Source: Acidimicrobiia bacterium
GTDB lineage: Bacteria; Actinomycetota; Acidimicrobiia; Spongiisociales; Spongiisociaceae
Direction: 5' to 3'
Assembly (NCBI GenBank): GCA_021296345.1
Contig: JAGWAN010000006.1
Location: 17,944 to 71,427, forward strand
DNA length: 53,484 nt
Part shown: positions 1 through 53,484 of the stretch, piece after piece
How the letters are laid out: the number at the start of each line of letters is the position of its first letter
Numbering within the stretch: the stretch's first letter is position 1
The notes under the pieces: model-generated
Told to the model about the DNA's origin: nothing
The model's input: only the letters and a program-made list of their open reading frames with translations
Database searches by the model: none
Program-made: the position numbers and the translations under genes

Positions 1-2
1 GC

Positions 3-50
3 GGGTTCTACCTGCCTGCGTACTCCGATGAGGGGACAGCGGGGGCGTAG
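3..50 (+). CDS. Possible 3' end of an upstream gene (partial)
   Basis: One frame is open from the left edge for 15 codons and stops with TAG at 48-50, seven bases before infB. In related genomes nusA and ylxR (DUF448) precede infB, so this could be the end of either. The residues are too few to decide, and another frame is also open through the same stretch into infB. This is a positional guess only. Confidence 0.25.
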   Translation, partial: GFYLPAYSDEGTAGA

Positions 51-56
51 GCAGCC

Positions 57-2084
57 ATGGTGACCAAGCGCATCTACGAACTGGCGAAGGAGATGGGGCT
101 GGCCTCCCGCCACGTTCTGGCCATGGCACAGGATCTGGGACTTCCTGTGACCACCGCATCGTCCGGGCTGGATCCGGGCGACGCCGAGGCCCTTCGCTCC
201 ATGCTCCTACCCGAGGCGCCGGAGGAAGAAGTCGCCGGCACCCCTGAGCCGGAGCCCGCCCCGCCGGAGCCCGCCCCCGCTCCGGAACCCGACGACTCCG
301 AAGCAGATGACATCAAGGTCATCGTGGTGCCCGCCGGGGTGTCGGTGCTCGAGATGGCGAGAGCCATGCACCAGCCCGTGGGCGAGGTCGTCAAGCGTTT
401 GCTGTCGATGGGGCTGATGGCAGCCGCCGCCGCTCCGGTCCCGCCCGAGGCCATCGAGCCCCTGGCGGAGCACTTCGGGATCATGGTCGAAGTCGAGCAG
501 GGCGGGGAGCCGGAGCAGGTCGACGAGCCCCTGGTGAAGCCGAAGCGGGTGTTCGACGACGATCCTGGCTCCCTGGTGGATCGTCCTCCGGTCGTCACGG
601 TGATGGGTCATGTCGATCACGGCAAGACCACGTTGCTGGACTTCATCCGCAACACCAATGTCGTCTCCGGAGAAGCTGGGGGGATCACCCAGCACATCGG
701 CGCCTACCAGGCCACTGTGGATGGGCGTCCGATCACGTTCATCGACACGCCCGGCCATGCCGCCTTCACCGCCATGCGGGCCCGGGGCGCGGAGGTGACC
801 GACATCGTCGTGCTGGTGGTGGCGGCGGATGACGGGGTGATGCCACAGACCATCGAAGCGATCAGCCACACCCAGGCGGCGGGCGTGCCGATGATCGTCG
901 CCATCAACAAGATGGATCTCGAGAACGCCGACCCGCTGAGGGTCAGGGCCATGCTGACCGAGTACGGCGTGGTCACGGAAGAACTAGGTGGCGAAGTCGT
1001 CTCGGTAGAAGTGTCCGCGACGTCTGGAGAAGGTATGGACAACCTTCTGGAGATGGTCGACCTGGTTGCCCAGGTGTCGGAGTTCCAGGCCAACCCGAAG
1101 GCCCCCGCATCGGGAGTGGTGATCGAAAGCCACCTCGATCGAGGGCTGGGTCCGGTGGGAACCGTGATCGTGCAACGGGGGACCCTGAAGAGAGGGGATT
1201 CTCTGGTTGCAGGGACGGTGAGTGGCCGGGCACGGTCCATCATCGACCACACGGGCCGTCGCGTCTCGACGGCAACTCCGTCAACTCCGGTGCTGGTGTC
1301 GGGGTGGGCGTCGGTTCCGGCGGCGGGTGATATGTTCGAGGTGGTCAAGAACGACCGCATAGCCCGATCCATGGCCTCCGACCAGGTAGACGCGGTTCGG
1401 GCCAAGACACTCGTGGTTCCCACCGCCCGTGAGCGCCTCGGGCAGTTGCTGGAGCGTCTGCGGTCTCAGGAGCAGACCGAGCTCCTGCTGATCATCAAGG
1501 CCGACGCCGATGGTTCGGTGGAGGCGATCCGGGAGGCGGTGAGCCAGATCGCCCGCGAGGGCGGTCGGGTGAACGTGGTCCACGCCGCAGTGGGCGGCAT
1601 CAACGAGAACGATATCACCCTGGCCGACGCAACCGGCTCGGTGGTGGTCGGCTTCAACGTCCGCCCCGATCCGAACGCGAGGCGGACGGCTGCGGCTGCG
1701 GGCATCGAAGTACTCACCTACTCGATCATCTACGAGCTCCTCGACGAGATGGAGCAGATGCTGGTCGGCCGCTTGGCGCCGACCCGGGAGGAGACCCTGG
1801 TCGGCGTGGCTCAGGTACGAGCCATCTTCCGCGTGCCGCGTCTGGGTGCCGTGGCCGGTTGCTACGTGACCGAAGGCAACATCGCAAGGGAGTCGAGGGC
1901 CCGGGTGGTCCGGGACGGCAGCGTGATCTACGACGGTCGGGTGGCGTCACTGCGCCGGTTCAAGGAGGACGTTCGGGAGGTGGCGGCCGGATACGAGTGT
2001 GGCATCGGACTCGAACGCTTCCGGGATGTCAAGGAGGGCGACGTCATCGAGACCTATCGGGTCGATGAGATCGCGGCCACATGA
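57..2084 (+). CDS. infB: Translation initiation factor IF-2
   Basis: IF-2 is the GTPase that brings initiator fMet-tRNA to the 30S subunit and promotes 70S joining in the cytoplasm. The 675-residue protein starts with an IF2_N domain (about residues 1-50), then an acidic Pro/Glu/Ala-rich linker (about 55-85), a second IF2_N-like segment, and the G domain: G1 GHVDHGKT (184-191), G3 DTPGH (230-234), G4 NKMD (284-287). The beta-barrel and C-terminal fMet-tRNA-binding domains follow and look complete. It is short for an actinobacterial IF-2 because the N-terminal linker is compact; nothing in the core is missing. ATG at 57 opens directly into the conserved N-terminus. It leads the ylxP-rbfA-nrnA-truB-ribF run. 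Confidence 0.97.
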   Translation: MVTKRIYELAKEMGLASRHVLAMAQDLGLPVTTASSGLDPGDAEALRSMLLPEAPEEEVAGTPEPEPAPPEPAPAPEPDDSEADDIKVIVVPAGVSVLEMARAMHQPVGEVVKRLLSMGLMAAAAAPVPPEAIEPLAEHFGIMVEVEQGGEPEQVDEPLVKPKRVFDDDPGSLVDRPPVVTVMGHVDHGKTTLLDFIRNTNVVSGEAGGITQHIGAYQATVDGRPITFIDTPGHAAFTAMRARGAEVTDIVVLVVAADDGVMPQTIEAISHTQAAGVPMIVAINKMDLENADPLRVRAMLTEYGVVTEELGGEVVSVEVSATSGEGMDNLLEMVDLVAQVSEFQANPKAPASGVVIESHLDRGLGPVGTVIVQRGTLKRGDSLVAGTVSGRARSIIDHTGRRVSTATPSTPVLVSGWASVPAAGDMFEVVKNDRIARSMASDQVDAVRAKTLVVPTARERLGQLLERLRSQEQTELLLIIKADADGSVEAIREAVSQIAREGGRVNVVHAAVGGINENDITLADATGSVVVGFNVRPDPNARRTAAAAGIEVLTYSIIYELLDEMEQMLVGRLAPTREETLVGVAQVRAIFRVPRLGAVAGCYVTEGNIARESRARVVRDGSVIYDGRVASLRRFKEDVREVAAGYECGIGLERFRDVKEGDVIETYRVDEIAAT

Positions 2085-2105
2085 TCGCGCTGACGTGAAC
2101 TCCCC

Positions 2106-2408
2106 ATGGCGAGCATGCACGCAGCGGCACTCCGGGTTGATCTGCGTTTGCGGGATGTCCATTCGCTGAAGGCTAAGCGGCAGCGCATCGCTCGGCTGTC
2201 CGGCAACCTGCGCCGCGCCTTCCCCGTGGCATTTGCCGAGGTCGATCACCATGACCAGTGGCAGCGGGCCGCGGTGGGGGTGGGCATCGTTTCGCCGCAT
2301 GCTTCGCAACTGGAGATGGCGGTCCATTCCGTGTGTCGCTTCTTCGATCGGTGGGAGGAGGCCGAGGTGCTGTCGGTGGGCGTTTCCTATCTGGAGGACC
2401 CGCCATGA
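2106..2408 (+). CDS. YlxP-like DUF503 family protein
   Basis: A 100-residue protein of the DUF503 family (Bacillus YlxP), a small alpha/beta protein usually found between infB and rbfA and thought to be linked to ribosome maturation. The family signature is visible: an N-terminal beta strand followed by the HSLKAKR segment (about 19-25), then FAEVDHHDQWQRAAVG and a C-terminal ERAE-like helix plus strand (EEAEVLSVGVSYLED). No enzymatic residues are known. It starts 21 bases after infB and stops 13 bases before rbfA, as expected for cotranscription. The first ATG is weakly supported by a ribosome site; M4 is an alternative start. Confidence 0.88.
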   Translation: MASMHAAALRVDLRLRDVHSLKAKRQRIARLSGNLRRAFPVAFAEVDHHDQWQRAAVGVGIVSPHASQLEMAVHSVCRFFDRWEEAEVLSVGVSYLEDPP

Positions 2409-2421
2409 TGGGGAGGGCAGG

Positions 2422-2772
2422 ATGGGGCTGAGGCTCCGGCGGGTCAATGAGATCCTCAGGGAAGTCATCGCGGAGGAGTGCCAGAACCTCAAGGACCCTC
2501 GTATCGGGTTCTTGACGGTGACCGGTGTGTCAGCGTCCCCGGATCTGCGTAAGGCCGAGGTCTATTACACGGTGCTCGGCGACGAGGAAGCCGAAGCCCG
2601 GACCGCCGAGGCGCTGGCGGCTGCGGCCTCCCGGATCCGCGCGGCCGTGGGTCCGCAGGTGCGGATGAAGTACCTTCCCGAACTGCGGTTCGTTCCCGAT
2701 CCGGCTGTGGCGCATGCCCGGCGGATCGAGGAGATACTGAGGAACATGGACGGGCAAGGCGGGAGCCGGTGA
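2422..2772 (+). CDS. rbfA: Ribosome-binding factor A
   Basis: RbfA binds the 30S subunit near helix 1/44 of 16S rRNA and is needed for late 16S maturation and cold adaptation. The 116-residue product has the family layout: N-terminal RVNEILREVI helix, the DPRIGFLTVTGV strand segment, a KAEVYYTVLG strand, and the LPELRFVPD motif near the end. The start at 2422 is chosen because GGGAGGGCAGG lies immediately upstream and the protein begins with the conserved MGLRLRRVNE. A longer frame reaching back to 2233 would overlap ylxP and adds no conserved sequence. The stop overlaps the nrnA start, so the two are translationally coupled. Confidence 0.95.
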   Translation: MGLRLRRVNEILREVIAEECQNLKDPRIGFLTVTGVSASPDLRKAEVYYTVLGDEEAEARTAEALAAAASRIRAAVGPQVRMKYLPELRFVPDPAVAHARRIEEILRNMDGQGGSR

Positions 2773-3740
2773 TGCCGGGGGTAAGCGGTGGCCTCAGGGA
2801 CGCGGCCCGCGCCATCCGGGAGGCCCGCACGCTGGTCGCCACGGGCCATGTCAAGCCGGATGGCGATGCCTTGGGGTCCTCCCTGGGCCTGGCGCTGTCG
2901 GCCTGTGCTGCTGGCCGCTCGGCCCGAGTCTGCTTCGGCGACCGCTTTGTCCTCGGACAGCACTTCGGTTTCCTGGATACCCGGCCGGTCGTGGATCCCG
3001 CGGAGGCGGGCGCACCCGACGTGCTGGTGGCCTTCGACTGCAATGATCCGGCGCGGCTCGGCGCGGAACTCGCCCCGGTGGTCGAGGCGGCCGGGACGGT
3101 GGTGATGATCGATCATCATGTGGCGGGCCCCGGGTTCGGAGATATCAGGGTGTGCGACCCGGGCGCTCCGGCGGCCGCGCTCCTCTGCTACCGCCTGATC
3201 AGGCTGATCGGCTGGGAGGCTACGCCCGAAGCAGCCACGGCCTTGCTGCTCGGTCTGGTCACCGACACCGGCCGCTTCCAGTACGGCAACACCAATCCCG
3301 AGGCCCTCCGGGCGGCGGCGGAGTTGGTGGAAGCCGGAGCGCGCCCGGAGGTGATCGGGCAATCCATCTACGAGTCGGTGCCGTTCGGGTACCTCGGCGT
3401 GGCGGGAACCGTCCTGTCCCGCGCCACGCTGGAGCCGGCTCACGCCCTGGTGTGGTCCTACGTCACCCAGGACGATCTCGGGCGCCACTGCATCGGGATG
3501 GAGGACGCGGACGCTCTGATCGATGATATCCGGGTAGCCCGGGAGGCCGAGGTGGCGCTGTTGCTCAAGGAGCAGCCCGGCGGGGAGTGGAAGCTGAGCT
3601 TGAGATCCCGCCGCTACGTGGACGTCGCGGCCATAGCGGAGACGATGGGTGGTGGCGGCCACCACCGCGCGGCCGGATGCGCGTTCTCGGGCACGCGGGA
3701 CGAAGCGGTCGAAGCGGTGAGGAAGCGGCTGGCCGGGTGA
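2769..3740 (+). CDS. nrnA: DHH/DHHA1 phosphoesterase, NrnA-type oligoribonuclease / pAp phosphatase
   Basis: NrnA-type enzymes degrade 2-5-nt RNA to mononucleotides and dephosphorylate pAp to AMP, using two Mn2+ ions. The DHH motifs are intact: DGDALGS (31-37), VAFDCND (87-93), IDHH (114-117) and GLVTDTGRF. The DHHA1 substrate motif GGGGHH is at about 294-299. At 323 residues it has normal length. GTG at 2769 and ATG at 2772 are adjacent start choices; both overlap the rbfA stop. The position between rbfA and truB is the usual actinobacterial arrangement and fits an RNA-turnover role beside pnp. Confidence 0.93.
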   Translation: MMPGVSGGLRDAARAIREARTLVATGHVKPDGDALGSSLGLALSACAAGRSARVCFGDRFVLGQHFGFLDTRPVVDPAEAGAPDVLVAFDCNDPARLGAELAPVVEAAGTVVMIDHHVAGPGFGDIRVCDPGAPAAALLCYRLIRLIGWEATPEAATALLLGLVTDTGRFQYGNTNPEALRAAAELVEAGARPEVIGQSIYESVPFGYLGVAGTVLSRATLEPAHALVWSYVTQDDLGRHCIGMEDADALIDDIRVAREAEVALLLKEQPGGEWKLSLRSRRYVDVAAIAETMGGGGHHRAAGCAFSGTRDEAVEAVRKRLAG

Positions 3741-4618
3741 GTGCCGGTCCCGGGTTCGTGCTGGTGGACAAGGCCGGCGGCTGGACGTCCCATGACGTGG
3801 TGGCCAAGTCCCGCCGGATTCTCGGCATGCGCCGGATCGGTCACGCGGGCACCCTCGATCCCATGGCCACCGGCCTGCTCGTCCTCGGCATCGGGAGGGC
3901 CACCCGGTTGCTGCGTTTCGTCACCGATCTGCCCAAGGAGTACGAGGCCACAGCCCTTTTCGGGGTAGCCACCGACAGCCTGGATGCCGACGGTGAGGTG
4001 ACGGCGCGGGCGCCGATGAGCTTCGAACGTGAGGATGTAGCCCGCGCCATGAACTGCTTCAGGGGGGAGATCCTCCAGACGCCCCCGATGGTGTCGGCGG
4101 TGAAGGTGGGCGGCAAGCGCCTGCATGAGATGGCCAGGCGAGGCGAGGAGGTGGAACGGCCTGCCCGGAGGGTCAGGGTGCACCGCCTTGAACTCGAGAG
4201 TTACTCCGCAGGCCCGTTTCCGGAGGTCCGCTTCCGGGTAGTGGGAGGGAGCGGCCTCTACGTCCGGGTACTGGCCGATGATCTCGCGAAGGCTCTCGGG
4301 GGGCGGGCCCATCTGACTTCCCTCCGCAGGGTGGGCAGTGGTGGTCTCAGGGTCGAGAAGGCGTGGACGATCGAGCAACTGGTATGTCTCGGCGACGAGG
4401 GCCGGCTGGCCGAAGCCGTGCTGGAACCCGCCGCCGCGCTGGCGCATCTGCCGTCCGTAAGGGTGGATCACGATGAGGCTGTCCGGGTGAGCTACGGGCA
4501 GCGACTGCCCGCCACTCCGGGCTTGGACGGGCACGTTCGGGTGACCATGGACGGCCGGCTGCTGGCCATATACCGGGCCAGTGATGATCGGCTGGTCCCG
4601 GAGGTGGTGCTGGCGTGA
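3737..4618 (+). CDS. truB: tRNA pseudouridine(55) synthase
   Basis: TruB isomerises U55 in the T-loop of tRNAs. The 293-residue protein carries the catalytic motif GHAGTLDP (35-42), whose Asp41 is the nucleophile, and downstream the TPPMVSAVKVGGKRLHEMAR and GLYVRVLADDL segments of the fold. A short C-terminal extension probably corresponds to the PUA-like domain of longer homologues. The GTG start at 3737 overlaps the nrnA stop by four bases (GTGA) and puts the conserved FVLVDKAGGWTSHDVV at the N-terminus. A longer upstream frame lies inside nrnA and was rejected. Confidence 0.95.
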   Translation: MSAGPGFVLVDKAGGWTSHDVVAKSRRILGMRRIGHAGTLDPMATGLLVLGIGRATRLLRFVTDLPKEYEATALFGVATDSLDADGEVTARAPMSFEREDVARAMNCFRGEILQTPPMVSAVKVGGKRLHEMARRGEEVERPARRVRVHRLELESYSAGPFPEVRFRVVGGSGLYVRVLADDLAKALGGRAHLTSLRRVGSGGLRVEKAWTIEQLVCLGDEGRLAEAVLEPAAALAHLPSVRVDHDEAVRVSYGQRLPATPGLDGHVRVTMDGRLLAIYRASDDRLVPEVVLA

Positions 4619-4628
4619 GTCCGGTCCG

Positions 4629-5534
4629 ATGAAGATCTGGAGGGGCGATCCGCTCGCCTGGGGGCCAGGCCCGGATGGGGGAACGGCACTGACCATCGGG
4701 GTTTTCGACGGGGTCCATCGCGGTCACCGGAGCCTGCTGGCCGCCCTGTCGGATAGGGCGGTCCGAGCGGGGGGCCTCGAGACGGTCGTCGTTACTTTCG
4801 ATGTCCATCCTCGCCGGTTCTTCGATCCGATTGACGGGCCAGCCATGCTGGTGACGCTGTCGCGTCGGCTCGAGTTGCTGGAGTCGATGGGTGTGGGCCA
4901 GGTGGGGGTGCTGCCCTTCGCGGACGTGCGCCATCTAGGGCCCGAGGCCTTCATCGGCCGCGTGGTGTCGGGTGGGTTCGACGCCCGAGCCGTGGTCGTG
5001 GGGGAGGACTTCCGGTATGGAGCCGGGAGGGCCGGTGACGTGGCCGCCCTGGTGACCTCGGGTCATACCCATGGCTTCCGGGTAGACGCCGTCCGGTTAA
5101 AAGATGGTGACGAGGGGCCGATCTCGTCGTCCACGATCCGCCGCCACATCGCGGTGGGAGAGGTGGCGGCCGCCGCCGAGTTGCTCGGCCGACCCCATGA
5201 GGTGGCTGGCCGGCCGGATGGAGAGGATGCCTCGACTCTGGCCGTGGAAGTGGACTGGTCGATGGCGGTGCCCGGATCGGGTGTTTACGCCGTGGCGGTC
5301 GGCACGGATGATCGGCGAATCCCCGCCGCCTGCTCGATCAGCGGTACCGGCCAACCGCTGCGGGTCCGCATGCCGGATTGGCGGACCCGCCCGATCCCGG
5401 GTGACCACCTGGTCCTGTCCTTCCTCGACCGCCTCCGCTCGGCGTCGCCGGGAGGCCACTCTGCTCTCCGGATCACCACCGCGGATCTTGCCGGGGCAAT
5501 CCGCCTGGTTGGTGGTCACCCCCAGGGAGCCTGA
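4629..5534 (+). CDS. ribF: RibF-type FAD synthetase with degenerate riboflavin kinase domain
   Basis: RibF proteins normally carry both FMN adenylyltransferase and riboflavin kinase activity. In this 301-residue protein the N-terminal nucleotidyltransferase half is canonical: GVFDGVHRGH (24-33), VTFDVHPRRFF (55-65), VVVGEDFRYGAGRAGD (122-137) and ISSSTIRRHI (165-174). The C-terminal half still aligns by length and has GVYAV (218-222) and FLDRLR (265-270). However, the flavokinase PTAN motif is replaced by AVEVD (205-209), the GTRPTF-like strand reads ISGTGQP, and the usual catalytic-Glu strand reads LRVRMPDW. I infer loss or strong change of kinase activity; a separate riboflavin kinase may exist elsewhere. 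It starts 10 bases after truB with GGAG-type spacing weak. Confidence 0.9.
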   Translation: MKIWRGDPLAWGPGPDGGTALTIGVFDGVHRGHRSLLAALSDRAVRAGGLETVVVTFDVHPRRFFDPIDGPAMLVTLSRRLELLESMGVGQVGVLPFADVRHLGPEAFIGRVVSGGFDARAVVVGEDFRYGAGRAGDVAALVTSGHTHGFRVDAVRLKDGDEGPISSSTIRRHIAVGEVAAAAELLGRPHEVAGRPDGEDASTLAVEVDWSMAVPGSGVYAVAVGTDDRRIPAACSISGTGQPLRVRMPDWRTRPIPGDHLVLSFLDRLRSASPGGHSALRITTADLAGAIRLVGGHPQGA

Positions 5535-5653
5535 GCCCACCCTCCGGGAGAGTGAGAAACGTGGGGGTTGAATTCCGGTGGTTGCGGGTCCACGATGATC
5601 ACGGTGCGAGGGGGACGGGGACACCGGTAAGCGACATGATTGGATGATGACAA

Positions 5654-5854
5654 GTGGACGATCGAGACCGCAACGGGCAGCTCCTACGGGCCTATCTAGC
5701 CGTGTTCGAACTCACCTACCTACGTATCCTGCTGGCGGTCCTGCAATTCCAGCGTTGGGCGATGATCACCTTTTACCGCTTGGTGCTCGGGATCGACAAG
5801 CGCCCGCCACCCCGACCGACGCAGGCGGAGCTTCGCGAGAGGTACGGGCGCTGA
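5654..5854 (+). CDS. Small hypothetical protein with one hydrophobic segment
   Basis: A 66-residue frame from GTG at 5654 lies between ribF and rpsO. I do not recognise a family. It has a charged N-terminus, a hydrophobic middle of about 35 residues rich in Leu, Phe and aromatic residues ([16 protein letters not shown]), and a basic proline-containing tail ending ELRERYGR. It could be a small membrane-associated protein. There is no strong ribosome site, and the evidence is mainly the open frame in a gene-sized gap with a non-random hydrophobic pattern. Confidence 0.4.
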
Positions 5855-5957
5855 CTCGCTCGCGGGCCGGCGCGCACCGGATCGCAAGGAGGTGCTACAC
5901 TCCATGCCGTCCCCACCTTTGCGTGCCGGTTTGGGATGTACTGAACGAGTGAGAGAG

Positions 5958-6215
5958 ATGAGACCGACCCAGGAAATAGTTGGTGAGTTCGGCGCTCACG
6001 ACAGCGACACCGGATCTCCTGAGGTCCAGGTGGCGCTACTCTCCCAGCGAATCCGTCACCTGACCGAGCACCTGCGCGAGCACAAGCATGACCATCACAG
6101 CCGCCGAGGCCTGTTGATGATGGTGGGCAAGCGCAAGCGGCTGCTGGACTACCTCCGGAAGAACGATGCCGCGCGGTATCGTCGGGTGATCGCCAAGCTC
6201 GGATTGCGTCGATAG
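5958..6215 (+). CDS. rpsO: 30S ribosomal protein S15
   Basis: S15 binds the central domain of 16S rRNA and forms an intersubunit bridge. The hallmark block [16 protein letters not shown], then [19 protein letters not shown] and the C-terminal [13 protein letters not shown] are all present. From ATG 5958 the protein has 85 residues, a few fewer than usual at the N-terminus. The same frame extends upstream to ATG 5904, which has a near-perfect AAGGAGG at 5886-5892; that start would add 18 residues with no S15 similarity. I prefer 5958 on homology, but the upstream Shine-Dalgarno could belong to the real start or to a regulatory leader. pnp follows, the conserved rpsO-pnp order. Confidence 0.94.
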
Positions 6216-6234
6216 CATCCGTGTGGAGAGGCTT

Positions 6235-6373
6235 GCCCGGCATCGAAGAGGTATACCGGCCGGGCGCAGGTGGCCCTTACTCGGGGCCCGTGACTAAGGA
6301 AGAGTGGGAGAATCGAAGCGCCCCGTACGGCGCTCATCGATGATGACGGCCGATCAGGAAAGTCCTGTAGGCC
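6235..6373 (+). ncRNA. Structured rpsO-pnp leader (possible Actino-pnp-type element)
   Basis: The 328-base rpsO-pnp gap holds four hairpins in a row. They are GCCCGGC 6235-6241 with GCCGGGC 6259-6265; GGCCC 6272-6276 with GGGCC 6284-6288; AGCGCC 6317-6322 with GGCGCT 6329-6334; and a two-step stem with GGCC 6348-6351/6370-6373 enclosing CAGGA 6355-6359/TCCTG 6363-6367. None ends in a T-run, so this is more like a regulatory or processing leader than a terminator. Actinobacteria are known to carry an Actino-pnp RNA motif and RNase-processed hairpins at this place; I cannot confirm membership in that family by eye. The rest, 6374-6543, holds no gene I can support. Confidence 0.5.
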
Positions 6374-6543
6374 AACCAACCACACAAGCAGGCTGGTAGC
6401 GCCCGGAGAACCGGCGTCGATCAGTTGTCAGTCGCCATTCCTTCACGGCGCAGCTACGAAGTGCCCGGAGGTATGACCACTGGTAATTGACTTCGCTGCT
6501 CTCCGAGCGTTCGGTGCCTGGGCGTACAAATCAAGGAGAGCAT

Positions 6544-9012
<2,469 letters not shown>

Positions 9013-9051
9013 CGTCAACAAGTGGTCAGTGGCCGGTGGCCAGTTACAAGT

Positions 9052-9082
9052 GAATGGGTACCACATTCGGAGGTACCCATTC
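9052..9082. repeat. Hairpin repeat, copy 1 (perfect 11-bp stem)
   Basis: GAATGGGTACC at 9052-9062 pairs perfectly with GGTACCCATTC at 9072-9082 around the 9-base loop ACATTCGGA. A second hairpin 32 bases downstream has nearly the same stem and loop, so this is a repeat unit rather than a chance palindrome. It could act as a bidirectional mRNA 3'-end stabiliser for pnp; there is no T-run for an intrinsic terminator. Confidence 0.8.
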
Positions 9083-9113
9083 GCCTGACCTCTGGCCTCT
9101 GGCCTCTGGCCAC

Positions 9114-9145
9114 TGAATGGGCACCACATTCGGGGTACCCATTCA
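9114..9145. repeat. Hairpin repeat, copy 2
   Basis: TGAATGGGCACC at 9114-9125 pairs with GGTACCCATTCA at 9134-9145 with a single C-A mismatch; the loop is ACATTCGG. Stem and loop match copy 1 apart from one stem base and one loop base. The two copies are separated by a heptanucleotide array, so hairpin plus heptamers may form a composite element. Confidence 0.78.
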
Positions 9146-9262
9146 CATGAACCGCGGACCCCTGACCACCATCAACCGGCCACTGACCCCCCTGTTTACT
9201 GGCCACGGGCCACTGGCCACGGGCCACTGTCCACTGACCACTGCCTGTCTAGGCTCGGTGGC

Positions 9263-10141
9263 ATGCCGGAACTACCCGACGTGGTCGTCTATCTCGAGGC
9301 CCTTGAACGGTTTGTCGGGGGGCAGGTTCTGGAACGGGCGAGGGTGGTGTCGGTCTCACTCCTCCGCACCTTCAATCCGCCTCTCTCCGAAGTGGAGGGC
9401 AGGCGGGTGGTCGGGTTCCGCCGGATGGGGAAGCGCCTGGTGCTGGAGCTCGAGGATGAGCTCTTCATGGTGTTCCATCTTATGATCGCAGGCCGGTTCA
9501 GATGGAGAGATCGCGGCGTCGCCGTACCCAGGAAGGTCGGTCACGCCGCGTTCGACTTCCCGCATGGAACGCTGGTGCTCACCGAGCAGGGTTCCAGGAA
9601 GCGGGCCTCCTTGCATGTGCATCGAGGCGAAGCGGCCTTGGCCGAGCACGACCGCGGCGGCCTCGAGCCGCTCGACGCGGGGCCGGCCGCCTTCACCGAA
9701 GCGCTCAGACGGGAGAACCGGACGCTAAAGCGGGCCCTGACCGATCCCCGGATCCTCTCGGGCATCGGCAACGCATACTCGGACGAGATACTCCACCGGG
9801 CCGGACTCTCGCCGGTGACTCTGACCAGCCGGCTTGACGATCCCGCCTTGGAACGGCTCCATGGAGCGACTGTCAGCATCCTGACCGAATGGGTGGATCG
9901 GATGCGCGACGAGGTAGGTGACGGGTTCCCGGACCGGGTCACGGCCTTCCGGCCGGAAATGGCCGTCCATGGCAAGTACCGTCAGCCCTGTCCCGTGTGC
10001 GGGAGTCCGGTCCGGCGGATCGTGTACGCATCCAACGAGACCAACTACTGCGCCCGATGCCAGACGGGGGGCAGGATACTGGCCGACCGGGCCCTTTCCC
10101 GGCTTCTGAAGGACCAGTGGCCCACAGCGATCCCGGACTGA
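9263..10141 (+). CDS. Formamidopyrimidine-DNA glycosylase / endonuclease VIII family protein
   Basis: Base-excision repair enzyme of the Fpg/Nei family, which removes oxidised bases and nicks by beta/delta-elimination. The 292-residue protein begins PELPDVV, giving the catalytic Pro2 and Glu3 after Met removal; the beta-hairpin lysine is in MGKRLVL (Lys57). The H2TH region contains LSGIGNAYSDEIL, the usual GIGNxYxxE signature. The C-terminal zinc finger is complete: Cys243 and Cys246 with Cys263 and Cys266. The finger spacing fits Fpg. I cannot decide Fpg versus Nei specificity from motifs alone. ATG at 9263 is fixed by the required N-terminal Pro-Glu. It stands alone, converging on the LLM gene. 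Confidence 0.93.
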   Translation: MPELPDVVVYLEALERFVGGQVLERARVVSVSLLRTFNPPLSEVEGRRVVGFRRMGKRLVLELEDELFMVFHLMIAGRFRWRDRGVAVPRKVGHAAFDFPHGTLVLTEQGSRKRASLHVHRGEAALAEHDRGGLEPLDAGPAAFTEALRRENRTLKRALTDPRILSGIGNAYSDEILHRAGLSPVTLTSRLDDPALERLHGATVSILTEWVDRMRDEVGDGFPDRVTAFRPEMAVHGKYRQPCPVCGSPVRRIVYASNETNYCARCQTGGRILADRALSRLLKDQWPTAIPD

Positions 10142-10299
10142 CCTGGACCGATAGCGTCCCGGGGACGGAAGGCTCTGGTTGTCGATACCGATTGCGGACC
10201 GACTGCGAAGTGCTCGTCCCCACCCGCTTGACATCCGGCTGTTGGGATTCCGACCCCCGCGGTGCTTATGTTCTAACTGTTGTAGAGCCGAGAAGTGCC

Positions 10300-10315
10300 G
10301 GTCGATTGTTCGACC
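10300..10315. terminator. Short palindromic hairpin between convergent genes
   Basis: GGTCGA (10300-10305) and TCGACC (10310-10315) enclose a TTGT loop in the 276-base gap between the convergent glycosylase and LLM genes. The placement fits a weak bidirectional terminator, but there is no T-tract. It also resembles part of a SOS box, but the spacing between half-sites is too short. Nothing else is seen in 10142-10417. Confidence 0.3.
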
Positions 10316-10417
10316 TGCCGGCAGTCTGTGAGAGAATCATCGCCCAGCCACATCTCATCCCGACTGAGGCAGGAAAGCCAGTCCGGGGACGGGAGTCGTG
10401 TCGGGATCGAAGAGGGT

Positions 10418-11410
10418 TCAGCCCGCGGCGGCTTCGCGGAGTATGGGGAGGACTTCCGCGCCCAGGAGTTCGATGAGACCCTCCTGGTCGACCGAGGCCA
10501 TCTGGATGGTGACGATGTCGGCGTCGATCGAGCCCACCAGCGGCAGGTACAGGTTGACGATATCCTCGGCGCCGGTCGCCCTTCCGTAACGTCCGAGTAT
10601 CTCCTCCCGTGGCAGATCGTCGGCTCGTTGCCGGAGCGTCATAGGGTCTACGGCCTGGAGGCGCCCCGGCGCCCTCAGCCCGCGCCACGAGTAGAGCGCT
10701 TCCCACGCCTCGTCATCGCTACCCGCCATGATCGACCAGCGTGAGGTGAGCAACAACGGGCGGGGCCGCCCGGCTTCGGCCGCCGATTCCCGGGCCGGGC
10801 CGATGACGCGCTCGAGCGCAACCGAGGGATCCTTCACCGAGACGATGATGCCGTCCGCTTTGCGGCCCGCCAGACCAGCTGTCTTTGGACCGCCCGCCGC
10901 GAGGAGGATCGGTACCCGCGATACCGGAGGTGAATACAGCTTGGCCCGGTCGGTGGTGTAGTAGTCGCCGCGGTAGGAGAGCTTCTCCCCCTCGAGCAGG
11001 CGGCTCATGATGTCGAGCGCCTCCGACATCCGGGCGGCGCGCTCCGCGTACTTGGGGAAGTGGTAGCCGAGCGGGCCTTCGTTGATGTTCTCGCCGGTGC
11101 CCACGCCGAGGTTGAACCGCCCTCCGCTTAACCGGTCGAGGGTGGCGGCAGCCTGGGCGACGATCGCAGGATGGAACCTCCACAAGGGGGTGGTCACGCC
11201 GGTGGTGATCTCGATCCGCTCGGTAGCCTCCGCCATGGCGCCCAGGGTCGAGAAGGCGAATCCGGAGGCCGAAGCATCATCTACCCAAGGATGGAAGTGT
11301 TCCGAAACCACCACCATGTCGAAGCCGGCCTGCTCGGCGAGGACCGCGTGGCGAACCAACTGCTCGGGCTGCCATTGCTCATGGCCGCAGAAATACGCGA
11401 AGCGCTTCAT
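10418..11410 (-). CDS. LLM-class F420-type oxidoreductase (G6PDH-like family)
   Basis: A 330-residue luciferase-like TIM-barrel flavoenzyme. It closely fits the subfamily of F420-dependent glucose-6-phosphate dehydrogenase relatives (TIGR03557): N-terminal FAYFCGHEQWQPEQL, the SEHFHPWVDD block, ITTGVTTPLWRFHPAIVAQ, the GGRFNLGVGTGENINE loop and ILLAAGGPKTAGLAG. These enzymes use deazaflavin F420 to oxidise or reduce small substrates in the cytosol. The actual substrate cannot be read from sequence. F420 use is itself support for an actinobacterial host. Start ATG at 11410 follows a small membrane-protein frame by 30 bases on the same strand. Confidence 0.9.
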   Translation of the reverse strand: MKRFAYFCGHEQWQPEQLVRHAVLAEQAGFDMVVVSEHFHPWVDDASASGFAFSTLGAMAEATERIEITTGVTTPLWRFHPAIVAQAAATLDRLSGGRFNLGVGTGENINEGPLGYHFPKYAERAARMSEALDIMSRLLEGEKLSYRGDYYTTDRAKLYSPPVSRVPILLAAGGPKTAGLAGRKADGIIVSVKDPSVALERVIGPARESAAEAGRPRPLLLTSRWSIMAGSDDEAWEALYSWRGLRAPGRLQAVDPMTLRQRADDLPREEILGRYGRATGAEDIVNLYLPLVGSIDADIVTIQMASVDQEGLIELLGAEVLPILREAAAG

Positions 11411-11440
11411 CGGATCATCTCCGTAGTGTCTAGGGGTCGT

Positions 11441-11548
11441 TCAGGCCGGATTCGGCCAGAGATAGAGCGCCACCATGATCCCCAGGAAGATGACCGTGGC
11501 CAGGAAGGAGCCCCACCGGCTCCGGCCGTTATCAGCAGGTGATGCCAT
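11441..11548 (-). CDS. Predicted 35-residue single-span membrane protein
   Basis: A short frame just upstream of the LLM oxidoreductase encodes a polar N-terminus (MASPADNGRSRW), one strongly hydrophobic stretch (GSFLATVIFLGIMVALYLW) and a short tail NPA. The hydrophobic run has the length of one transmembrane helix with positive charge on the N-terminal side. No family is recognised. Ribosome-site support is poor, so the call rests on the clean membrane-span pattern and the cotranscribable position. Confidence 0.4.
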   Translation of the reverse strand: MASPADNGRSRWGSFLATVIFLGIMVALYLWPNPA

Positions 11549-11594
11549 TGCCGGGACAGGATAGACGGAATCGGAGGGCGGTGATCAATCCGGC

Positions 11595-12287
11595 TCACCA
11601 TAGGGGCCACGGGAGGGGATGCCGGTCGGTAGGCGGGTAGGGGTGAATCGGATCGTGGAGGAGCGTTTCCACCCGGGCTGCCAGCGCGTCGGCTTCCTCG
11701 CCGCCGAGGAGTTCTGATGCACGGGCGTGGAGCCGGTTGCCGAGAGTCCGCTCGAGCCTCCGGACGCACTCCACCATCGTGGCGGGTAGGGATTGGCCGG
11801 AGAACCCCCACATCACCGTGCGGAGTTTCGGCTCGGCGTGGAGCGCCAGACCGTGGTCGATGCACCAGATCCGCCCCGAGCCGTCGGCGATCACGTGTCC
11901 GGCCTTGCGGTCGGCATTGTTGATCACCAGATCCAGGGTGACGACCGGCCAGAGGCTCGGGTCGGCCGCGTTGATGAGGACCGCCGGATCGAACTCCTCG
12001 TCCACCTCCACGAAGACCTGGGCCGACCCTGGCCCGAAGGGCCCGCTGACCAGCACCGTTTCGGGAACGCAATCCAGCCCGGCCGCCCCGGCTAGTTCAA
12101 AGGTCAGTACTTCACGGGCCGGCAGGGTCCGGCAGTCGAAGTCGTAGAGAGGGCGCTGTCCCTGTTCGGGCTTGTAAACCACCATCCTGCCTGCATCGGT
12201 CACAGCCAGCAAGGTTGCGTTGGAAGCGTTCCGGAACCGCCCGATGACCTCGGCTATGTCCCAGCGGTGGTCGGCCGGGTTGGTCAC
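11595..12287 (-). CDS. SCO1664-family kinase-like protein (TIGR03843-type)
   Basis: A 230-residue member of the actinobacterial SCO1664 family, distantly related to PI3/4-kinase-like and HipA-like folds; its biochemical role is unknown. Visible features are the N-terminal SNATLLAV segment, MVVYKPEQGQRPLYDF (with a lysine in the ATP-lysine position), DLVINNADRKAGHVI (the N-N-x-D-R-K-x-G-H block like a kinase catalytic/metal loop) and IWCIDHGLALHAE. These motifs are intact, so activity is plausible. It is the last gene of a three-gene operon, overlapping DUF3090 by four bases. The same three families occur together in many Actinobacteria, which suggests one shared process. Confidence 0.87.
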   Translation of the reverse strand: MTNPADHRWDIAEVIGRFRNASNATLLAVTDAGRMVVYKPEQGQRPLYDFDCRTLPAREVLTFELAGAAGLDCVPETVLVSGPFGPGSAQVFVEVDEEFDPAVLINAADPSLWPVVTLDLVINNADRKAGHVIADGSGRIWCIDHGLALHAEPKLRTVMWGFSGQSLPATMVECVRRLERTLGNRLHARASELLGGEEADALAARVETLLHDPIHPYPPTDRHPLPWPLW

Positions 12288-12796
12288 CCGGGCAGTCGGT
12301 GGCCGTTACCCGAAGGGCAGTTGTGGCCTTCGGGGTCCTCGGGCAACAGGCACTCCGGGCATTGTGCCCGTCCCGAGTGGACAGCTCGCAACGCCATCAC
12401 AGCTCCCGCCCTGAGTTGCAGTGCGGTGATCGCAAAGGAGGCCCTTTCATCGTCGGCCTGACCTTCCAGCAGCAGGATCATCTGCTCCTCGCCCTCGATT
12501 CGCATGGCGATGGACATCACCCGGAACAGCACGTCGGTATCGAGGGCCGGCTCGGGCAGGTCGGCGCCCTGTGCCACCAGATCATCCACCGACACGCCGT
12601 CATCCCATCCCATGTTGGAGATCAGATCCAGACCCTGCTCGCCGAGCACCGCCGCCTGGCTCTTCTCGAACAAGAACCAGGCCTTTTCCTGCTGCGTCTG
12701 GACGAACAGGTAGAAGGCCCTCTGTCCCGGTGGGCCGATCGCCCCGACAAGGAAAAGCTCCACCGGTCCGAACTGCCGGGACGATGGGCTGTTCAT
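12284..12796 (-). CDS. DUF3090 family protein (TIGR03847-type)
   Basis: A 170-residue actinobacterial conserved protein of unknown function. The family ends in a Cys-rich tail that is present here: CPECLLPEDPEGHNCPSGNGH, with three cysteines and two histidines that could bind a metal. The N-terminal half contains FYLFVQTQQEKAWFLFEKSQ, a strand pattern typical of the family, and an acidic central part. It overlaps the downstream SCO1664-type gene by four bases and its start overlaps the upstream phosphatase stop by four bases, indicating translational coupling across the whole operon. Confidence 0.87.
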   Translation of the reverse strand: MNSPSSRQFGPVELFLVGAIGPPGQRAFYLFVQTQQEKAWFLFEKSQAAVLGEQGLDLISNMGWDDGVSVDDLVAQGADLPEPALDTDVLFRVMSIAMRIEGEEQMILLLEGQADDERASFAITALQLRAGAVMALRAVHSGRAQCPECLLPEDPEGHNCPSGNGHRLPG

Positions 12797-13395
12797 CCGA
12801 CCGCCCGGGTAGCGTTGATGGAAACGACGGCAGGGGGTTGGTCCCCGTCGATCTGGAGTTCGGAGATCGAGGCGGTCGAGATCCTCAGCCGCTGGAAGAG
12901 ATCGAGGGCCTGGCCGAGGTAGTGGGCCACGACCAGTTTGATGATGTCCGAATGGCTTACCGCCACCACCGTCTTCCCTTCGTGCATGCTGCCGATCCGC
13001 TCGACGCTTCCCACCGACCGGTGCTGGGCCTCCGCAAAGGACTCACCATCCGGGAACCGGAACCGTGAAGGCGTCATCTGGACCGAGTGCCAAGCCTCGA
13101 GGCGCCGTAGCGACTCAAGGGTCTGTCCGGTCCACCTGCCGAAGTCCAACTCAGTCAGGCCAGGTTCGACGACCGGCTGTAGCTCGTGTGGCCCGGCGAC
13201 CATGGCTGCCGTCTCCATGGTTCGTTCGATGGGCGAACTGTAGACCGCCGCGATGTCCAGCCCGGCCAGTGCCTCGGCGACGGCCCGGGCGGCCTGGCGA
13301 CCTCTGCGATCCAGGGTGACGCCAGGCGCCCGCCCGGTCAGGCGGTCGCCGGTTTCGGGGGTGGGAGCGTGGCGCACCAGGAGTATGCGGGTCAT
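12793..13395 (-). CDS. Histidine phosphatase family protein (MSMEG_4193-type)
   Basis: A 200-residue phosphoglycerate-mutase-like histidine phosphatase of the TIGR03848 kind. The phospho-histidine is in LLVRHAPTPE (RHA rather than the common RHG), the second arginine region in YSSPIERTMETA, the acid/base Glu in LTELDFGRWTG, and the second catalytic His in VAVSHSDIIKL. The start at 13395 is chosen because MTRILLVRH is the conserved N-terminus; a start at 13542 would add about 50 unconserved residues. First gene of the three-gene operon with DUF3090 and the SCO1664-type protein. The substrate is unknown. Confidence 0.9.
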   Translation of the reverse strand: MTRILLVRHAPTPETGDRLTGRAPGVTLDRRGRQAARAVAEALAGLDIAAVYSSPIERTMETAAMVAGPHELQPVVEPGLTELDFGRWTGQTLESLRRLEAWHSVQMTPSRFRFPDGESFAEAQHRSVGSVERIGSMHEGKTVVAVSHSDIIKLVVAHYLGQALDLFQRLRISTASISELQIDGDQPPAVVSINATRAVG

Positions 13396-13769
13396 GTGCA
13401 CGACTGAATCTAGATCGCTCCGGCCCGCATCGGTAAACGCATCTTCGCTTGTGCGGGTCACGAGGGGGTTTCCTGGTACCGGTTGCCGGATAGCTGCGCG
13501 GCTAGAGCTCCAACACTCGGAGCATCCTCGGATCCGTGACACACGGTGGGCGTTCTTCGCGTTCTCGCATCAAGGGGTTGAATCCGTCACACCCTCGCTA
13601 TACGTTGACTATCGCCAAGCACCCGCACCGGCCGAGGATGTGAGACCGATCGGAACGGCCGGCCAGAGGGAACAGACAGCTATATGGAGCGAACCGCCGA
13701 CTCCCGGCAGCCAGCCGGGCCTTCGCGACTTTCCGAGCGTCCCGGGTTCATCAGGCGCGTATGCGACGT

Positions 13770-13890
13770 CCTGAGCCTTAGGTTGGGTGGTGTTTCTCGG
13801 TGCGTCTGGTTCTTGAGGCTGAGAACGTCATTTGTAACGCCCTGAGCCTCAGGTTGGGGCGCGGCTGGTTGGTGTTTGGAGCCTAGGTTG
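13770..13890. repeat. Three copies of a short GAGCCT-AGGTTG palindromic repeat
   Basis: CCTGAGCCTTAGG at 13770-13782, CCTGAGCCTCAGG at 13841-13853 (a perfect 6+1+6 palindrome) and GGAGCCTAGGTTG at 13878-13890 share the core GAGCCT(N)AGGTTG; copies one and two continue with TTGGG and, after 12 or so bases, GGTTGGTG-like sequence. An inverted fragment TTGAGGCTGAG lies between them near 13813. They sit between the divergent phosphatase and YedK genes' 3'/5' flanks. The rest of the gap, 13396-13769, shows no gene I can support. Confidence 0.6.
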
Positions 13891-13914
13891 TCGCCTACGG
13901 GCGATCATGGATAC

Positions 13915-14616
13915 TCAGGCGTCCAACGATTCGATTGATTCGAGACGAGACAGGGGGCTGATATTGGTGGGTAGGTTGTTTCGCACGCTGTTGACTTGGC
14001 GGGACACCGGGTACCAGGTCAGCTTGGAGTCGGCCAGGGGACCCAGGAGTGGCTCGACGGCTCCGGCAGATCGGATGTCCCGGTCCAACCAGAGATCCCA
14101 ATGGTCAGGTTCCAGGATCACCGGCATACGGGTATGGATCGGAGACAGGCCTTCGCTGGCGGCGGTGGTGATGATGGCGGCGCTCCAGATCCACTCTCCG
14201 GTCTCCGGATCCCTCCAGGCTGCCCAGATACCGGCGAATGCCATCGGGGAGTCGTCGGCCATTCTCACGAAGTAGGGACGCTTCCCGACCCCGGTATGGC
14301 CCCATTCGAAGAACCCGGTAGCCGGCAGGAGGCACCGCTTACGGCGCACTGAGTTCCGGAAGGCGGGCTTGGTGGCCACGGTCTCGGCCCGGGCGTTGAT
14401 GTTGAGCGGGCCCTTCCGGTCGGCGGACCAGTGGGGTATCAGGCCCCAGCGGAATGACCCCAGCTGCCGGGATCCTCTGTGCTCGGCCACGGCGTAAACA
14501 GGGTCGGTCGGCGCCACGTTGTAGCTGGGTTCGAGACGCTCCGTCATCACGTGGTCCACCCCGAAGTAGCCGGCCAGATCGTCGGGCTCGGCGTTGATGA
14601 CGTACCGCCCACACAT
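13915..14616 (-). CDS. SOS response-associated peptidase / HMCES-YedK abasic-site DNA-protein crosslinker
   Basis: SRAP-domain protein that covalently traps abasic sites in single-stranded DNA through its N-terminal cysteine. The protein of 233 residues begins MCGRYVI, so Cys2 becomes the N-terminal nucleophile. The other catalytic residues are present: Asn74 in NINARAETV, Glu104 in GFFEW, and His161 in IHTRMPVIL. RWGLIPHW and SYNVAPTDPV complete the family signature. The start at 14616 is fixed by the need for Cys2; an upstream start at 14667 would bury it. It is divergent from rnpB, 78 bases away. Confidence 0.95.
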   Translation of the reverse strand: MCGRYVINAEPDDLAGYFGVDHVMTERLEPSYNVAPTDPVYAVAEHRGSRQLGSFRWGLIPHWSADRKGPLNINARAETVATKPAFRNSVRRKRCLLPATGFFEWGHTGVGKRPYFVRMADDSPMAFAGIWAAWRDPETGEWIWSAAIITTAASEGLSPIHTRMPVILEPDHWDLWLDRDIRSAGAVEPLLGPLADSKLTWYPVSRQVNSVRNNLPTNISPLSRLESIESLDA

Positions 14617-14694
14617 GCGGTCGCCCAGGTTACCGGCCACTCGGAGGCTTGTCCGGCGTGCGGCCATTGGAGGTATGCCGTCACTATCCTGTCC

Positions 14695-15070
14695 GTCTGC
14701 GGCGAGTTCACCAGACGGCCGCGGTTGCTAAGCGCAATCGAGGAAAGTCCGGACTCCACAGGACAGGGAGCTGGGTAACGCCCAGGCGGGGCGACCCGAC
14801 GGAAAGTGCCACAGAGACCAGACCGCCGATGGCCCTTCGGGGCACAGGCAAGGGTGAAACGGTGGTGTAAGAGACCACCAGCATCCCGGGAGACCGGGGT
14901 GGCTGGTAAACCCCTCCCGGAGCAAGGTCAAGCAGAGGCGTCGGCGGTCCGCCGGTCAAGCTTCGGGTGGACCGCACCGAGGTCTGGCGGCAACGCAGAC
15001 CCCAGATGGATGGCCGTCGCCCGTTACAGGCGGGTACAGAATCCGGCTTACCGGTGGGCTCGTCGCAGAC
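14695..15070 (+). ncRNA. rnpB: RNase P RNA (class A)
   Basis: The catalytic RNA of RNase P, which trims tRNA 5' leaders. Conserved core blocks are present in order: GAGGAAAGTCCGGACTCC (about 14740-14757), GGTAACGCCCAGG, the AGTGCCACAGAGACCAGACC block, AAGGGTGAAACGG, the GGTAAACCCC segment, and near the 3' end ACAGAATCCGGCTTACCG. Helix P1 fixes the ends: GTCTGCGGCGAG 14695-14706 pairs with CTCGTCGCAGAC 15059-15070 over 12 bp with one G-U. A TATCCT at 14685-14690 sits correctly for a -10 box with transcription starting near 14696, though I see no clear -35. Confidence 0.97.
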
Positions 15071-15078
15071 CCCTGAGA

Positions 15079-15195
15079 AGTGGCCGGTGGTCAGTGGTTG
15101 GTTGCTGGTTGCTTGTAGACAGTGAGATGGGTTTTTCAACGACCAGCAACCAAGGGTGCACAACTCATAATTAACACCACTGACTACTGAGAACT
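15079..15195. repeat. Heptanucleotide repeats and a 12-bp inverted repeat after rnpB
   Basis: Directly after rnpB are five 7-base units at 15079-15113 (AGTGGCC, GGTGGTC, AGTGGTT, GGTTGCT twice), the same family as downstream of pnp. TTGGTTGCTGGT at 15098-15109 is repeated inverted as ACCAGCAACCAA at 15142-15153 with a 32-base spacer that includes GTTTTT, so it may also end transcription. A third weaker set, CACCACT GACTACT GAGAACT, is at 15175-15195 beside the stop of the membrane-protein gene. Confidence 0.65.
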
Positions 15196-15201
15196 AACCG
15201 T

Positions 15202-15600
15202 TTAGGAGAGATCGGTGGGGCGGGGCTTGCCGCCGAACGCGCCTGCGATGTGGCCGATGATCGCGGCGACCAGCGCGAAGCCTGCCAGCGTGAGCGGGCT
15301 GGCGGGACTTCCGGCCACCAGGCTGAACGAGGCAACCACTGCGTAGACGGCCAGGGCGGCGACGGCGCCGTGCATGCGGGCGAAGAAGGGTGGAACCAGG
15401 CGTCCGGCTACGTATCCCGCCACATGCTCGCCCCCGAACAGGGCCACAGCCAGGACCACCCAGGTGATAGTGTCACCGGTATCTATGCCGGCACGGGCGC
15501 CGAGCCACAGGACGGCCAGGCCGATCAGCCCGGCGAAGACCATTGAGAGCAGGCCGGCTACCGCCCCGAGCCCCACTGCTACCAGGTTGATCGACTTCAT
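15202..15600 (-). CDS. Four-span hypothetical membrane protein
   Basis: A 132-residue, very hydrophobic protein with four likely transmembrane helices: about residues 5-32, 42-65, 78-100 and 103-125. A Gly-rich GGEHVAGYVAGRLVP segment after helix two and a polar C-terminal tail GGKPRPTDLS are the only hydrophilic parts. The pattern resembles small TIGR04086-type and similar uncharacterised membrane proteins, but I cannot assign a family. It converges with rnpB and is divergent from the aquaporin gene. Confidence 0.75.
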   Translation of the reverse strand: MKSINLVAVGLGAVAGLLSMVFAGLIGLAVLWLGARAGIDTGDTITWVVLAVALFGGEHVAGYVAGRLVPPFFARMHGAVAALAVYAVVASFSLVAGSPASPLTLAGFALVAAIIGHIAGAFGGKPRPTDLS

Positions 15601-15758
15601 AACCTGATCACTCTCCTACGGGCCGACCACCGTGGTCCGGCTGCGAAACAGCTTGGACACCTCGATCGAGCCGGATCCGAGGCAGCGAATGAAACGCCGG
15701 GACGTGGTGGCGGGTCTAACCTTCACAACTAGCTCACCCTCGACAGTGGAGGCCCGTC

Positions 15759-16403
15759 TTGACTGGTTCACTCAACAAGTACCTAGCGGAATTGCTGGGG
15801 GCGTTCGTGCTTATAGGCGTCGGTTCCATGGCGATCCTCAGTTCGGGCGGCAGCATCGTTGCCATAGCCTTCGGGTTCGGTGTGGCCCTCCTGATCGCGC
15901 TCTACATGTTCGGCTCGGTGTCGGGCGGTCACTACAACCCGGCCGTCACGCTGGCCCAGCTTATCCGGGGTGAGATCAGCGCCGCCGATGCGGGCGGCTA
16001 CATCGTGGCCCAACTCGCCGGGGCAGTTCTGGCTGCGGCCCTGGTCGCCGCCGCGTTGGGTTCTTCGGCGGTCGGTAGGACCGTGGTGGGCGACGGGGCG
16101 GACCTCGGCTCGATCTGGGTTCTGGCTCTCGAAGCACTGTTCACCGCCTTCCTGGTGATGGTCATCCTGCGCGTCACCTCGGGCGAGAATGCCTCGGCTC
16201 CGGTCGTCATCGGTTTGACGCTGGTCGTGATCCACCTGGCGCTGGTACCCGTAACGGGCGCCTCGGTCAACCCGGTGCGGAGCCTGGGCCCCGCCATCGT
16301 GGCCGCGGACTTCACCGACGCCTGGGCTTACATCGTGGGTCCGCTGGTAGGTGGTGCGGTAGCGGTCTACGTGGACCGCTTTATCCACACTGAGGCTTCC
16401 TGA
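15759..16403 (+). CDS. MIP-family aquaporin / small-solute channel with altered second NPA motif
   Basis: A 214-residue major intrinsic protein with six hydrophobic spans and two pore-helix repeats. The first NPA motif is normal (GGHYNPAVT, NPA 60-62). The second reads GASVNPVRS (171-173), with Val in place of Ala, while the selectivity-filter Arg174 is kept. The protein is a little shorter than AqpZ/GlpF, mostly in the loops. TTG at 15759 is the start, with GTGGAGG at 15746-15752 upstream; no ATG or GTG gives a full first helix. A strong terminator follows the stop at once, so it is probably monocistronic. Water versus glycerol selectivity is uncertain. Confidence 0.92.
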   Translation: MTGSLNKYLAELLGAFVLIGVGSMAILSSGGSIVAIAFGFGVALLIALYMFGSVSGGHYNPAVTLAQLIRGEISAADAGGYIVAQLAGAVLAAALVAAALGSSAVGRTVVGDGADLGSIWVLALEALFTAFLVMVILRVTSGENASAPVVIGLTLVVIHLALVPVTGASVNPVRSLGPAIVAADFTDAWAYIVGPLVGGAVAVYVDRFIHTEAS

Positions 16404-16404
16404 G

Positions 16405-16429
16405 AAAGGCCTTCCTCCTCAGGCCTTTT
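16405..16429 (+). terminator. Intrinsic terminator of the aquaporin gene
   Basis: AAAGGCC (16405-16411) and GGCCTTT (16422-16428) form a 7-bp stem with a 10-base loop and end in TTTT, beginning one base after the aquaporin stop codon. This is the clearest rho-independent terminator in the window. Confidence 0.8.
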
Positions 16430-16431
16430 GA

Positions 16432-16466
16432 GGTACGGGGTCGGTAACTTCTCCCGGCCCCGTACC
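16432..16466. repeat. 13-bp hairpin upstream of trpD
   Basis: GGTACGGGGTCGG (16432-16444) pairs with CCGGCCCCGTACC (16454-16466), 13 bp with a single G-U pair, around a 9-base loop. It stands directly after the aquaporin terminator and about 100 bases before trpD, followed by TTCC rather than a T-run. It could back up termination or serve as a regulatory structure. Confidence 0.65.
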
Positions 16467-16557
16467 TTCCGCGTCCGGGTCAGCCGGCCAGCGGTCTTCT
16501 GCCCGGAACCATAGGTGTCATGCAGACCCCAACCGGTTCGGGAGGACGGACCACTGA

Positions 16558-16563
16558 TATGCT
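16558..16563 (+). promoter_or_regulatory. -10-like box placed for a leaderless trpD transcript
   Basis: TATGCT at 16558-16563, preceded by TGA, ends seven bases before the trpD ATG at 16571. No Shine-Dalgarno sequence lies between them. Transcription would therefore start at or next to the ATG, giving a leaderless mRNA, which is common in Actinobacteria. There is no convincing -35 hexamer. Confidence 0.4.
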
Positions 16564-16570
16564 TCCCGCC

Positions 16571-17605
16571 ATGACGGACTTCTCCTGGTCGGACGTGCTG
16601 GGCACGATCTCCCGTGGCGCCGACCTGAACCGAACCCAGGCCCGCCAGGCCATGCGCCAGGTAATGGGTGGCCTCGCCTCGCCTGCCCAGATTGCCGGCC
16701 TGATCGTGGCGCTCCGCATGAAGGGAGAGACGGTGGAGGAGATGGGCGGCATGGTCGACGGCATGGTGGAGGCTGCGGTCCGGGTCGACCTCGGCGACGC
16801 CGATCCCGTGGACATCGTGGGCACCGGAGGCGACCGCTCCGGTACGTTCAATATCTCCACCACAGCCTCCTTCATAGCGGCCGGTGCCGGCATACCGATC
16901 GCCAAGCACGGCAACCGGTCCATGTCATCCAAGTGCGGCTCGGCCGACGTGTTGGAGTCCCTGGGGGTGATCATCGACCTGCCGGCCGATAGGAACCGCC
17001 GGCTGTTCATGGATACGGGCTACGCCTTCTTCCTGGCGCCGGTCTACCACCCGGCCATGCGTTTCGCCGGGCCGGTCCGCAAGGAGCTCGGGATTCCCAC
17101 GGTCTTCAATTTCCTGGGCCCGTTGAGCAATCCTGCCGGGGTGCGCAAGTACGCGCTAGGGGTGGCGGACGGGCGCATGGCCGAGCGCATGGTTCGCGTG
17201 CTGAGCCTCCGCGGGTCAGAGCGAGCCCTCGTCTTCCACGGCTCGGACGGTATGGACGAGCTCACCCTGAGCGGCCCTTCCGTGGTTTGGCGGCTTGACG
17301 GTGGCCAGGTGTCGAGCACCGAAGTGTCGCCCCGGGAGGTGGGTCTGAGACCGGCGCCCGTGTCCGATCTCCTGGGGGGAACGGCCGAGGTGAATGCGGG
17401 CATCACGCGCCGCGTTCTCGAGGGCGAAGCCGGTCCCCCTCGAGATGTCTCCCTGCTGAACGCGGCGGCTGCCATCGCCGCATCCGGCCTTACGGACGAC
17501 CTGGCCGAAGCGGTTGCCGTGGCTGCCGAGTCGATCGACAGAGGTGCGGCCAGCGAGGTCTTGGACAGGGTGGTTGCACGGAGCCGGGAGCTGGCAGGGG
17601 ACTGA
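16571..17605 (+). CDS. trpD: Anthranilate phosphoribosyltransferase
   Basis: TrpD joins anthranilate to PRPP in the second step of tryptophan synthesis. The 344-residue protein has the PRPP/Mg motif GTGGDRSGTFN (84-94), the anthranilate-site block KHGNRSMSSKCGSADV (112-127), and the NFLGPLSNPAG segment. Length and order are standard. ATG 16571 is chosen because the N-terminal helix begins there and a -10 box lies at the right place for a leaderless transcript; earlier in-frame ATGs at 16520 and 16559 add unconserved residues. No other trp gene adjoins it. A 7-bp hairpin (17604-17626, GATTCCG/CGGAATC) follows the stop. Confidence 0.95.
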   Translation: MTDFSWSDVLGTISRGADLNRTQARQAMRQVMGGLASPAQIAGLIVALRMKGETVEEMGGMVDGMVEAAVRVDLGDADPVDIVGTGGDRSGTFNISTTASFIAAGAGIPIAKHGNRSMSSKCGSADVLESLGVIIDLPADRNRRLFMDTGYAFFLAPVYHPAMRFAGPVRKELGIPTVFNFLGPLSNPAGVRKYALGVADGRMAERMVRVLSLRGSERALVFHGSDGMDELTLSGPSVVWRLDGGQVSSTEVSPREVGLRPAPVSDLLGGTAEVNAGITRRVLEGEAGPPRDVSLLNAAAAIAASGLTDDLAEAVAVAAESIDRGAASEVLDRVVARSRELAGD

Positions 17606-17677
17606 TTCCGAACGTTCGCCGGAATCTCCATGTGCAGAGCTACCGGTTGCATCGGTTCGGTGCTTATCATTCGGGCT

Positions 17678-18412
17678 ATGAGAGGCCGTAATCGAGTAAT
17701 TGTTGCCATCCTGGCCGCCGTTATCGCGCTGGCGTGTGGAGGCGGCTCGGGTGAGGAGGTCGCATCCGAACCGGCGGACCCGGTCACCACCACAGCAGCC
17801 ACGGCTACCACTTCGGCAGCCACTGCCGCCACTACGGCAGCCACTACGGCAGCCACGGCCGCCACCGAAGAGTCCGGTTCCACCGTTTCGGAGGATCTGC
17901 CTGCCACTACAACCGCGGCTTCCGAGGAGCAGCCGGTTGAAGAGCCGGTGACCACCACCGTTCCCGCGAAGACCGCGGTCACCGAACCTGCCGCCGTTCC
18001 CGACGGCCCACCTGTCCCGTCCGTGACCCTGGAACTGGACGACGGGACCGTCTTCGTCACGACCGAAGCCACCCGGCCCGTCCTCTACCTATTCTGGGCG
18101 GAGTGGTGACCGGCATGTCGACGGGAGTTGCCCGTCGTGGATTATGTGGCCGCCGAGTTCGTCGGCGAGGTGGACGTGATCGCGGTCGCCTGGGCCTCGA
18201 CGTACGAGAAGACGGCCTCCGCCGCCCGCGGTTTCCTGAACCGGGGGGCTACTCGCTGGCTGCTGGATGAGGACGATTCGGTGTTCGCCGCCTTCGAGGT
18301 GACCTACCAGCCGGTCGGGGTGTTCGTGGTGGGCGGTGTCGAAGTCAAGCGCTGGTTCGGTTCCCTCCCCGAGCAGGAACTCCGCCAAGCCTTCACGGAC
18401 GCCCTGGCATAG
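17678..18412 (+). CDS. Thioredoxin-fold lipoprotein, candidate selenoprotein (in-frame TGA as Sec144)
   Basis: The frame from ATG 17678 gives a lipoprotein signal (LALAC lipobox, Cys20), a Thr/Ala-rich linker (about 25-115), and a TlpA/ResA-like thioredoxin domain. The domain reads YLFWAEW, then TGA at 18107-18109, then PACRRELPVVDYV, and continues without shift to the cis-proline segment YQPVGVFVV and a TAG stop at 18410-18412. The TGA falls exactly on the first cysteine of the CPAC active site, and Cys147 is kept. A SECIS-like hairpin follows. Read through, the protein is 244 residues and a complete fold; read as stop, it would be a useless linker. I infer selenocysteine insertion. Alternatives are a recent nonsense mutation or a sequence error. 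The protein would act outside the membrane as a thiol or peroxide oxidoreductase. Confidence 0.75.
18107..18137 (+). promoter_or_regulatory. Putative bacterial SECIS element following the TGA codon
   Basis: After the TGA at 18107-18109 and nine bases of spacer, CGACGGG (18119-18125) pairs perfectly with CCCGTCG (18131-18137) around the loop AGTTG. The loop starts 16 bases after the TGA and has a G in its second position. Bacterial SECIS elements are stem-loops right behind the UGA, inside the coding region, with the apical loop about this far away and a G among the first two loop bases. Sequence, spacing and loop all fit. Confidence 0.65.
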
Positions 18413-19256
18413 TGCTTTCCGAGGTCGACCCGGCTTGGCGGGAAACCGGATGGCTACGGGTGGCAGGCCGTAAGCCGGGCACGTTTATCCGTTATGTAAG
18501 CTATCTTACTTGTAATATAGGTCATGCGAGTTCATTTAGGCTTTTGACCTCCACCCTGGACGGCCAGCATCCGGCGAGGATTCCCCTGCGGGTTTCGACC
18601 ATGATGGTGCGCCACTGGTCGTCTGTGAGGCCGATCTCGCGTTCGAGCAGATCCGGCCGGACACCTGGAGTTAGGCGTAGCCGCAGCCGCCGTTAGTGGC
18701 TAGGTCAGAGAGGCCAACCGTTATCGGTGCCTTTTCTCCGTGCTAGGTGGTCGGCTCCTTGGGTTCGCCGCGTTCCGTGACCTGTGAAATCCTGCGGGAG
18801 CGGCCCGCCCGGACAAGGGGGTTGAACGTGTCACTGTGCCGTCGCATACTGGGCGGCAGTCACAAACACCACACGGTCTCTTGCCTGATCGACGTCGAGG
18901 GGACCGGAACCGGGATCAAAGGGAGCGGACCCGTGCGGGGATGGCGGGACGCGTTCGGACCAGAGGAGGTGGTGGCTGGGGGATGGGCCCGCCGGGGCGG
19001 GATTTGTACCGGCGATTTTCGCGTTCTCGATGTCTTCAGGGTCTGTCGGGCTGGAACGGCCGAACTACTGATTCGGGACACTGGGAGGCCATACCGACGA
19101 ATTCGGGTTGCCCACCGCCTGCGGGCAAACCGGGCTTCCTCGTGCACGACCTCGTTCCTTTGAAGGTGACGCGGGATGTGCTACTCGCCGCCGGTGATCG
19201 GCGTCCGATCTGCGGTGTCCGGCATCCGGCTTGTGCATCGCAATGGCCAGCTTTGG
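18413..19256. other. Gene-poor stretch with an AT-rich patch
   Basis: About 840 bases without a gene I can support. The patch 18485-18545 is clearly AT-rich against the surrounding GC-rich DNA and contains GTAAG-CTAT-CTTAC, a small inverted repeat. On the minus strand an open stretch from about 18692 to the stop at 18522-18524 reads like protein (for example EIGLTDDQWRTIMVETRRG) but has no good start codon and an in-frame stop upstream; it may be the remnant of a lost gene. The segment 18720-19256 shows only short frames with no recognisable product. Confidence 0.5.
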
Positions 19257-19271
19257 TCAATACGGTATTGA
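19257..19271. promoter_or_regulatory. Operator-like palindrome TCAATAC-G-GTATTGA
   Basis: A perfect 7+1+7 palindrome, AT-rich in a GC-rich region, ending two bases before an ATG at 19273. Palindromes of this kind overlap the promoters of autoregulated antitoxin genes. The reading frame it precedes begins like a Phd/YefM antitoxin but runs out after about 13 codons, so the site may be the surviving operator of a lost toxin-antitoxin locus. Confidence 0.4.
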
Positions 19272-19272
19272 T

Positions 19273-19311
19273 ATGGCTTACGGTGAGGCTAGAGCGAACC
19301 TGAGCGAGTTG
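19273..19311 (+). pseudogene. Possible Phd/YefM-type antitoxin start, truncated
   Basis: ATG at 19273 begins MAYGEARANLSEL, very like the N-terminus of Phd/YefM/RelB-type antitoxins (x-EARANLSELLDxV). Similarity ends after 13 codons, where the frame runs into the antisense of the P450 3' end. No toxin gene is near. Because the same bases also encode the P450 C-terminus on the other strand, chance resemblance is possible; the operator-like palindrome directly upstream is the main reason to record it. Confidence 0.25.
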
Positions 19312-20507
19312 AAGCCGCGCAGAACGAACCGTGATGGTCGCACCGGTTGCTCCACCAGTTCCAACTCGGGGCACCGGGTTGCGAGCCGGGCGAGTGCCAC
19401 GTCCACCTCGAGGCGGGCCAGGGGCGCGCCCAGGCAATGATGGATTCCTCCGCCGAAGCTGACGTGGGTCGGGTCGCCTCTTCCGATCTGGAACGAGTTC
19501 GGGTTGTCGAAGTGGCGGGGGTCGCGATTGGCGCATCCGAGAAGCACGGTCACCTGTTCGTACTGCTCGAGCGTCTGCCCACCGACCTCGTAGCTGTCGG
19601 CGACCACCCATCGGTCGAAGGTCTGGATGGGTGCGTCCCAGCGAAACAGTTCCTCGGCGGCGGTTGCCGGGTCGACCTCGCCGCCGGTGAGGAGACTCCA
19701 CTGGTCCGGATGCTGCATCAGTGCCAGCATTCCGTTGGCGAGCGTGTTGACGGAGGCTTCATGGCCGGCGTTCAGCAGGGTGATGATCATCGACACGATC
19801 TGGGTGTCGGTCAAGGTTCCGTCCTCGGTCCTGGCGAAGCACAGGGCGGTGATCATGTCGTCGCGGGGTCGATCACGCCGGCGCTCCATCAGGTCCCTGC
19901 AGTATTCGGCGAACTCCACTGAGGCCGTCACTGCCGCACGGGTGTCTGCCCCGGTGATGTTGTATTCGTACATCCGGGTGATAAGGCTCGACCAGTCGAG
20001 CATCTGGCGCCAGTCTTCGGTCGGGGCCCCCAGTAACTCGGCGATTACCTGGACGGAGAGGGGCGCCGCGTAGTCGTTGACCAGATCGAAGCGGCCTCGC
20101 TCGACGATGGGGTCGAGCAGGCGGTCGGCAAGTTCACCGATGCGCGGCCGCAGGCCGGCTACTCGCCGCATCGTGAAGGCCTTGGAGACCAGGTGGCGGA
20201 TCTTGGTGTGGTTGGGTGGCTCCAACCACACCAGAGCCCAATGTTCCACGTCGTAGTAAGGCTCTAGATCGTCGCGGAGCGGGGGGAGTCCCCAGGCCGG
20301 CCGGTCCACGGTTGGCTGGTCGATCCGACCGAGTTGGCGGTCGCGCAACGCCCGTCGTACATGGTCGTAGCGGGTCAGGAACCAGATCGGTCGCTCACCG
20401 GCGCGACCCGGACCGCGGAAGACGGGGGTCTCCTCGCGGATACGGTCGAACGCCGGATAGGGGTCGCGGAGGAACTGAGGGTCGTAGGCGTCGAAGACGA
20501 ACGTCAT
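19278..20507 (-). CDS. Cytochrome P450
   Basis: A 409-residue soluble bacterial P450. The heme ligand loop reads FGGGIHHCLGAPLAR with Cys358; the oxygen-activating I-helix contains LLNAGHEAS, where Ser occupies the position of the usual threonine-adjacent residue; the K-helix ExxR is EELFR, and the N-terminal part has the typical YDPQFLRDPYPAFDRIREE. Such enzymes hydroxylate small organic substrates with electrons from ferredoxin. No ferredoxin or reductase adjoins it, so the redox partner is elsewhere. It is close in type to CYP families with broad substrates; no specific function can be assigned. Its upstream end abuts the left end of the tnpB element. Confidence 0.94.
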   Translation of the reverse strand: MTFVFDAYDPQFLRDPYPAFDRIREETPVFRGPGRAGERPIWFLTRYDHVRRALRDRQLGRIDQPTVDRPAWGLPPLRDDLEPYYDVEHWALVWLEPPNHTKIRHLVSKAFTMRRVAGLRPRIGELADRLLDPIVERGRFDLVNDYAAPLSVQVIAELLGAPTEDWRQMLDWSSLITRMYEYNITGADTRAAVTASVEFAEYCRDLMERRRDRPRDDMITALCFARTEDGTLTDTQIVSMIITLLNAGHEASVNTLANGMLALMQHPDQWSLLTGGEVDPATAAEELFRWDAPIQTFDRWVVADSYEVGGQTLEQYEQVTVLLGCANRDPRHFDNPNSFQIGRGDPTHVSFGGGIHHCLGAPLARLEVDVALARLATRCPELELVEQPVRPSRFVLRGFNSLRFALASP

Positions 20508-20524
20508 CGACGAACCCTAACAAA

Positions 20525-21931
20525 AGGGGCTTATAGATCTGAGTGCCCGAGGGCTGGTTCTGTCATTGGGTGTCAGTACAATACGGGTCTATGGGCAGTT
20601 CTGTGTTGACAGTGAAGGTGAAGGGCAACTGTTCGAAATCGCAGCATCGGTGTCTTGTTCAGCTGTTCGCTATGTCGGCGGAGATGTACAACGCGTGCCT
20701 CGAATCGTGGAAGGGCACCTACGAGTGGTGGAAGCGCCACCACAACCCGGAGACGGAGGAAGTTCCCGGCTGATCTGGTCTATTCCCGCTACGACCTGAT
20801 GCGGATGTTCACAGGAGTCCGCAAGGACCGTCCTGAGTGGGCTGCTGTGTCTGTGAATGTGGGACGTGGTTTGATCTGCCGTTTCGACCGGGCGGTCAGT
20901 TTCTTCTACAAGCGATGCGAGGCTGGGAAGACGCCGGGGTATCCCCGTTTCAAGCCGGCGTCCCGTTGGCGGTCGATAGAGGTCCCGGACGCGTCTGCTT
21001 CGATGATCGTTGCCCCTGGGACCGGCGGGAACGGGTCTGCCAAGTGGTGGCGCCTGGCGGTGAAGGGAGTTCCCCGTATTAGGTTCGAGGACCGGGGCGG
21101 TCGAATACAGACCGCTGTGGCCGCCGGGGCCAGGGTGGGCGAGATACGGCTGGTCCGTACGGTGCTACGGGGTGAGCTTCATGTGGTGCTCCGGTTCCCA
21201 CCTTCGGAGACCACCGGGGACCGCACCCCTGTTTTCGCGGTGGGTGTTGATAAGGGTCTCCGCTCCCGGATGATCCTGTCCGACGGCTCCCGGATCTCGG
21301 CCCGGCTCCCGGACAGGGCAGACATCAAGAGGAAACAGCGCGCGCTGTCCCGGGCTGAGCAGGGTTCACGGTCCCGTGCCAAGAAAGGCAATGCTCTGGC
21401 CAGGGCATGGAGAAAAGAGGCCGAAAAGGCCAGGATGGCCGACATCCGCCTAGCCCACCGCCTCGTCTGCTCCTAAGATGCCATGGCCGTAGAAGACCTC
21501 AACGTGGCCGGGATGCTCCGCTCCCGACTGTTCCCACACAAGATGGCTCAACAGCGCTGGGTGGCCTTCGATCAGATACTGGAACACAAAGCCGCGAAAG
21601 CTGGTGTCCTGTACGCGAAGGTCGACCCTGCCAACACCACCACCGAATGCTCCGTCTGCGGGCATCGCCGGCGGATGCCCCTCGGAACACGTGTCTACGA
21701 CTGCGGGAAATGTGGGATGGTGCGGACAGGGACCTCAACGCTGCCAGGAACATATGCGCCCGGGCCGGATGGTCATGGGGCCGGGTGGGGCATCAACCCG
21801 GTGTAGCGCGCACAACAAACTTCTGCCAGGAGACCGAACTCCCCCCAACCGGGGACGGACGCGGGCAGACGCTACAGAAATGTATCACCTGAAACCGTCC
21901 CACCCATGGGCACCCAGGCATATAAGCCCCT
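20525..21931 (+). mobile_element. IS605-type element carrying only a decayed tnpB
   Basis: A degenerate tnpB is enclosed by AGGGGCTTAT at 20525-20534 and its inverted copy ATAAGCCCCT at 21922-21931. The overlapping string CCCTAACAAA occurs as a direct repeat at 20515-20524 and 21928-21937. There is no tnpA. I take the element to span about 1.4 kb between the P450 start and the amidohydrolase stop. IS605-type elements do not normally have long inverted ends or make target duplications, so the end assignment is tentative. The 3' part and right end are where a guide (omega) RNA would be encoded in an active element. Confidence 0.65.
20591..21892 (+). pseudogene. tnpB pseudogene (RuvC-like RNA-guided nuclease family)
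   Basis: The TnpB sequence can be followed across three lesions. The first part (from MGSSVLTVKVKG) shifts frame near 20765; the middle part runs to an in-frame TAA at 21474-21476 right before AMAVEDLNVAGM; the last part shifts again near 21716, between CGKCGMV and DRDLNAARNI. All three RuvC acidic residues remain (VGVDKGLR, VEDLN, DRDLNAAR), as do the zinc-ribbon cysteines CSVC and CGKC. Intact motifs together with several lesions point to fairly recent decay. An ordinary protein cannot be made from it as written. Confidence 0.88.
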
Positions 21932-21962
21932 AACAAACGCGTTCCTCCGGCGGTTGGAGGGC

Positions 21963-23399
21963 TCAGTCGACGAGTGGCCAGACGGCGTAGGTGGAAGGGC
22001 CTACACCCGCTTCGAACTCGGTCGCGGCCGCGTCAATCCTGCGGTAGGCCTCTTCCGCGTCGAAGCGGGTAAAGACGCCTCTGTCGAGGATGGCCTCCCC
22101 ATCGACGAATACGGTATCCACGGTGCTGGACGCTCGGAAGTAGACGAGATTGTCGACAGGATCAAGGAACCGCGGGTACGCCTCTGGTCTGTCCAGCCGG
22201 TGAATCACCAGGTCGGCGCGCTTGCCGACCTCGATCGATCCGATCTCGTCCTCGAGACCCAGCGCCGTCGCGCCGTGGAGAGTGGCCATCTCCAGGACGG
22301 TCTCGCCGGTGAGGACCGGCAGTTCGCCCCGGAATTCACGGAACCCCACCGCAGCCAGATAGGCTTGGCGCAGAACGTCCCGGCGTCCGCTGTAGCCATC
22401 GGAGCCGAGAGCCACCGGGACGCCCTTGGCCAGCATCTCCGGGAAGGACCCGACCCGGACGGCGCCCATGCCCCGTCTGAAAGATGCGGCCGGGCAGTGC
22501 ACCACCCGGGTACCCGAGTCGGCGACCAGGTCCACCTCCCGTGCTGACAGATGGTTCATGTGCACCAGGGTCAGGTTCTCGTCCAGTACGCCGATATCCG
22601 CCAGATGCTCGATAGGGCGGCATCCGTACAGCTCCTCGGAGATCGTTACCTCCTCCGGGTCCCACGACTGGTGCATGATCATCGGCGCTCCGTGGTGCCT
22701 GGCGAGTGCCTGGGCCCGGAGTAGTAGCTCGTCCGAACAGCGCATGCAGCCGTACATGGTCGCTGCGCCCCGGACCCGGCCACCGTTCCGGAACGGGTAA
22801 CGAATCATCTGCTCCTCAAGCCGCTCCACGCATCTGCTCGTCGGAGCCCTGAGCGTCTCGGCTTCCTCTTCGGACATCGCGCCTGCGGACGTATCTCGAC
22901 CCGAGACCTGCGGGTTGGCGTCTAGCACCACATGTCCCGGCATGCCCCGCATTCCCACCGTCTGGATTGCGCGTACGGTCTCCTCCAGGTAGAAGGAACC
23001 CCCCGTATCGCTGTAGGCCGTGGTGCCGTTGCTAACCATTTCCATGCACGAGAGAAGGGTGCCCAGGTGGTCGGTCTCCGGCCGTCGGAGGGTGAAGAGC
23101 CAGTCATCCACCTCCCCGTAGTCGGCGTGGTCCTTGGGGGCCATGCCACGGCTGAGTTCGGAGTTGCCGGCGTGGACGTGCGCATCGATCAGGCCCGGAT
23201 GGACGAGGGCTCCCCCGAGGTCCCTGGTGGTTGTCGCCGATGTATTGGCCCCCACTTGCCGGTCCGGGCCGACCGCGGTGATGGTCCCTTGCCGGATGGC
23301 TATCGCGCCGTCGACAAGGATACGGCGCCGACTGTCCATCGTCAGGATGCGGCCGTGCCTGAGTAGAGTATCGGCCCCCGTCCCGGTTTCTTCGTTCAA
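21963..23399 (-). CDS. Amidohydrolase-family metal hydrolase (deaminase/SsnA-like)
   Basis: A 478-residue amidohydrolase of the subgroup that includes chlorohydrolases and adenosylhomocysteine/cytosine-type deaminases. Metal ligands are visible: HVH in LIDAHVHAGN, a His in PMIMHQSWDPEE, a His in LTLVHMNHLS, and the Asp in LGSDGYSGR. The beta-sandwich start (LRHGRILTMD) and end (GKRADLVIHRLD) are normal. The substrate is unknown but is likely a C-N or C-Cl bond in a cyclic or amide compound. The start is TTG at 23399, preceded by a good GGAGGTGG; no ATG fits. A MITE copy lies in its promoter region, and the divergent neighbour is the PTE-family gene. Confidence 0.87.
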   Translation of the reverse strand: MNEETGTGADTLLRHGRILTMDSRRRILVDGAIAIRQGTITAVGPDRQVGANTSATTTRDLGGALVHPGLIDAHVHAGNSELSRGMAPKDHADYGEVDDWLFTLRRPETDHLGTLLSCMEMVSNGTTAYSDTGGSFYLEETVRAIQTVGMRGMPGHVVLDANPQVSGRDTSAGAMSEEEAETLRAPTSRCVERLEEQMIRYPFRNGGRVRGAATMYGCMRCSDELLLRAQALARHHGAPMIMHQSWDPEEVTISEELYGCRPIEHLADIGVLDENLTLVHMNHLSAREVDLVADSGTRVVHCPAASFRRGMGAVRVGSFPEMLAKGVPVALGSDGYSGRRDVLRQAYLAAVGFREFRGELPVLTGETVLEMATLHGATALGLEDEIGSIEVGKRADLVIHRLDRPEAYPRFLDPVDNLVYFRASSTVDTVFVDGEAILDRGVFTRFDAEEAYRRIDAAATEFEAGVGPSTYAVWPLVD

Positions 23400-23465
23400 G
23401 CATCCACCTCCACCGGCCCAGCCTACGGTTACGCCTGCCGGTGCGCCAAGATGCCCGAAGAGCGT

Positions 23466-23668
23466 TAGCCCCGATCACTCATGGATGTGGGTTTGAAAGG
23501 GTGACGGAGCGGCGCTCCGGGTCGCCTGACTGGGGATATAGCCAATTGACAGCGGCTCCTTCATCGTGGCGTGGCATTCACCGCCATGGTGGGGGTGTCC
23601 GCTTCGCAATGATGGGTTAAGTGGTCTGACGCGCATCGGTGGGCTGGGAACATGAATAATCAGGGCTA
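23466..23668 (-). mobile_element. MITE-like element, copy A
   Basis: A 203-bp repeat in the gap between two divergent hydrolase genes. Reading the minus strand, its left end is TAGCCCTGATTATTCATG; the other end, inverted, is TAGCCCCGATCACTCATG. That is an 18-bp terminal inverted repeat with three transitions, ending in TA on both sides. Copy B at 44336-44541 aligns along its full length. No transposase is encoded. TA ends suggest mobilisation by an IS630/Tc1-type transposase in trans. The rest of 23400-23721 carries only the promoter regions of the two flanking genes. Confidence 0.8.
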
Positions 23669-23721
23669 GAGTCGAGACGCGCCGGCCGCGACCGGCAAGA
23701 CCGCGCTTGGAGGGAGGTCGG

Positions 23722-24663
23722 ATGAACGACACGGTAAGCGTCATGACAGTACGCGGACCGGTAGCCGGCGCGGACCTGGGCTTCACTCTTCCCCACGAGC
23801 ACGTCTACTGCACCTTGCGGCACGCCGACTACCGCTACGACGTGGCCGATCAGTTCGCGGACGAGGATGTGATGGCGGCGGAGGTTATGGCCTTCGCCGA
23901 CCTGGGGGGCGACACCATCTTCGAGTTGAGCGTTCCCGACAACGGCCGATCCCCCAAGCGGTTGCGAACGTTGTCGGAGCGGACCGGTGTGCACATCGTC
24001 ATGGGCTGCGGCTGGTATCGCGGCAACTACTACCTGCCGGAGGAGCGGATCGACCGTCGATCGGCGGACGTCCTAGCTGAGGAACTGATCCGGGAGATCA
24101 CCGACGGGGTGGGCGAGACCGGGATCCGTCCGGGGGTGATCGGTGAGATCGGATCCGAGAAGGACTGGGTGTCACCCGCCGAGGAAAGGGTGCTGCGGGC
24201 CGTCGCCAGGGCACACAAGGCGACCGGTCTGGCAATCGGCGCTCTCCATGCCGTCGGCCCCGTCGCCCCCGAGCAACTCACCATCCTCGAGGAGGAGGGT
24301 GCGGACATGACCCGGGTGGCGGTCGCCCACTGCGATGCCTACCCGCATCTCGGCTACCTGCTCGGGCTCATCGAGCGGGGTGTATACATCATGTTCGACA
24401 ACTGCGGCCAGTACCGCGGGATGGGTCAGTTCGAGAACCGGATCCTCGACCTGATCCTGGAGTTGGTCGATCGGAGACTCGAGGACCGGCTGATGCTGTC
24501 CCATGACGTCTGCAAGCTGGGACAGCTACGGGAGCATGGAGGCACCGGGTTCGTCTACCTGTCGGAGACGTTCCTGCCGGCGCTCTCCGGCAAGGGTGTG
24601 CCCGACGATGTAATCACGACCATCACCCATCACAACCCCCGGCGCTGGCTGACCGGAACATGA
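23722..24663 (+). CDS. Phosphotriesterase-family metal hydrolase (lactonase-like)
   Basis: A 313-residue TIM-barrel hydrolase of the Php/phosphotriesterase family. Ligand motifs are HEH in LPHEHVYC (first metal pair), the GEIGSEKDW loop where a Glu takes the place of the carboxylated lysine of classic PTE, GALHAVG, the His of AVAHCDAYP and the Asp of LMLSHDVCK. Members with this pattern act mostly on lactones or esters, not organophosphates. ATG 23722 directly follows GGAGGGAGG and is preferred over the TTG at 23707. Its stop overlaps the start of the class III aminotransferase, so the two should be made together. Confidence 0.88.
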   Translation: MNDTVSVMTVRGPVAGADLGFTLPHEHVYCTLRHADYRYDVADQFADEDVMAAEVMAFADLGGDTIFELSVPDNGRSPKRLRTLSERTGVHIVMGCGWYRGNYYLPEERIDRRSADVLAEELIREITDGVGETGIRPGVIGEIGSEKDWVSPAEERVLRAVARAHKATGLAIGALHAVGPVAPEQLTILEEEGADMTRVAVAHCDAYPHLGYLLGLIERGVYIMFDNCGQYRGMGQFENRILDLILELVDRRLEDRLMLSHDVCKLGQLREHGGTGFVYLSETFLPALSGKGVPDDVITTITHHNPRRWLTGT

Positions 24664-25970
24664 ATTCCGAGAACCGCCTACTGGACTGGTACCGGGCAGT
24701 AGTTGACTACTACCGCCGGCTCACGCCTCGGTCGGCAGCCCTCTTTGTCCGGGGCGGAGGTGTCCTACCCGGCGGGGACACCCGGTACTCGATCACCACC
24801 CGTCCCCACCCAACGTACTTCGAGCGTGGAGAAGGTCCCTACGTATGGGACGTGGACGGCAACCGGCGGCTCGACCTCAACAACAACTCGACAGCTCTGG
24901 TCCACGGCCATGCCCATCCCGAGATAGTGGCGGCGCTCCGCGCCCAGGCCGGGTCGGGAACCGCCTGGGGAGGGCACAACCCGACCGAGGTCGATTGGGC
25001 GGGCATCATCTGCGAGCGGGTCCCGTCGATCGAACGGGTGCGGTTCGCCAATTCGGGAACAGAGGCGAACATGCACATGCTCAAGGTTGCCCGGGCCTAC
25101 ACCGGCCGGGATCTAGTCCTGAAACTGGACGGCGCATACCACGGTACCTACGACGGTTTCGAATTCGCTACGGAGGGCGACGGTGGTGTCTCGCCGAGTA
25201 CCGGGGGAGTCCCTGCCAACCTGTCGGAGAACGTGGTCCTCGGCGCCTGGGGGGATACGGAAGGCGTGGCCCGTCTGATACGGGAGCGCGCCGGTCGGCT
25301 GGCTGCGGTCATCCTCACTCCCTTCCGCTCGGCGGGCGGCTTCTCTCATCCACCAGAGGGCTTTTTGGAGACGCTGCGCGCCGTGACCGCTGATGAAGGC
25401 GTACTCCTCCTGTTCGACGAGGTGATCTCCCTCCGGCTCGCCATGGGAGGAGCGCAGGACCGCTACGGGGTGACACCCGACATGACCGCCCTCGGAAAGC
25501 TGGTCGGGGGTGGCCTTCCGGTGGGCGCATTCGGCGGAAGGGCGGACATCATGGCTGTGACCGATCCGCTGGGGGATATGAAGGTGGCCCTGGCAGGCAC
25601 CTTCAACGCCAACCCGATGACCGCCGCGGCGGGCGTAGCCGCCTTGCGCCTGCTCACACCCGAGGTCTACGGCTGGATCGATCACCTGGGCGGTCTGCTG
25701 CGCGCCGGGCTGTCCGGCGCCGTCCGGGACCGTGGCTTGCCTCTCCGAGTGGAGGGCGGTGGTTCCCTGCTCAGCGTCGCGTGCGAGCCGGGGGTGGTCC
25801 GACCGGAGGTCATGATGACCGGCCTCTCCCTGGCGTTAGGAAACCGGGGCGTCTTCGGCTTTCCCTTCCTGTCCACCTCGTCGGCGATGGAGGAACGGCA
25901 CGTAGAGCAGATGCTGGACGTGGCGGCGGCGGTACTCGACGACCTGGCTAGCTCGATGAGAGTTCATTGA
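24660..25970 (+). CDS. Class III PLP aminotransferase, glutamate-1-semialdehyde aminomutase-like
   Basis: A 436-residue fold-type I enzyme of the subgroup containing glutamate-1-semialdehyde 2,1-aminomutase and omega-amino-acid transaminases. FANSGTEANMHMLKVARAYTG, the LLLFDEVISLR block (Asp to the pyridine nitrogen) and ALGKLVGGGLPVGAFGG (PLP lysine) are intact, as is AGTFNANPMT. GSAM in haem synthesis is normally a housekeeping gene, but here it sits in a catabolic island, overlapping the PTE gene by four bases (ATGA); I infer a role in substrate degradation. Whether it acts as a mutase or a transaminase cannot be told. Confidence 0.88.
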   Translation: MNSENRLLDWYRAVVDYYRRLTPRSAALFVRGGGVLPGGDTRYSITTRPHPTYFERGEGPYVWDVDGNRRLDLNNNSTALVHGHAHPEIVAALRAQAGSGTAWGGHNPTEVDWAGIICERVPSIERVRFANSGTEANMHMLKVARAYTGRDLVLKLDGAYHGTYDGFEFATEGDGGVSPSTGGVPANLSENVVLGAWGDTEGVARLIRERAGRLAAVILTPFRSAGGFSHPPEGFLETLRAVTADEGVLLLFDEVISLRLAMGGAQDRYGVTPDMTALGKLVGGGLPVGAFGGRADIMAVTDPLGDMKVALAGTFNANPMTAAAGVAALRLLTPEVYGWIDHLGGLLRAGLSGAVRDRGLPLRVEGGGSLLSVACEPGVVRPEVMMTGLSLALGNRGVFGFPFLSTSSAMEERHVEQMLDVAAAVLDDLASSMRVH

Positions 25971-25976
25971 GCATGC

Positions 25977-27566
25977 CTAGGCGGGGAGGCGTCGGGCCAC
26001 CGCACCGGCTCGGGCGCCGGTAGGCCCGTCGGGGTCTACCGCCACGGCGCCGCCGACGATTACCCAGTCGATACCGGAAGGCGGAAGCTCGGGTTCCTCG
26101 TAGGTTGCCCGGTCGATCACCCGGTCCGGGCCGAAAGCGACCAGGTCGGCCCGCTGTCCTGGTGCGATCGCGCCCCGGTCTTTCAACCCGACCCGCCGCG
26201 CAGCGCGGAAGGACAACCGGTCGATGGCCTCGCGTACGGTCACGATTCCTTCCCGGATGGCGTAGGACCCCAGGAAGCGGGGCGCGGTGCCCCATAGCCG
26301 GGGATGTGGCGTGGCGGCGAACACCGCGTCGCTTCCCACGAGCATGGCCGGGTGGCGGGCGATGGCCTTCACGGCCGATTCGTCGGCGTAATGCAGGATT
26401 ACCAGGGCGCTCATTCCCGTTTCCAGCAACAGGTCGATGACCAGACGTTCGGGCTCGACGCCCCGGGACGATGCTATCTCAGCCAGGGTGCGTCCCGTTA
26501 CGTCCACCGGGCCGTCCGGGCCGCAGTCGATCACCACGATGCCTTCTGGGCCGCACTGGTAGTAGAAGCTTTCGGGACCGGCGTCCGGATCTCCGAGCGC
26601 GCGGAGCAGGCGGTCCACGCTGGACGGGTCTCGCAGCCGATCTGCCATCTGCTCCATAGTCCCTTCGTGCGCCCACGGCGGCAGCAGCGCGGACAGGAGG
26701 GTGACGCCTGCACCGTACGGATACTGGTCGAAGGTGATGTCGACCCCGCCCGACAGGGCGCCGTCGATCGTCTCGAGCAGCGGTTCGAGCTTCCAGGCGT
26801 TGCGGTGCCCGAGAACCTTGAGATGGGAAAGATGCAGCGGCGCGCCGCTCCGCCGCGACACGTAGATCATCTCCTCGACCGCCTCGATCAGGTTGTGGCT
26901 CTCACCCCGGATGTGAACCGAGATCAGCCCACCAAACCGGGCTGCCTCGGAGGAGAGGGCCACGACCTCATCGCGCTGCGCGTAGGCCCCCGGCGTGTAC
27001 ACCAGGCCGAAGGAGATACCCCATGCGCCCGCGTCCATGCCGCGCGCGACCTCGCGCCTCATCGCTCGTAACTCGGAGGTGCTCGGCGCCCGCCGCGCTC
27101 CGCCCAGCACCGCGTCGCGCACCGCGCCATGGGGGACGAAAGGGCACAGGGTGGTGGCGGGCCGGGTCCTCTCTAACTCGTCCAGGTATTCGCCGATGGA
27201 CCGCCACGGCCATTGCGGTGGGCCCCGACCTTCGGACAGCGCCAACTGCTCCACACGATCGGCGAGACGCTCCCCGGTCACGGGCGCCGGACCTATCCCA
27301 TCCGGGTTGATGAGTTCCGTGGTGAATCCCTGGAGGACCTTCGGGGTGAGGATCGGATCCTCGAAGGAGCGCAGCGCGCTGTGGGCGTGCATGTCCACGA
27401 ACCCGGGCGCCAGCGACAGTCCTTCGAGATCGATGGTCCGGGCGGCCTCGGGCCGCAGGTCGGTGCCCACCGCTACCATGACCCCGTTGTCGATCGCGAC
27501 ATCTCCCGGCCAGGGCTCGGCATCGCCGGCGTAGATCGTCCCGTTCCGCAGGAGAAGATCGACCAT
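25977..27566 (-). CDS. N-acyl-D-amino-acid deacylase / D-aminoacylase-like amidohydrolase
   Basis: A 529-residue member of the D-aminoacylase/dihydroorotase-like amidohydrolases, which release D-amino acids from N-acyl derivatives. It begins LLLRNGTIYAGD, has the metal HxH in FVDMHAHSALR, the SHLKV segment (HLSHLK) and LVGSDAVFA with the catalytic Asp, and ends with the sandwich motif QRADLVAFGPD. Start ATG 27566 is 30 bases from the divergent ThDP-enzyme start, so one short region must drive both. A longer frame on this strand to 28607 is only antisense of that gene. Function as a peptide or acyl-amino-acid hydrolase fits the peptide ABC importer nearby. Confidence 0.87.
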   Translation of the reverse strand: MVDLLLRNGTIYAGDAEPWPGDVAIDNGVMVAVGTDLRPEAARTIDLEGLSLAPGFVDMHAHSALRSFEDPILTPKVLQGFTTELINPDGIGPAPVTGERLADRVEQLALSEGRGPPQWPWRSIGEYLDELERTRPATTLCPFVPHGAVRDAVLGGARRAPSTSELRAMRREVARGMDAGAWGISFGLVYTPGAYAQRDEVVALSSEAARFGGLISVHIRGESHNLIEAVEEMIYVSRRSGAPLHLSHLKVLGHRNAWKLEPLLETIDGALSGGVDITFDQYPYGAGVTLLSALLPPWAHEGTMEQMADRLRDPSSVDRLLRALGDPDAGPESFYYQCGPEGIVVIDCGPDGPVDVTGRTLAEIASSRGVEPERLVIDLLLETGMSALVILHYADESAVKAIARHPAMLVGSDAVFAATPHPRLWGTAPRFLGSYAIREGIVTVREAIDRLSFRAARRVGLKDRGAIAPGQRADLVAFGPDRVIDRATYEEPELPPSGIDWVIVGGAVAVDPDGPTGARAGAVARRLPA

Positions 27567-27596
27567 GCCGCCGAGCCTACCGGGGAGAAGTCCGCG

Positions 27597-29171
27597 ATGA
27601 CCGGCGCCGAGGCACTTATCGAATCGCTCCGGGTGAACAGTGTCCGGCACGTCTTCGGCATTCCGAGCACCCACACCCTCGAGATCTACCGTGCCCTGAG
27701 CCGGGCGCGGGACATCGAGCACGTCACCACCACCCACGAGCAGGGCGCCGCATTCATGGCCGACGGATACGCGCGGGCCACGGGACGGCCGGGGGTTTGT
27801 CTCGTAACGACGGGTCCGGGTGTCACGAACGCGGCCACTGCGATCGCCGAGGCCTACTCGGACTCCGTTCCCGTGCTCTGCATCACGGCCCACATCGCCA
27901 GCGAGGACATCGGGCGCGGTCGGGGTCACTCGCACGAACTCCGTTCGCAGGAGGACGTCCTGGAGGGCATTACCGACGAGAGCCGGCTCATCCTGTCGCC
28001 CGACGAGGTGGGACAAGCGGTACAGGATGCCTTCCGGAGGTTCAGGACCCGGCGACCGCGTCCGGTGTGCCTGGCCATTCCCGTCGATGTGCAGGAGGCG
28101 CCGACCTCCGTCCCGATCCCGGACGCACCGACCGAGGCTCCGAGCCGGCCTGACATCGACGCTGTGGAGAGGGCATGCGACCTGCTCAGCTCGGCCGAGA
28201 CTCCAGCCATCATCGCCGGTGGCGGTGCGCAGGACGCGGTCGAGGAGCTGCTGGCGCTCGCTGAACGTCTGGATGCGCCCGTCGCCACCACGCTGAACGG
28301 GAAAGGGGTCGTGCCGGGCGGCCACCGATTGGGGGCTTCGCTGGTGGTTTACCGTTCGGTGGCGCGCTTTCTCGAAGAGTGCGATGTGGTGCTGGCCGTG
28401 GGGACGGAACTCAGCCCGGCGGATCTGTGGACGGGGCCGTTGCAGCTGGGAGGGAAGCTGGTGCAGGTGGACATAGACCACGACCAGATCGGACGTAACC
28501 ACGCGGTGGACTCGCCTGTGCCGGGGGATGCGAGGGCCACGCTGACAATGATGCTCGAGTCCGCGACGGGTTCGCGGGCGCGGGCAGGCTCCTCCCGGGC
28601 GGCCCATGCGCGTGATGCGGCCGAGAAGGAAGCGCTGGTCATGGGACGTCCATACCTTCCGTGGGTCAGGGCCCTACGGGCAGCCATGCCCGCACAGTCC
28701 TCCCTCGCTCTGGACGTGGCGATGGTGGCGGGGTTCGGCGCCTACCCCTTCTACGACCTGCCGGGACCCCGGACCTGGATGAATCCGTCCGGCCTGGGGA
28801 CGTTGGGATATGCGCTCCCCGCGGCGATCGGCGCCAAGATCGCCCGGCCCGAGCGGGCGGTGGCGGCGCTCGTAGGAGACGGCGGTTTCATGTTCACCAT
28901 GTCCGAGCTGATGGTGGCCGCCCAGCACCGGCTGGCACTTCCGGTGATCATCTGGAACGACCGGGCCTTCGGTGAGATAGGCCGCCTGATGCGCGAACGA
29001 GGCTTCGACCCGTTCGCCACCGACCTCATGGTCCCGGACCTGGCAACCTTGGCGTCCGCCTACGGCGCGGCATGGGCGCGCGTGGCCGAGCCCGTGGATC
29101 TGGCGGACGCAGTGGAGGTCGCTCTGGCAGCCGATGGTCCGACCCTGGTTGAGGTGCCCGCTTGGTCCTGA
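27597..29171 (+). CDS. Thiamine diphosphate-dependent enzyme (acetolactate synthase-like)
   Basis: A 524-residue member of the ThDP decarboxylase/acetolactate synthase superfamily. The catalytic Glu is in TTHEQGAAFMADGYAR, the middle domain has TLNGKGVVPGGH, and the ThDP/Mg motif GDGGF-MFTMSELMVAAQ-HRLALPVIIWND (GDG...N) is intact. It is shorter than classic IlvB and has no small-subunit partner near, which fits a catabolic decarboxylase or carboligase more than branched-chain biosynthesis. ATG 27597 is preferred: MTGAEALIESLRVNSVRHVFG is the normal N-terminus. It starts a + strand trio with the class V aminotransferase and SDR. Confidence 0.88.
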   Translation: MTGAEALIESLRVNSVRHVFGIPSTHTLEIYRALSRARDIEHVTTTHEQGAAFMADGYARATGRPGVCLVTTGPGVTNAATAIAEAYSDSVPVLCITAHIASEDIGRGRGHSHELRSQEDVLEGITDESRLILSPDEVGQAVQDAFRRFRTRRPRPVCLAIPVDVQEAPTSVPIPDAPTEAPSRPDIDAVERACDLLSSAETPAIIAGGGAQDAVEELLALAERLDAPVATTLNGKGVVPGGHRLGASLVVYRSVARFLEECDVVLAVGTELSPADLWTGPLQLGGKLVQVDIDHDQIGRNHAVDSPVPGDARATLTMMLESATGSRARAGSSRAAHARDAAEKEALVMGRPYLPWVRALRAAMPAQSSLALDVAMVAGFGAYPFYDLPGPRTWMNPSGLGTLGYALPAAIGAKIARPERAVAALVGDGGFMFTMSELMVAAQHRLALPVIIWNDRAFGEIGRLMRERGFDPFATDLMVPDLATLASAYGAAWARVAEPVDLADAVEVALAADGPTLVEVPAWS

Positions 29172-30331
29172 CCGAGCGTTTCCGGCCACTGTTCCCGATC
29201 ACGGAGGAGCGTTCCTACCTGTTCGCCGGGGGTCTTGCCCCTGCTGCGATCCCCGTAAAGGCGGCTATCGATGGGTGGTCCGATCGGTGGATGTTCGATC
29301 CGATGTATCACCGGGCCCGGTACTTCGACGAGTGGGAGAACCTGAGGAGCCGGCTCGCGGCGGTGCTGGGCGCCGATCCCGGCGAGATCGCCATCGTAGA
29401 CAACACCTCGCGCGGTTCGAACCTAGCGGTCCAGATGATCCGGGCGCCTGCCGGCGCCAACATCGTGACCGACCCGACCTCCCACCCGAGCGCCGTCTGG
29501 CCCTGGCTGCTGCCCGATCGCGGACCGGTCGAGGTTCGTTCGGTTCCCGATGGGCCGTCCTCCACCTGGATGAAGAGGATCGAGAGCCTCGTGGACGGGG
29601 ACACCATCGCGGTGCTCGTCTCTCACGTGGACGCCCGCACCGGCTTTCGCCACGACCTCCGGGAACTGGCCGACCTCACCCGCAGCTGTGGCGGCTACCT
29701 CATCGTCGACGCCGCCCAGTCGGCGGGCGCCGTTCCCATCGATGCCGGGGCTGCCGGAGTCGACTTCATTAGCGGCACGCTGATGAAGTGGTTACTCGGT
29801 CCGCCCGGGCTGGGATACCTCTACGCGCGCCGGGAGCACGTAGAGTCGCTGGCGCCGCCCCACGTCGGATATGTGGGCGCCAACCGGGACGGCAGGCCGG
29901 ACGAGCCCGGCAACCTCTCGTACCGTCCCGGTGCGGTGCGCCACGAGATCGGTCTTGCGGATCTGCCTGGCATCGCGGCGGCGCGTCGAGGACTGGACAT
30001 CATCCTCGAGGCAGGCATCCCGGACATCGAACGGCATGTCCTGGAACTGACCGGGCGGATGATCGATGGGTTGACCGAACGGGGGATACATGTGCTCACC
30101 CCGGCGCGTCGAACCGAGCGGGGCGGGGTGGTGGCCTTCCATTTCGATGGAGCAGTGTCGTTGTGTCGCCAACTGCGGAGGATGGGCGTGGATGTGTGGG
30201 GATACCCCGAGGACGACAGGGTCCGGGCCGATCCCCACCTCTACAACAATCCCGGCGACGTGGACCGTCTTCTCGAAGGAATCGACGCGTACCGGCGTGC
30301 GCGAGATCCTGCCCGGGCGTCGACGGGGTAG
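29162..30331 (+). CDS. Class V PLP aminotransferase (cysteine desulfurase/epimerase-like)
   Basis: A 389-residue fold-type I enzyme of the class V family (isopenicillin-N-epimerase-like and cysteine-desulfurase-like). The Asp that contacts the pyridine nitrogen lies in YLIVDAAQSAGAVPID and the PLP lysine in ISGTLMKWLLGPPGLGYLY. VSHVDARTGFRHDL is the typical preceding block. There is no desulfurase catalytic-cysteine loop, so a transaminase, lyase or epimerase role is more likely. The likely start is TTG 29162, ten bases inside the end of the ThDP gene, so the two are coupled. The reaction is unknown. Confidence 0.87.
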   Translation: MVLTERFRPLFPITEERSYLFAGGLAPAAIPVKAAIDGWSDRWMFDPMYHRARYFDEWENLRSRLAAVLGADPGEIAIVDNTSRGSNLAVQMIRAPAGANIVTDPTSHPSAVWPWLLPDRGPVEVRSVPDGPSSTWMKRIESLVDGDTIAVLVSHVDARTGFRHDLRELADLTRSCGGYLIVDAAQSAGAVPIDAGAAGVDFISGTLMKWLLGPPGLGYLYARREHVESLAPPHVGYVGANRDGRPDEPGNLSYRPGAVRHEIGLADLPGIAAARRGLDIILEAGIPDIERHVLELTGRMIDGLTERGIHVLTPARRTERGGVVAFHFDGAVSLCRQLRRMGVDVWGYPEDDRVRADPHLYNNPGDVDRLLEGIDAYRRARDPARASTG

Positions 30332-30334
30332 ACG

Positions 30335-31078
30335 ATGCACCTGGACGGGCGGGTGGCGCTGGTGACCGGCGGGGGCACCGGTCTTGGTCGAGCCACGGCC
30401 CTCGAATTGGCCAGGGCCGGCGCCTCGGTAGCCGTGAACTACTCGAGGTCGCGCCAGGAGGCGGAGCTAGTCGCCCGGCAGATCAGAGACCGCGGAGGCA
30501 GTGCCCTGGCGGTCCTGGCCGACATTACCGACGGCGCCGCGGTTTCGTCGATGGTGGCGTCGGTCGAGGAGAGGTTGGGACGGGTAGATATCCTCGTCAA
30601 CAATGCGGGCACCACCCGCTACGTTGCGTTCTCCGACCTGGGGGCGGTTTCGGCGGAGGAGTGGCGGCGGATCATGGATGTGAACGTCACGGGTGCGTTC
30701 CTGTGCTCCCGGGCGGTGGCGCCCGGGATGCAGGCCCGGGGAGCAGGCAAGATCATCAACGTAGCTTCCAATTCCGCTTTCACCAGCGCGGGAAGCTCCA
30801 TTCCCTACGTGGTGTCGAAGGCTGCCCTGGTGTCGCTCACCCGCTGCCTGGCCACGGCGCTGGCGCCCACGGTGCAGGTCAACGCTATCGCGCCGGGGTG
30901 GATGCTCACCGAATGGATCGACCGCCACGTGCCTCCCGACCGGGCCCGAGAGATCCGGTCCGGTGCGGTACCTCTGGTCCCGGTGGAAGACGTGGTCCGG
31001 ACTCTGATGGGGCTGGTGACCAACGACTCGGTCACCGGCGCGGTATCGGTGGTGGATTGCGGGGAGATGCTGGGTTAG
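30335..31078 (+). CDS. Short-chain dehydrogenase/reductase
   Basis: A 247-residue classical SDR using NAD(P). The cofactor motif is TGGGTGLGRA (TGxxxGxG) near residue 12, NNAG in ILVNNAGTTR, the catalytic serine in VASNSAFTSAGSS, and the catalytic pair in YVVSKAAL. The basic residues after beta-2 (NYSRSR) favour NADPH. The substrate is probably the keto or hydroxy product of the neighbouring PLP/ThDP enzymes. Starts three bases after the class V aminotransferase. It converges with the ABC operon; the 180-base gap 31079-31259 holds no gene. Confidence 0.9.
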   Translation: MHLDGRVALVTGGGTGLGRATALELARAGASVAVNYSRSRQEAELVARQIRDRGGSALAVLADITDGAAVSSMVASVEERLGRVDILVNNAGTTRYVAFSDLGAVSAEEWRRIMDVNVTGAFLCSRAVAPGMQARGAGKIINVASNSAFTSAGSSIPYVVSKAALVSLTRCLATALAPTVQVNAIAPGWMLTEWIDRHVPPDRAREIRSGAVPLVPVEDVVRTLMGLVTNDSVTGAVSVVDCGEMLG

Positions 31079-31259
31079 TCGGCGTCCGGCCCTTCAAACG
31101 ATGTGGCGGTTGCTCACCCCGTCGCGAGTCCGTGGCGGAGTCGGCAGCCGAGGTCTCCGGAGCGGGGCCGGAACATGGGATTCCACGGACTTCATGCTGA
31201 GCGCCTCGCCGTGTCCGTTGTGGGGCGGAGCGGATCGAATCTGTGCGCAGACTACCGAC

Positions 31260-32363
31260 TCACGGGGTAGTGCCCTCGCTGGGGGAGGAAGCCCTCGAAC
31301 CGGTGAGAGCCACCAACGTCTCCCTACGTTCGTGGGAGTCCTCCACCGCCTCCGGGAAGTGGCACGCCACCACACCGGAAGCGCCGCGGTCCTGTACCGG
31401 CGCCAGCGCGGGTGCTTCGGCGGAGCAGATGTCCGGGTCTCCCAGTTTTTGCCGGAGCCAGCAACGGGTGTGGAATCGACAACCAGTGGGCGGATCGGCC
31501 GGGCTCGGTACGTCACCCTCCAGAACGATCCGTTGGCGGGTTGCCTCGGCCTGGGTGTCCGGGATGGGCGCTGACGATAGGAGCGCCACCGTATAGGGAT
31601 GGAGCGGCGCCCGGTAGAGGTCCTCGGTGGGCCGCAACTCGACGAGCTTGCCGAGATACATCACGCCGACCCGGTCGGTCACCTGGCGCACGAGGGCGAG
31701 GTCGTGCGCAATGACCAGGTAGGTCAGGTGGAACTGGTCCTGGAGGTCACTCAGAAGGTTGAGTATCTGGGCGCGGATGCTCACATCGAGAGCGCTCACG
31801 GGCTCGTCGGCGATGATCAAGTCCGGTTGCAGGGCCATGGCCCGGGCGATGGCGATCCGCTGGCGCTGGCCTCCGCTGAACGCATGGGGGTAGCGACCGG
31901 CGGCGTCGGGTGGCAACCCGACCGTGTCGAGCAGTTCCGACACCCTTGCCTTGCGTTCCGCTGTCGTTCCCTGGCGGTGGATGACAAGCGGCTCTGCCAC
32001 GATCCGCTCCACCGTCCGCTTCGGGTTGAGGCTTGAGAACGGGTCCTGAAAGACGGGTTGCATCCGGCGCCGAATCAGTCTGAGTTCTCGACGCGAGACG
32101 GTTGACAGATCGACACCATCGAACCGGATACGTCCCTCCGTGGGATCGAGGAGCTTGAGGATGGCCCGAGCAGTCGTTGTCTTGCCACAACCCGACTCGC
32201 CTACCAGTCCCAGGGTCTCCCCACGGTGCACGGAGAAGGTGATCCCATCCACCGCCTTGATGAAACCGCGCCGGCCGGTAGAGGGGCCCTTCCCGGCCGG
32301 AAACCAGACCCGCAGATCCTCGACCATGACGAGGACCGGACTCTTGCCCTTATCAGCACTCAT
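31260..32363 (-). CDS. Peptide-type ABC importer ATPase (DppF/OppF-like)
   Basis: A 367-residue ABC ATPase with Walker A GESGCGKTT, Q-loop VFQDPFSSLNP, signature FSGGQRQRIAIA, Walker B LIIADEPVSALD and H-loop IAHDL. The C-terminal oligopeptide/dipeptide extension includes HTRCWLRQKLGDPDIC, a Cys-containing block common to Opp/Dpp ATPases. It pairs with the upstream DppD-like ATPase and energises import by the two permeases. Start ATG 32363 overlaps the DppD-like stop by four bases. Last gene of the five-gene operon. Confidence 0.93.
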   Translation of the reverse strand: MSADKGKSPVLVMVEDLRVWFPAGKGPSTGRRGFIKAVDGITFSVHRGETLGLVGESGCGKTTTARAILKLLDPTEGRIRFDGVDLSTVSRRELRLIRRRMQPVFQDPFSSLNPKRTVERIVAEPLVIHRQGTTAERKARVSELLDTVGLPPDAAGRYPHAFSGGQRQRIAIARAMALQPDLIIADEPVSALDVSIRAQILNLLSDLQDQFHLTYLVIAHDLALVRQVTDRVGVMYLGKLVELRPTEDLYRAPLHPYTVALLSSAPIPDTQAEATRQRIVLEGDVPSPADPPTGCRFHTRCWLRQKLGDPDICSAEAPALAPVQDRGASGVVACHFPEAVEDSHERRETLVALTGSRASSPSEGTTP

Positions 32364-33490
32364 GGCGTGGATCCACGTTCGCTCAAGCCACCTACAGGCG
32401 CGGGAGGGTTCCAGCAAGCTGTCAGGTGCGGGCTCGCCGGTCCCGGAACCTGGACTCCGTCTGCATCCTGGATAGACGTCATGTTCCAACCACCGGCGGT
32501 GGCCCGCCGAGCTGTCGGGATGGTCATCAGCGGGGGGTCCTCGGTTGCGCATCGATCGATCCTGGAGGGGCATCGGGGAGCGAAGGGACAGCCCTCGGCC
32601 GGTCGGGTCGGATCGGGAGGCTGGCCCTCGATCGTCACGAGCCGCTCCTGGCGGAGGTCGATGCGGGGCAGGGACCTATGCAAAGCCACGGTGTACGGAT
32701 GCGACGCCCGGGTAAATACATCCGCGGTGGTGGAGGACTCGACAATACGCCCCGCGTACATCACCATCACCCGCTGGGTCACCCCGGCCACCACGCCGAG
32801 ATCGTGGGTTATGAGCAGCATCGTGGTCCTGTGCTGGGAGGTCAACTCATCGAGGAGTTCGAGTATCTGAGCCTGAACCGTCACATCGAGGGCGGTGGTC
32901 GGCTCGTCCGCGATCAGGAGCGCCGGCCTCGGTGCCACAGCCATGGCGATCACCGCTCTCTGGCGCATGCCTCCGGAGAATTGATGGGGATAATCGGAGA
33001 GACGGTCGTCCGCATTGGGGACTCCTACACTTCCCAGAAGTTGGGCTGCCTGCCGACGCGCCGCCCGTGCGCCCAGTCTCTTGTGCTTGCGAAGGACCTC
33101 GGCGAGTTGCTTGCCAATCGTGAGGACCGGGTTGAGGGAGCTGAAGGGGTCCTGGTAGACGATGCCTATCTGGTCTCCCCGGACCTCCCGGAGCTCGCGC
33201 TCGGTGAGTCGCATCAGGTTGGTGCCGTCCAGAGTTACGGTCCCGGACACGTCCGCATATTCGGGCAGCAGCCGTGCCAGCGCTAGAGCTCCGGCGCTCT
33301 TGCCAGACCCACTCTCACCCACCAGCCCCACTTGCTCGCCGACCGCCAGATCGTAGGAGACCGTCCGGACCGCTCTTACGAGCGACTCCGCCCGGAACGT
33401 GACGCTCAGGTCCCTCACCGACAGCAGCGGGCCGTCAGCTTCGGCGGCGTCGGCCACTATCGTGCCAGGCTCAGCGACCGGGGACTTCAT
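32360..33490 (-). CDS. Peptide-type ABC importer ATPase (DppD/OppD-like)
   Basis: A 376-residue ABC ATPase with Walker A GESGSGKSAG, Q-loop VYQDPFSSLNP, signature FSGGMRQRAVIA, Walker B LLIADEPTTALD and H-loop ITHDL. The C-terminal CPFAPRCPSRIDRC block is typical of the peptide/nickel ATPase pair. In the same operon as two permeases and a lipoprotein binding protein, so it forms half of the nucleotide-binding dimer. Its upstream part overlaps the DppC-like permease stop by about 20 bases. Confidence 0.93.
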   Translation of the reverse strand: MKSPVAEPGTIVADAAEADGPLLSVRDLSVTFRAESLVRAVRTVSYDLAVGEQVGLVGESGSGKSAGALALARLLPEYADVSGTVTLDGTNLMRLTERELREVRGDQIGIVYQDPFSSLNPVLTIGKQLAEVLRKHKRLGARAARRQAAQLLGSVGVPNADDRLSDYPHQFSGGMRQRAVIAMAVAPRPALLIADEPTTALDVTVQAQILELLDELTSQHRTTMLLITHDLGVVAGVTQRVMVMYAGRIVESSTTADVFTRASHPYTVALHRSLPRIDLRQERLVTIEGQPPDPTRPAEGCPFAPRCPSRIDRCATEDPPLMTIPTARRATAGGWNMTSIQDADGVQVPGPASPHLTACWNPPAPVGGLSERGSTP

Positions 33491-34349
33491 ATACCGACCG
33501 GGTCACGATGCCCCCGGCGAAGTTGATGGCCGATACGAACAGCAGCAGGGCAAGGCCGGGGCTGAGGATGAACCACCAATGGGTCGGGTATTGGAGGGCC
33601 TCGCGGATCATGTACCCCCACTCGGGCGTCGGCGGTGAGACACCCAGGCCGAGGAAACCGAGTGTTGAGCCGGCCAGGATGGCGTAGCCGACGTCGAGTA
33701 CGAATATCGTCTTCATGACTCCGAAGCTGTTAGGGAGGACCGTTCGAAACAGGTTGCGGATCGGGCCGGCCCCGAGTGCCCGCGACGCGGTCACGAACTC
33801 GCGCTCCTTCACCACGATGACCTGGCCCCGGACCAGCCGGGCGTAGACCGGCCACCAGGCGGCCGAGATGGCGATGATCACGTTCCGGACGGTGGGTCCC
33901 AGCGCCGCGGAGATGAGCAGGGCCAGCATGATGGAGGGGAAGGACAGGAAGATGTCGACGATCCGCATCATCACCGCGTCGACCATCCCACCGGCGTACC
34001 CGGACACCGCGCCGTATAGCACTCCGACGGCACCCGCCGTCAACAGGACGAAGACTCCGATCACCAGCGACACCCGACCCCCGTAGAGGATCCGCGACCA
34101 GAGGTCGCGGCCCAGGTTGTCGGTGCCGAGCCAGTGTTCGCCACTCGGACCGGCTAGGGCGGACGTCAGGTCCTGGGCGAGCGGGTCAGGGGCCACGAGG
34201 GGGGCGGCGGCGACCGCCGCAACGATCATCAGGATCACCACCAGGCCGTAGGTCTCGAGGAACGTGCGCGGTCGAAGCGATTCCAACGTCGTGCCGAGGC
34301 GGGTCGGCACGATAGCCTCCTCGAGACGGCGTAGCCGGCCTACGGTCAT
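33471..34349 (-). CDS. Peptide-type ABC importer permease (DppC/OppC-like)
   Basis: A 292-residue inner-membrane permease. It has an N-terminal span, the periplasmic-side block HWLGTDNLGRDLWSRILYGGRVSL (a DppC hallmark), about five more hydrophobic spans and the EAA loop around REFVTASRALGAGPIRNLFRTVLPN that contacts the ATPases. The start at 34349 overlaps the DppB-like stop by four bases (ATGA). A longer reading upstream is antisense noise from dppB. Confidence 0.93.
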   Translation of the reverse strand: MTVGRLRRLEEAIVPTRLGTTLESLRPRTFLETYGLVVILMIVAAVAAAPLVAPDPLAQDLTSALAGPSGEHWLGTDNLGRDLWSRILYGGRVSLVIGVFVLLTAGAVGVLYGAVSGYAGGMVDAVMMRIVDIFLSFPSIMLALLISAALGPTVRNVIIAISAAWWPVYARLVRGQVIVVKEREFVTASRALGAGPIRNLFRTVLPNSFGVMKTIFVLDVGYAILAGSTLGFLGLGVSPPTPEWGYMIREALQYPTHWWFILSPGLALLLFVSAINFAGGIVTRSVYEVPGR

Positions 34350-35383
34350 GACTTCAGGCCGTCGCGAACCCGCGGGTCTGCCACCGTGTAGAGCAGGTCG
34401 ACCGCCAGGTTGGCCAGGACGTAGGCGAGGCTGATCACCAGAACCACGCCGGCAATGGCGTTGAGGTCCAGGCGGGTGGCGGCCGAGAAGGCGTACTGGC
34501 CGAGGCCGGGCCAGCCCACCACGTGTTCGACCACGATGATCCCGGTGAGGAGTGACCCGAAGGCGAGGCCCGAGAGCGTGATCACCGGGATCACCGCGTT
34601 GCGCAACGCATGACGGTAGAGGACCAAACGCCGGCGCAGACCCTTGCCGCGGGCGGTGCGAACGTAATCGGACTCCAACGCGTCGACCATCTCGGAGCGG
34701 ACCACCCGGGCGAAGTAGAAGCCGATCACCAGACCCAACACCAAGGCGGGGAACGCCAGGTGGTGCAGGGTGTCGAGGAGCACGTCCCATTGGCGGGCCA
34801 GGATGGAGTCGACGGTCACCATCCCGGTCACCTCCGGCGGAGGGCGGGTGAAGATGTCCAACTGTCCTGGCCCGGCCGCCCAGCCCAGCCGCCCATAGAA
34901 GACGGTGAACCCGACGATAGCCAGCCAGAAGACCGGTACCGAGATCGCCAGGGTGGATACCACCTTGAAGGCCGTGTCCCATAACCCTCCCCGGCGAGCG
35001 GCCGCGAACACGCCGAGCGGGATACCGAAGACGAAGGCGACCAACAGGGCCGCTACCACCAGTTCGATGGTGGGGGGGACCACATTGGCGAGATCGGTGC
35101 TGACCGCACGCGCCGAGTGGCTCGACTCGCCCATGTCACCCTGCAGGAGGTTGGTGACGTAGATCCAGTAACGCTCCGGGATCGGTTTGTCCCATCCCCA
35201 GCGAGCGTTGAGAGCATCGATGATGGCCTGTTCCGCCGCGTCGGACTGGGCGGCTCCCCTACCTCCCAGGTAGGCCGCCACCGGGTCGACGGGAATCAGT
35301 TGGGATACGAAGAAGGTGATACAGGTCATGCCCAGCAGCACGAACGGGGCCAGGGCGAGGCGCCGTAACACGAACCAGCGCAT
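34346..35383 (-). CDS. Peptide-type ABC importer permease (DppB/OppB-like)
   Basis: A 345-residue permease with the DppB pattern: N-terminal span with FFVSQLIPVDPV, six hydrophobic spans in total and the EAA loop around SDYVRTARGKGLRRRLVLYRHALRN, then GWPGLGQYAFSA. It forms the channel together with the DppC-like protein. It follows the binding-protein gene after 104 bases that contain a strong hairpin, and overlaps the next permease gene by four bases. Confidence 0.93.
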   Translation of the reverse strand: MRWFVLRRLALAPFVLLGMTCITFFVSQLIPVDPVAAYLGGRGAAQSDAAEQAIIDALNARWGWDKPIPERYWIYVTNLLQGDMGESSHSARAVSTDLANVVPPTIELVVAALLVAFVFGIPLGVFAAARRGGLWDTAFKVVSTLAISVPVFWLAIVGFTVFYGRLGWAAGPGQLDIFTRPPPEVTGMVTVDSILARQWDVLLDTLHHLAFPALVLGLVIGFYFARVVRSEMVDALESDYVRTARGKGLRRRLVLYRHALRNAVIPVITLSGLAFGSLLTGIIVVEHVVGWPGLGQYAFSAATRLDLNAIAGVVLVISLAYVLANLAVDLLYTVADPRVRDGLKS

Positions 35384-35425
35384 CTCAACTCCTCCGGGTC
35401 ATGGTGTTAGACGCATGGAAGGGAG

Positions 35426-35458
35426 ATCGGGGGGCGACCGGCTGGGCCGCCCCCCGAT
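35426..35458. terminator. Strong hairpin between binding-protein and permease genes
   Basis: ATCGGGGGGCG (35426-35436) and CGCCCCCCGAT (35448-35458) form an 11-bp perfect stem with an 11-base loop in the gap between the binding-protein and permease genes of the ABC operon. Such hairpins usually stabilise the upstream message or cause partial termination, so that more binding protein than permease is made. There is no T-run on the operon strand. Confidence 0.65.
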
Positions 35459-35487
35459 AGGTTGTCCAGAGTCCTGCGATAGCTCGG

Positions 35488-37311
35488 CTACTGGGACCGC
35501 CCCATCCGGTAGGGCTCGAACCGGTAGACGGCGTGGTAGTAGACGCCTGTCAGGGTGTTGACGTGCGGGTACCACTCGGGAATCTCGACCATCAGGTGGG
35601 TCGGGTTGGCGTCCAGGCCCATCCGCTCCACGTCGTTCAGCAGGCTCATCCGCTCCGCCGGATCGACCGACGCCAGCGCCGCATCACCTGCCGCCTTGAT
35701 CTCGTCATAGAGAGGCCAGCCCTCGGCATTGTCGGGCCAGAGTGACCGCTGCCAGTTCAGGAATCCATCGGCGAACGACACCTGCGCCGAGTTCATGGCC
35801 GACGGGTACTCGGGGAACCAGTCGCTCACGTTGATGTCGAGGTCGCCCTTGCGGAAGTCGGTGAAGAACACACCGGCGTCGCGGATCTGAACTTCGGTCT
35901 TCACACCGATGTCCGCGAAGTCGGCGGCCAGCTTCTGGGCAACGTCGCCGAAGCCAGGACAGAACCCGCTCCACTGGAACGTCTGGAGACGGATCGGATT
36001 CTCCGGGTCGTCATAACCGTCGGGATAACCCGCCTCGGCCAGCAGCTCACGGGCCTTGTCGAGGTCACGCTCGTAGCCCTCCGTGATGCCTCCCAGCCGC
36101 ATCGGTGCGAGCCCGTAGACCCGGTTGGCGGTGTAGCCGGGGCAGAGTCGCTGGAGGCCGTCATAGTCGATGGCGTACTTGAGCGCCTTCTGGACCGTCG
36201 GGTTGGCCACGAACGCATTGTTGGTTGCGTCGGTCGTGAACATCACGTAGTACCAATGGTTGGTGTTGGCCTGGAGGATCGTGAAGTCCTCGCCCAACGA
36301 GGCGGCCTGGTGCGGGATCACCGTCCACGCCAGGTCGATGTCACCCCGTGACAGAGCGTCGATGCGCGACTGCGCTTCGGGGATGTTCACGAAGATGACC
36401 CGTTCCATGGTGGCGGGCGCTCCGCCCCAGTAGTCGTCGACTCGAACGATCTCGAGACGGTTGCCCGGCTCGGAGAAGTCGAATGTGAACGGACCGGAGC
36501 CGGCGCTGTTCAACGCCAACCACTCTCCGGCTGTGTCGGTCTCCGAGGCGTCTTCGCCGGCCGAACCGCCGTTGGCTGTCACCAGTTCGCTGTTGACGAC
36601 GCTGAACGCGGCGGCGGTGGTCAGACCGGGGAACTCCGGGTCGGGCGCCGCCAGGTTGAACACGACGGTCTGGGGGTCGGGCGTGTCGGCGCTGACGATG
36701 TTGGCGCCCTGGTAAGACGGGGTGGCGGCTACGTTCTTCAGGCGCAGGAACGAGTAGGCCACGTCCTCGGAGGTGACCGACGACCCGTCGTGGAAGCGGG
36801 CGTTCGGGTCCAGCGTGAAGGTCCATTGGGTGGCGTCCGCGTTGGACGACCACTCGGTGGCCAGCTCGGGGATGAGCGTCTGGTAGTCGTAGCCGTTCTC
36901 GGTCGGTGCCCACTGGACGAGCGTGTTGTAGACGGATCCGAGCACCAGGACGTACAGTTCCTCGAAGGCCCGGGCCGGGTCGAACACGGTGTCGGCATCC
37001 ATCTTCTTGCCGATCACCACGGTCGCCTCGCGGCCCGTAAGCGGCTCGGCCATCGCTTCGGTCGTGGTTGTGGTTGGAGCGGCGGTCGTGGTTGTGGTTG
37101 TGGTCTCACCCTCCGCCGCCTCGGTAGTGGTGGTGGTGCCCACCTCGACCACCGTGGTAGCGGTCGTCTCCTCGGACGGCGCAGCTGTCGTGGCAGGCGC
37201 TGCCGTGGTTGCAGGCGCGGCATCGTCCGGTTCGTCCGAGCCGCAGGCGGCGGCGAATATGGCCAGCGTCAACAACAGTGCCAGCCATCGGCCTGTTCGG
37301 TGCATATACAT
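35488..37311 (-). CDS. Peptide-type ABC importer substrate-binding lipoprotein (family 5)
   Basis: A 607-residue SBP_bac_5 family lipoprotein. The signal peptide ends in FAAAC (lipobox), then a Thr/Ala-rich linker of about 60 residues, and the binding domain with GREATVVIGKKMDADTVFDPA, the WTFTLDPNARFHDGSSVTSEDV block near the front of family 5 proteins, and a C-terminal lobe. The long linker is actinobacterial in style. The ligand cannot be read from sequence; neighbours suggest a peptide or N-acyl compound. ATG 37311 is preferred because GGAGG lies seven bases upstream. A -10-like TATGAT on the minus strand at 37384-37389 is a possible promoter element. Confidence 0.92.
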   Translation of the reverse strand: MYMHRTGRWLALLLTLAIFAAACGSDEPDDAAPATTAAPATTAAPSEETTATTVVEVGTTTTTEAAEGETTTTTTTAAPTTTTTEAMAEPLTGREATVVIGKKMDADTVFDPARAFEELYVLVLGSVYNTLVQWAPTENGYDYQTLIPELATEWSSNADATQWTFTLDPNARFHDGSSVTSEDVAYSFLRLKNVAATPSYQGANIVSADTPDPQTVVFNLAAPDPEFPGLTTAAAFSVVNSELVTANGGSAGEDASETDTAGEWLALNSAGSGPFTFDFSEPGNRLEIVRVDDYWGGAPATMERVIFVNIPEAQSRIDALSRGDIDLAWTVIPHQAASLGEDFTILQANTNHWYYVMFTTDATNNAFVANPTVQKALKYAIDYDGLQRLCPGYTANRVYGLAPMRLGGITEGYERDLDKARELLAEAGYPDGYDDPENPIRLQTFQWSGFCPGFGDVAQKLAADFADIGVKTEVQIRDAGVFFTDFRKGDLDINVSDWFPEYPSAMNSAQVSFADGFLNWQRSLWPDNAEGWPLYDEIKAAGDAALASVDPAERMSLLNDVERMGLDANPTHLMVEIPEWYPHVNTLTGVYYHAVYRFEPYRMGRSQ

Positions 37312-37530
37312 TGTTTTTCCTCCGTCCCGCACCCCAGGTAAGAACATGCGCGCCCCGCCTGACCCCCGGAGTGATCCCGAATGATCATACATGGAGGGCC
37401 TCTCCAGCGTCCGAAGAGTTCCACACCTCGAAACGCGGGGGATATTCGCTGCTCGCCCCCGACCGGTCGGGGTTTGGTGCCACGGATTGACGTCGAGCCG
37501 GCTCAGTACCTTGAGACACCCATTTTCCGA

Positions 37531-39033
37531 CTACAACCGTCGGCTGGCGATGGTGAGGGTGTAGGTGCCGGTGCCGGCGTCGAAGCTGGTTACCGTGACG
37601 TAGTAGGTACCTGTGCTGGGTGCTCCAGATGAGCCGGGACGCTGTTGAGTCGCCGTAGTCGTAGTTGCCGTCCAGCCAGGTACCGTCGGCGTCGAATAGG
37701 TCCAGTACCGAGTCTTCGAGGGTTACGTCTAGCTGGTAGGACTCGCCCTCTGTGGCTTCGAACGCGAAGAAGTCAACGTCGTTTTCGTAGTCCACTGCGC
37801 CCTAGGCGGCAACACCGATTTCTGCGGGTGTTGCGTTGGCTGTCGAGTTCGGGTGGTCGTCGACGATGTCTGAGATGGTGAGTGTGTAGGTGCCGACACA
37901 AAAGCTGGTTACTTTGACGTAGACATTGACGTAGTAGGTGCCTGTGCCGGGTGCCTGCCAGGTGAGCCGGGACGCTCTTGAGCCGCGGCGGTAGTCGTTG
38001 TTGACGCCCAGCCGGGTGCCGTCGGTGCGTCGAATATTTCCAGTACGGAGTTTTCGAGGGTTCCGAGGGTTACGTCTAACTGGTAGTACTCGCCTTCGTC
38101 GGCTTCGAACGCGAAGAAGTCACCGTCGTCTCCGAAGTTCACTGCGCCTTGGGTGGCCACACCGATCTCGACGGGTGTTCCCTCCTCGATCACCTCGCCC
38201 CAAGGGCGCTCACCGGGCTCCGACCGCAATAGGTCGGGAACGCAGTCGAACAGGCCGGGGAGGATGTCAAACCGAACGGAGCCGTCGGTGGAGCTGGCGG
38301 GGAGGGTTGTCCAGTCGGTGTCGGCTACCCATGCTCGGAGGCAGGATGCTTCGTCTTCGCTGAGTTCTTCGCGGGTGAGGCCGGTTTCCTCGAGCATGAG
38401 CGCAACGACCAGATCCTGAGCACATGTCATTAGCGCTGTGACCATTACCCCTGCCGCCTCGGGGTTATCAACCGACAGGGCCACCATGGTGGAAAACACG
38501 TCAAGCTCGGCCACCCACTCACCCAGGCAAACCACCACGTCCGCGTCTATTTCGACTATCTCATCCTCGCTTATCCCCGCGATTATCGAGTCGAGGAAAA
38601 CGGCCCGGGCAGTTTGAGGAGCGAGGCACGAGAAGATCAAGAGCTCCCGCGCCTCTACGGTGTCCGACTCCGCCACGACCGATCGGTCCAGCACCGACTC
38701 CAATGAGTCGCTATCCAGTCTTTAGCGGATGCACTCCTGTTCAGAGGTGGTGAGAGCGTCGATCACCTCTCTCCATCTGGTGTCCGCATCCACTGTGAGA
38801 TCGAAGTAAGCGGCATCTTCGGTCGTATCTGACGGAGTCGTCGTTGTGCTGGTTGGCGCGGTTGTTGTGGTGCTTGGAGTCGTTGTCGTGCTGCTTGCGG
38901 CAGTGGACGTTGACTCCTCCGCCGAGTCGCCCCCACAACCCGCTAGGGCGATGATGACAGCCAAGGTGCCAAATGTAGGCAGGCAACGGGCACGAAGTGG
39001 GGTCGCAAATGACTCTGGAAGGCCGCTCGACAC
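37531..39033 (-). pseudogene. Lipoprotein with PPC-like repeat domains, broken by at least four lesions
   Basis: From GTG 39033 the frame encodes a lipoprotein signal (IALAGC), a Thr-rich linker and a helical domain, but an in-frame TAA (38722-38724) interrupts it after SEQECIR; the same frame resumes at once. A frameshift follows near 38030, an in-frame TAG at 37801-37803 (IGVAA-stop-GAVDY, where the sister repeat has ATQGAVN, so probably CAG to TAG), and a second frameshift near 37620. Corrected, it has two tandem bacterial pre-peptidase C-terminal-like beta domains (DGDFFAFEADEGEYYQLDV and DVDFFAFEATEGESYQLDV) ending at TAG 37531-37533. Function unknown. The lesions, not one error, indicate decay. 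Confidence 0.8.
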
Positions 39034-39167
39034 CCTATGCTAAGTCTCTGGTTCGACACTCAGAAGCGGCTCTATTCCTCAGGGCATGCATACACGTCCG
39101 AAGCTAGCGGCTCCAGCGATTCTGTGTTCTCCCTGGCAGGTTGGGGAAGTAGGCCCCTAAGGGAACG

Positions 39168-39767
39168 TTATGCCCGGTCTGGCCGGGACTGGCGGAATTC
39201 GCCTACCTGCCGCGATTCGATTGCTTGGCCGGTCAGGATCCGCTCCAGGGCGCCGGTGAGGGTGAGGGCGTCGGTCTCGCCGAGGAACTTCCCGACGATC
39301 CTGCCCCCGGAGATGAAGACGGTCTCTGGGACGCCGAAGATCCCGAACTCGATGGCGGCGCGGGAACCCGGATCGGACAGGTATTGGGTGGAGTCACCGC
39401 GGCCTAACTCGTCCAGGAAAGCGATGGCGCGAGCCGGGTCGTCCTGGAAGGCAACTCCCAGGAACCGTACGGATCGGTCGTGGTAGGCGTCGGCCGTCGA
39501 GATGAGATCGGCGTGCTCGTTACGGCATTGCAGGCACCAGGAGGCGAAGAAGTTGACCACCACCACGTCGTGCGAGGCGCTCAGATCGGCCAGATTCAAG
39601 GAACCGTCACCGTCCAGATCGGGGAGGGTCAGGTCGGGAACCGCCGCGCCGACGACCGGTGACGCGCTCTGGCCGGCGCCGTCCCCGAAGCGGGCCGCGA
39701 AGACGGACACGGCCAGGCCGATTACCACCAGCCCGGCTACGAGCAGGTAGCGCCCGCGGGAGTTCAT
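39168..39767 (-). CDS. ccmG: CcmG/DsbE-type thioredoxin of cytochrome c maturation
   Basis: A 199-residue membrane-anchored thioredoxin-fold protein with one N-terminal span and the reduced CxxC in ASWCLQCRNEH. The WCxxCRxEH pattern is typical of CcmG, which reduces apocytochrome c or the CcmH disulphide outside the membrane. The cis-proline is in FGVPETVFI. It is the last gene of the ccm operon; its start overlaps the TPR gene by four bases. Contrast with the Sec candidate at 17678, which has TGA at the equivalent cysteine. Confidence 0.88.
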   Translation of the reverse strand: MNSRGRYLLVAGLVVIGLAVSVFAARFGDGAGQSASPVVGAAVPDLTLPDLDGDGSLNLADLSASHDVVVVNFFASWCLQCRNEHADLISTADAYHDRSVRFLGVAFQDDPARAIAFLDELGRGDSTQYLSDPGSRAAIEFGIFGVPETVFISGGRIVGKFLGETDALTLTGALERILTGQAIESRQVGEFRQSRPDRA

Positions 39768-40537
39768 CCGCCGGACCCCGCCAGCCGCCGGGCTTCGGCA
39801 ATCGTCATCTCGATAGCCTCCCGGGTCCCTTCGGGAAGGTATTCCTCGGCCAGCAAGGGTTCCAGATGTTCCAGGGCGCCGGTAGCGTCCTTCTCTGCCA
39901 GCAGCAGCAGTCCGAGGAACAGGTGCGCCTCGGCGTAGCCGTCGTCCACGGCCAGAGCTTCATCCAGATAGGACCGGGCTATTCCGGCATTGCCGGATTC
40001 GAAGGTCATCCAGCCGATTCTTGCCAGGGCGCGTGACCGGCGGGTGCGGTCGAGGGTTCCGTCCAGCGCGGCCAGGTAGTGGGGGAGGGCATCCGAGAAC
40101 TCCCCGGCTTCGAAATACCGGTCGGCCAGGCTGAGGCGCATGGCGGCGATCCCGGGTACATCGGGGTTGGCGGCGATGACCGCTTCCATCTGGTCGTTGG
40201 TCACCTCGGAGAGGTCCACCGGCGTGTCCACGTTGCCGGTCACGAAGCCGCCCTCCCTCGGCCGGATGGCGAGGTAGGCGGTCACCGACACCGCGATCAC
40301 GGCGCCGATCAAGAGCAACGTTCCCGTCAGGCGCCGCCCTGATCGGCCGGGTCCCGCGTGCTCCGGGCCTCGGTCCTCCGTCCCGGCGTCGATGGAGTCC
40401 AGTTCCTGCCGGTACCGCTCGATCAGCCTCCCGGCGGTGGCGGCGTCGAGCTCCTCCTCGGCCAGCTGCCGGCGGACGTCCCGAATGTCCGCCTCGATCA
40501 GGGCCCGACGCCGACGTTCCGGTGGCCCGTCACCCAT
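39764..40537 (-). CDS. ccmI: CcmI/CycH-like TPR protein
   Basis: A 257-residue protein with an N-terminal cytosolic arginine-rich part, one transmembrane span (about residues 70-92, TGTLLLIGAVIAVSVTAYLAI) and a C-terminal region of tetratricopeptide-like helix pairs (LADRYFEAGEFSDALPHYLAAL, ARIGWMTFESGNAGIARSYLDEAL, LFLGLLLLAEKDATGALEHL). CcmI/CycH delivers apocytochrome c to the haem ligase CcmF-H. The order ccmF-ccmH-this gene supports the assignment, although TPR proteins are hard to name by sequence alone. It overlaps the upstream ccmH by about 8 bases. Confidence 0.72.
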   Translation of the reverse strand: MGDGPPERRRRALIEADIRDVRRQLAEEELDAATAGRLIERYRQELDSIDAGTEDRGPEHAGPGRSGRRLTGTLLLIGAVIAVSVTAYLAIRPREGGFVTGNVDTPVDLSEVTNDQMEAVIAANPDVPGIAAMRLSLADRYFEAGEFSDALPHYLAALDGTLDRTRRSRALARIGWMTFESGNAGIARSYLDEALAVDDGYAEAHLFLGLLLLAEKDATGALEHLEPLLAEEYLPEGTREAIEMTIAEARRLAGSGG

Positions 40538-40928
40538 TGGCAGGCTCCGGTGGCCGGATCAGGCGCCGGGCTGCGAGCCAGGCGCCGGCAATAGCCACGC
40601 CGGCCGGCAGTACCCAGAGCAGCACCGTCGTGCCCGAGAAGCGGGGATCGAGCCGGATGCCCTCGAACCTGGCCTCCAGGTAGTCCAGGATCTGGTCGTC
40701 GCTCCAGCCCTCGTCCACCTTTTCCTCCACGAACCCCAGGATGTCGTTGGCGTAGGGCGTGGGGGAGTCGACGATCGATTCCCCCTGGCAGACCGGGCAC
40801 CGGATCCGGGCGCCGAGCGCCTCCACGCGGTCCCGGTCGCTCGGCTCGCCGACCACGAGGCCCCACCCGACGATCCCGGCCAGGATCAGGGTGGCGACGC
40901 CGGCCAGGATGGCCCGGCGGTCAGCCAC
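40530..40928 (-). CDS. ccmH: Cytochrome c-type biogenesis protein CcmH/NrfF-like
   Basis: A 132-residue thiol protein with an N-terminal span, the family motif RCPVCQGESI (LRCxxCQxxSI), the helix EKVDEGWSDDQILDYLEARF, and a second hydrophobic span near the end (GTTVLLWVLPAGVAIAGAWL). CcmH keeps apocytochrome cysteines reduced before haem attachment. It overlaps ccmF and the TPR gene by 8 bases each, indicating tight cotranslation. Confidence 0.9.
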   Translation of the reverse strand: MADRRAILAGVATLILAGIVGWGLVVGEPSDRDRVEALGARIRCPVCQGESIVDSPTPYANDILGFVEEKVDEGWSDDQILDYLEARFEGIRLDPRFSGTTVLLWVLPAGVAIAGAWLAARRLIRPPEPANG

Positions 40929-42948
40929 GGCCGGCTCTCGCGGTCTGCCTTCTCCGACCCGCTACGGACGAGAGGGAGAAGCCGGCGCCCGCGGCTGTCA
41001 CCAGCCCACCCAGCCATACCATCCACTGGAGCGGGTAGCTCCACACATCGGCCACCAACCCCGAGCTGTCGAGCCGGGTGAGCGAGATATAGAGATCTCC
41101 CCGTGGCGTCGAGTACACCGCGGGGGTGACGACCGGGGGGATGCCGGTGCCGTAGCTGTTGAGGCTCGGAGACATTTCGGTCACCGCTTCGCCGTCCCGC
41201 GACACGTCCAAGCGGACGCCCAGGACATCCCGGTTCGGCTCGGAGCGCGAGAAGGGGGCCCGGTAGGCGATCTCGTAGCCGGCGAAGGAAGCCGTTTCGC
41301 CCGGGCTCAGCGCGATGGACCCTGACCCGGCGTGGTTGGCAGAGACCGCTATTCCCACCGCCAGGATCGCCACCCCGATATGGGAGATCTGCCCGCCCCA
41401 GTAGCCGGGATCACGTCTCATCAGGTAGCCCGCCGTCGCCATCGATCCCTGGCCCGTGGAGGTGGCGCGCTTGCGCACCAGGATCAGCAGGTGCCGGCCG
41501 ATGGCCGAGACCACGAACACCGCCAGCAGCACCACCACGATCACGTGCCGGTTGCGGCTCACCAGGAGAACCAGCAGGGCCGCCAGCCCCAGGGCGATCC
41601 GCATCGGCATCCGTACTCGTTCCCACAGCACCTGGCGGCGGGCCACCCGGAACGGTGTGACCGGCCCGATGCCCATGGCCAGGATCAGGCAGTAGGAAAG
41701 GGGTACGGCCCACCGGTCGAAAAACGGCCGGCCCACGCCCACCGTGCTGCCCTGGAAGGCTTCCACGGCCAGCGGGAACAAGGTGCCCGACAGCACCACG
41801 AAAGCGAACACGGCCAGGAGCAGGTTGTTGAGAAGGAAGGCGCCCTCCCGGCTGGCGAGCGAGTCGAGCCGGGGAGCGCTGCCCACCAGGTGGATGCGGG
41901 TGGCGAACAGCGCCAGGGACCCGGCCAGGATCACCGCCAGGAACGCCAGCAGGACGGGGCCGATGGACGACTGGGTGAAGCTGTGCACCGAGGCGATAAC
42001 GCCCGAGCGGGTCAGGAAGGTCCCGAGGATGGTGGCTGCGAAGGCGCCGATCACGAGCACGTAGTTCCAGGACTGGAGCACGCCCCGGCGCAGCTGGACC
42101 ACGGACGAGTGGATGAAGGCGGTGGCCAGCAACCACGGGATGAAGGAGGCGTTCTCGACCGGGTCCCAGGCCCAGTATCCGCCCCAGCCCAGGACCTCGT
42201 AGCTCCACCAGGCGCCCAGCACGATGCCGGTGGTGAGGAATCCCCAGGCGGTGAGGGTCCAGGTGCGGGTCGTCCGGAGCCAGGTCCCCGCGTGGTCGAC
42301 GGTGGCCAGCGAGGCGATCCCGACCGCGAACGGCACGGAGAAGCCCACGTATCCCACGTAAAGGACGGGCGGGTGGACAGCCATCAGGATGTGGTTCTGG
42401 AGCAGGGGATTGGCGCCCCGCCCGGCGGCGGGAAGGTCGACGGCGGACCAGGGCGCCCAACCAGACACGGCGCACCCGGCGGCATCGGCCGCCGCGGTGC
42501 AGACCGCGAAGGGGTTGGCGACAGTGGCCATCAGACCGAACCAGAAAACGGCCAGCATCCCCAGCACGGACAGCGTCCCTCCGGCCAACGGGTGGTCGCG
42601 CCGGTACATGACCCGGACCGCCGCCGCGGTGAATGCCGCCAGCACCAGCCCCCACAGGACGATCGAACCCTCGAGCGCAGCCCATCCGGCGGCGATCGTG
42701 AAGATCAGAGGTGTTCCGGTCCGATGGTTGTCGGCGATATACGCTATGGAGAAGTCACCGGCGAGGAGGCCGATCTCCAGCACCAGCATGGCGGCCGCAG
42801 CTCCACCTAGCAGCCACAGCACGGGACCTTTCATCCGCTCCATCGGTACGGTGCCTCGACCCGCCAGGGCGGGTAATCCCCTCCACGCCACCGCCATGGC
42901 CGCTCCGAGAGCGACCAGGATCGAGCCGAGTCCCAGCCAGGCGATCAT
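40921..42948 (-). CDS. ccmF: Haem lyase CcmF
   Basis: A 675-residue multi-span membrane protein with the haem-handling WWD-type motif WGGYWAWDPVENASF and conserved flanking histidines. It has about 14 hydrophobic spans, as in CcmF, which joins haem from CcmE to apocytochrome c with CcmH. Length and motif are normal. It starts one codon after the end of ccmE (overlapping ATGA) and overlaps ccmH by 8 bases. A long frame on the opposite strand over it is only antisense. Confidence 0.95.
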   Translation of the reverse strand: MIAWLGLGSILVALGAAMAVAWRGLPALAGRGTVPMERMKGPVLWLLGGAAAAMLVLEIGLLAGDFSIAYIADNHRTGTPLIFTIAAGWAALEGSIVLWGLVLAAFTAAAVRVMYRRDHPLAGGTLSVLGMLAVFWFGLMATVANPFAVCTAAADAAGCAVSGWAPWSAVDLPAAGRGANPLLQNHILMAVHPPVLYVGYVGFSVPFAVGIASLATVDHAGTWLRTTRTWTLTAWGFLTTGIVLGAWWSYEVLGWGGYWAWDPVENASFIPWLLATAFIHSSVVQLRRGVLQSWNYVLVIGAFAATILGTFLTRSGVIASVHSFTQSSIGPVLLAFLAVILAGSLALFATRIHLVGSAPRLDSLASREGAFLLNNLLLAVFAFVVLSGTLFPLAVEAFQGSTVGVGRPFFDRWAVPLSYCLILAMGIGPVTPFRVARRQVLWERVRMPMRIALGLAALLVLLVSRNRHVIVVVLLAVFVVSAIGRHLLILVRKRATSTGQGSMATAGYLMRRDPGYWGGQISHIGVAILAVGIAVSANHAGSGSIALSPGETASFAGYEIAYRAPFSRSEPNRDVLGVRLDVSRDGEAVTEMSPSLNSYGTGIPPVVTPAVYSTPRGDLYISLTRLDSSGLVADVWSYPLQWMVWLGGLVTAAGAGFSLSSVAGRRRQTARAGRG

Positions 42949-43364
42949 GGCCCGGCGGTCGGTACCTGGTAGGTTCCCTCGCCATCCACGGCCCGGTACT
43001 GCTCATCGTGGTTGATCAGCAGGGTATCGGACCGGAACGTGTCGCCTTCCCAGGCCCCCTCGACGACCACCCCGATTCCGGGACGGAACAGTTGGGGGAC
43101 GGCGCCGGCATGCGAGACGGCGATCGAGACGGCGCCGTCACCGACCGTGAACCGGACGCCGTCGTCGGTCCCCTCGAGCCAGTCCGCCTCGACCAAGCCC
43201 CCCAGACGGAACCGGTAGCCGGGCTCCTGGTCGGCTCGCTGATCGACCGCCTCGGAGGGTGTCAGGTAGTAGACGGCGTTTTCGCTGAGGCCCCCCCACA
43301 CCAGGAAGCCGACCACGATCGCCAGGAGTGCCCCTGCCGGGATCAGGATGTGGCGACGGTTCAT
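42945..43364 (-). CDS. ccmE: Haem chaperone CcmE
   Basis: A 139-residue protein with an N-terminal anchor (RRHILIPAGALLAIVVGFLVW) and an OB-fold. The covalent haem-binding histidine is in LLINHDEQYRA, matching the HxxxY (HDENY) motif of CcmE. It takes haem from CcmC and passes it to CcmF. Start ATG 43364, giving MNRRHIL, overlaps the ccmD stop by four bases; a start at 43469 would add unrelated residues. Confidence 0.92.
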   Translation of the reverse strand: MNRRHILIPAGALLAIVVGFLVWGGLSENAVYYLTPSEAVDQRADQEPGYRFRLGGLVEADWLEGTDDGVRFTVGDGAVSIAVSHAGAVPQLFRPGIGVVVEGAWEGDTFRSDTLLINHDEQYRAVDGEGTYQVPTAGP

Positions 43365-43480
43365 GTCCCCGGGGGCAGGCGCCGGCGGAGTCGCCTCATG
43401 CGGAAGGCCTGGTGGCCTGCATAGATCGCCAGCACCCCATAGGCGACCAGGTAGCCGAACAGCACCCAACTACCCGCCAT
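43361..43480 (-). CDS. ccmD: CcmD-like small membrane protein
   Basis: A 39-residue protein: one hydrophobic span (WVLFGYLVAYGVLAIYAG) followed by a very basic tail (RMRRLRRRLPPGT). CcmD is a tiny single-span protein that holds CcmC and releases haem-loaded CcmE; size, topology and position between ccmC and ccmE fit exactly. It starts inside the ccmC end and overlaps the ccmE start by four bases. A start at 43549 would add 23 polar residues over the ccmC 3' end. Confidence 0.78.
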   Translation of the reverse strand: MAGSWVLFGYLVAYGVLAIYAGHQAFRMRRLRRRLPPGT

Positions 43481-44231
43481 CCCGGCCTCCGAGCCTCGGT
43501 GGGTAAACCGACGCACCGACCGGTTGCGATGTGGTGGCGGACCGGGCAACCGCCGCTTCGAGGCGGGCGATGCGGACCCGGACCGCCACCAGGTAGGCGA
43601 GGGCGGCCATGAACGCGGCCAGTGCGACGCCTAGGGGGGCGACGAAGGCGGCGTCCATGGTGCTGTTGGCCAGGTCGGGACGGATGATGGAGGGACCCTG
43701 GTGGAGGGTTCGGAACCACAGCACCGAGTAGTGCACCATCGGTACCTGCACGAAGCCCACGATCCCTAGCACGGCGCAGCGGACCGCCCGCACCCCAGGG
43801 TCTGTGATCGACCGGCGCAGGGCCAGGTACCCCAGGTAGAAGAAGAACAGCACGGCGGTGGACACCATCCGGGCATCTCCCCAGTCCCACCAGACGCCCC
43901 AGACGAAGCGCCCCCAGATCATGCCGGTTAGCAGGGTGATGGCCGTGAACAGCACGCCGACCTCGATGGCCGCCGCCGACAACAGGTCGGATGCGGGGGA
44001 GCGGCGGATCAGGTACCAGATCGCCGTCACCAGGCCGGTACCGAGAGCGATGTAGGCGGTGATGGCGGACGGGACGTGGACGAACAGCAACCGGGCAGCT
44101 TCTCCCTGGGACTCCTCGTCCGGGGCGGTGACCGACATGTATAGGCCGGCCGCCGTCAAGCACAGCGCCGCCACGCCGGTAGCGGCAATGACCCGGGATC
44201 TCGGGTGGAGGGTGGCGGCTGCGACAGTCAT
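43470..44231 (-). CDS. ccmC: Haem exporter/handling protein CcmC
   Basis: A 253-residue protein with six hydrophobic spans and the tryptophan-rich haem motif WGVWWDWGDARM (WWDWDARLT-like). CcmC loads haem onto CcmE outside the membrane. The start at 44231 puts the first span near residue 15; an earlier start at 44375 would run through the MITE-containing gap. The proposed gap to ccmB (44232-44697) is filled mainly by two nested transposon-derived repeats. Confidence 0.93.
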   Translation of the reverse strand: MTVAAATLHPRSRVIAATGVAALCLTAAGLYMSVTAPDEESQGEAARLLFVHVPSAITAYIALGTGLVTAIWYLIRRSPASDLLSAAAIEVGVLFTAITLLTGMIWGRFVWGVWWDWGDARMVSTAVLFFFYLGYLALRRSITDPGVRAVRCAVLGIVGFVQVPMVHYSVLWFRTLHQGPSIIRPDLANSTMDAAFVAPLGVALAAFMAALAYLVAVRVRIARLEAAVARSATTSQPVGASVYPPRLGGRDGG

Positions 44232-44294
44232 CGGATCCGGTGGTTGACAGGTCGGGCTGCGTGTGGCAGGGGAGATGGCGCCATGGTGTGTCCT

Positions 44295-44700
44295 TAACCC
44301 TGATCCTTCATGCTTCCCGCCACACCGACGCACATTAGCCCTGATTATTCGCGTTCCCAGCACACCGATGCGCATCAGGCCACTTCAACCATATTGCTGC
44401 GGAGCGTCCACCCCTCACCTTGGCTGTGAATGCTACGCCCAGCTGAAGACGGGACTGTCCAATGGCCATAACCCCAGGTCAGGCGACCGAAGCGCCGTTC
44501 CTTCACCCTTATAACCCCCCACCCGTGAATGATCGGGGATAGGCACCTCAACCTCGCAAACTGATGCCAGCCCCTCGACCGGGCGGGCGAAGGCATCGCC
44601 AAGTCGGACGCAGCTATCGAAAATAGCTATAGCCCGAGGTAGAGAGCCCGAATCTCCCGCTCCACCGGACAAACCTCCGATCCATGAAGAATCGGGGTTA
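44295..44700 (+). mobile_element. MITE-like element, copy C (outer, split by copy B)
   Basis: The ends of a third copy flank copy B. The left end begins TAACCCTGATCCTTCATG at 44295 and continues as CCACACCGACGCACA, parallel to the start of copy B; the right end, inverted, reads TAACCCCGATTCTTCATG and finishes at 44700. Between copy B's end and 44700 the body is diverged but recognisable (GGGCGGGCGAAGGCATCGCC; ATAGCTATAGCCCGAGGTAG; CGATCCATGAAGAATCGGGG). Outer length minus copy B is about 200 bp, the same as copy A. The right end supplies the TAA stop of ccmB (minus strand 44698-44700). Confidence 0.7.
44336..44541 (+). mobile_element. MITE-like element, copy B (inserted in copy C)
   Basis: A 206-bp copy whose left end TAGCCCTGATTATTCGCG and inverted right end TATCCCCGATCATTCACG form an imperfect 18-bp terminal inverted repeat with TA at both tips. 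It aligns with copy A along the whole length, including the ATGCGCRTCAGRCCACTT block and the CCCCAGGTCAGGCGACC block. It interrupts copy C after GCACAT, so it moved after copy C had already arrived. There is no coding capacity for a transposase. Confidence 0.82.
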
Positions 44701-45375
44701 GCGGGTGGTCTCGTCCATGGGCCCCGCCAGCAGTACGCCGACGATGACGAGGGCGAGGTTCATGGCCACCAGCAGGAGCAACCAGGAAAGGCTACCCCGC
44801 TGGGAGAGGGCGGAATCCGTCCCGCGGGCAGTGGCCAGGAGGACCGGAACGGCCGGGGGTATCGCCAGCAACGGCCCGAGCGAAGTGCGCGCCCGCAGGC
44901 CGGTCACCAGCGTGGCAACCAGCGACCCCAGGAGCCCCAGCGCCATCACCCCTGCGATCGCCAGCAAGGCCAGCCACCCCCAACCCGGACTTCCCTCCGG
45001 CGCGTACAGGACGATCATCAGCGGGACGAGCACCAGGGTCACACCCAGCAGCAGGACGGCGCCCGCCAGGCTCCGCCCCAGGAAGCCGGCGGCGGGGTCG
45101 AGACCGCACAGGGTGAGCAGATCCCTGACCGGACCGGATTCGTTGCCGGACCGCAGGGTGACCGTCATACCGAACAGGATCACCACCAGCCAGAGCATGC
45201 CCGGGCCGATCCGGCGGAGCAGGGCGGTGTCGGCGCCGGTGGCGAGGGGCGCCAGGAGGAGGGCGAGGGCGGCGAACGGCGTTGCCATCCGCAGCGTCAC
45301 CCCACCCCGGACCTCGACCCGCAGGTCCTTGGCGAACACCCACCCCACCTGCTTCCAGAAGGCGCGGGGGGTCAT
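44698..45375 (-). CDS. ccmB: Haem exporter ABC permease CcmB
   Basis: A 225-residue protein with six hydrophobic spans of the CcmB type, starting PRAFWKQVGWVFAKDLRVEVR and containing PLMIVLYAPEGSPGWGWLAL and TGLRARTSLGPLLAIPPAVPVLL. With CcmA it forms the ABC module that releases haem-bound CcmE. The start overlaps the ccmA stop by four bases. The stop TAA is formed by the end of MITE copy C, so the original C-terminus may have been slightly different. Confidence 0.9.
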   Translation of the reverse strand: MTPRAFWKQVGWVFAKDLRVEVRGGVTLRMATPFAALALLLAPLATGADTALLRRIGPGMLWLVVILFGMTVTLRSGNESGPVRDLLTLCGLDPAAGFLGRSLAGAVLLLGVTLVLVPLMIVLYAPEGSPGWGWLALLAIAGVMALGLLGSLVATLVTGLRARTSLGPLLAIPPAVPVLLATARGTDSALSQRGSLSWLLLLVAMNLALVIVGVLLAGPMDETTR

Positions 45376-46025
45376 GCCGGCGCCTCGAGGACGGTTCCGG
45401 CGGCTACCGCCAGCCTGCGGGTGACCAGCGAGCCCGCCCGGTTCCGGTCGTGGGAGACCATCACCACCGCCCCGTCCCGGTCGGTCACCCGGGTGACAAG
45501 ATGGTTTACCAGCGGGCCCGCGGCTTCGTCCAGGCCGGCGTGAGGCTCGTCCAGGAGGAGCAGCCGGGGCGTCCACGTGAGGAGGCGGGCGAACTCCACC
45601 CTGCGTTGCATCCCCAGGGATGCATGCGCGGCCTTCAACCTCGCGACCCCCGCCAACCCTACGGCGCCGAGGGGATCGTCGTCCGCCGGACCGTGCCGCA
45701 GCCCGGCCGGCAGGTCCACGTTCTCTCTGAGCGTCAGATCGGGCCAGAGAGCGGGGGAGTGCCCGATCAGGGCGATCTGCCGCCGGACGGGCGCCAGTTC
45801 TTGGGGGCGGGCGCCGGTGTCCGTGCCCAGCACGGTGCCGCGGCCGGAGGTGGGCCGCAGCAACGTGGCAAGGAGGCGGAGGAGGGTTGTCTTGCCGGCC
45901 CCGTTGGGTCCGCTGATCCCCAGTATCTCGCCGGCTGCGATGGTCAGGTCAACGCCGCGCAGGATCACCGAACCCGAGGTGGCGAACCCAACATCGGCTA
46001 GTCGCACCAGCGCTTGATCGGCCAC
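45372..46025 (-). CDS. ccmA: Haem exporter ABC ATPase CcmA
   Basis: A 217-residue ABC ATPase: Walker A GPNGAGKTT, signature-like LGMQRRVEFARLL, Walker B LLLLDEPHAGLD, H-loop VSHDRN. The signature LGMQRR departs from the usual LSxGQ, as is common in CcmA. It is short, as in other CcmA proteins. GTG 46025 is chosen because ADQALVRLADVGF is the normal N-terminus; a start at 46103 adds 26 unconserved residues. First gene of the ccm operon; promoter not identified. Confidence 0.92.
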   Translation of the reverse strand: MADQALVRLADVGFATSGSVILRGVDLTIAAGEILGISGPNGAGKTTLLRLLATLLRPTSGRGTVLGTDTGARPQELAPVRRQIALIGHSPALWPDLTLRENVDLPAGLRHGPADDDPLGAVGLAGVARLKAAHASLGMQRRVEFARLLTWTPRLLLLDEPHAGLDEAAGPLVNHLVTRVTDRDGAVVMVSHDRNRAGSLVTRRLAVAAGTVLEAPA

Positions 46026-46160
46026 ACGCGGAGTGTAGAACGATGCGCCCGGATGCCCGGAAGCGCTTCCACCATTCCCCGGCATCCCCTGCCGCCGCGC
46101 CACCGACCAGCCCGATCAGTGGGTCTTTACGATTGGCGAGCCTGGCGACGGGTCTGCTTC

Positions 46161-47024
46161 CTATAGCGTATCAGTGTTCAGTACCGGTTGAGTGGCCTTG
46201 TCACCACACAGGACGACGAGCAGGTTACTCACCATGGCCGCCTTGCGTTCCTCGTCGAGATCGACGATCCCGCGTGTGGACAGTCCTTCGAGTGCCATCT
46301 CCACCATGCTTACCGCACCCTCCACGATCTGGCTGCGGGCGGCGATGATGGCCCCGGCCTGCTGGCGCTGGAGCATCGCCGACGCGATTTCCGGCGCGTA
46401 AGCCAGGTGGGTGATCCGGGCTTCGAGTACTTCCACGCCCGCCGTGCCGAGCCGGCCCTGGATCTCGGTCTTCAGCTGGTCTGCGATCTCCTCGGTGTCG
46501 CCCCGCAGCGAGATCTGGCCCTCCTCCTGCGTGTCGTAGGGGTAGCGGGTAGCCAGGTTGCGCACCGCCGACTCGCTCTGGACGTGGACGAAATTGACGT
46601 AGTCGTCCACCTCGAAGCTGGCTTCGGCGGTGTCGGCCACCTTCCACACCACCACCGCGGCCATCTCGATCGGGTTGCCGTCGGTGTCGTTGACCTTCGA
46701 ACGTTCCGTCTCGAAGTTGCGGACCCGGACCGAGATGCGTCGCTTCGAGTAAAGGGGGTTGGCGAACCGGAGTCCGGTGTCGCGGACCGTTCCCACGTAG
46801 CTCCCGAACAGCTGGAGGACGCGAGCCTCGTTGGGCGCCACCGTGAACAGGCCTCCCGACAGGATGAGAATGATCGGGATCAGCACCGATGTGACCAGGA
46901 TCAGCCACAGGGTCCCATCGATGATGCCTCTGATCAGCATGTACACGTCGAGGGCGAGCAGCAGCACCAGGATCACCAGCGCGAGCACACCCGACGGCGC
47001 CTTGCGGATCCGTTCCTTGATCAT
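46161..47024 (-). CDS. SPFH / band 7 family protein
   Basis: A 287-residue SPFH-domain protein with a cytosolic basic N-terminus, two hydrophobic spans (about residues 12-34 and 38-62), and the band-7 fold ([59 protein letters not shown]) ending in a helical region [27 protein letters not shown] proteins form membrane microdomain scaffolds. A slightly larger frame exists on the opposite strand but is only antisense. It follows hisIE by about 40 bases on the same strand and could be cotranscribed with the his genes. Confidence 0.9.
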
Positions 47025-47064
47025 GTGCTATTCCTTCGTTGGAGGCTCGGAGAATACCGGCCGC

Positions 47065-47754
47065 TCAGCGGTTACCAGTGGGTGCCGGGTCCACGTGCGT
47101 CACGGCGGTCTCTCGGTGTGTTCGGCGGCGGGAGGCCAACTCTGCCACCACTTCTCCGGCGGTGACACCCCGTTCGGCCAGCAGGACCAGCAGGTGGTAG
47201 ATGACGTCTCCCGCCTCCTCGGCCACCCGCCCGTGGTCGGCCCGGCCCGTGTTGTGAAGGAGAGCCGCCTCGGCCAGTTCCGAAGCCTCCTCGATCAGCT
47301 TGCGTCCGGTGGCGGATGGTCCTCCCTCGACCAACCGTAGGGTGTAGGAACCGGTTGTTGGGGCCGCGGTGATCCGGTCGGTGATGGTCTGCCACAGCTG
47401 TTCCAGGTCGGCGAACCCCTGGGGCGCGGGAGAATCCCCGCCGTCGAGGTTCTCGAAGCAGGTGCGGCTCCCGGTGTGGCAGGCCGGCCCCGCCGGCACC
47501 ACCTTCACCACCAGCGTGTCCCCGTCGCAGTCCACGCCGATCTCGACCAGCCGGAGGGTGTTGCCGCTGGTCTCGCCCTTCTTCCACAGCCGCCGGCGGG
47601 AGCGCGACCAGAAATGCACCTGGCCGCTGGACAGGGTGAGGCCCAGCGCCTCCCCGTCCATCCAAGCCATCATCAGCACCTCGGCGGTGCGGTGGTGCTG
47701 GACGATGGCCGGAATCAGCCCGCGGTCGTCCCAGGCGACGGACAGGTCAGACAT
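47065..47754 (-). CDS. hisI: Bifunctional phosphoribosyl-AMP cyclohydrolase / phosphoribosyl-ATP pyrophosphatase
   Basis: HisIE fusion of 229 residues. The N-terminal cyclohydrolase part has [27 protein letters not shown] and the metal cysteines DCDGDTL and [12 protein letters not shown]. The C-terminal pyrophosphatase part has the [11 protein letters not shown] and [13 protein letters not shown] helices with the acidic E-x-x-E motif. It performs steps two and three of histidine synthesis. In Actinobacteria hisI and hisE are often separate, so the fusion is a usable trait. It overlaps hisF by 8 bases. Confidence 0.93.
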
Positions 47755-48508
47755 GGCGGACCGGTATCCCTGCTTCGCTCATCACCCGCTTGATGTCACC
47801 CAGCTCCACCTCCCGCCGGTGGAAGATGGAGGCGGCCAGCACCGCCGCCGCTCCGGCTTCCACCGCTTCGACGAAGTGCCTGGGGCGGCCGGCGCCTCCC
47901 GAGGCGATCACCGGTACGTCCACCGCGGCGGTGATCGTCCGGAGCAGCCCGGTGTCGAAGCCGACGTTGGTGCCGTCCCGATCCATGGAGGTCAGCAGGA
48001 TCTCACCGGCGCCGCGGCCGACTCCCTCTGCGGCCCATTCCACCGCATCACGTCCGGTGTCGTGGCGCCCGCCGGTCACGAAGACGTTCCACGACCCTCC
48101 GGGCATGGCCTTGGCGTCGATGGCGAGCACCACGCACTGGCTCCCGAACGCATCGGCACACCGGTCCAGGAGGTCCGGGTTGCGAACCGCGGCGGTGTTC
48201 AGCGATACCTTGTCCGCCCCGGCCCGCAGCACCCGGCGCATGTCGTTCACCTCCCGCACCCCTCCGCCCACGGTGAGCGGGACGAAGACGTTCTCGGCGG
48301 TGCGGTGGACGACGTCGAGGAAGGCGAAGCGACCCTCGGGGGACGCGGCGATGTCGAGGTAGACGATCTCGTCCATCCCCTCCCGGGCGTAACGGCCGGC
48401 CAGATCCACGGGGTCGCCCTCGTCGGTGAGGTTGACGAAGTTCACCCCCTTCACCACCCGTCCGTGCTTGACGTCCAGGCAGGCGATGATGCGTGTTCGC
48501 AGGCTCAT
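47747..48508 (-). CDS. hisF: Imidazole glycerol phosphate synthase subunit HisF
   Basis: The cyclase subunit (253 residues) of the HisHF complex: a (beta/alpha)8 barrel beginning [16 protein letters not shown] with catalytic Asp11, LTVGGGVRE, the catalytic Asp in AIDAKAMP, and [13 protein letters not shown]. It uses ammonia from HisH to make imidazole glycerol phosphate and AICAR. Start ATG 48508 overlaps the hisH stop by one base. HisF next to hisH directly, with no hisA between, is unusual for this order. Confidence 0.95.
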
Positions 48509-49164
48509 CAGGCGCCCCCGGAACCGCCGGCGAGACGGGACCACCCCTCAACCTCGGCCACGAAGTTGGCCAGGACCCGGAGGCCCTGCTCACCGCTCCG
48601 CTCCGGGTGGAACTGGACGCCGATCCGGTGCGCGCTGCGAACGGCGGCCGTGAACGGGTGGGGGTACTCGGAGTAGGCGATAGTGATGGCCGGGTCCTCG
48701 GGGAAGGGCGCGTAGCTGTGGACGAAGTAAAAGGTCGCACCCGGAGGAATCCCGTCGAACAGAGGGTCCCTTCGCCGGCCGTTTCCGGGGAAGGTCAGGT
48801 CGTTCCATCCGATGTGAGGGAGCAGCGGAGCGTCCTCGAGCTTCCGCACCCGCCCCCGGTCCAGACCCAGGCAGGCCTGGCCGTCCTCATCACTCACCTC
48901 GAAGAACAGCTGCAGGCCGATGCAGATGCCGAGGAGCGGTCCCCTCCACGACCTGAGCGGTTCCACGAGCCCCTCGTCTGTCAGCCGGCTCATGGTGGCG
49001 CCGGGCGCGCCGACGCCCGGCAGGACCACCGCATGGGCGCCGGACAGGTCCGCCGGACCGGTGGCGATGGCCACCCTGGCCCCGGCCCGCTCCAGGCCCT
49101 GGCTGATCGAGACCAGGTTGCCGGCGCCATGATCGATCACCGCCACAAGGGGCGGAGAGGTCAT
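48508..49164 (-). CDS. hisH: Imidazole glycerol phosphate synthase subunit HisH
   Basis: Glutamine amidotransferase subunit, 218 residues, with [10 protein letters not shown], the nucleophile in [11 protein letters not shown] (Cys in GICIGLQ), and the His-Glu pair in [10 protein letters not shown]. It starts [11 protein letters not shown], the normal N-terminus, at 49164, overlapping hisB by four bases. An upstream start to 49542 is antisense of hisB and was rejected. Confidence 0.95.
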
Positions 49165-49760
49165 GAGGCCTCCGGGGACGGCATTCCCTTGGTGGAGGGC
49201 ACGCCGCTGCGGCGGGCGTCGGGGGAGACGGCGGCCCGTAGAGCCCGAGCCAGAGCCTTGAAGGTGGCCTCGGCGACGTGGTGGTCGTTCCGTCCGGTGG
49301 CGGTCACGTGCATCGTGATCCTGGCCGATCGGGCGAATGCCTCCAGAGCGTGCGGGATGTTCTGGGCGGTCAGGTTGCCGATAGCCGGGTTGGCCAGTTC
49401 CAGGTCGGTGACCGAGTAGGGCCGGCCTCCCACGTCCACGGTGGCGTCCGCGATGGCCTCGTCCATCGGCACGCGGGCGTCGCCAAAACGGTGGATGGCG
49501 GTCCGGTCGCCCAGGGCGGCGCCGAGCGCCTCGCCCAAGCACAGGGCGGTGTCCTCCACCGTGTGGTGATCGTCCACTTCCACGTCGCCTTCCGTGGTGA
49601 CCGCCAGATCGAATAGGGCATGGTGGGCAAGCGAGGTGAGCAGGTGGTCGAAGAAACCGATCCCGGTCCGGACGGTGGCGTCTCCGCTCCCGTCAAGGTC
49701 GAGCATCACCGATACCCGGGTTTCCTTGGTGCTACGCCGGCAAGTGGCTTTGCGGCTCAT
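49161..49760 (-). CDS. hisB: Imidazoleglycerol-phosphate dehydratase
   Basis: HisB of 199 residues, monofunctional (no N-terminal phosphatase domain). The two metal-binding clusters are FFDHLLTSLAHH and VDDHHTVEDTAL in the first half and ARITMHVTATGRNDHHVAEATF in the second. It removes water from imidazole glycerol phosphate. The start ATG 49760 lies immediately after the hisD stop without overlap. No hisC lies between hisD and hisB, as is common elsewhere. Confidence 0.95.
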   Translation of the reverse strand: MSRKATCRRSTKETRVSVMLDLDGSGDATVRTGIGFFDHLLTSLAHHALFDLAVTTEGDVEVDDHHTVEDTALCLGEALGAALGDRTAIHRFGDARVPMDEAIADATVDVGGRPYSVTDLELANPAIGNLTAQNIPHALEAFARSARITMHVTATGRNDHHVAEATFKALARALRAAVSPDARRSGVPSTKGMPSPEAS

Positions 49761-51101
49761 TCAGGACTCCTCGCTGTCGGTAGTGGTGCGAACGGCCGGT
49801 TCGAATCGCATGGAGGCCGCCATCCGGTGGGCGTCCAGACCCTCGGCGGCGGCGAGTTCCTCGATGACCGGGCGGATGCCGGCCAGGCCTTCCCTGGTCA
49901 GCGTCTGGACCTGCCGCCACGATCCGAAGTCGTCCACCCCCAGCGGTCCGTGCGATCTTGCCAATCCTCCGGTCGGGAGCACGTGGTTGGCGCCGGTGGC
50001 GTAGTCGCCTGCGGACTCCGGTGACCACCGGCCTACGTAGACCGACCCGGCATTTACGACTCCGGCGGCGGTCTCCTCCGCGTCGGCTGTGAGCACCGAG
50101 ACGTGCTCGGCCGCGTACTCGTTGGCAAAATCCACCGCGTCGCTGATGGTATCGGCCATGAGGATCCATCCGTGGTCGGCCAGCGCAGCTCCGAGAATGT
50201 CCCGCCGGGGGAGTAGTGGTAGCAGGTCGGCGATCTCGGTCTCCACACCGGTTGCCAGCCCCGCGTCGGTGGTGACCAGGACGGCCGGCGAGTCGGGACC
50301 GTGTTCCGCTTGGCAGAGCAGGTCGATGGCAACGAGGCGAGCGTCGGCGGTGTGGTCGGCCATCACCAGGACCTCGCTCGGGCCGGCCGGCAGGTCGATG
50401 GCGCAGGCACCGAAGACCTCGAGCTTGGCGGCGGTCACCCAGGCGTTGCCCGGCCCCACGATCTTGTCCACAGAGGCGATGCTCTCGGTGCCGTAGGCAA
50501 GGGCGGCGATGGCCTGGGCGCCGCCCATGGCGTATATCTCGTCCACGCCCAGCAAACCTGCCGCCGCCAGGAGGGTGGGGTCGATCCGTCCGTTCGCGTC
50601 ACACGGGGTCGCCACCGCTATCTCGGCGACTCCGGCGACCTGGCCCGGGACCACCGTCATGAGCAGGCTGGACGGGTAGCCGGCCTTGCCCCCGGGCACG
50701 TACGCCCCTACCCGCCGGAGAGGGGTCCAGAGGCGGTCGATCCGCACGCCGGGTGCGGTCTCGTGCGAGTGGGCGGTGGGTTTCTGGGTTTCGTGGTGGC
50801 GCCTTACAGCGTCGATGGCCCGTTCGAGGGCCTCAAGCACGCCTGGCTCGGCATGGTCAAGGGCGGCGGAGATCTCGGCCGGCGTCACCCTAGGATCGGT
50901 CCGCCCGCCGCCGTATGAGGCGCCGGCTTCAGCCAGCCCCCGGTCGCCATCCTGGCGGATCATCCGGCAGATGGACGCGACGGCCCGGCGGACTCCGGAG
51001 TCTGGTACGGCCGTCCGGGCGAGAATTCGCCGCCGGGCGCGAGTGTCGAGGTCGGACAGCCGGCGAAACCTCATCAGGCGGGAGGAGCCTGGAGGGCTCA
51101 C
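49761..51101 (-). CDS. hisD: Histidinol dehydrogenase
   Basis: HisD oxidises histidinol to histidine in two NAD-dependent steps with Zn2+. The 446-residue protein has VGAYVPGGKAGYPS, KIVGPGNAWVTAAK, DLPAGPSEVLVMAD, the EHVSVLTADAEE segment, and near the end GANHVLPTGGLARSHGPLGVDDF, in normal order. The GTG start at 51101 overlaps the hisG stop by four bases; MRFRRLSDLD at 51074 is an alternative start. Length is standard. Confidence 0.95.
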   Translation of the reverse strand: MSPPGSSRLMRFRRLSDLDTRARRRILARTAVPDSGVRRAVASICRMIRQDGDRGLAEAGASYGGGRTDPRVTPAEISAALDHAEPGVLEALERAIDAVRRHHETQKPTAHSHETAPGVRIDRLWTPLRRVGAYVPGGKAGYPSSLLMTVVPGQVAGVAEIAVATPCDANGRIDPTLLAAAGLLGVDEIYAMGGAQAIAALAYGTESIASVDKIVGPGNAWVTAAKLEVFGACAIDLPAGPSEVLVMADHTADARLVAIDLLCQAEHGPDSPAVLVTTDAGLATGVETEIADLLPLLPRRDILGAALADHGWILMADTISDAVDFANEYAAEHVSVLTADAEETAAGVVNAGSVYVGRWSPESAGDYATGANHVLPTGGLARSHGPLGVDDFGSWRQVQTLTREGLAGIRPVIEELAAAEGLDAHRMAASMRFEPAVRTTTDSEES

Positions 51102-51994
51102 GGGATCAGCTGCCCGACCGGCAGGACCAGGATGTCCTGTCCCCCGGCCGACTTGAGCCGGGGGAGGAGGTTCCAGACCTCGTCACGCCCCACCACCGAG
51201 TGGATCGACACCATGCCGTCCTCTGCCAACGGGATGACGGTGGGCGCCTCGAGGCCCGGGATGAGGGCGGTGATCATCTCCGTCATCTCACGGGGCGCGT
51301 TGAGCAACAGGTAGCGCTTCTTCCTCCCGGCCAGCACCGATTCGATCGCCGTCACCACCCTCTCGATCTCGGGTTGGTGCTGATTGAGGTTCGGGTCGGG
51401 AGCCGTGATGGTGCCGATGAGCACCGCCTCGCTTGCCATGATGATCGCCACGGGCCGGAGCCCGTTGACGAGCATGGTGCTTCCCGTGGAGACCAGATCG
51501 GCCACGGCGCTCGCGAAACCCAGCTTGGGAGCGACCTCGACGGAGCCCCGGAGCCGCTTCACGAGTACCCGGCTCCCGAGCTTCGAGAAATATCTCCCGG
51601 TCAGGTTGGGGTGTGACGTGGCAACCACCATCCGGTGGCCGAAGTCTTCCGGTTCCCGGACCGGGGAATCGACCGGGACCGCCACGGTCAGGGCGCACCG
51701 GCCGTAGCCGAGCGGTAGCAGGGTGGCCACGTGTTCGGTACCGTTCCCCCGCCTCAATTCCTCGAGCAGGTCGAGCCCGGTCACACCCAGTTCGGCCACG
51801 CCGTTCTCGACCAGGTCCACCACGTCTTCGGCCCGCACGAAGAGGAGTTCGATGCCGGCGTTGCGTACCCTGACCGACAGCACCCGTTCGCTCTGCTCGA
51901 AGGACAGGCCCGCCTCTCTGAGCAGGGCGATGGTGGGTTCGCGGAGCCGGCCCTTGTTGGGTACGGCGATGCGGAGCGACCTACCGGGCATCAT
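51098..51994 (-). CDS. hisG: ATP phosphoribosyltransferase, long form
   Basis: HisG catalyses the first and feedback-regulated step of histidine synthesis from ATP and PRPP. The 298-residue long form contains RIAVPNKGRLREP, the AELGVTGLDLLEE segment, the PRPP loop around DLVSTGSTMLVNGL, and a C-terminal ACT-like regulatory domain (ALIPGLEAPTVIPL). The long form works alone without HisZ and is inhibited by histidine. It overlaps the upstream YerC-like gene by 14 bases; the his operon is likely transcribed from the site upstream of that gene. Confidence 0.95.
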   Translation of the reverse strand: MMPGRSLRIAVPNKGRLREPTIALLREAGLSFEQSERVLSVRVRNAGIELLFVRAEDVVDLVENGVAELGVTGLDLLEELRRGNGTEHVATLLPLGYGRCALTVAVPVDSPVREPEDFGHRMVVATSHPNLTGRYFSKLGSRVLVKRLRGSVEVAPKLGFASAVADLVSTGSTMLVNGLRPVAIIMASEAVLIGTITAPDPNLNQHQPEIERVVTAIESVLAGRKKRYLLLNAPREMTEMITALIPGLEAPTVIPLAEDGMVSIHSVVGRDEVWNLLPRLKSAGGQDILVLPVGQLIP

Positions 51995-52295
51995 GGCCGG
52001 ACCTGTCGAGCCGGTCGAGGGCGATTCGGTATCCCCCCGTCCCGAACCGGCGCCATTCGTTGACCCGACCCACGGTGGTGATGGACGCGCCGGTCTGCTC
52101 CGCTACCTGCCGGTAGGGGAGGCCGGACTCGAGCAGCGTGGCCACCTGCCACCGGCTTGACAGCCCCTCGATCTCGGTGCGGGTACAGAGGTCGCGCAGG
52201 AATAGGGCCATCTCATCAACCGTCTCGAGGCTGAGCAGGGCGCGGCACAGAGCGTCGAAGTCGGCGGTTCTCCATTTGCGATCGGGCATGTTCAT
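51981..52295 (-). CDS. YerC/YecD-type TrpR-related regulator heading the his operon
   Basis: A 104-residue protein of the TrpR-like superfamily known from Bacillus YerC/YecD. The helix-turn-helix reads EGLSSRWQVATLLESGLPYRQVAEQTGASITTVGRVNEWR, with the recognition helix around GASITTVGRV. N-terminal MNMPDRKW places the start at 52295 (or ATG 52289). It overlaps hisG by 14 bases, so it is the first gene of the operon. A pair of AT-rich palindromes lies 56-85 bases upstream. I infer autoregulation and control of histidine genes; the corepressor is unknown. Confidence 0.88.
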   Translation of the reverse strand: MNMPDRKWRTADFDALCRALLSLETVDEMALFLRDLCTRTEIEGLSSRWQVATLLESGLPYRQVAEQTGASITTVGRVNEWRRFGTGGYRIALDRLDRSGHDAR

Positions 52296-52350
52296 GGGGT
52301 TGCTGCTCCAGATACGACCGGCTCGTCGCAGGTCACGGGATCCCGGACCA

Positions 52351-52380
52351 TAGCACATTAATGTACTAGTGCGCTACTAC
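52351..52380. promoter_or_regulatory. Operator-like overlapping palindromes upstream of the YerC-his operon
   Basis: TAGCACATTAATGTACTA (52351-52368) is an 18-bp near-perfect palindrome. GTACTAGTGCGCTACTAC (52363-52380) is a second, weaker one that overlaps it by six bases. The GTACTAGT half resembles the ACTAGT core of the E. coli TrpR operator. The patch is strikingly AT-rich in this genome and lies just upstream of a TrpR-like gene. Confidence 0.6.
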
Positions 52381-52426
52381 GTTAGACGAGTGGTCCAAGG
52401 GAAGGCCCAAGGGGTTTTCTGGCATT

Positions 52427-52446
52427 GGCCCACTGACCACTGACCC
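52427..52446. repeat. Heptanucleotide repeat, GGCCCACT-GACCACT type
   Basis: GGCCCACTGACCACTGACCC is the same 7-base family as near pnp and rnpB, this time between the molybdoenzyme stop and the his promoter. It may mark gene ends genome-wide. Only two to three units are present. Confidence 0.6.
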
Positions 52447-52464
52447 GGGAGAGCTTCCAGGGCG

Positions 52465-53484
52465 TCAGGCGGCGACCACTTGGATGGTGTGGTATCCGGT
52501 TGCCCCGTCGGGTCGGGGCGGGCGGACGCTGCCGGTCTGGGTCCTGCCGGTGCCGTCGGTGGCCCTGACCGCGATCGTATGGGCGCCGGGCGTGAAGTCA
52601 TGCTCCAGGTACCATTGCCGCCAGGTGTCGATGGACAGTTCCTGGGGAAGGTGAGCGTTTGTCCACTCACCATCGTCGACCCGGACCTGTACCCTCGATA
52701 TGCCCCTCGTCTGGGCCCATGCCACTCCGGCGATGACGTTGTTCCCGGCCGTGATGTCGCCCTCCCGGGGTGTGTCGATCCGCGACTGGGTCTTGACAGG
52801 CGCCTTCTTGGCCCATCCTCTCGGGACCCAGTAGGCGTCGAAGTCGTTCCATCCGGTGAACTCCACTTCGGACACCCACTTGGTCGCGGATACGTATCCA
52901 TACAGCCCTGAGACCACCAGACGGGCCGGGAACCCGTGCCGGAGCGGAAGGGGCTCGCCGTTCATCCCGATAGCCACCAGAGCCTCGCGTCCGTCGAATA
53001 CCGCAGCGGTGGGAAAGCCGACCGTGAACCGGTCGACCGACCGACCGACCAGCTGGTTGCCGTCCCTGCGGACACCGGCCCTCTCGACAAGGGTCCTGAG
53101 CGGAACGCCCAGCCATTTGGCGTTGCCCACCAGATTCCCGCCCACCCGGTTCGACACGCAGCAGAGCGTGATGTAGCGCTCCACCAGGGGCATGGCCAGC
53201 AACTCGTAGAATGTGACGCTGAAGGGATTGTCCACCCGTCCGGTGAAGGAGAGGCTCCAGGTTCGATGATCGACCTGGGGAGTGCCGATAGCGGTGTCGA
53301 CCACATAGAACTCGTCGTTGGGTGTGATCAACTCCGACACGCCCTCGACCGGTGCCCTCTGGGCCCGAGTCGGATCCGCCACTCCCGAAACACTCGTCCT
53401 GGCGGGCTGGGTGGTGGTAGTAGTCGGTTCTGGCGCCTGCGTGGTGGTGGTTTCGGGTGCCTGTGTCGTGGGGGTGGTCGGTTC
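52465..53484 (-). CDS. Molybdopterin-dependent oxidoreductase, SUOX/YedY-like (partial at right edge)
   Basis: The open frame continues past the right edge. From a Thr/Pro-rich linker at the edge (TTTTQAPEPTTTTTQ) it passes into a sulfite-oxidase-type fold: the Mo-ligand cysteine is in ITLCCVSNRVGG, followed by LVGNAKWLGVPL, GFPTAAVFDGREALVAIGMNGEPLPLRHGFPARLVV (Mo-pterin contacts) and a C-terminal dimerisation Ig-like domain (ISRVQVRVDDGEW). At least 339 residues are inside the window. The linker suggests an N-terminal membrane or haem part outside the window. Probably acts outside the cytoplasmic membrane as a sulfite-oxidase-like or related enzyme. Confidence 0.85.
   Translation of the reverse strand, partial: EPTTPTTQAPETTTTQAPEPTTTTTQPARTSVSGVADPTRAQRAPVEGVSELITPNDEFYVVDTAIGTPQVDHRTWSLSFTGRVDNPFSVTFYELLAMPLVERYITLCCVSNRVGGNLVGNAKWLGVPLRTLVERAGVRRDGNQLVGRSVDRFTVGFPTAAVFDGREALVAIGMNGEPLPLRHGFPARLVVSGLYGYVSATKWVSEVEFTGWNDFDAYWVPRGWAKKAPVKTQSRIDTPREGDITAGNNVIAGVAWAQTRGISRVQVRVDDGEWTNAHLPQELSIDTWRQWYLEHDFTPGAHTIAVRATDGTGRTQTGSVRPPRPDGATGYHTIQVVAA

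Follow-up and report, generated by a model that had tools for sequence, protein, structure and literature searches.

The window analysed in our study, that is, the whole stretch of 53,484 nucleotides, was found to contain a predicted selenoprotein gene on the forward strand, between an upstream gene that we take, from its protein sequence, to be trpD and a downstream cluster of cytochrome c maturation (ccm) genes on the opposite strand (Table 1). The frame of the gene contained a single internal stop, the TGA, and was terminated by TAG. The residues YLFWAEW preceded the TGA and PACRRELPVV followed it, after which the frame ran on to the TAG; translation thus confirmed the earlier note, which had described one frame passing through this TGA with a CPAC-type thioredoxin site. 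The N-terminus of the frame was MRGRNRVIVAILAAVIALAC..., followed by a linker of Thr, Ala, Glu and Pro and then by the redoxin domain. A lipobox-like motif after the N-terminal hydrophobic segment was present in 80 of the 84 aligned gene copies of the Sec form, the present one included, when scored with a PROSITE-style pattern of our own. The gene product is therefore predicted to be an exported lipoprotein.

Table 1. Features of the locus, with positions counted from the first letter of the window.
Feature	Position	Strand	Evidence
Presumed trpD, upstream syntenic marker, ends in TGA	16520..17605	+	ORF list; synteny in relatives
Predicted selenoprotein gene; 244 aa if UGA is Sec; ends at TAG	17678..18412	+	Translation; MRGRNRV-like start in 9 of 10 genus members, own genome included
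Predicted signal peptide, lipobox-like ALAC at its end	17678..17737	+	Sequence; predicted lipidated Cys codon 17735-17737
Low-complexity Thr/Ala/Glu/Pro linker	17738..18007	+	Sequence; length varies among relatives
Redoxin/thioredoxin-fold domain, DsbF/ResA-like	18008..18409	+	PF08534 33.2 bits (cut-off 26.6); AlphaFold2 pLDDT 96.6; PDB 3ios, 1st9
UGA codon, first active-site position, predicted Sec	18107..18109	+	Translation; orthologue rows
Partner (resolving) Cys codon of UxxC	18116..18118	+	All 84 Sec rows have Cys
Conserved Glu of U/C-x-x-C-x-x-E-x-P	18125..18127	+	Invariant in 43-row alignment; 3 of the 84 rows have Gln; in register with Glu of DsbF
Predicted SECIS hairpin of bacterial type (7-bp stem, loop AGUUG of 5 nt)	18119..18137	+	Covariation, frozen codons, model constraints; weak alone
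ccm cluster: ccmG-like, TPR protein, CcmH, CcmF, CcmE-like, CcmC-like	39177..44087	-	tblastn extents

The TGA form was present in 41 of the 59 relatives (own genome counted), and a TGA-bearing match was found in 36 further members of the order within a 296-genome sample of the class, 35 of which were read. These counts leave out weaker stop-free hits in the order (e.g. G241, G300, G205, G038 and G286:C260) and TGA hits outside the order (e.g. G274, G079 and G183). The resulting orthologue set, chosen for holding a TGA, contained 84 gene copies from 76 genomes; the Sec-form genomes number 77, as G158 was counted from the class-sample search and stands outside the rows read. Every row contained the TGA at the identical site, FWAEW before it and a Cys three residues after it, and no second TGA was found inside the match in any of the 84 rows. 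In a 43-row alignment the domain had a mean column identity of 56%, and its active site did not vary. The flank around the TGA, whose decay in close relatives the earlier note had named as a sign against its reading, was intact in the relatives that keep the TGA. The alignment of homologues, which the note had proposed as a check, placed Cys at the TGA position in five orthologue-like rows (G041, G175, G213, G222 and G269), and G045 contained a divergent Cys paralogue (G045b) alongside the Sec form. The orthologue frames ended in TGA (38), TAG (35), TAA (8) or at a contig end (3), and TGA is also an ordinary stop here because these 38 frames and the upstream trpD terminate in it. An assembly error as the source of the internal TGA was rejected, as the same TGA recurs in dozens of assemblies.

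With the TGA read as Cys, the domain matched Thioredoxin (29.4 bits, cut-off 23.5) and AhpC-TSA (27.7 bits, cut-off 26) of Pfam in addition to Redoxin. The AlphaFold2 model given in Table 1 was made on the 43-row alignment with Cys in place of Sec. In a Foldseek search against the PDB, the best match was DsbF of Mycobacterium tuberculosis (3ios; TM 0.87, 31% identity), followed by chains of ResA (best TM 0.91) and, at rank 7, by MPT53 (1lu4; TM 0.81). In the profile alignment, the WCxxC-x-x-E-x-P motif and the later conserved Pro were in register with DsbF, which shares the W-C-P-T-C-x-x-E-x-P alignment and differs in having Cys where the present protein has UGA. By its working the protein would be a TlpA/ResA-like extracytoplasmic oxidoreductase, as its modelled fold, the WCxxC-x-x-E motif and the later Pro align with solved members. 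It is nevertheless not filed with ResA, DsbE, TlpA or StoA, because it falls below their curated NCBIfam cut-offs (29 of 170, 25 of 123, 32 of 230 and 33 of 210 bits, respectively), and the 11 NCBIfam models listed at E up to 0.01 contained no selenoprotein model. ResA is an extracytoplasmic reductant of apocytochrome c, and CcmG/DsbE is a thiol-disulfide partner in cytochrome c maturation. The likeness to Bacillus ResA (1st9, 1su9) reached TM 0.90-0.91 for the best chains, and the ccm synteny points the same way; ResA differs in having Cys instead of Sec, while the present protein scores below the ResA cut-off and has CcmF and CcmH genes nearby in relatives. As for CcmG/DsbE, a separate ccmG-like gene with its own Cys form was present in the ccm cluster of the same genome, and the DsbE model was missed as given above.

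The hairpin was formed by the arms CGACGGG (18119-18125) and CCCGTCG (18131-18137) around the loop AGTTG (18126-18130), with a spacing of 16 nt between TGA and loop. The published bSECIS model has a stem of 4-16 bp, a loop of 3-9 nt with a G in the first two loop positions, a spacing of 16-37 nt and an MFE of at most -7.5 (given in the accessible part of PMC13188914). The values found here, 7 bp, 5 nt, AG, 16 nt and -12.5 kcal/mol for 40 nt, lie within these limits. The loop started with AG in 82 of the 84 rows and with AA in 2. Taken by itself, the hairpin of the window was unexceptional: 44 of 200 dinucleotide shuffles folded as well (z -0.75), and a bSECIS-compatible stem of at least 7 bp, G-U allowed, followed 10% of the 1259 TGAs of the window. 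The TGA with its protein context goes beyond chance, unlike the hairpin alone. The SECIS-like hairpin of the earlier note had the geometry described, whereas the weight given there to the hairpin of one sequence was too great, as it becomes convincing only by comparison.

When 41 orthologues and 15 paralogues (56 rows) were compared, 86.5% of the cells paired and 25 double changes were counted, where shuffles gave 4.8; in the 84 orthologue rows the figures were 90.4%, 28 and 8.4, respectively. The number of double changes was reached by 0 of 500 shuffles in either set. The double changes of the 84 rows were almost wholly in the pairs 14-30 and 15-29, and the outer pair 13-31 did not form in 34 of the 80 distinct rows. 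When the pairs that show any double change were counted instead, the result was not significant, as 34 of 500 shuffles reached it in the 56 rows and 92 of 500 in the 84 rows. When the 3' arm was slid by +3, 67-70% of the cells still paired, but only 5 and 2 double changes were counted; in the present register, 8 of the 84 rows kept 5 or fewer of the 7 pairs. The codons of the stem were found to be frozen. The Leu at +7 was TTG or TTA in 77 of the 84 rows and never CTG, which is otherwise the most frequent Leu codon of these domains, whereas TTG or TTA made up 138 of the 1007 other Leu codons of the domain. The Arg at +5 was CGG in 82 and the Pro at +8 was CCC in 78 of the 84 rows. The five Cys forms contained CTC, CTG or ATG at +7 and were left with 2 to 5 of the 7 pairs; the hairpin is eroded in the Cys forms.

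The genome of the host (2.83 Mb, 82 contigs, 95% complete) was found to contain the complete Sec machinery, namely selA (435 bits) adjoining selB (314 bits) on contig C55, selD (371 bits) and selC. The tRNA-Sec scored 76.6 bits with RF01852 and was called tRNA-SeC with the anticodon tca by ARAGORN. The selD gene contained an in-frame TGA of its own, at GGGU-TSKLG. The contig of the window, C37, contained no sel gene above cut-off, which bears out the statement of the earlier note that the window has no selA, selB, selC or selD; the genome search suggested there recovered all four on other contigs. The selenocysteine reading of the TGA, the central claim of that note, is supported by these genes, by the TGA kept in relatives and by the aligned Cys homologues. 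A SelA homologue of another genome (G290:C24:10358-11668) also contained one in-frame TGA.

SelA was above cut-off in 70 of the 77 Sec-form genomes. Among the others, G001 and G252 had a strong tRNA-Sec hit, G056 and G308 contained SelA fragments, and G044, G051 and G057 were without SelA at a completeness of 56-69%. A strong tRNA-Sec hit was taken as RF01852 at 57 bits or more, checked in the 59 relatives and in 16 genome handles, which cover part of the 77 Sec-form genomes; the hits of about 40-56 bits are probably tRNA-Ser. G039 contained the Sec form and SelA, yet its best tRNA-Sec hit was 46.6 bits. Four of the Cys-form genomes (G041, G269, G175 and G213; 93-97% complete) contained no SelA, and their best RF01852 hits were 43-52 bits, whereas G222 went against the simple pattern, with the Cys form despite SelA and a tRNA-Sec hit of 72.5 bits. 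The presence and absence of SelA (70/7 in Sec-form against 1/4 in Cys-form genomes) gave a Fisher p of 0.0009 with kinship ignored, a nominal value that overstates the case because the rows are related. Of the 18 relatives that lack the TGA form, 15 also contained SelA, so loss of the machinery mostly does not explain the absence of the gene. No match to the gene at E 1e-9 was found in G048 and G210, which have no SelA. In the tree, which was built on few columns and has an arbitrary root, the three Cys rows of g35 were nested in supported Sec-containing clades (98/94, 97/88), and G269 and G041 grouped with family f8 rows of the Sec form; the branch of G041 there was long and unresolved. We read this as at least two changes, probably running from Sec to Cys.

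The gene taken to be trpD was upstream on the same strand in 64 of the 85 rows whose flank reached 1 kb or more, tandem copies counted singly. In the window, the ccm cluster was 21 kb downstream of the selenoprotein gene, and CcmF was recognised by Pfam among the ccmG-like and CcmF pieces scanned; the names CcmG and CcmE are our assumption, made from position. In the clusters of relatives, Pfam recognised CcmH and CcmF as well as a Cytochrom_C_asm protein that we take to be CcmC, while the TPR protein was below the cut-offs. At least 13 of the genomes, read with flanks of unequal length, had ccm genes of the TPR/CcmH type near the gene, on its downstream side and on the other strand, with the Sec form in G010, G011, G013, G016, G030, G034, G046, G055, G154, G259 and G275 and the Cys form in G041 and G175. 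The link was not universal, being seen in 7 of the 13 loci (L127-L139) for which 9-10 kb was read. A ccm hit in the flank was found in 31 of 81 orthologue rows, two of which (G219a and G219b) were same-strand hits on a tandem copy. The claim of a ccm link rests on the 13 genomes with TPR/CcmH-type genes, because what the ccmG query hit some 700 bp downstream may be a different gene of TlpA-like type. The cluster of the window lies about 20 kb from the gene-adjacent position shown by the 13 relatives. The stretch between the gene and the cluster contained overlapping ORFs at 20655-21892, which presumably resemble a transposase of the TnpB/IS200-IS605 type. A DsbD_TM protein was found elsewhere in the host genome.

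Other thioredoxin-like genes with an in-frame TGA were also observed. The host contained a second one (L094, G000:C1:70181-70486; FWSPFUETC). In L079, L080, L081 and L082 (of G009, G004, G003 and G013, respectively), thioredoxin domains with an in-frame TGA (WUPTC, WUPYC) followed S-layer-homology-like repeats in the same frame; Pfam found SLH together with Redoxin or AhpC-TSA in L079, L080 and L081, and no S-layer homology selenoprotein was found in the open-access papers searched. The genus g34 contained three tandem TGA-containing thioredoxin-like genes after trpD (L091, L092, L093 and L125), apparently by local duplication. Two further TGA-containing thioredoxin-like families were present in the order, one with FLTHWUPQC-like sites and the hairpin in a shifted register (L072, L073 and L074), the other with FWAPHUPTC-like sites (L070, L071 and L075-L078).

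The gene very likely encodes a selenoprotein, because 76 genomes keep the UGA at a Cys site and four sel genes are present in the genome; that this UGA encodes Sec in a protein of the DsbF/ResA type has, in our estimate, a probability of roughly 0.92. A nonsense mutation in a decaying gene would agree with the truncated and downstream ORFs of the mechanical ORF listing and of the protein database, but it is hardly credible when the TGA is kept with intact flanks in 84 rows and the domain downstream of it has stayed as conserved as given above, with an invariant active site; a pseudogene was refuted by this conservation of the TGA and of the downstream protein. That the frame continues beyond the TGA would also be expected if these bacteria read TGA as one of the ordinary amino acids. 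Such a change of code, contradicted by TGA serving as the stop of 38 of the 84 orthologue frames and of the neighbouring trpD in the same genomes, and by the want of a second TGA inside any match, is just as negligible. It is very improbable, if slightly less so, that the UGA is a true stop between two separate proteins or is read through by a near-cognate tRNA without Sec. Possible internal TTG or GTG starts do lie downstream; a split would, however, cut through CxxC within what is predicted to be one domain, TTG and the neighbouring stem codons are frozen alike, and the Cys relatives are single ORFs.

With Sec at the UGA, SelB carrying the Sec-tRNA would bind the predicted hairpin 3' of the codon and insert Sec at the first position of a U-P-A-C active site, where it would act as the attacking residue; the Cys three residues on would resolve the selenenylsulfide. 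Anchored outside the cytoplasm, the protein would exchange electrons with protein disulfides as DsbF or ResA does. The flow would probably be reducing and probably be fed by the DsbD/CcdA-type membrane protein of the genome, and thiols close to the machinery that matures cytochrome c are its likely targets. Sec incorporation itself, lipidation, the direction of electron flow and the targets are all stated here as expectations from sequence, and for a reducing role near ccm, suggested by synteny, we see about an even chance. The strongest competitor, which we hold to be somewhat less than evenly probable, accepts the insertion of Sec and makes the protein a peroxidase or a general defence against oxidants, with no part in cytochrome c maturation. 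It is favoured by the modest AhpC-TSA and Redoxin matches, by the 50 of 81 orthologue rows without a ccm hit in the flank and by the paralogous TGA-containing thioredoxins elsewhere, whereas the UxxC site in a DsbF/ResA fold favours disulfide exchange, and ccm genes beyond ccmG were nearby in 13 genomes.

Selenoproteins of the UxxC kind have already been listed as 'Redoxin family protein' (PF08534) and 'thiol-disulfide isomerase-like protein' (cd02966) in the accessible part of PMC13188914. By description, these families share with the present gene a Sec-first UxxC in a thioredoxin fold and PF08534 as the best Pfam match; they differ in that no lineage, lipoprotein or ccm link is given for them in that part, and the terms Actinobact, Actinomycet, Acidimicrob and lipoprotein were absent from the main text of the paper. 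Trx-like and Prx-like selenoproteins are named among known marine families in the accessible text of the GOS paper (PMC2398784). The present protein is thus very likely a selenoprotein of the UxxC thioredoxin-like kind, a kind already known. A paper on the actinobacterial order UBA5794, perhaps the same order, mentions selenate reduction, and its accessible text contained no selenoprotein (PMC12008989). No account of the present gene was found in the open-access papers searched, taken without supplements. In the protein database, 59 of the 64 hits of a domain query were 78-94 aa long, with proteins over 234 aa outside its length window, and a full-length query that admitted 134-427 aa returned no full-length record and two upstream halves. 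Four records were opened: two downstream halves, one of them named 'hypothetical protein', one upstream half ending in FWAEW and one full-length Cys form.

It would follow that Acidimicrobiia hold a large and deeply conserved selenoprotein lineage, which the searched protein database contained as halves only. A wider picture, which we offer as speculation and consider rather unlikely as a whole, is that cytochrome c maturation in this order has a branch that depends on selenium, in which a Sec lipoprotein by the ccm operon would keep the thiols of apocytochrome c (or of CcmG/CcmH) reduced, and in which lineages losing the Sec machinery would swap Sec for Cys while the SECIS dissolves. The natural swaps from Sec to Cys, with erosion of the hairpin and mostly loss of SelA, would offer a ready comparison for the role of Sec in extracytoplasmic redox. 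Aerobic bacteria rarely keep selenoproteins according to the accessible part of a 2026 review (PMC13188914), and Sec users are about evenly aerobic and anaerobic according to that of PMC5029168. A lipoprotein of thioredoxin type that is retained throughout an order near ccm genes would bear on this question of selenoproteins in aerobes, if the hosts are aerobic.
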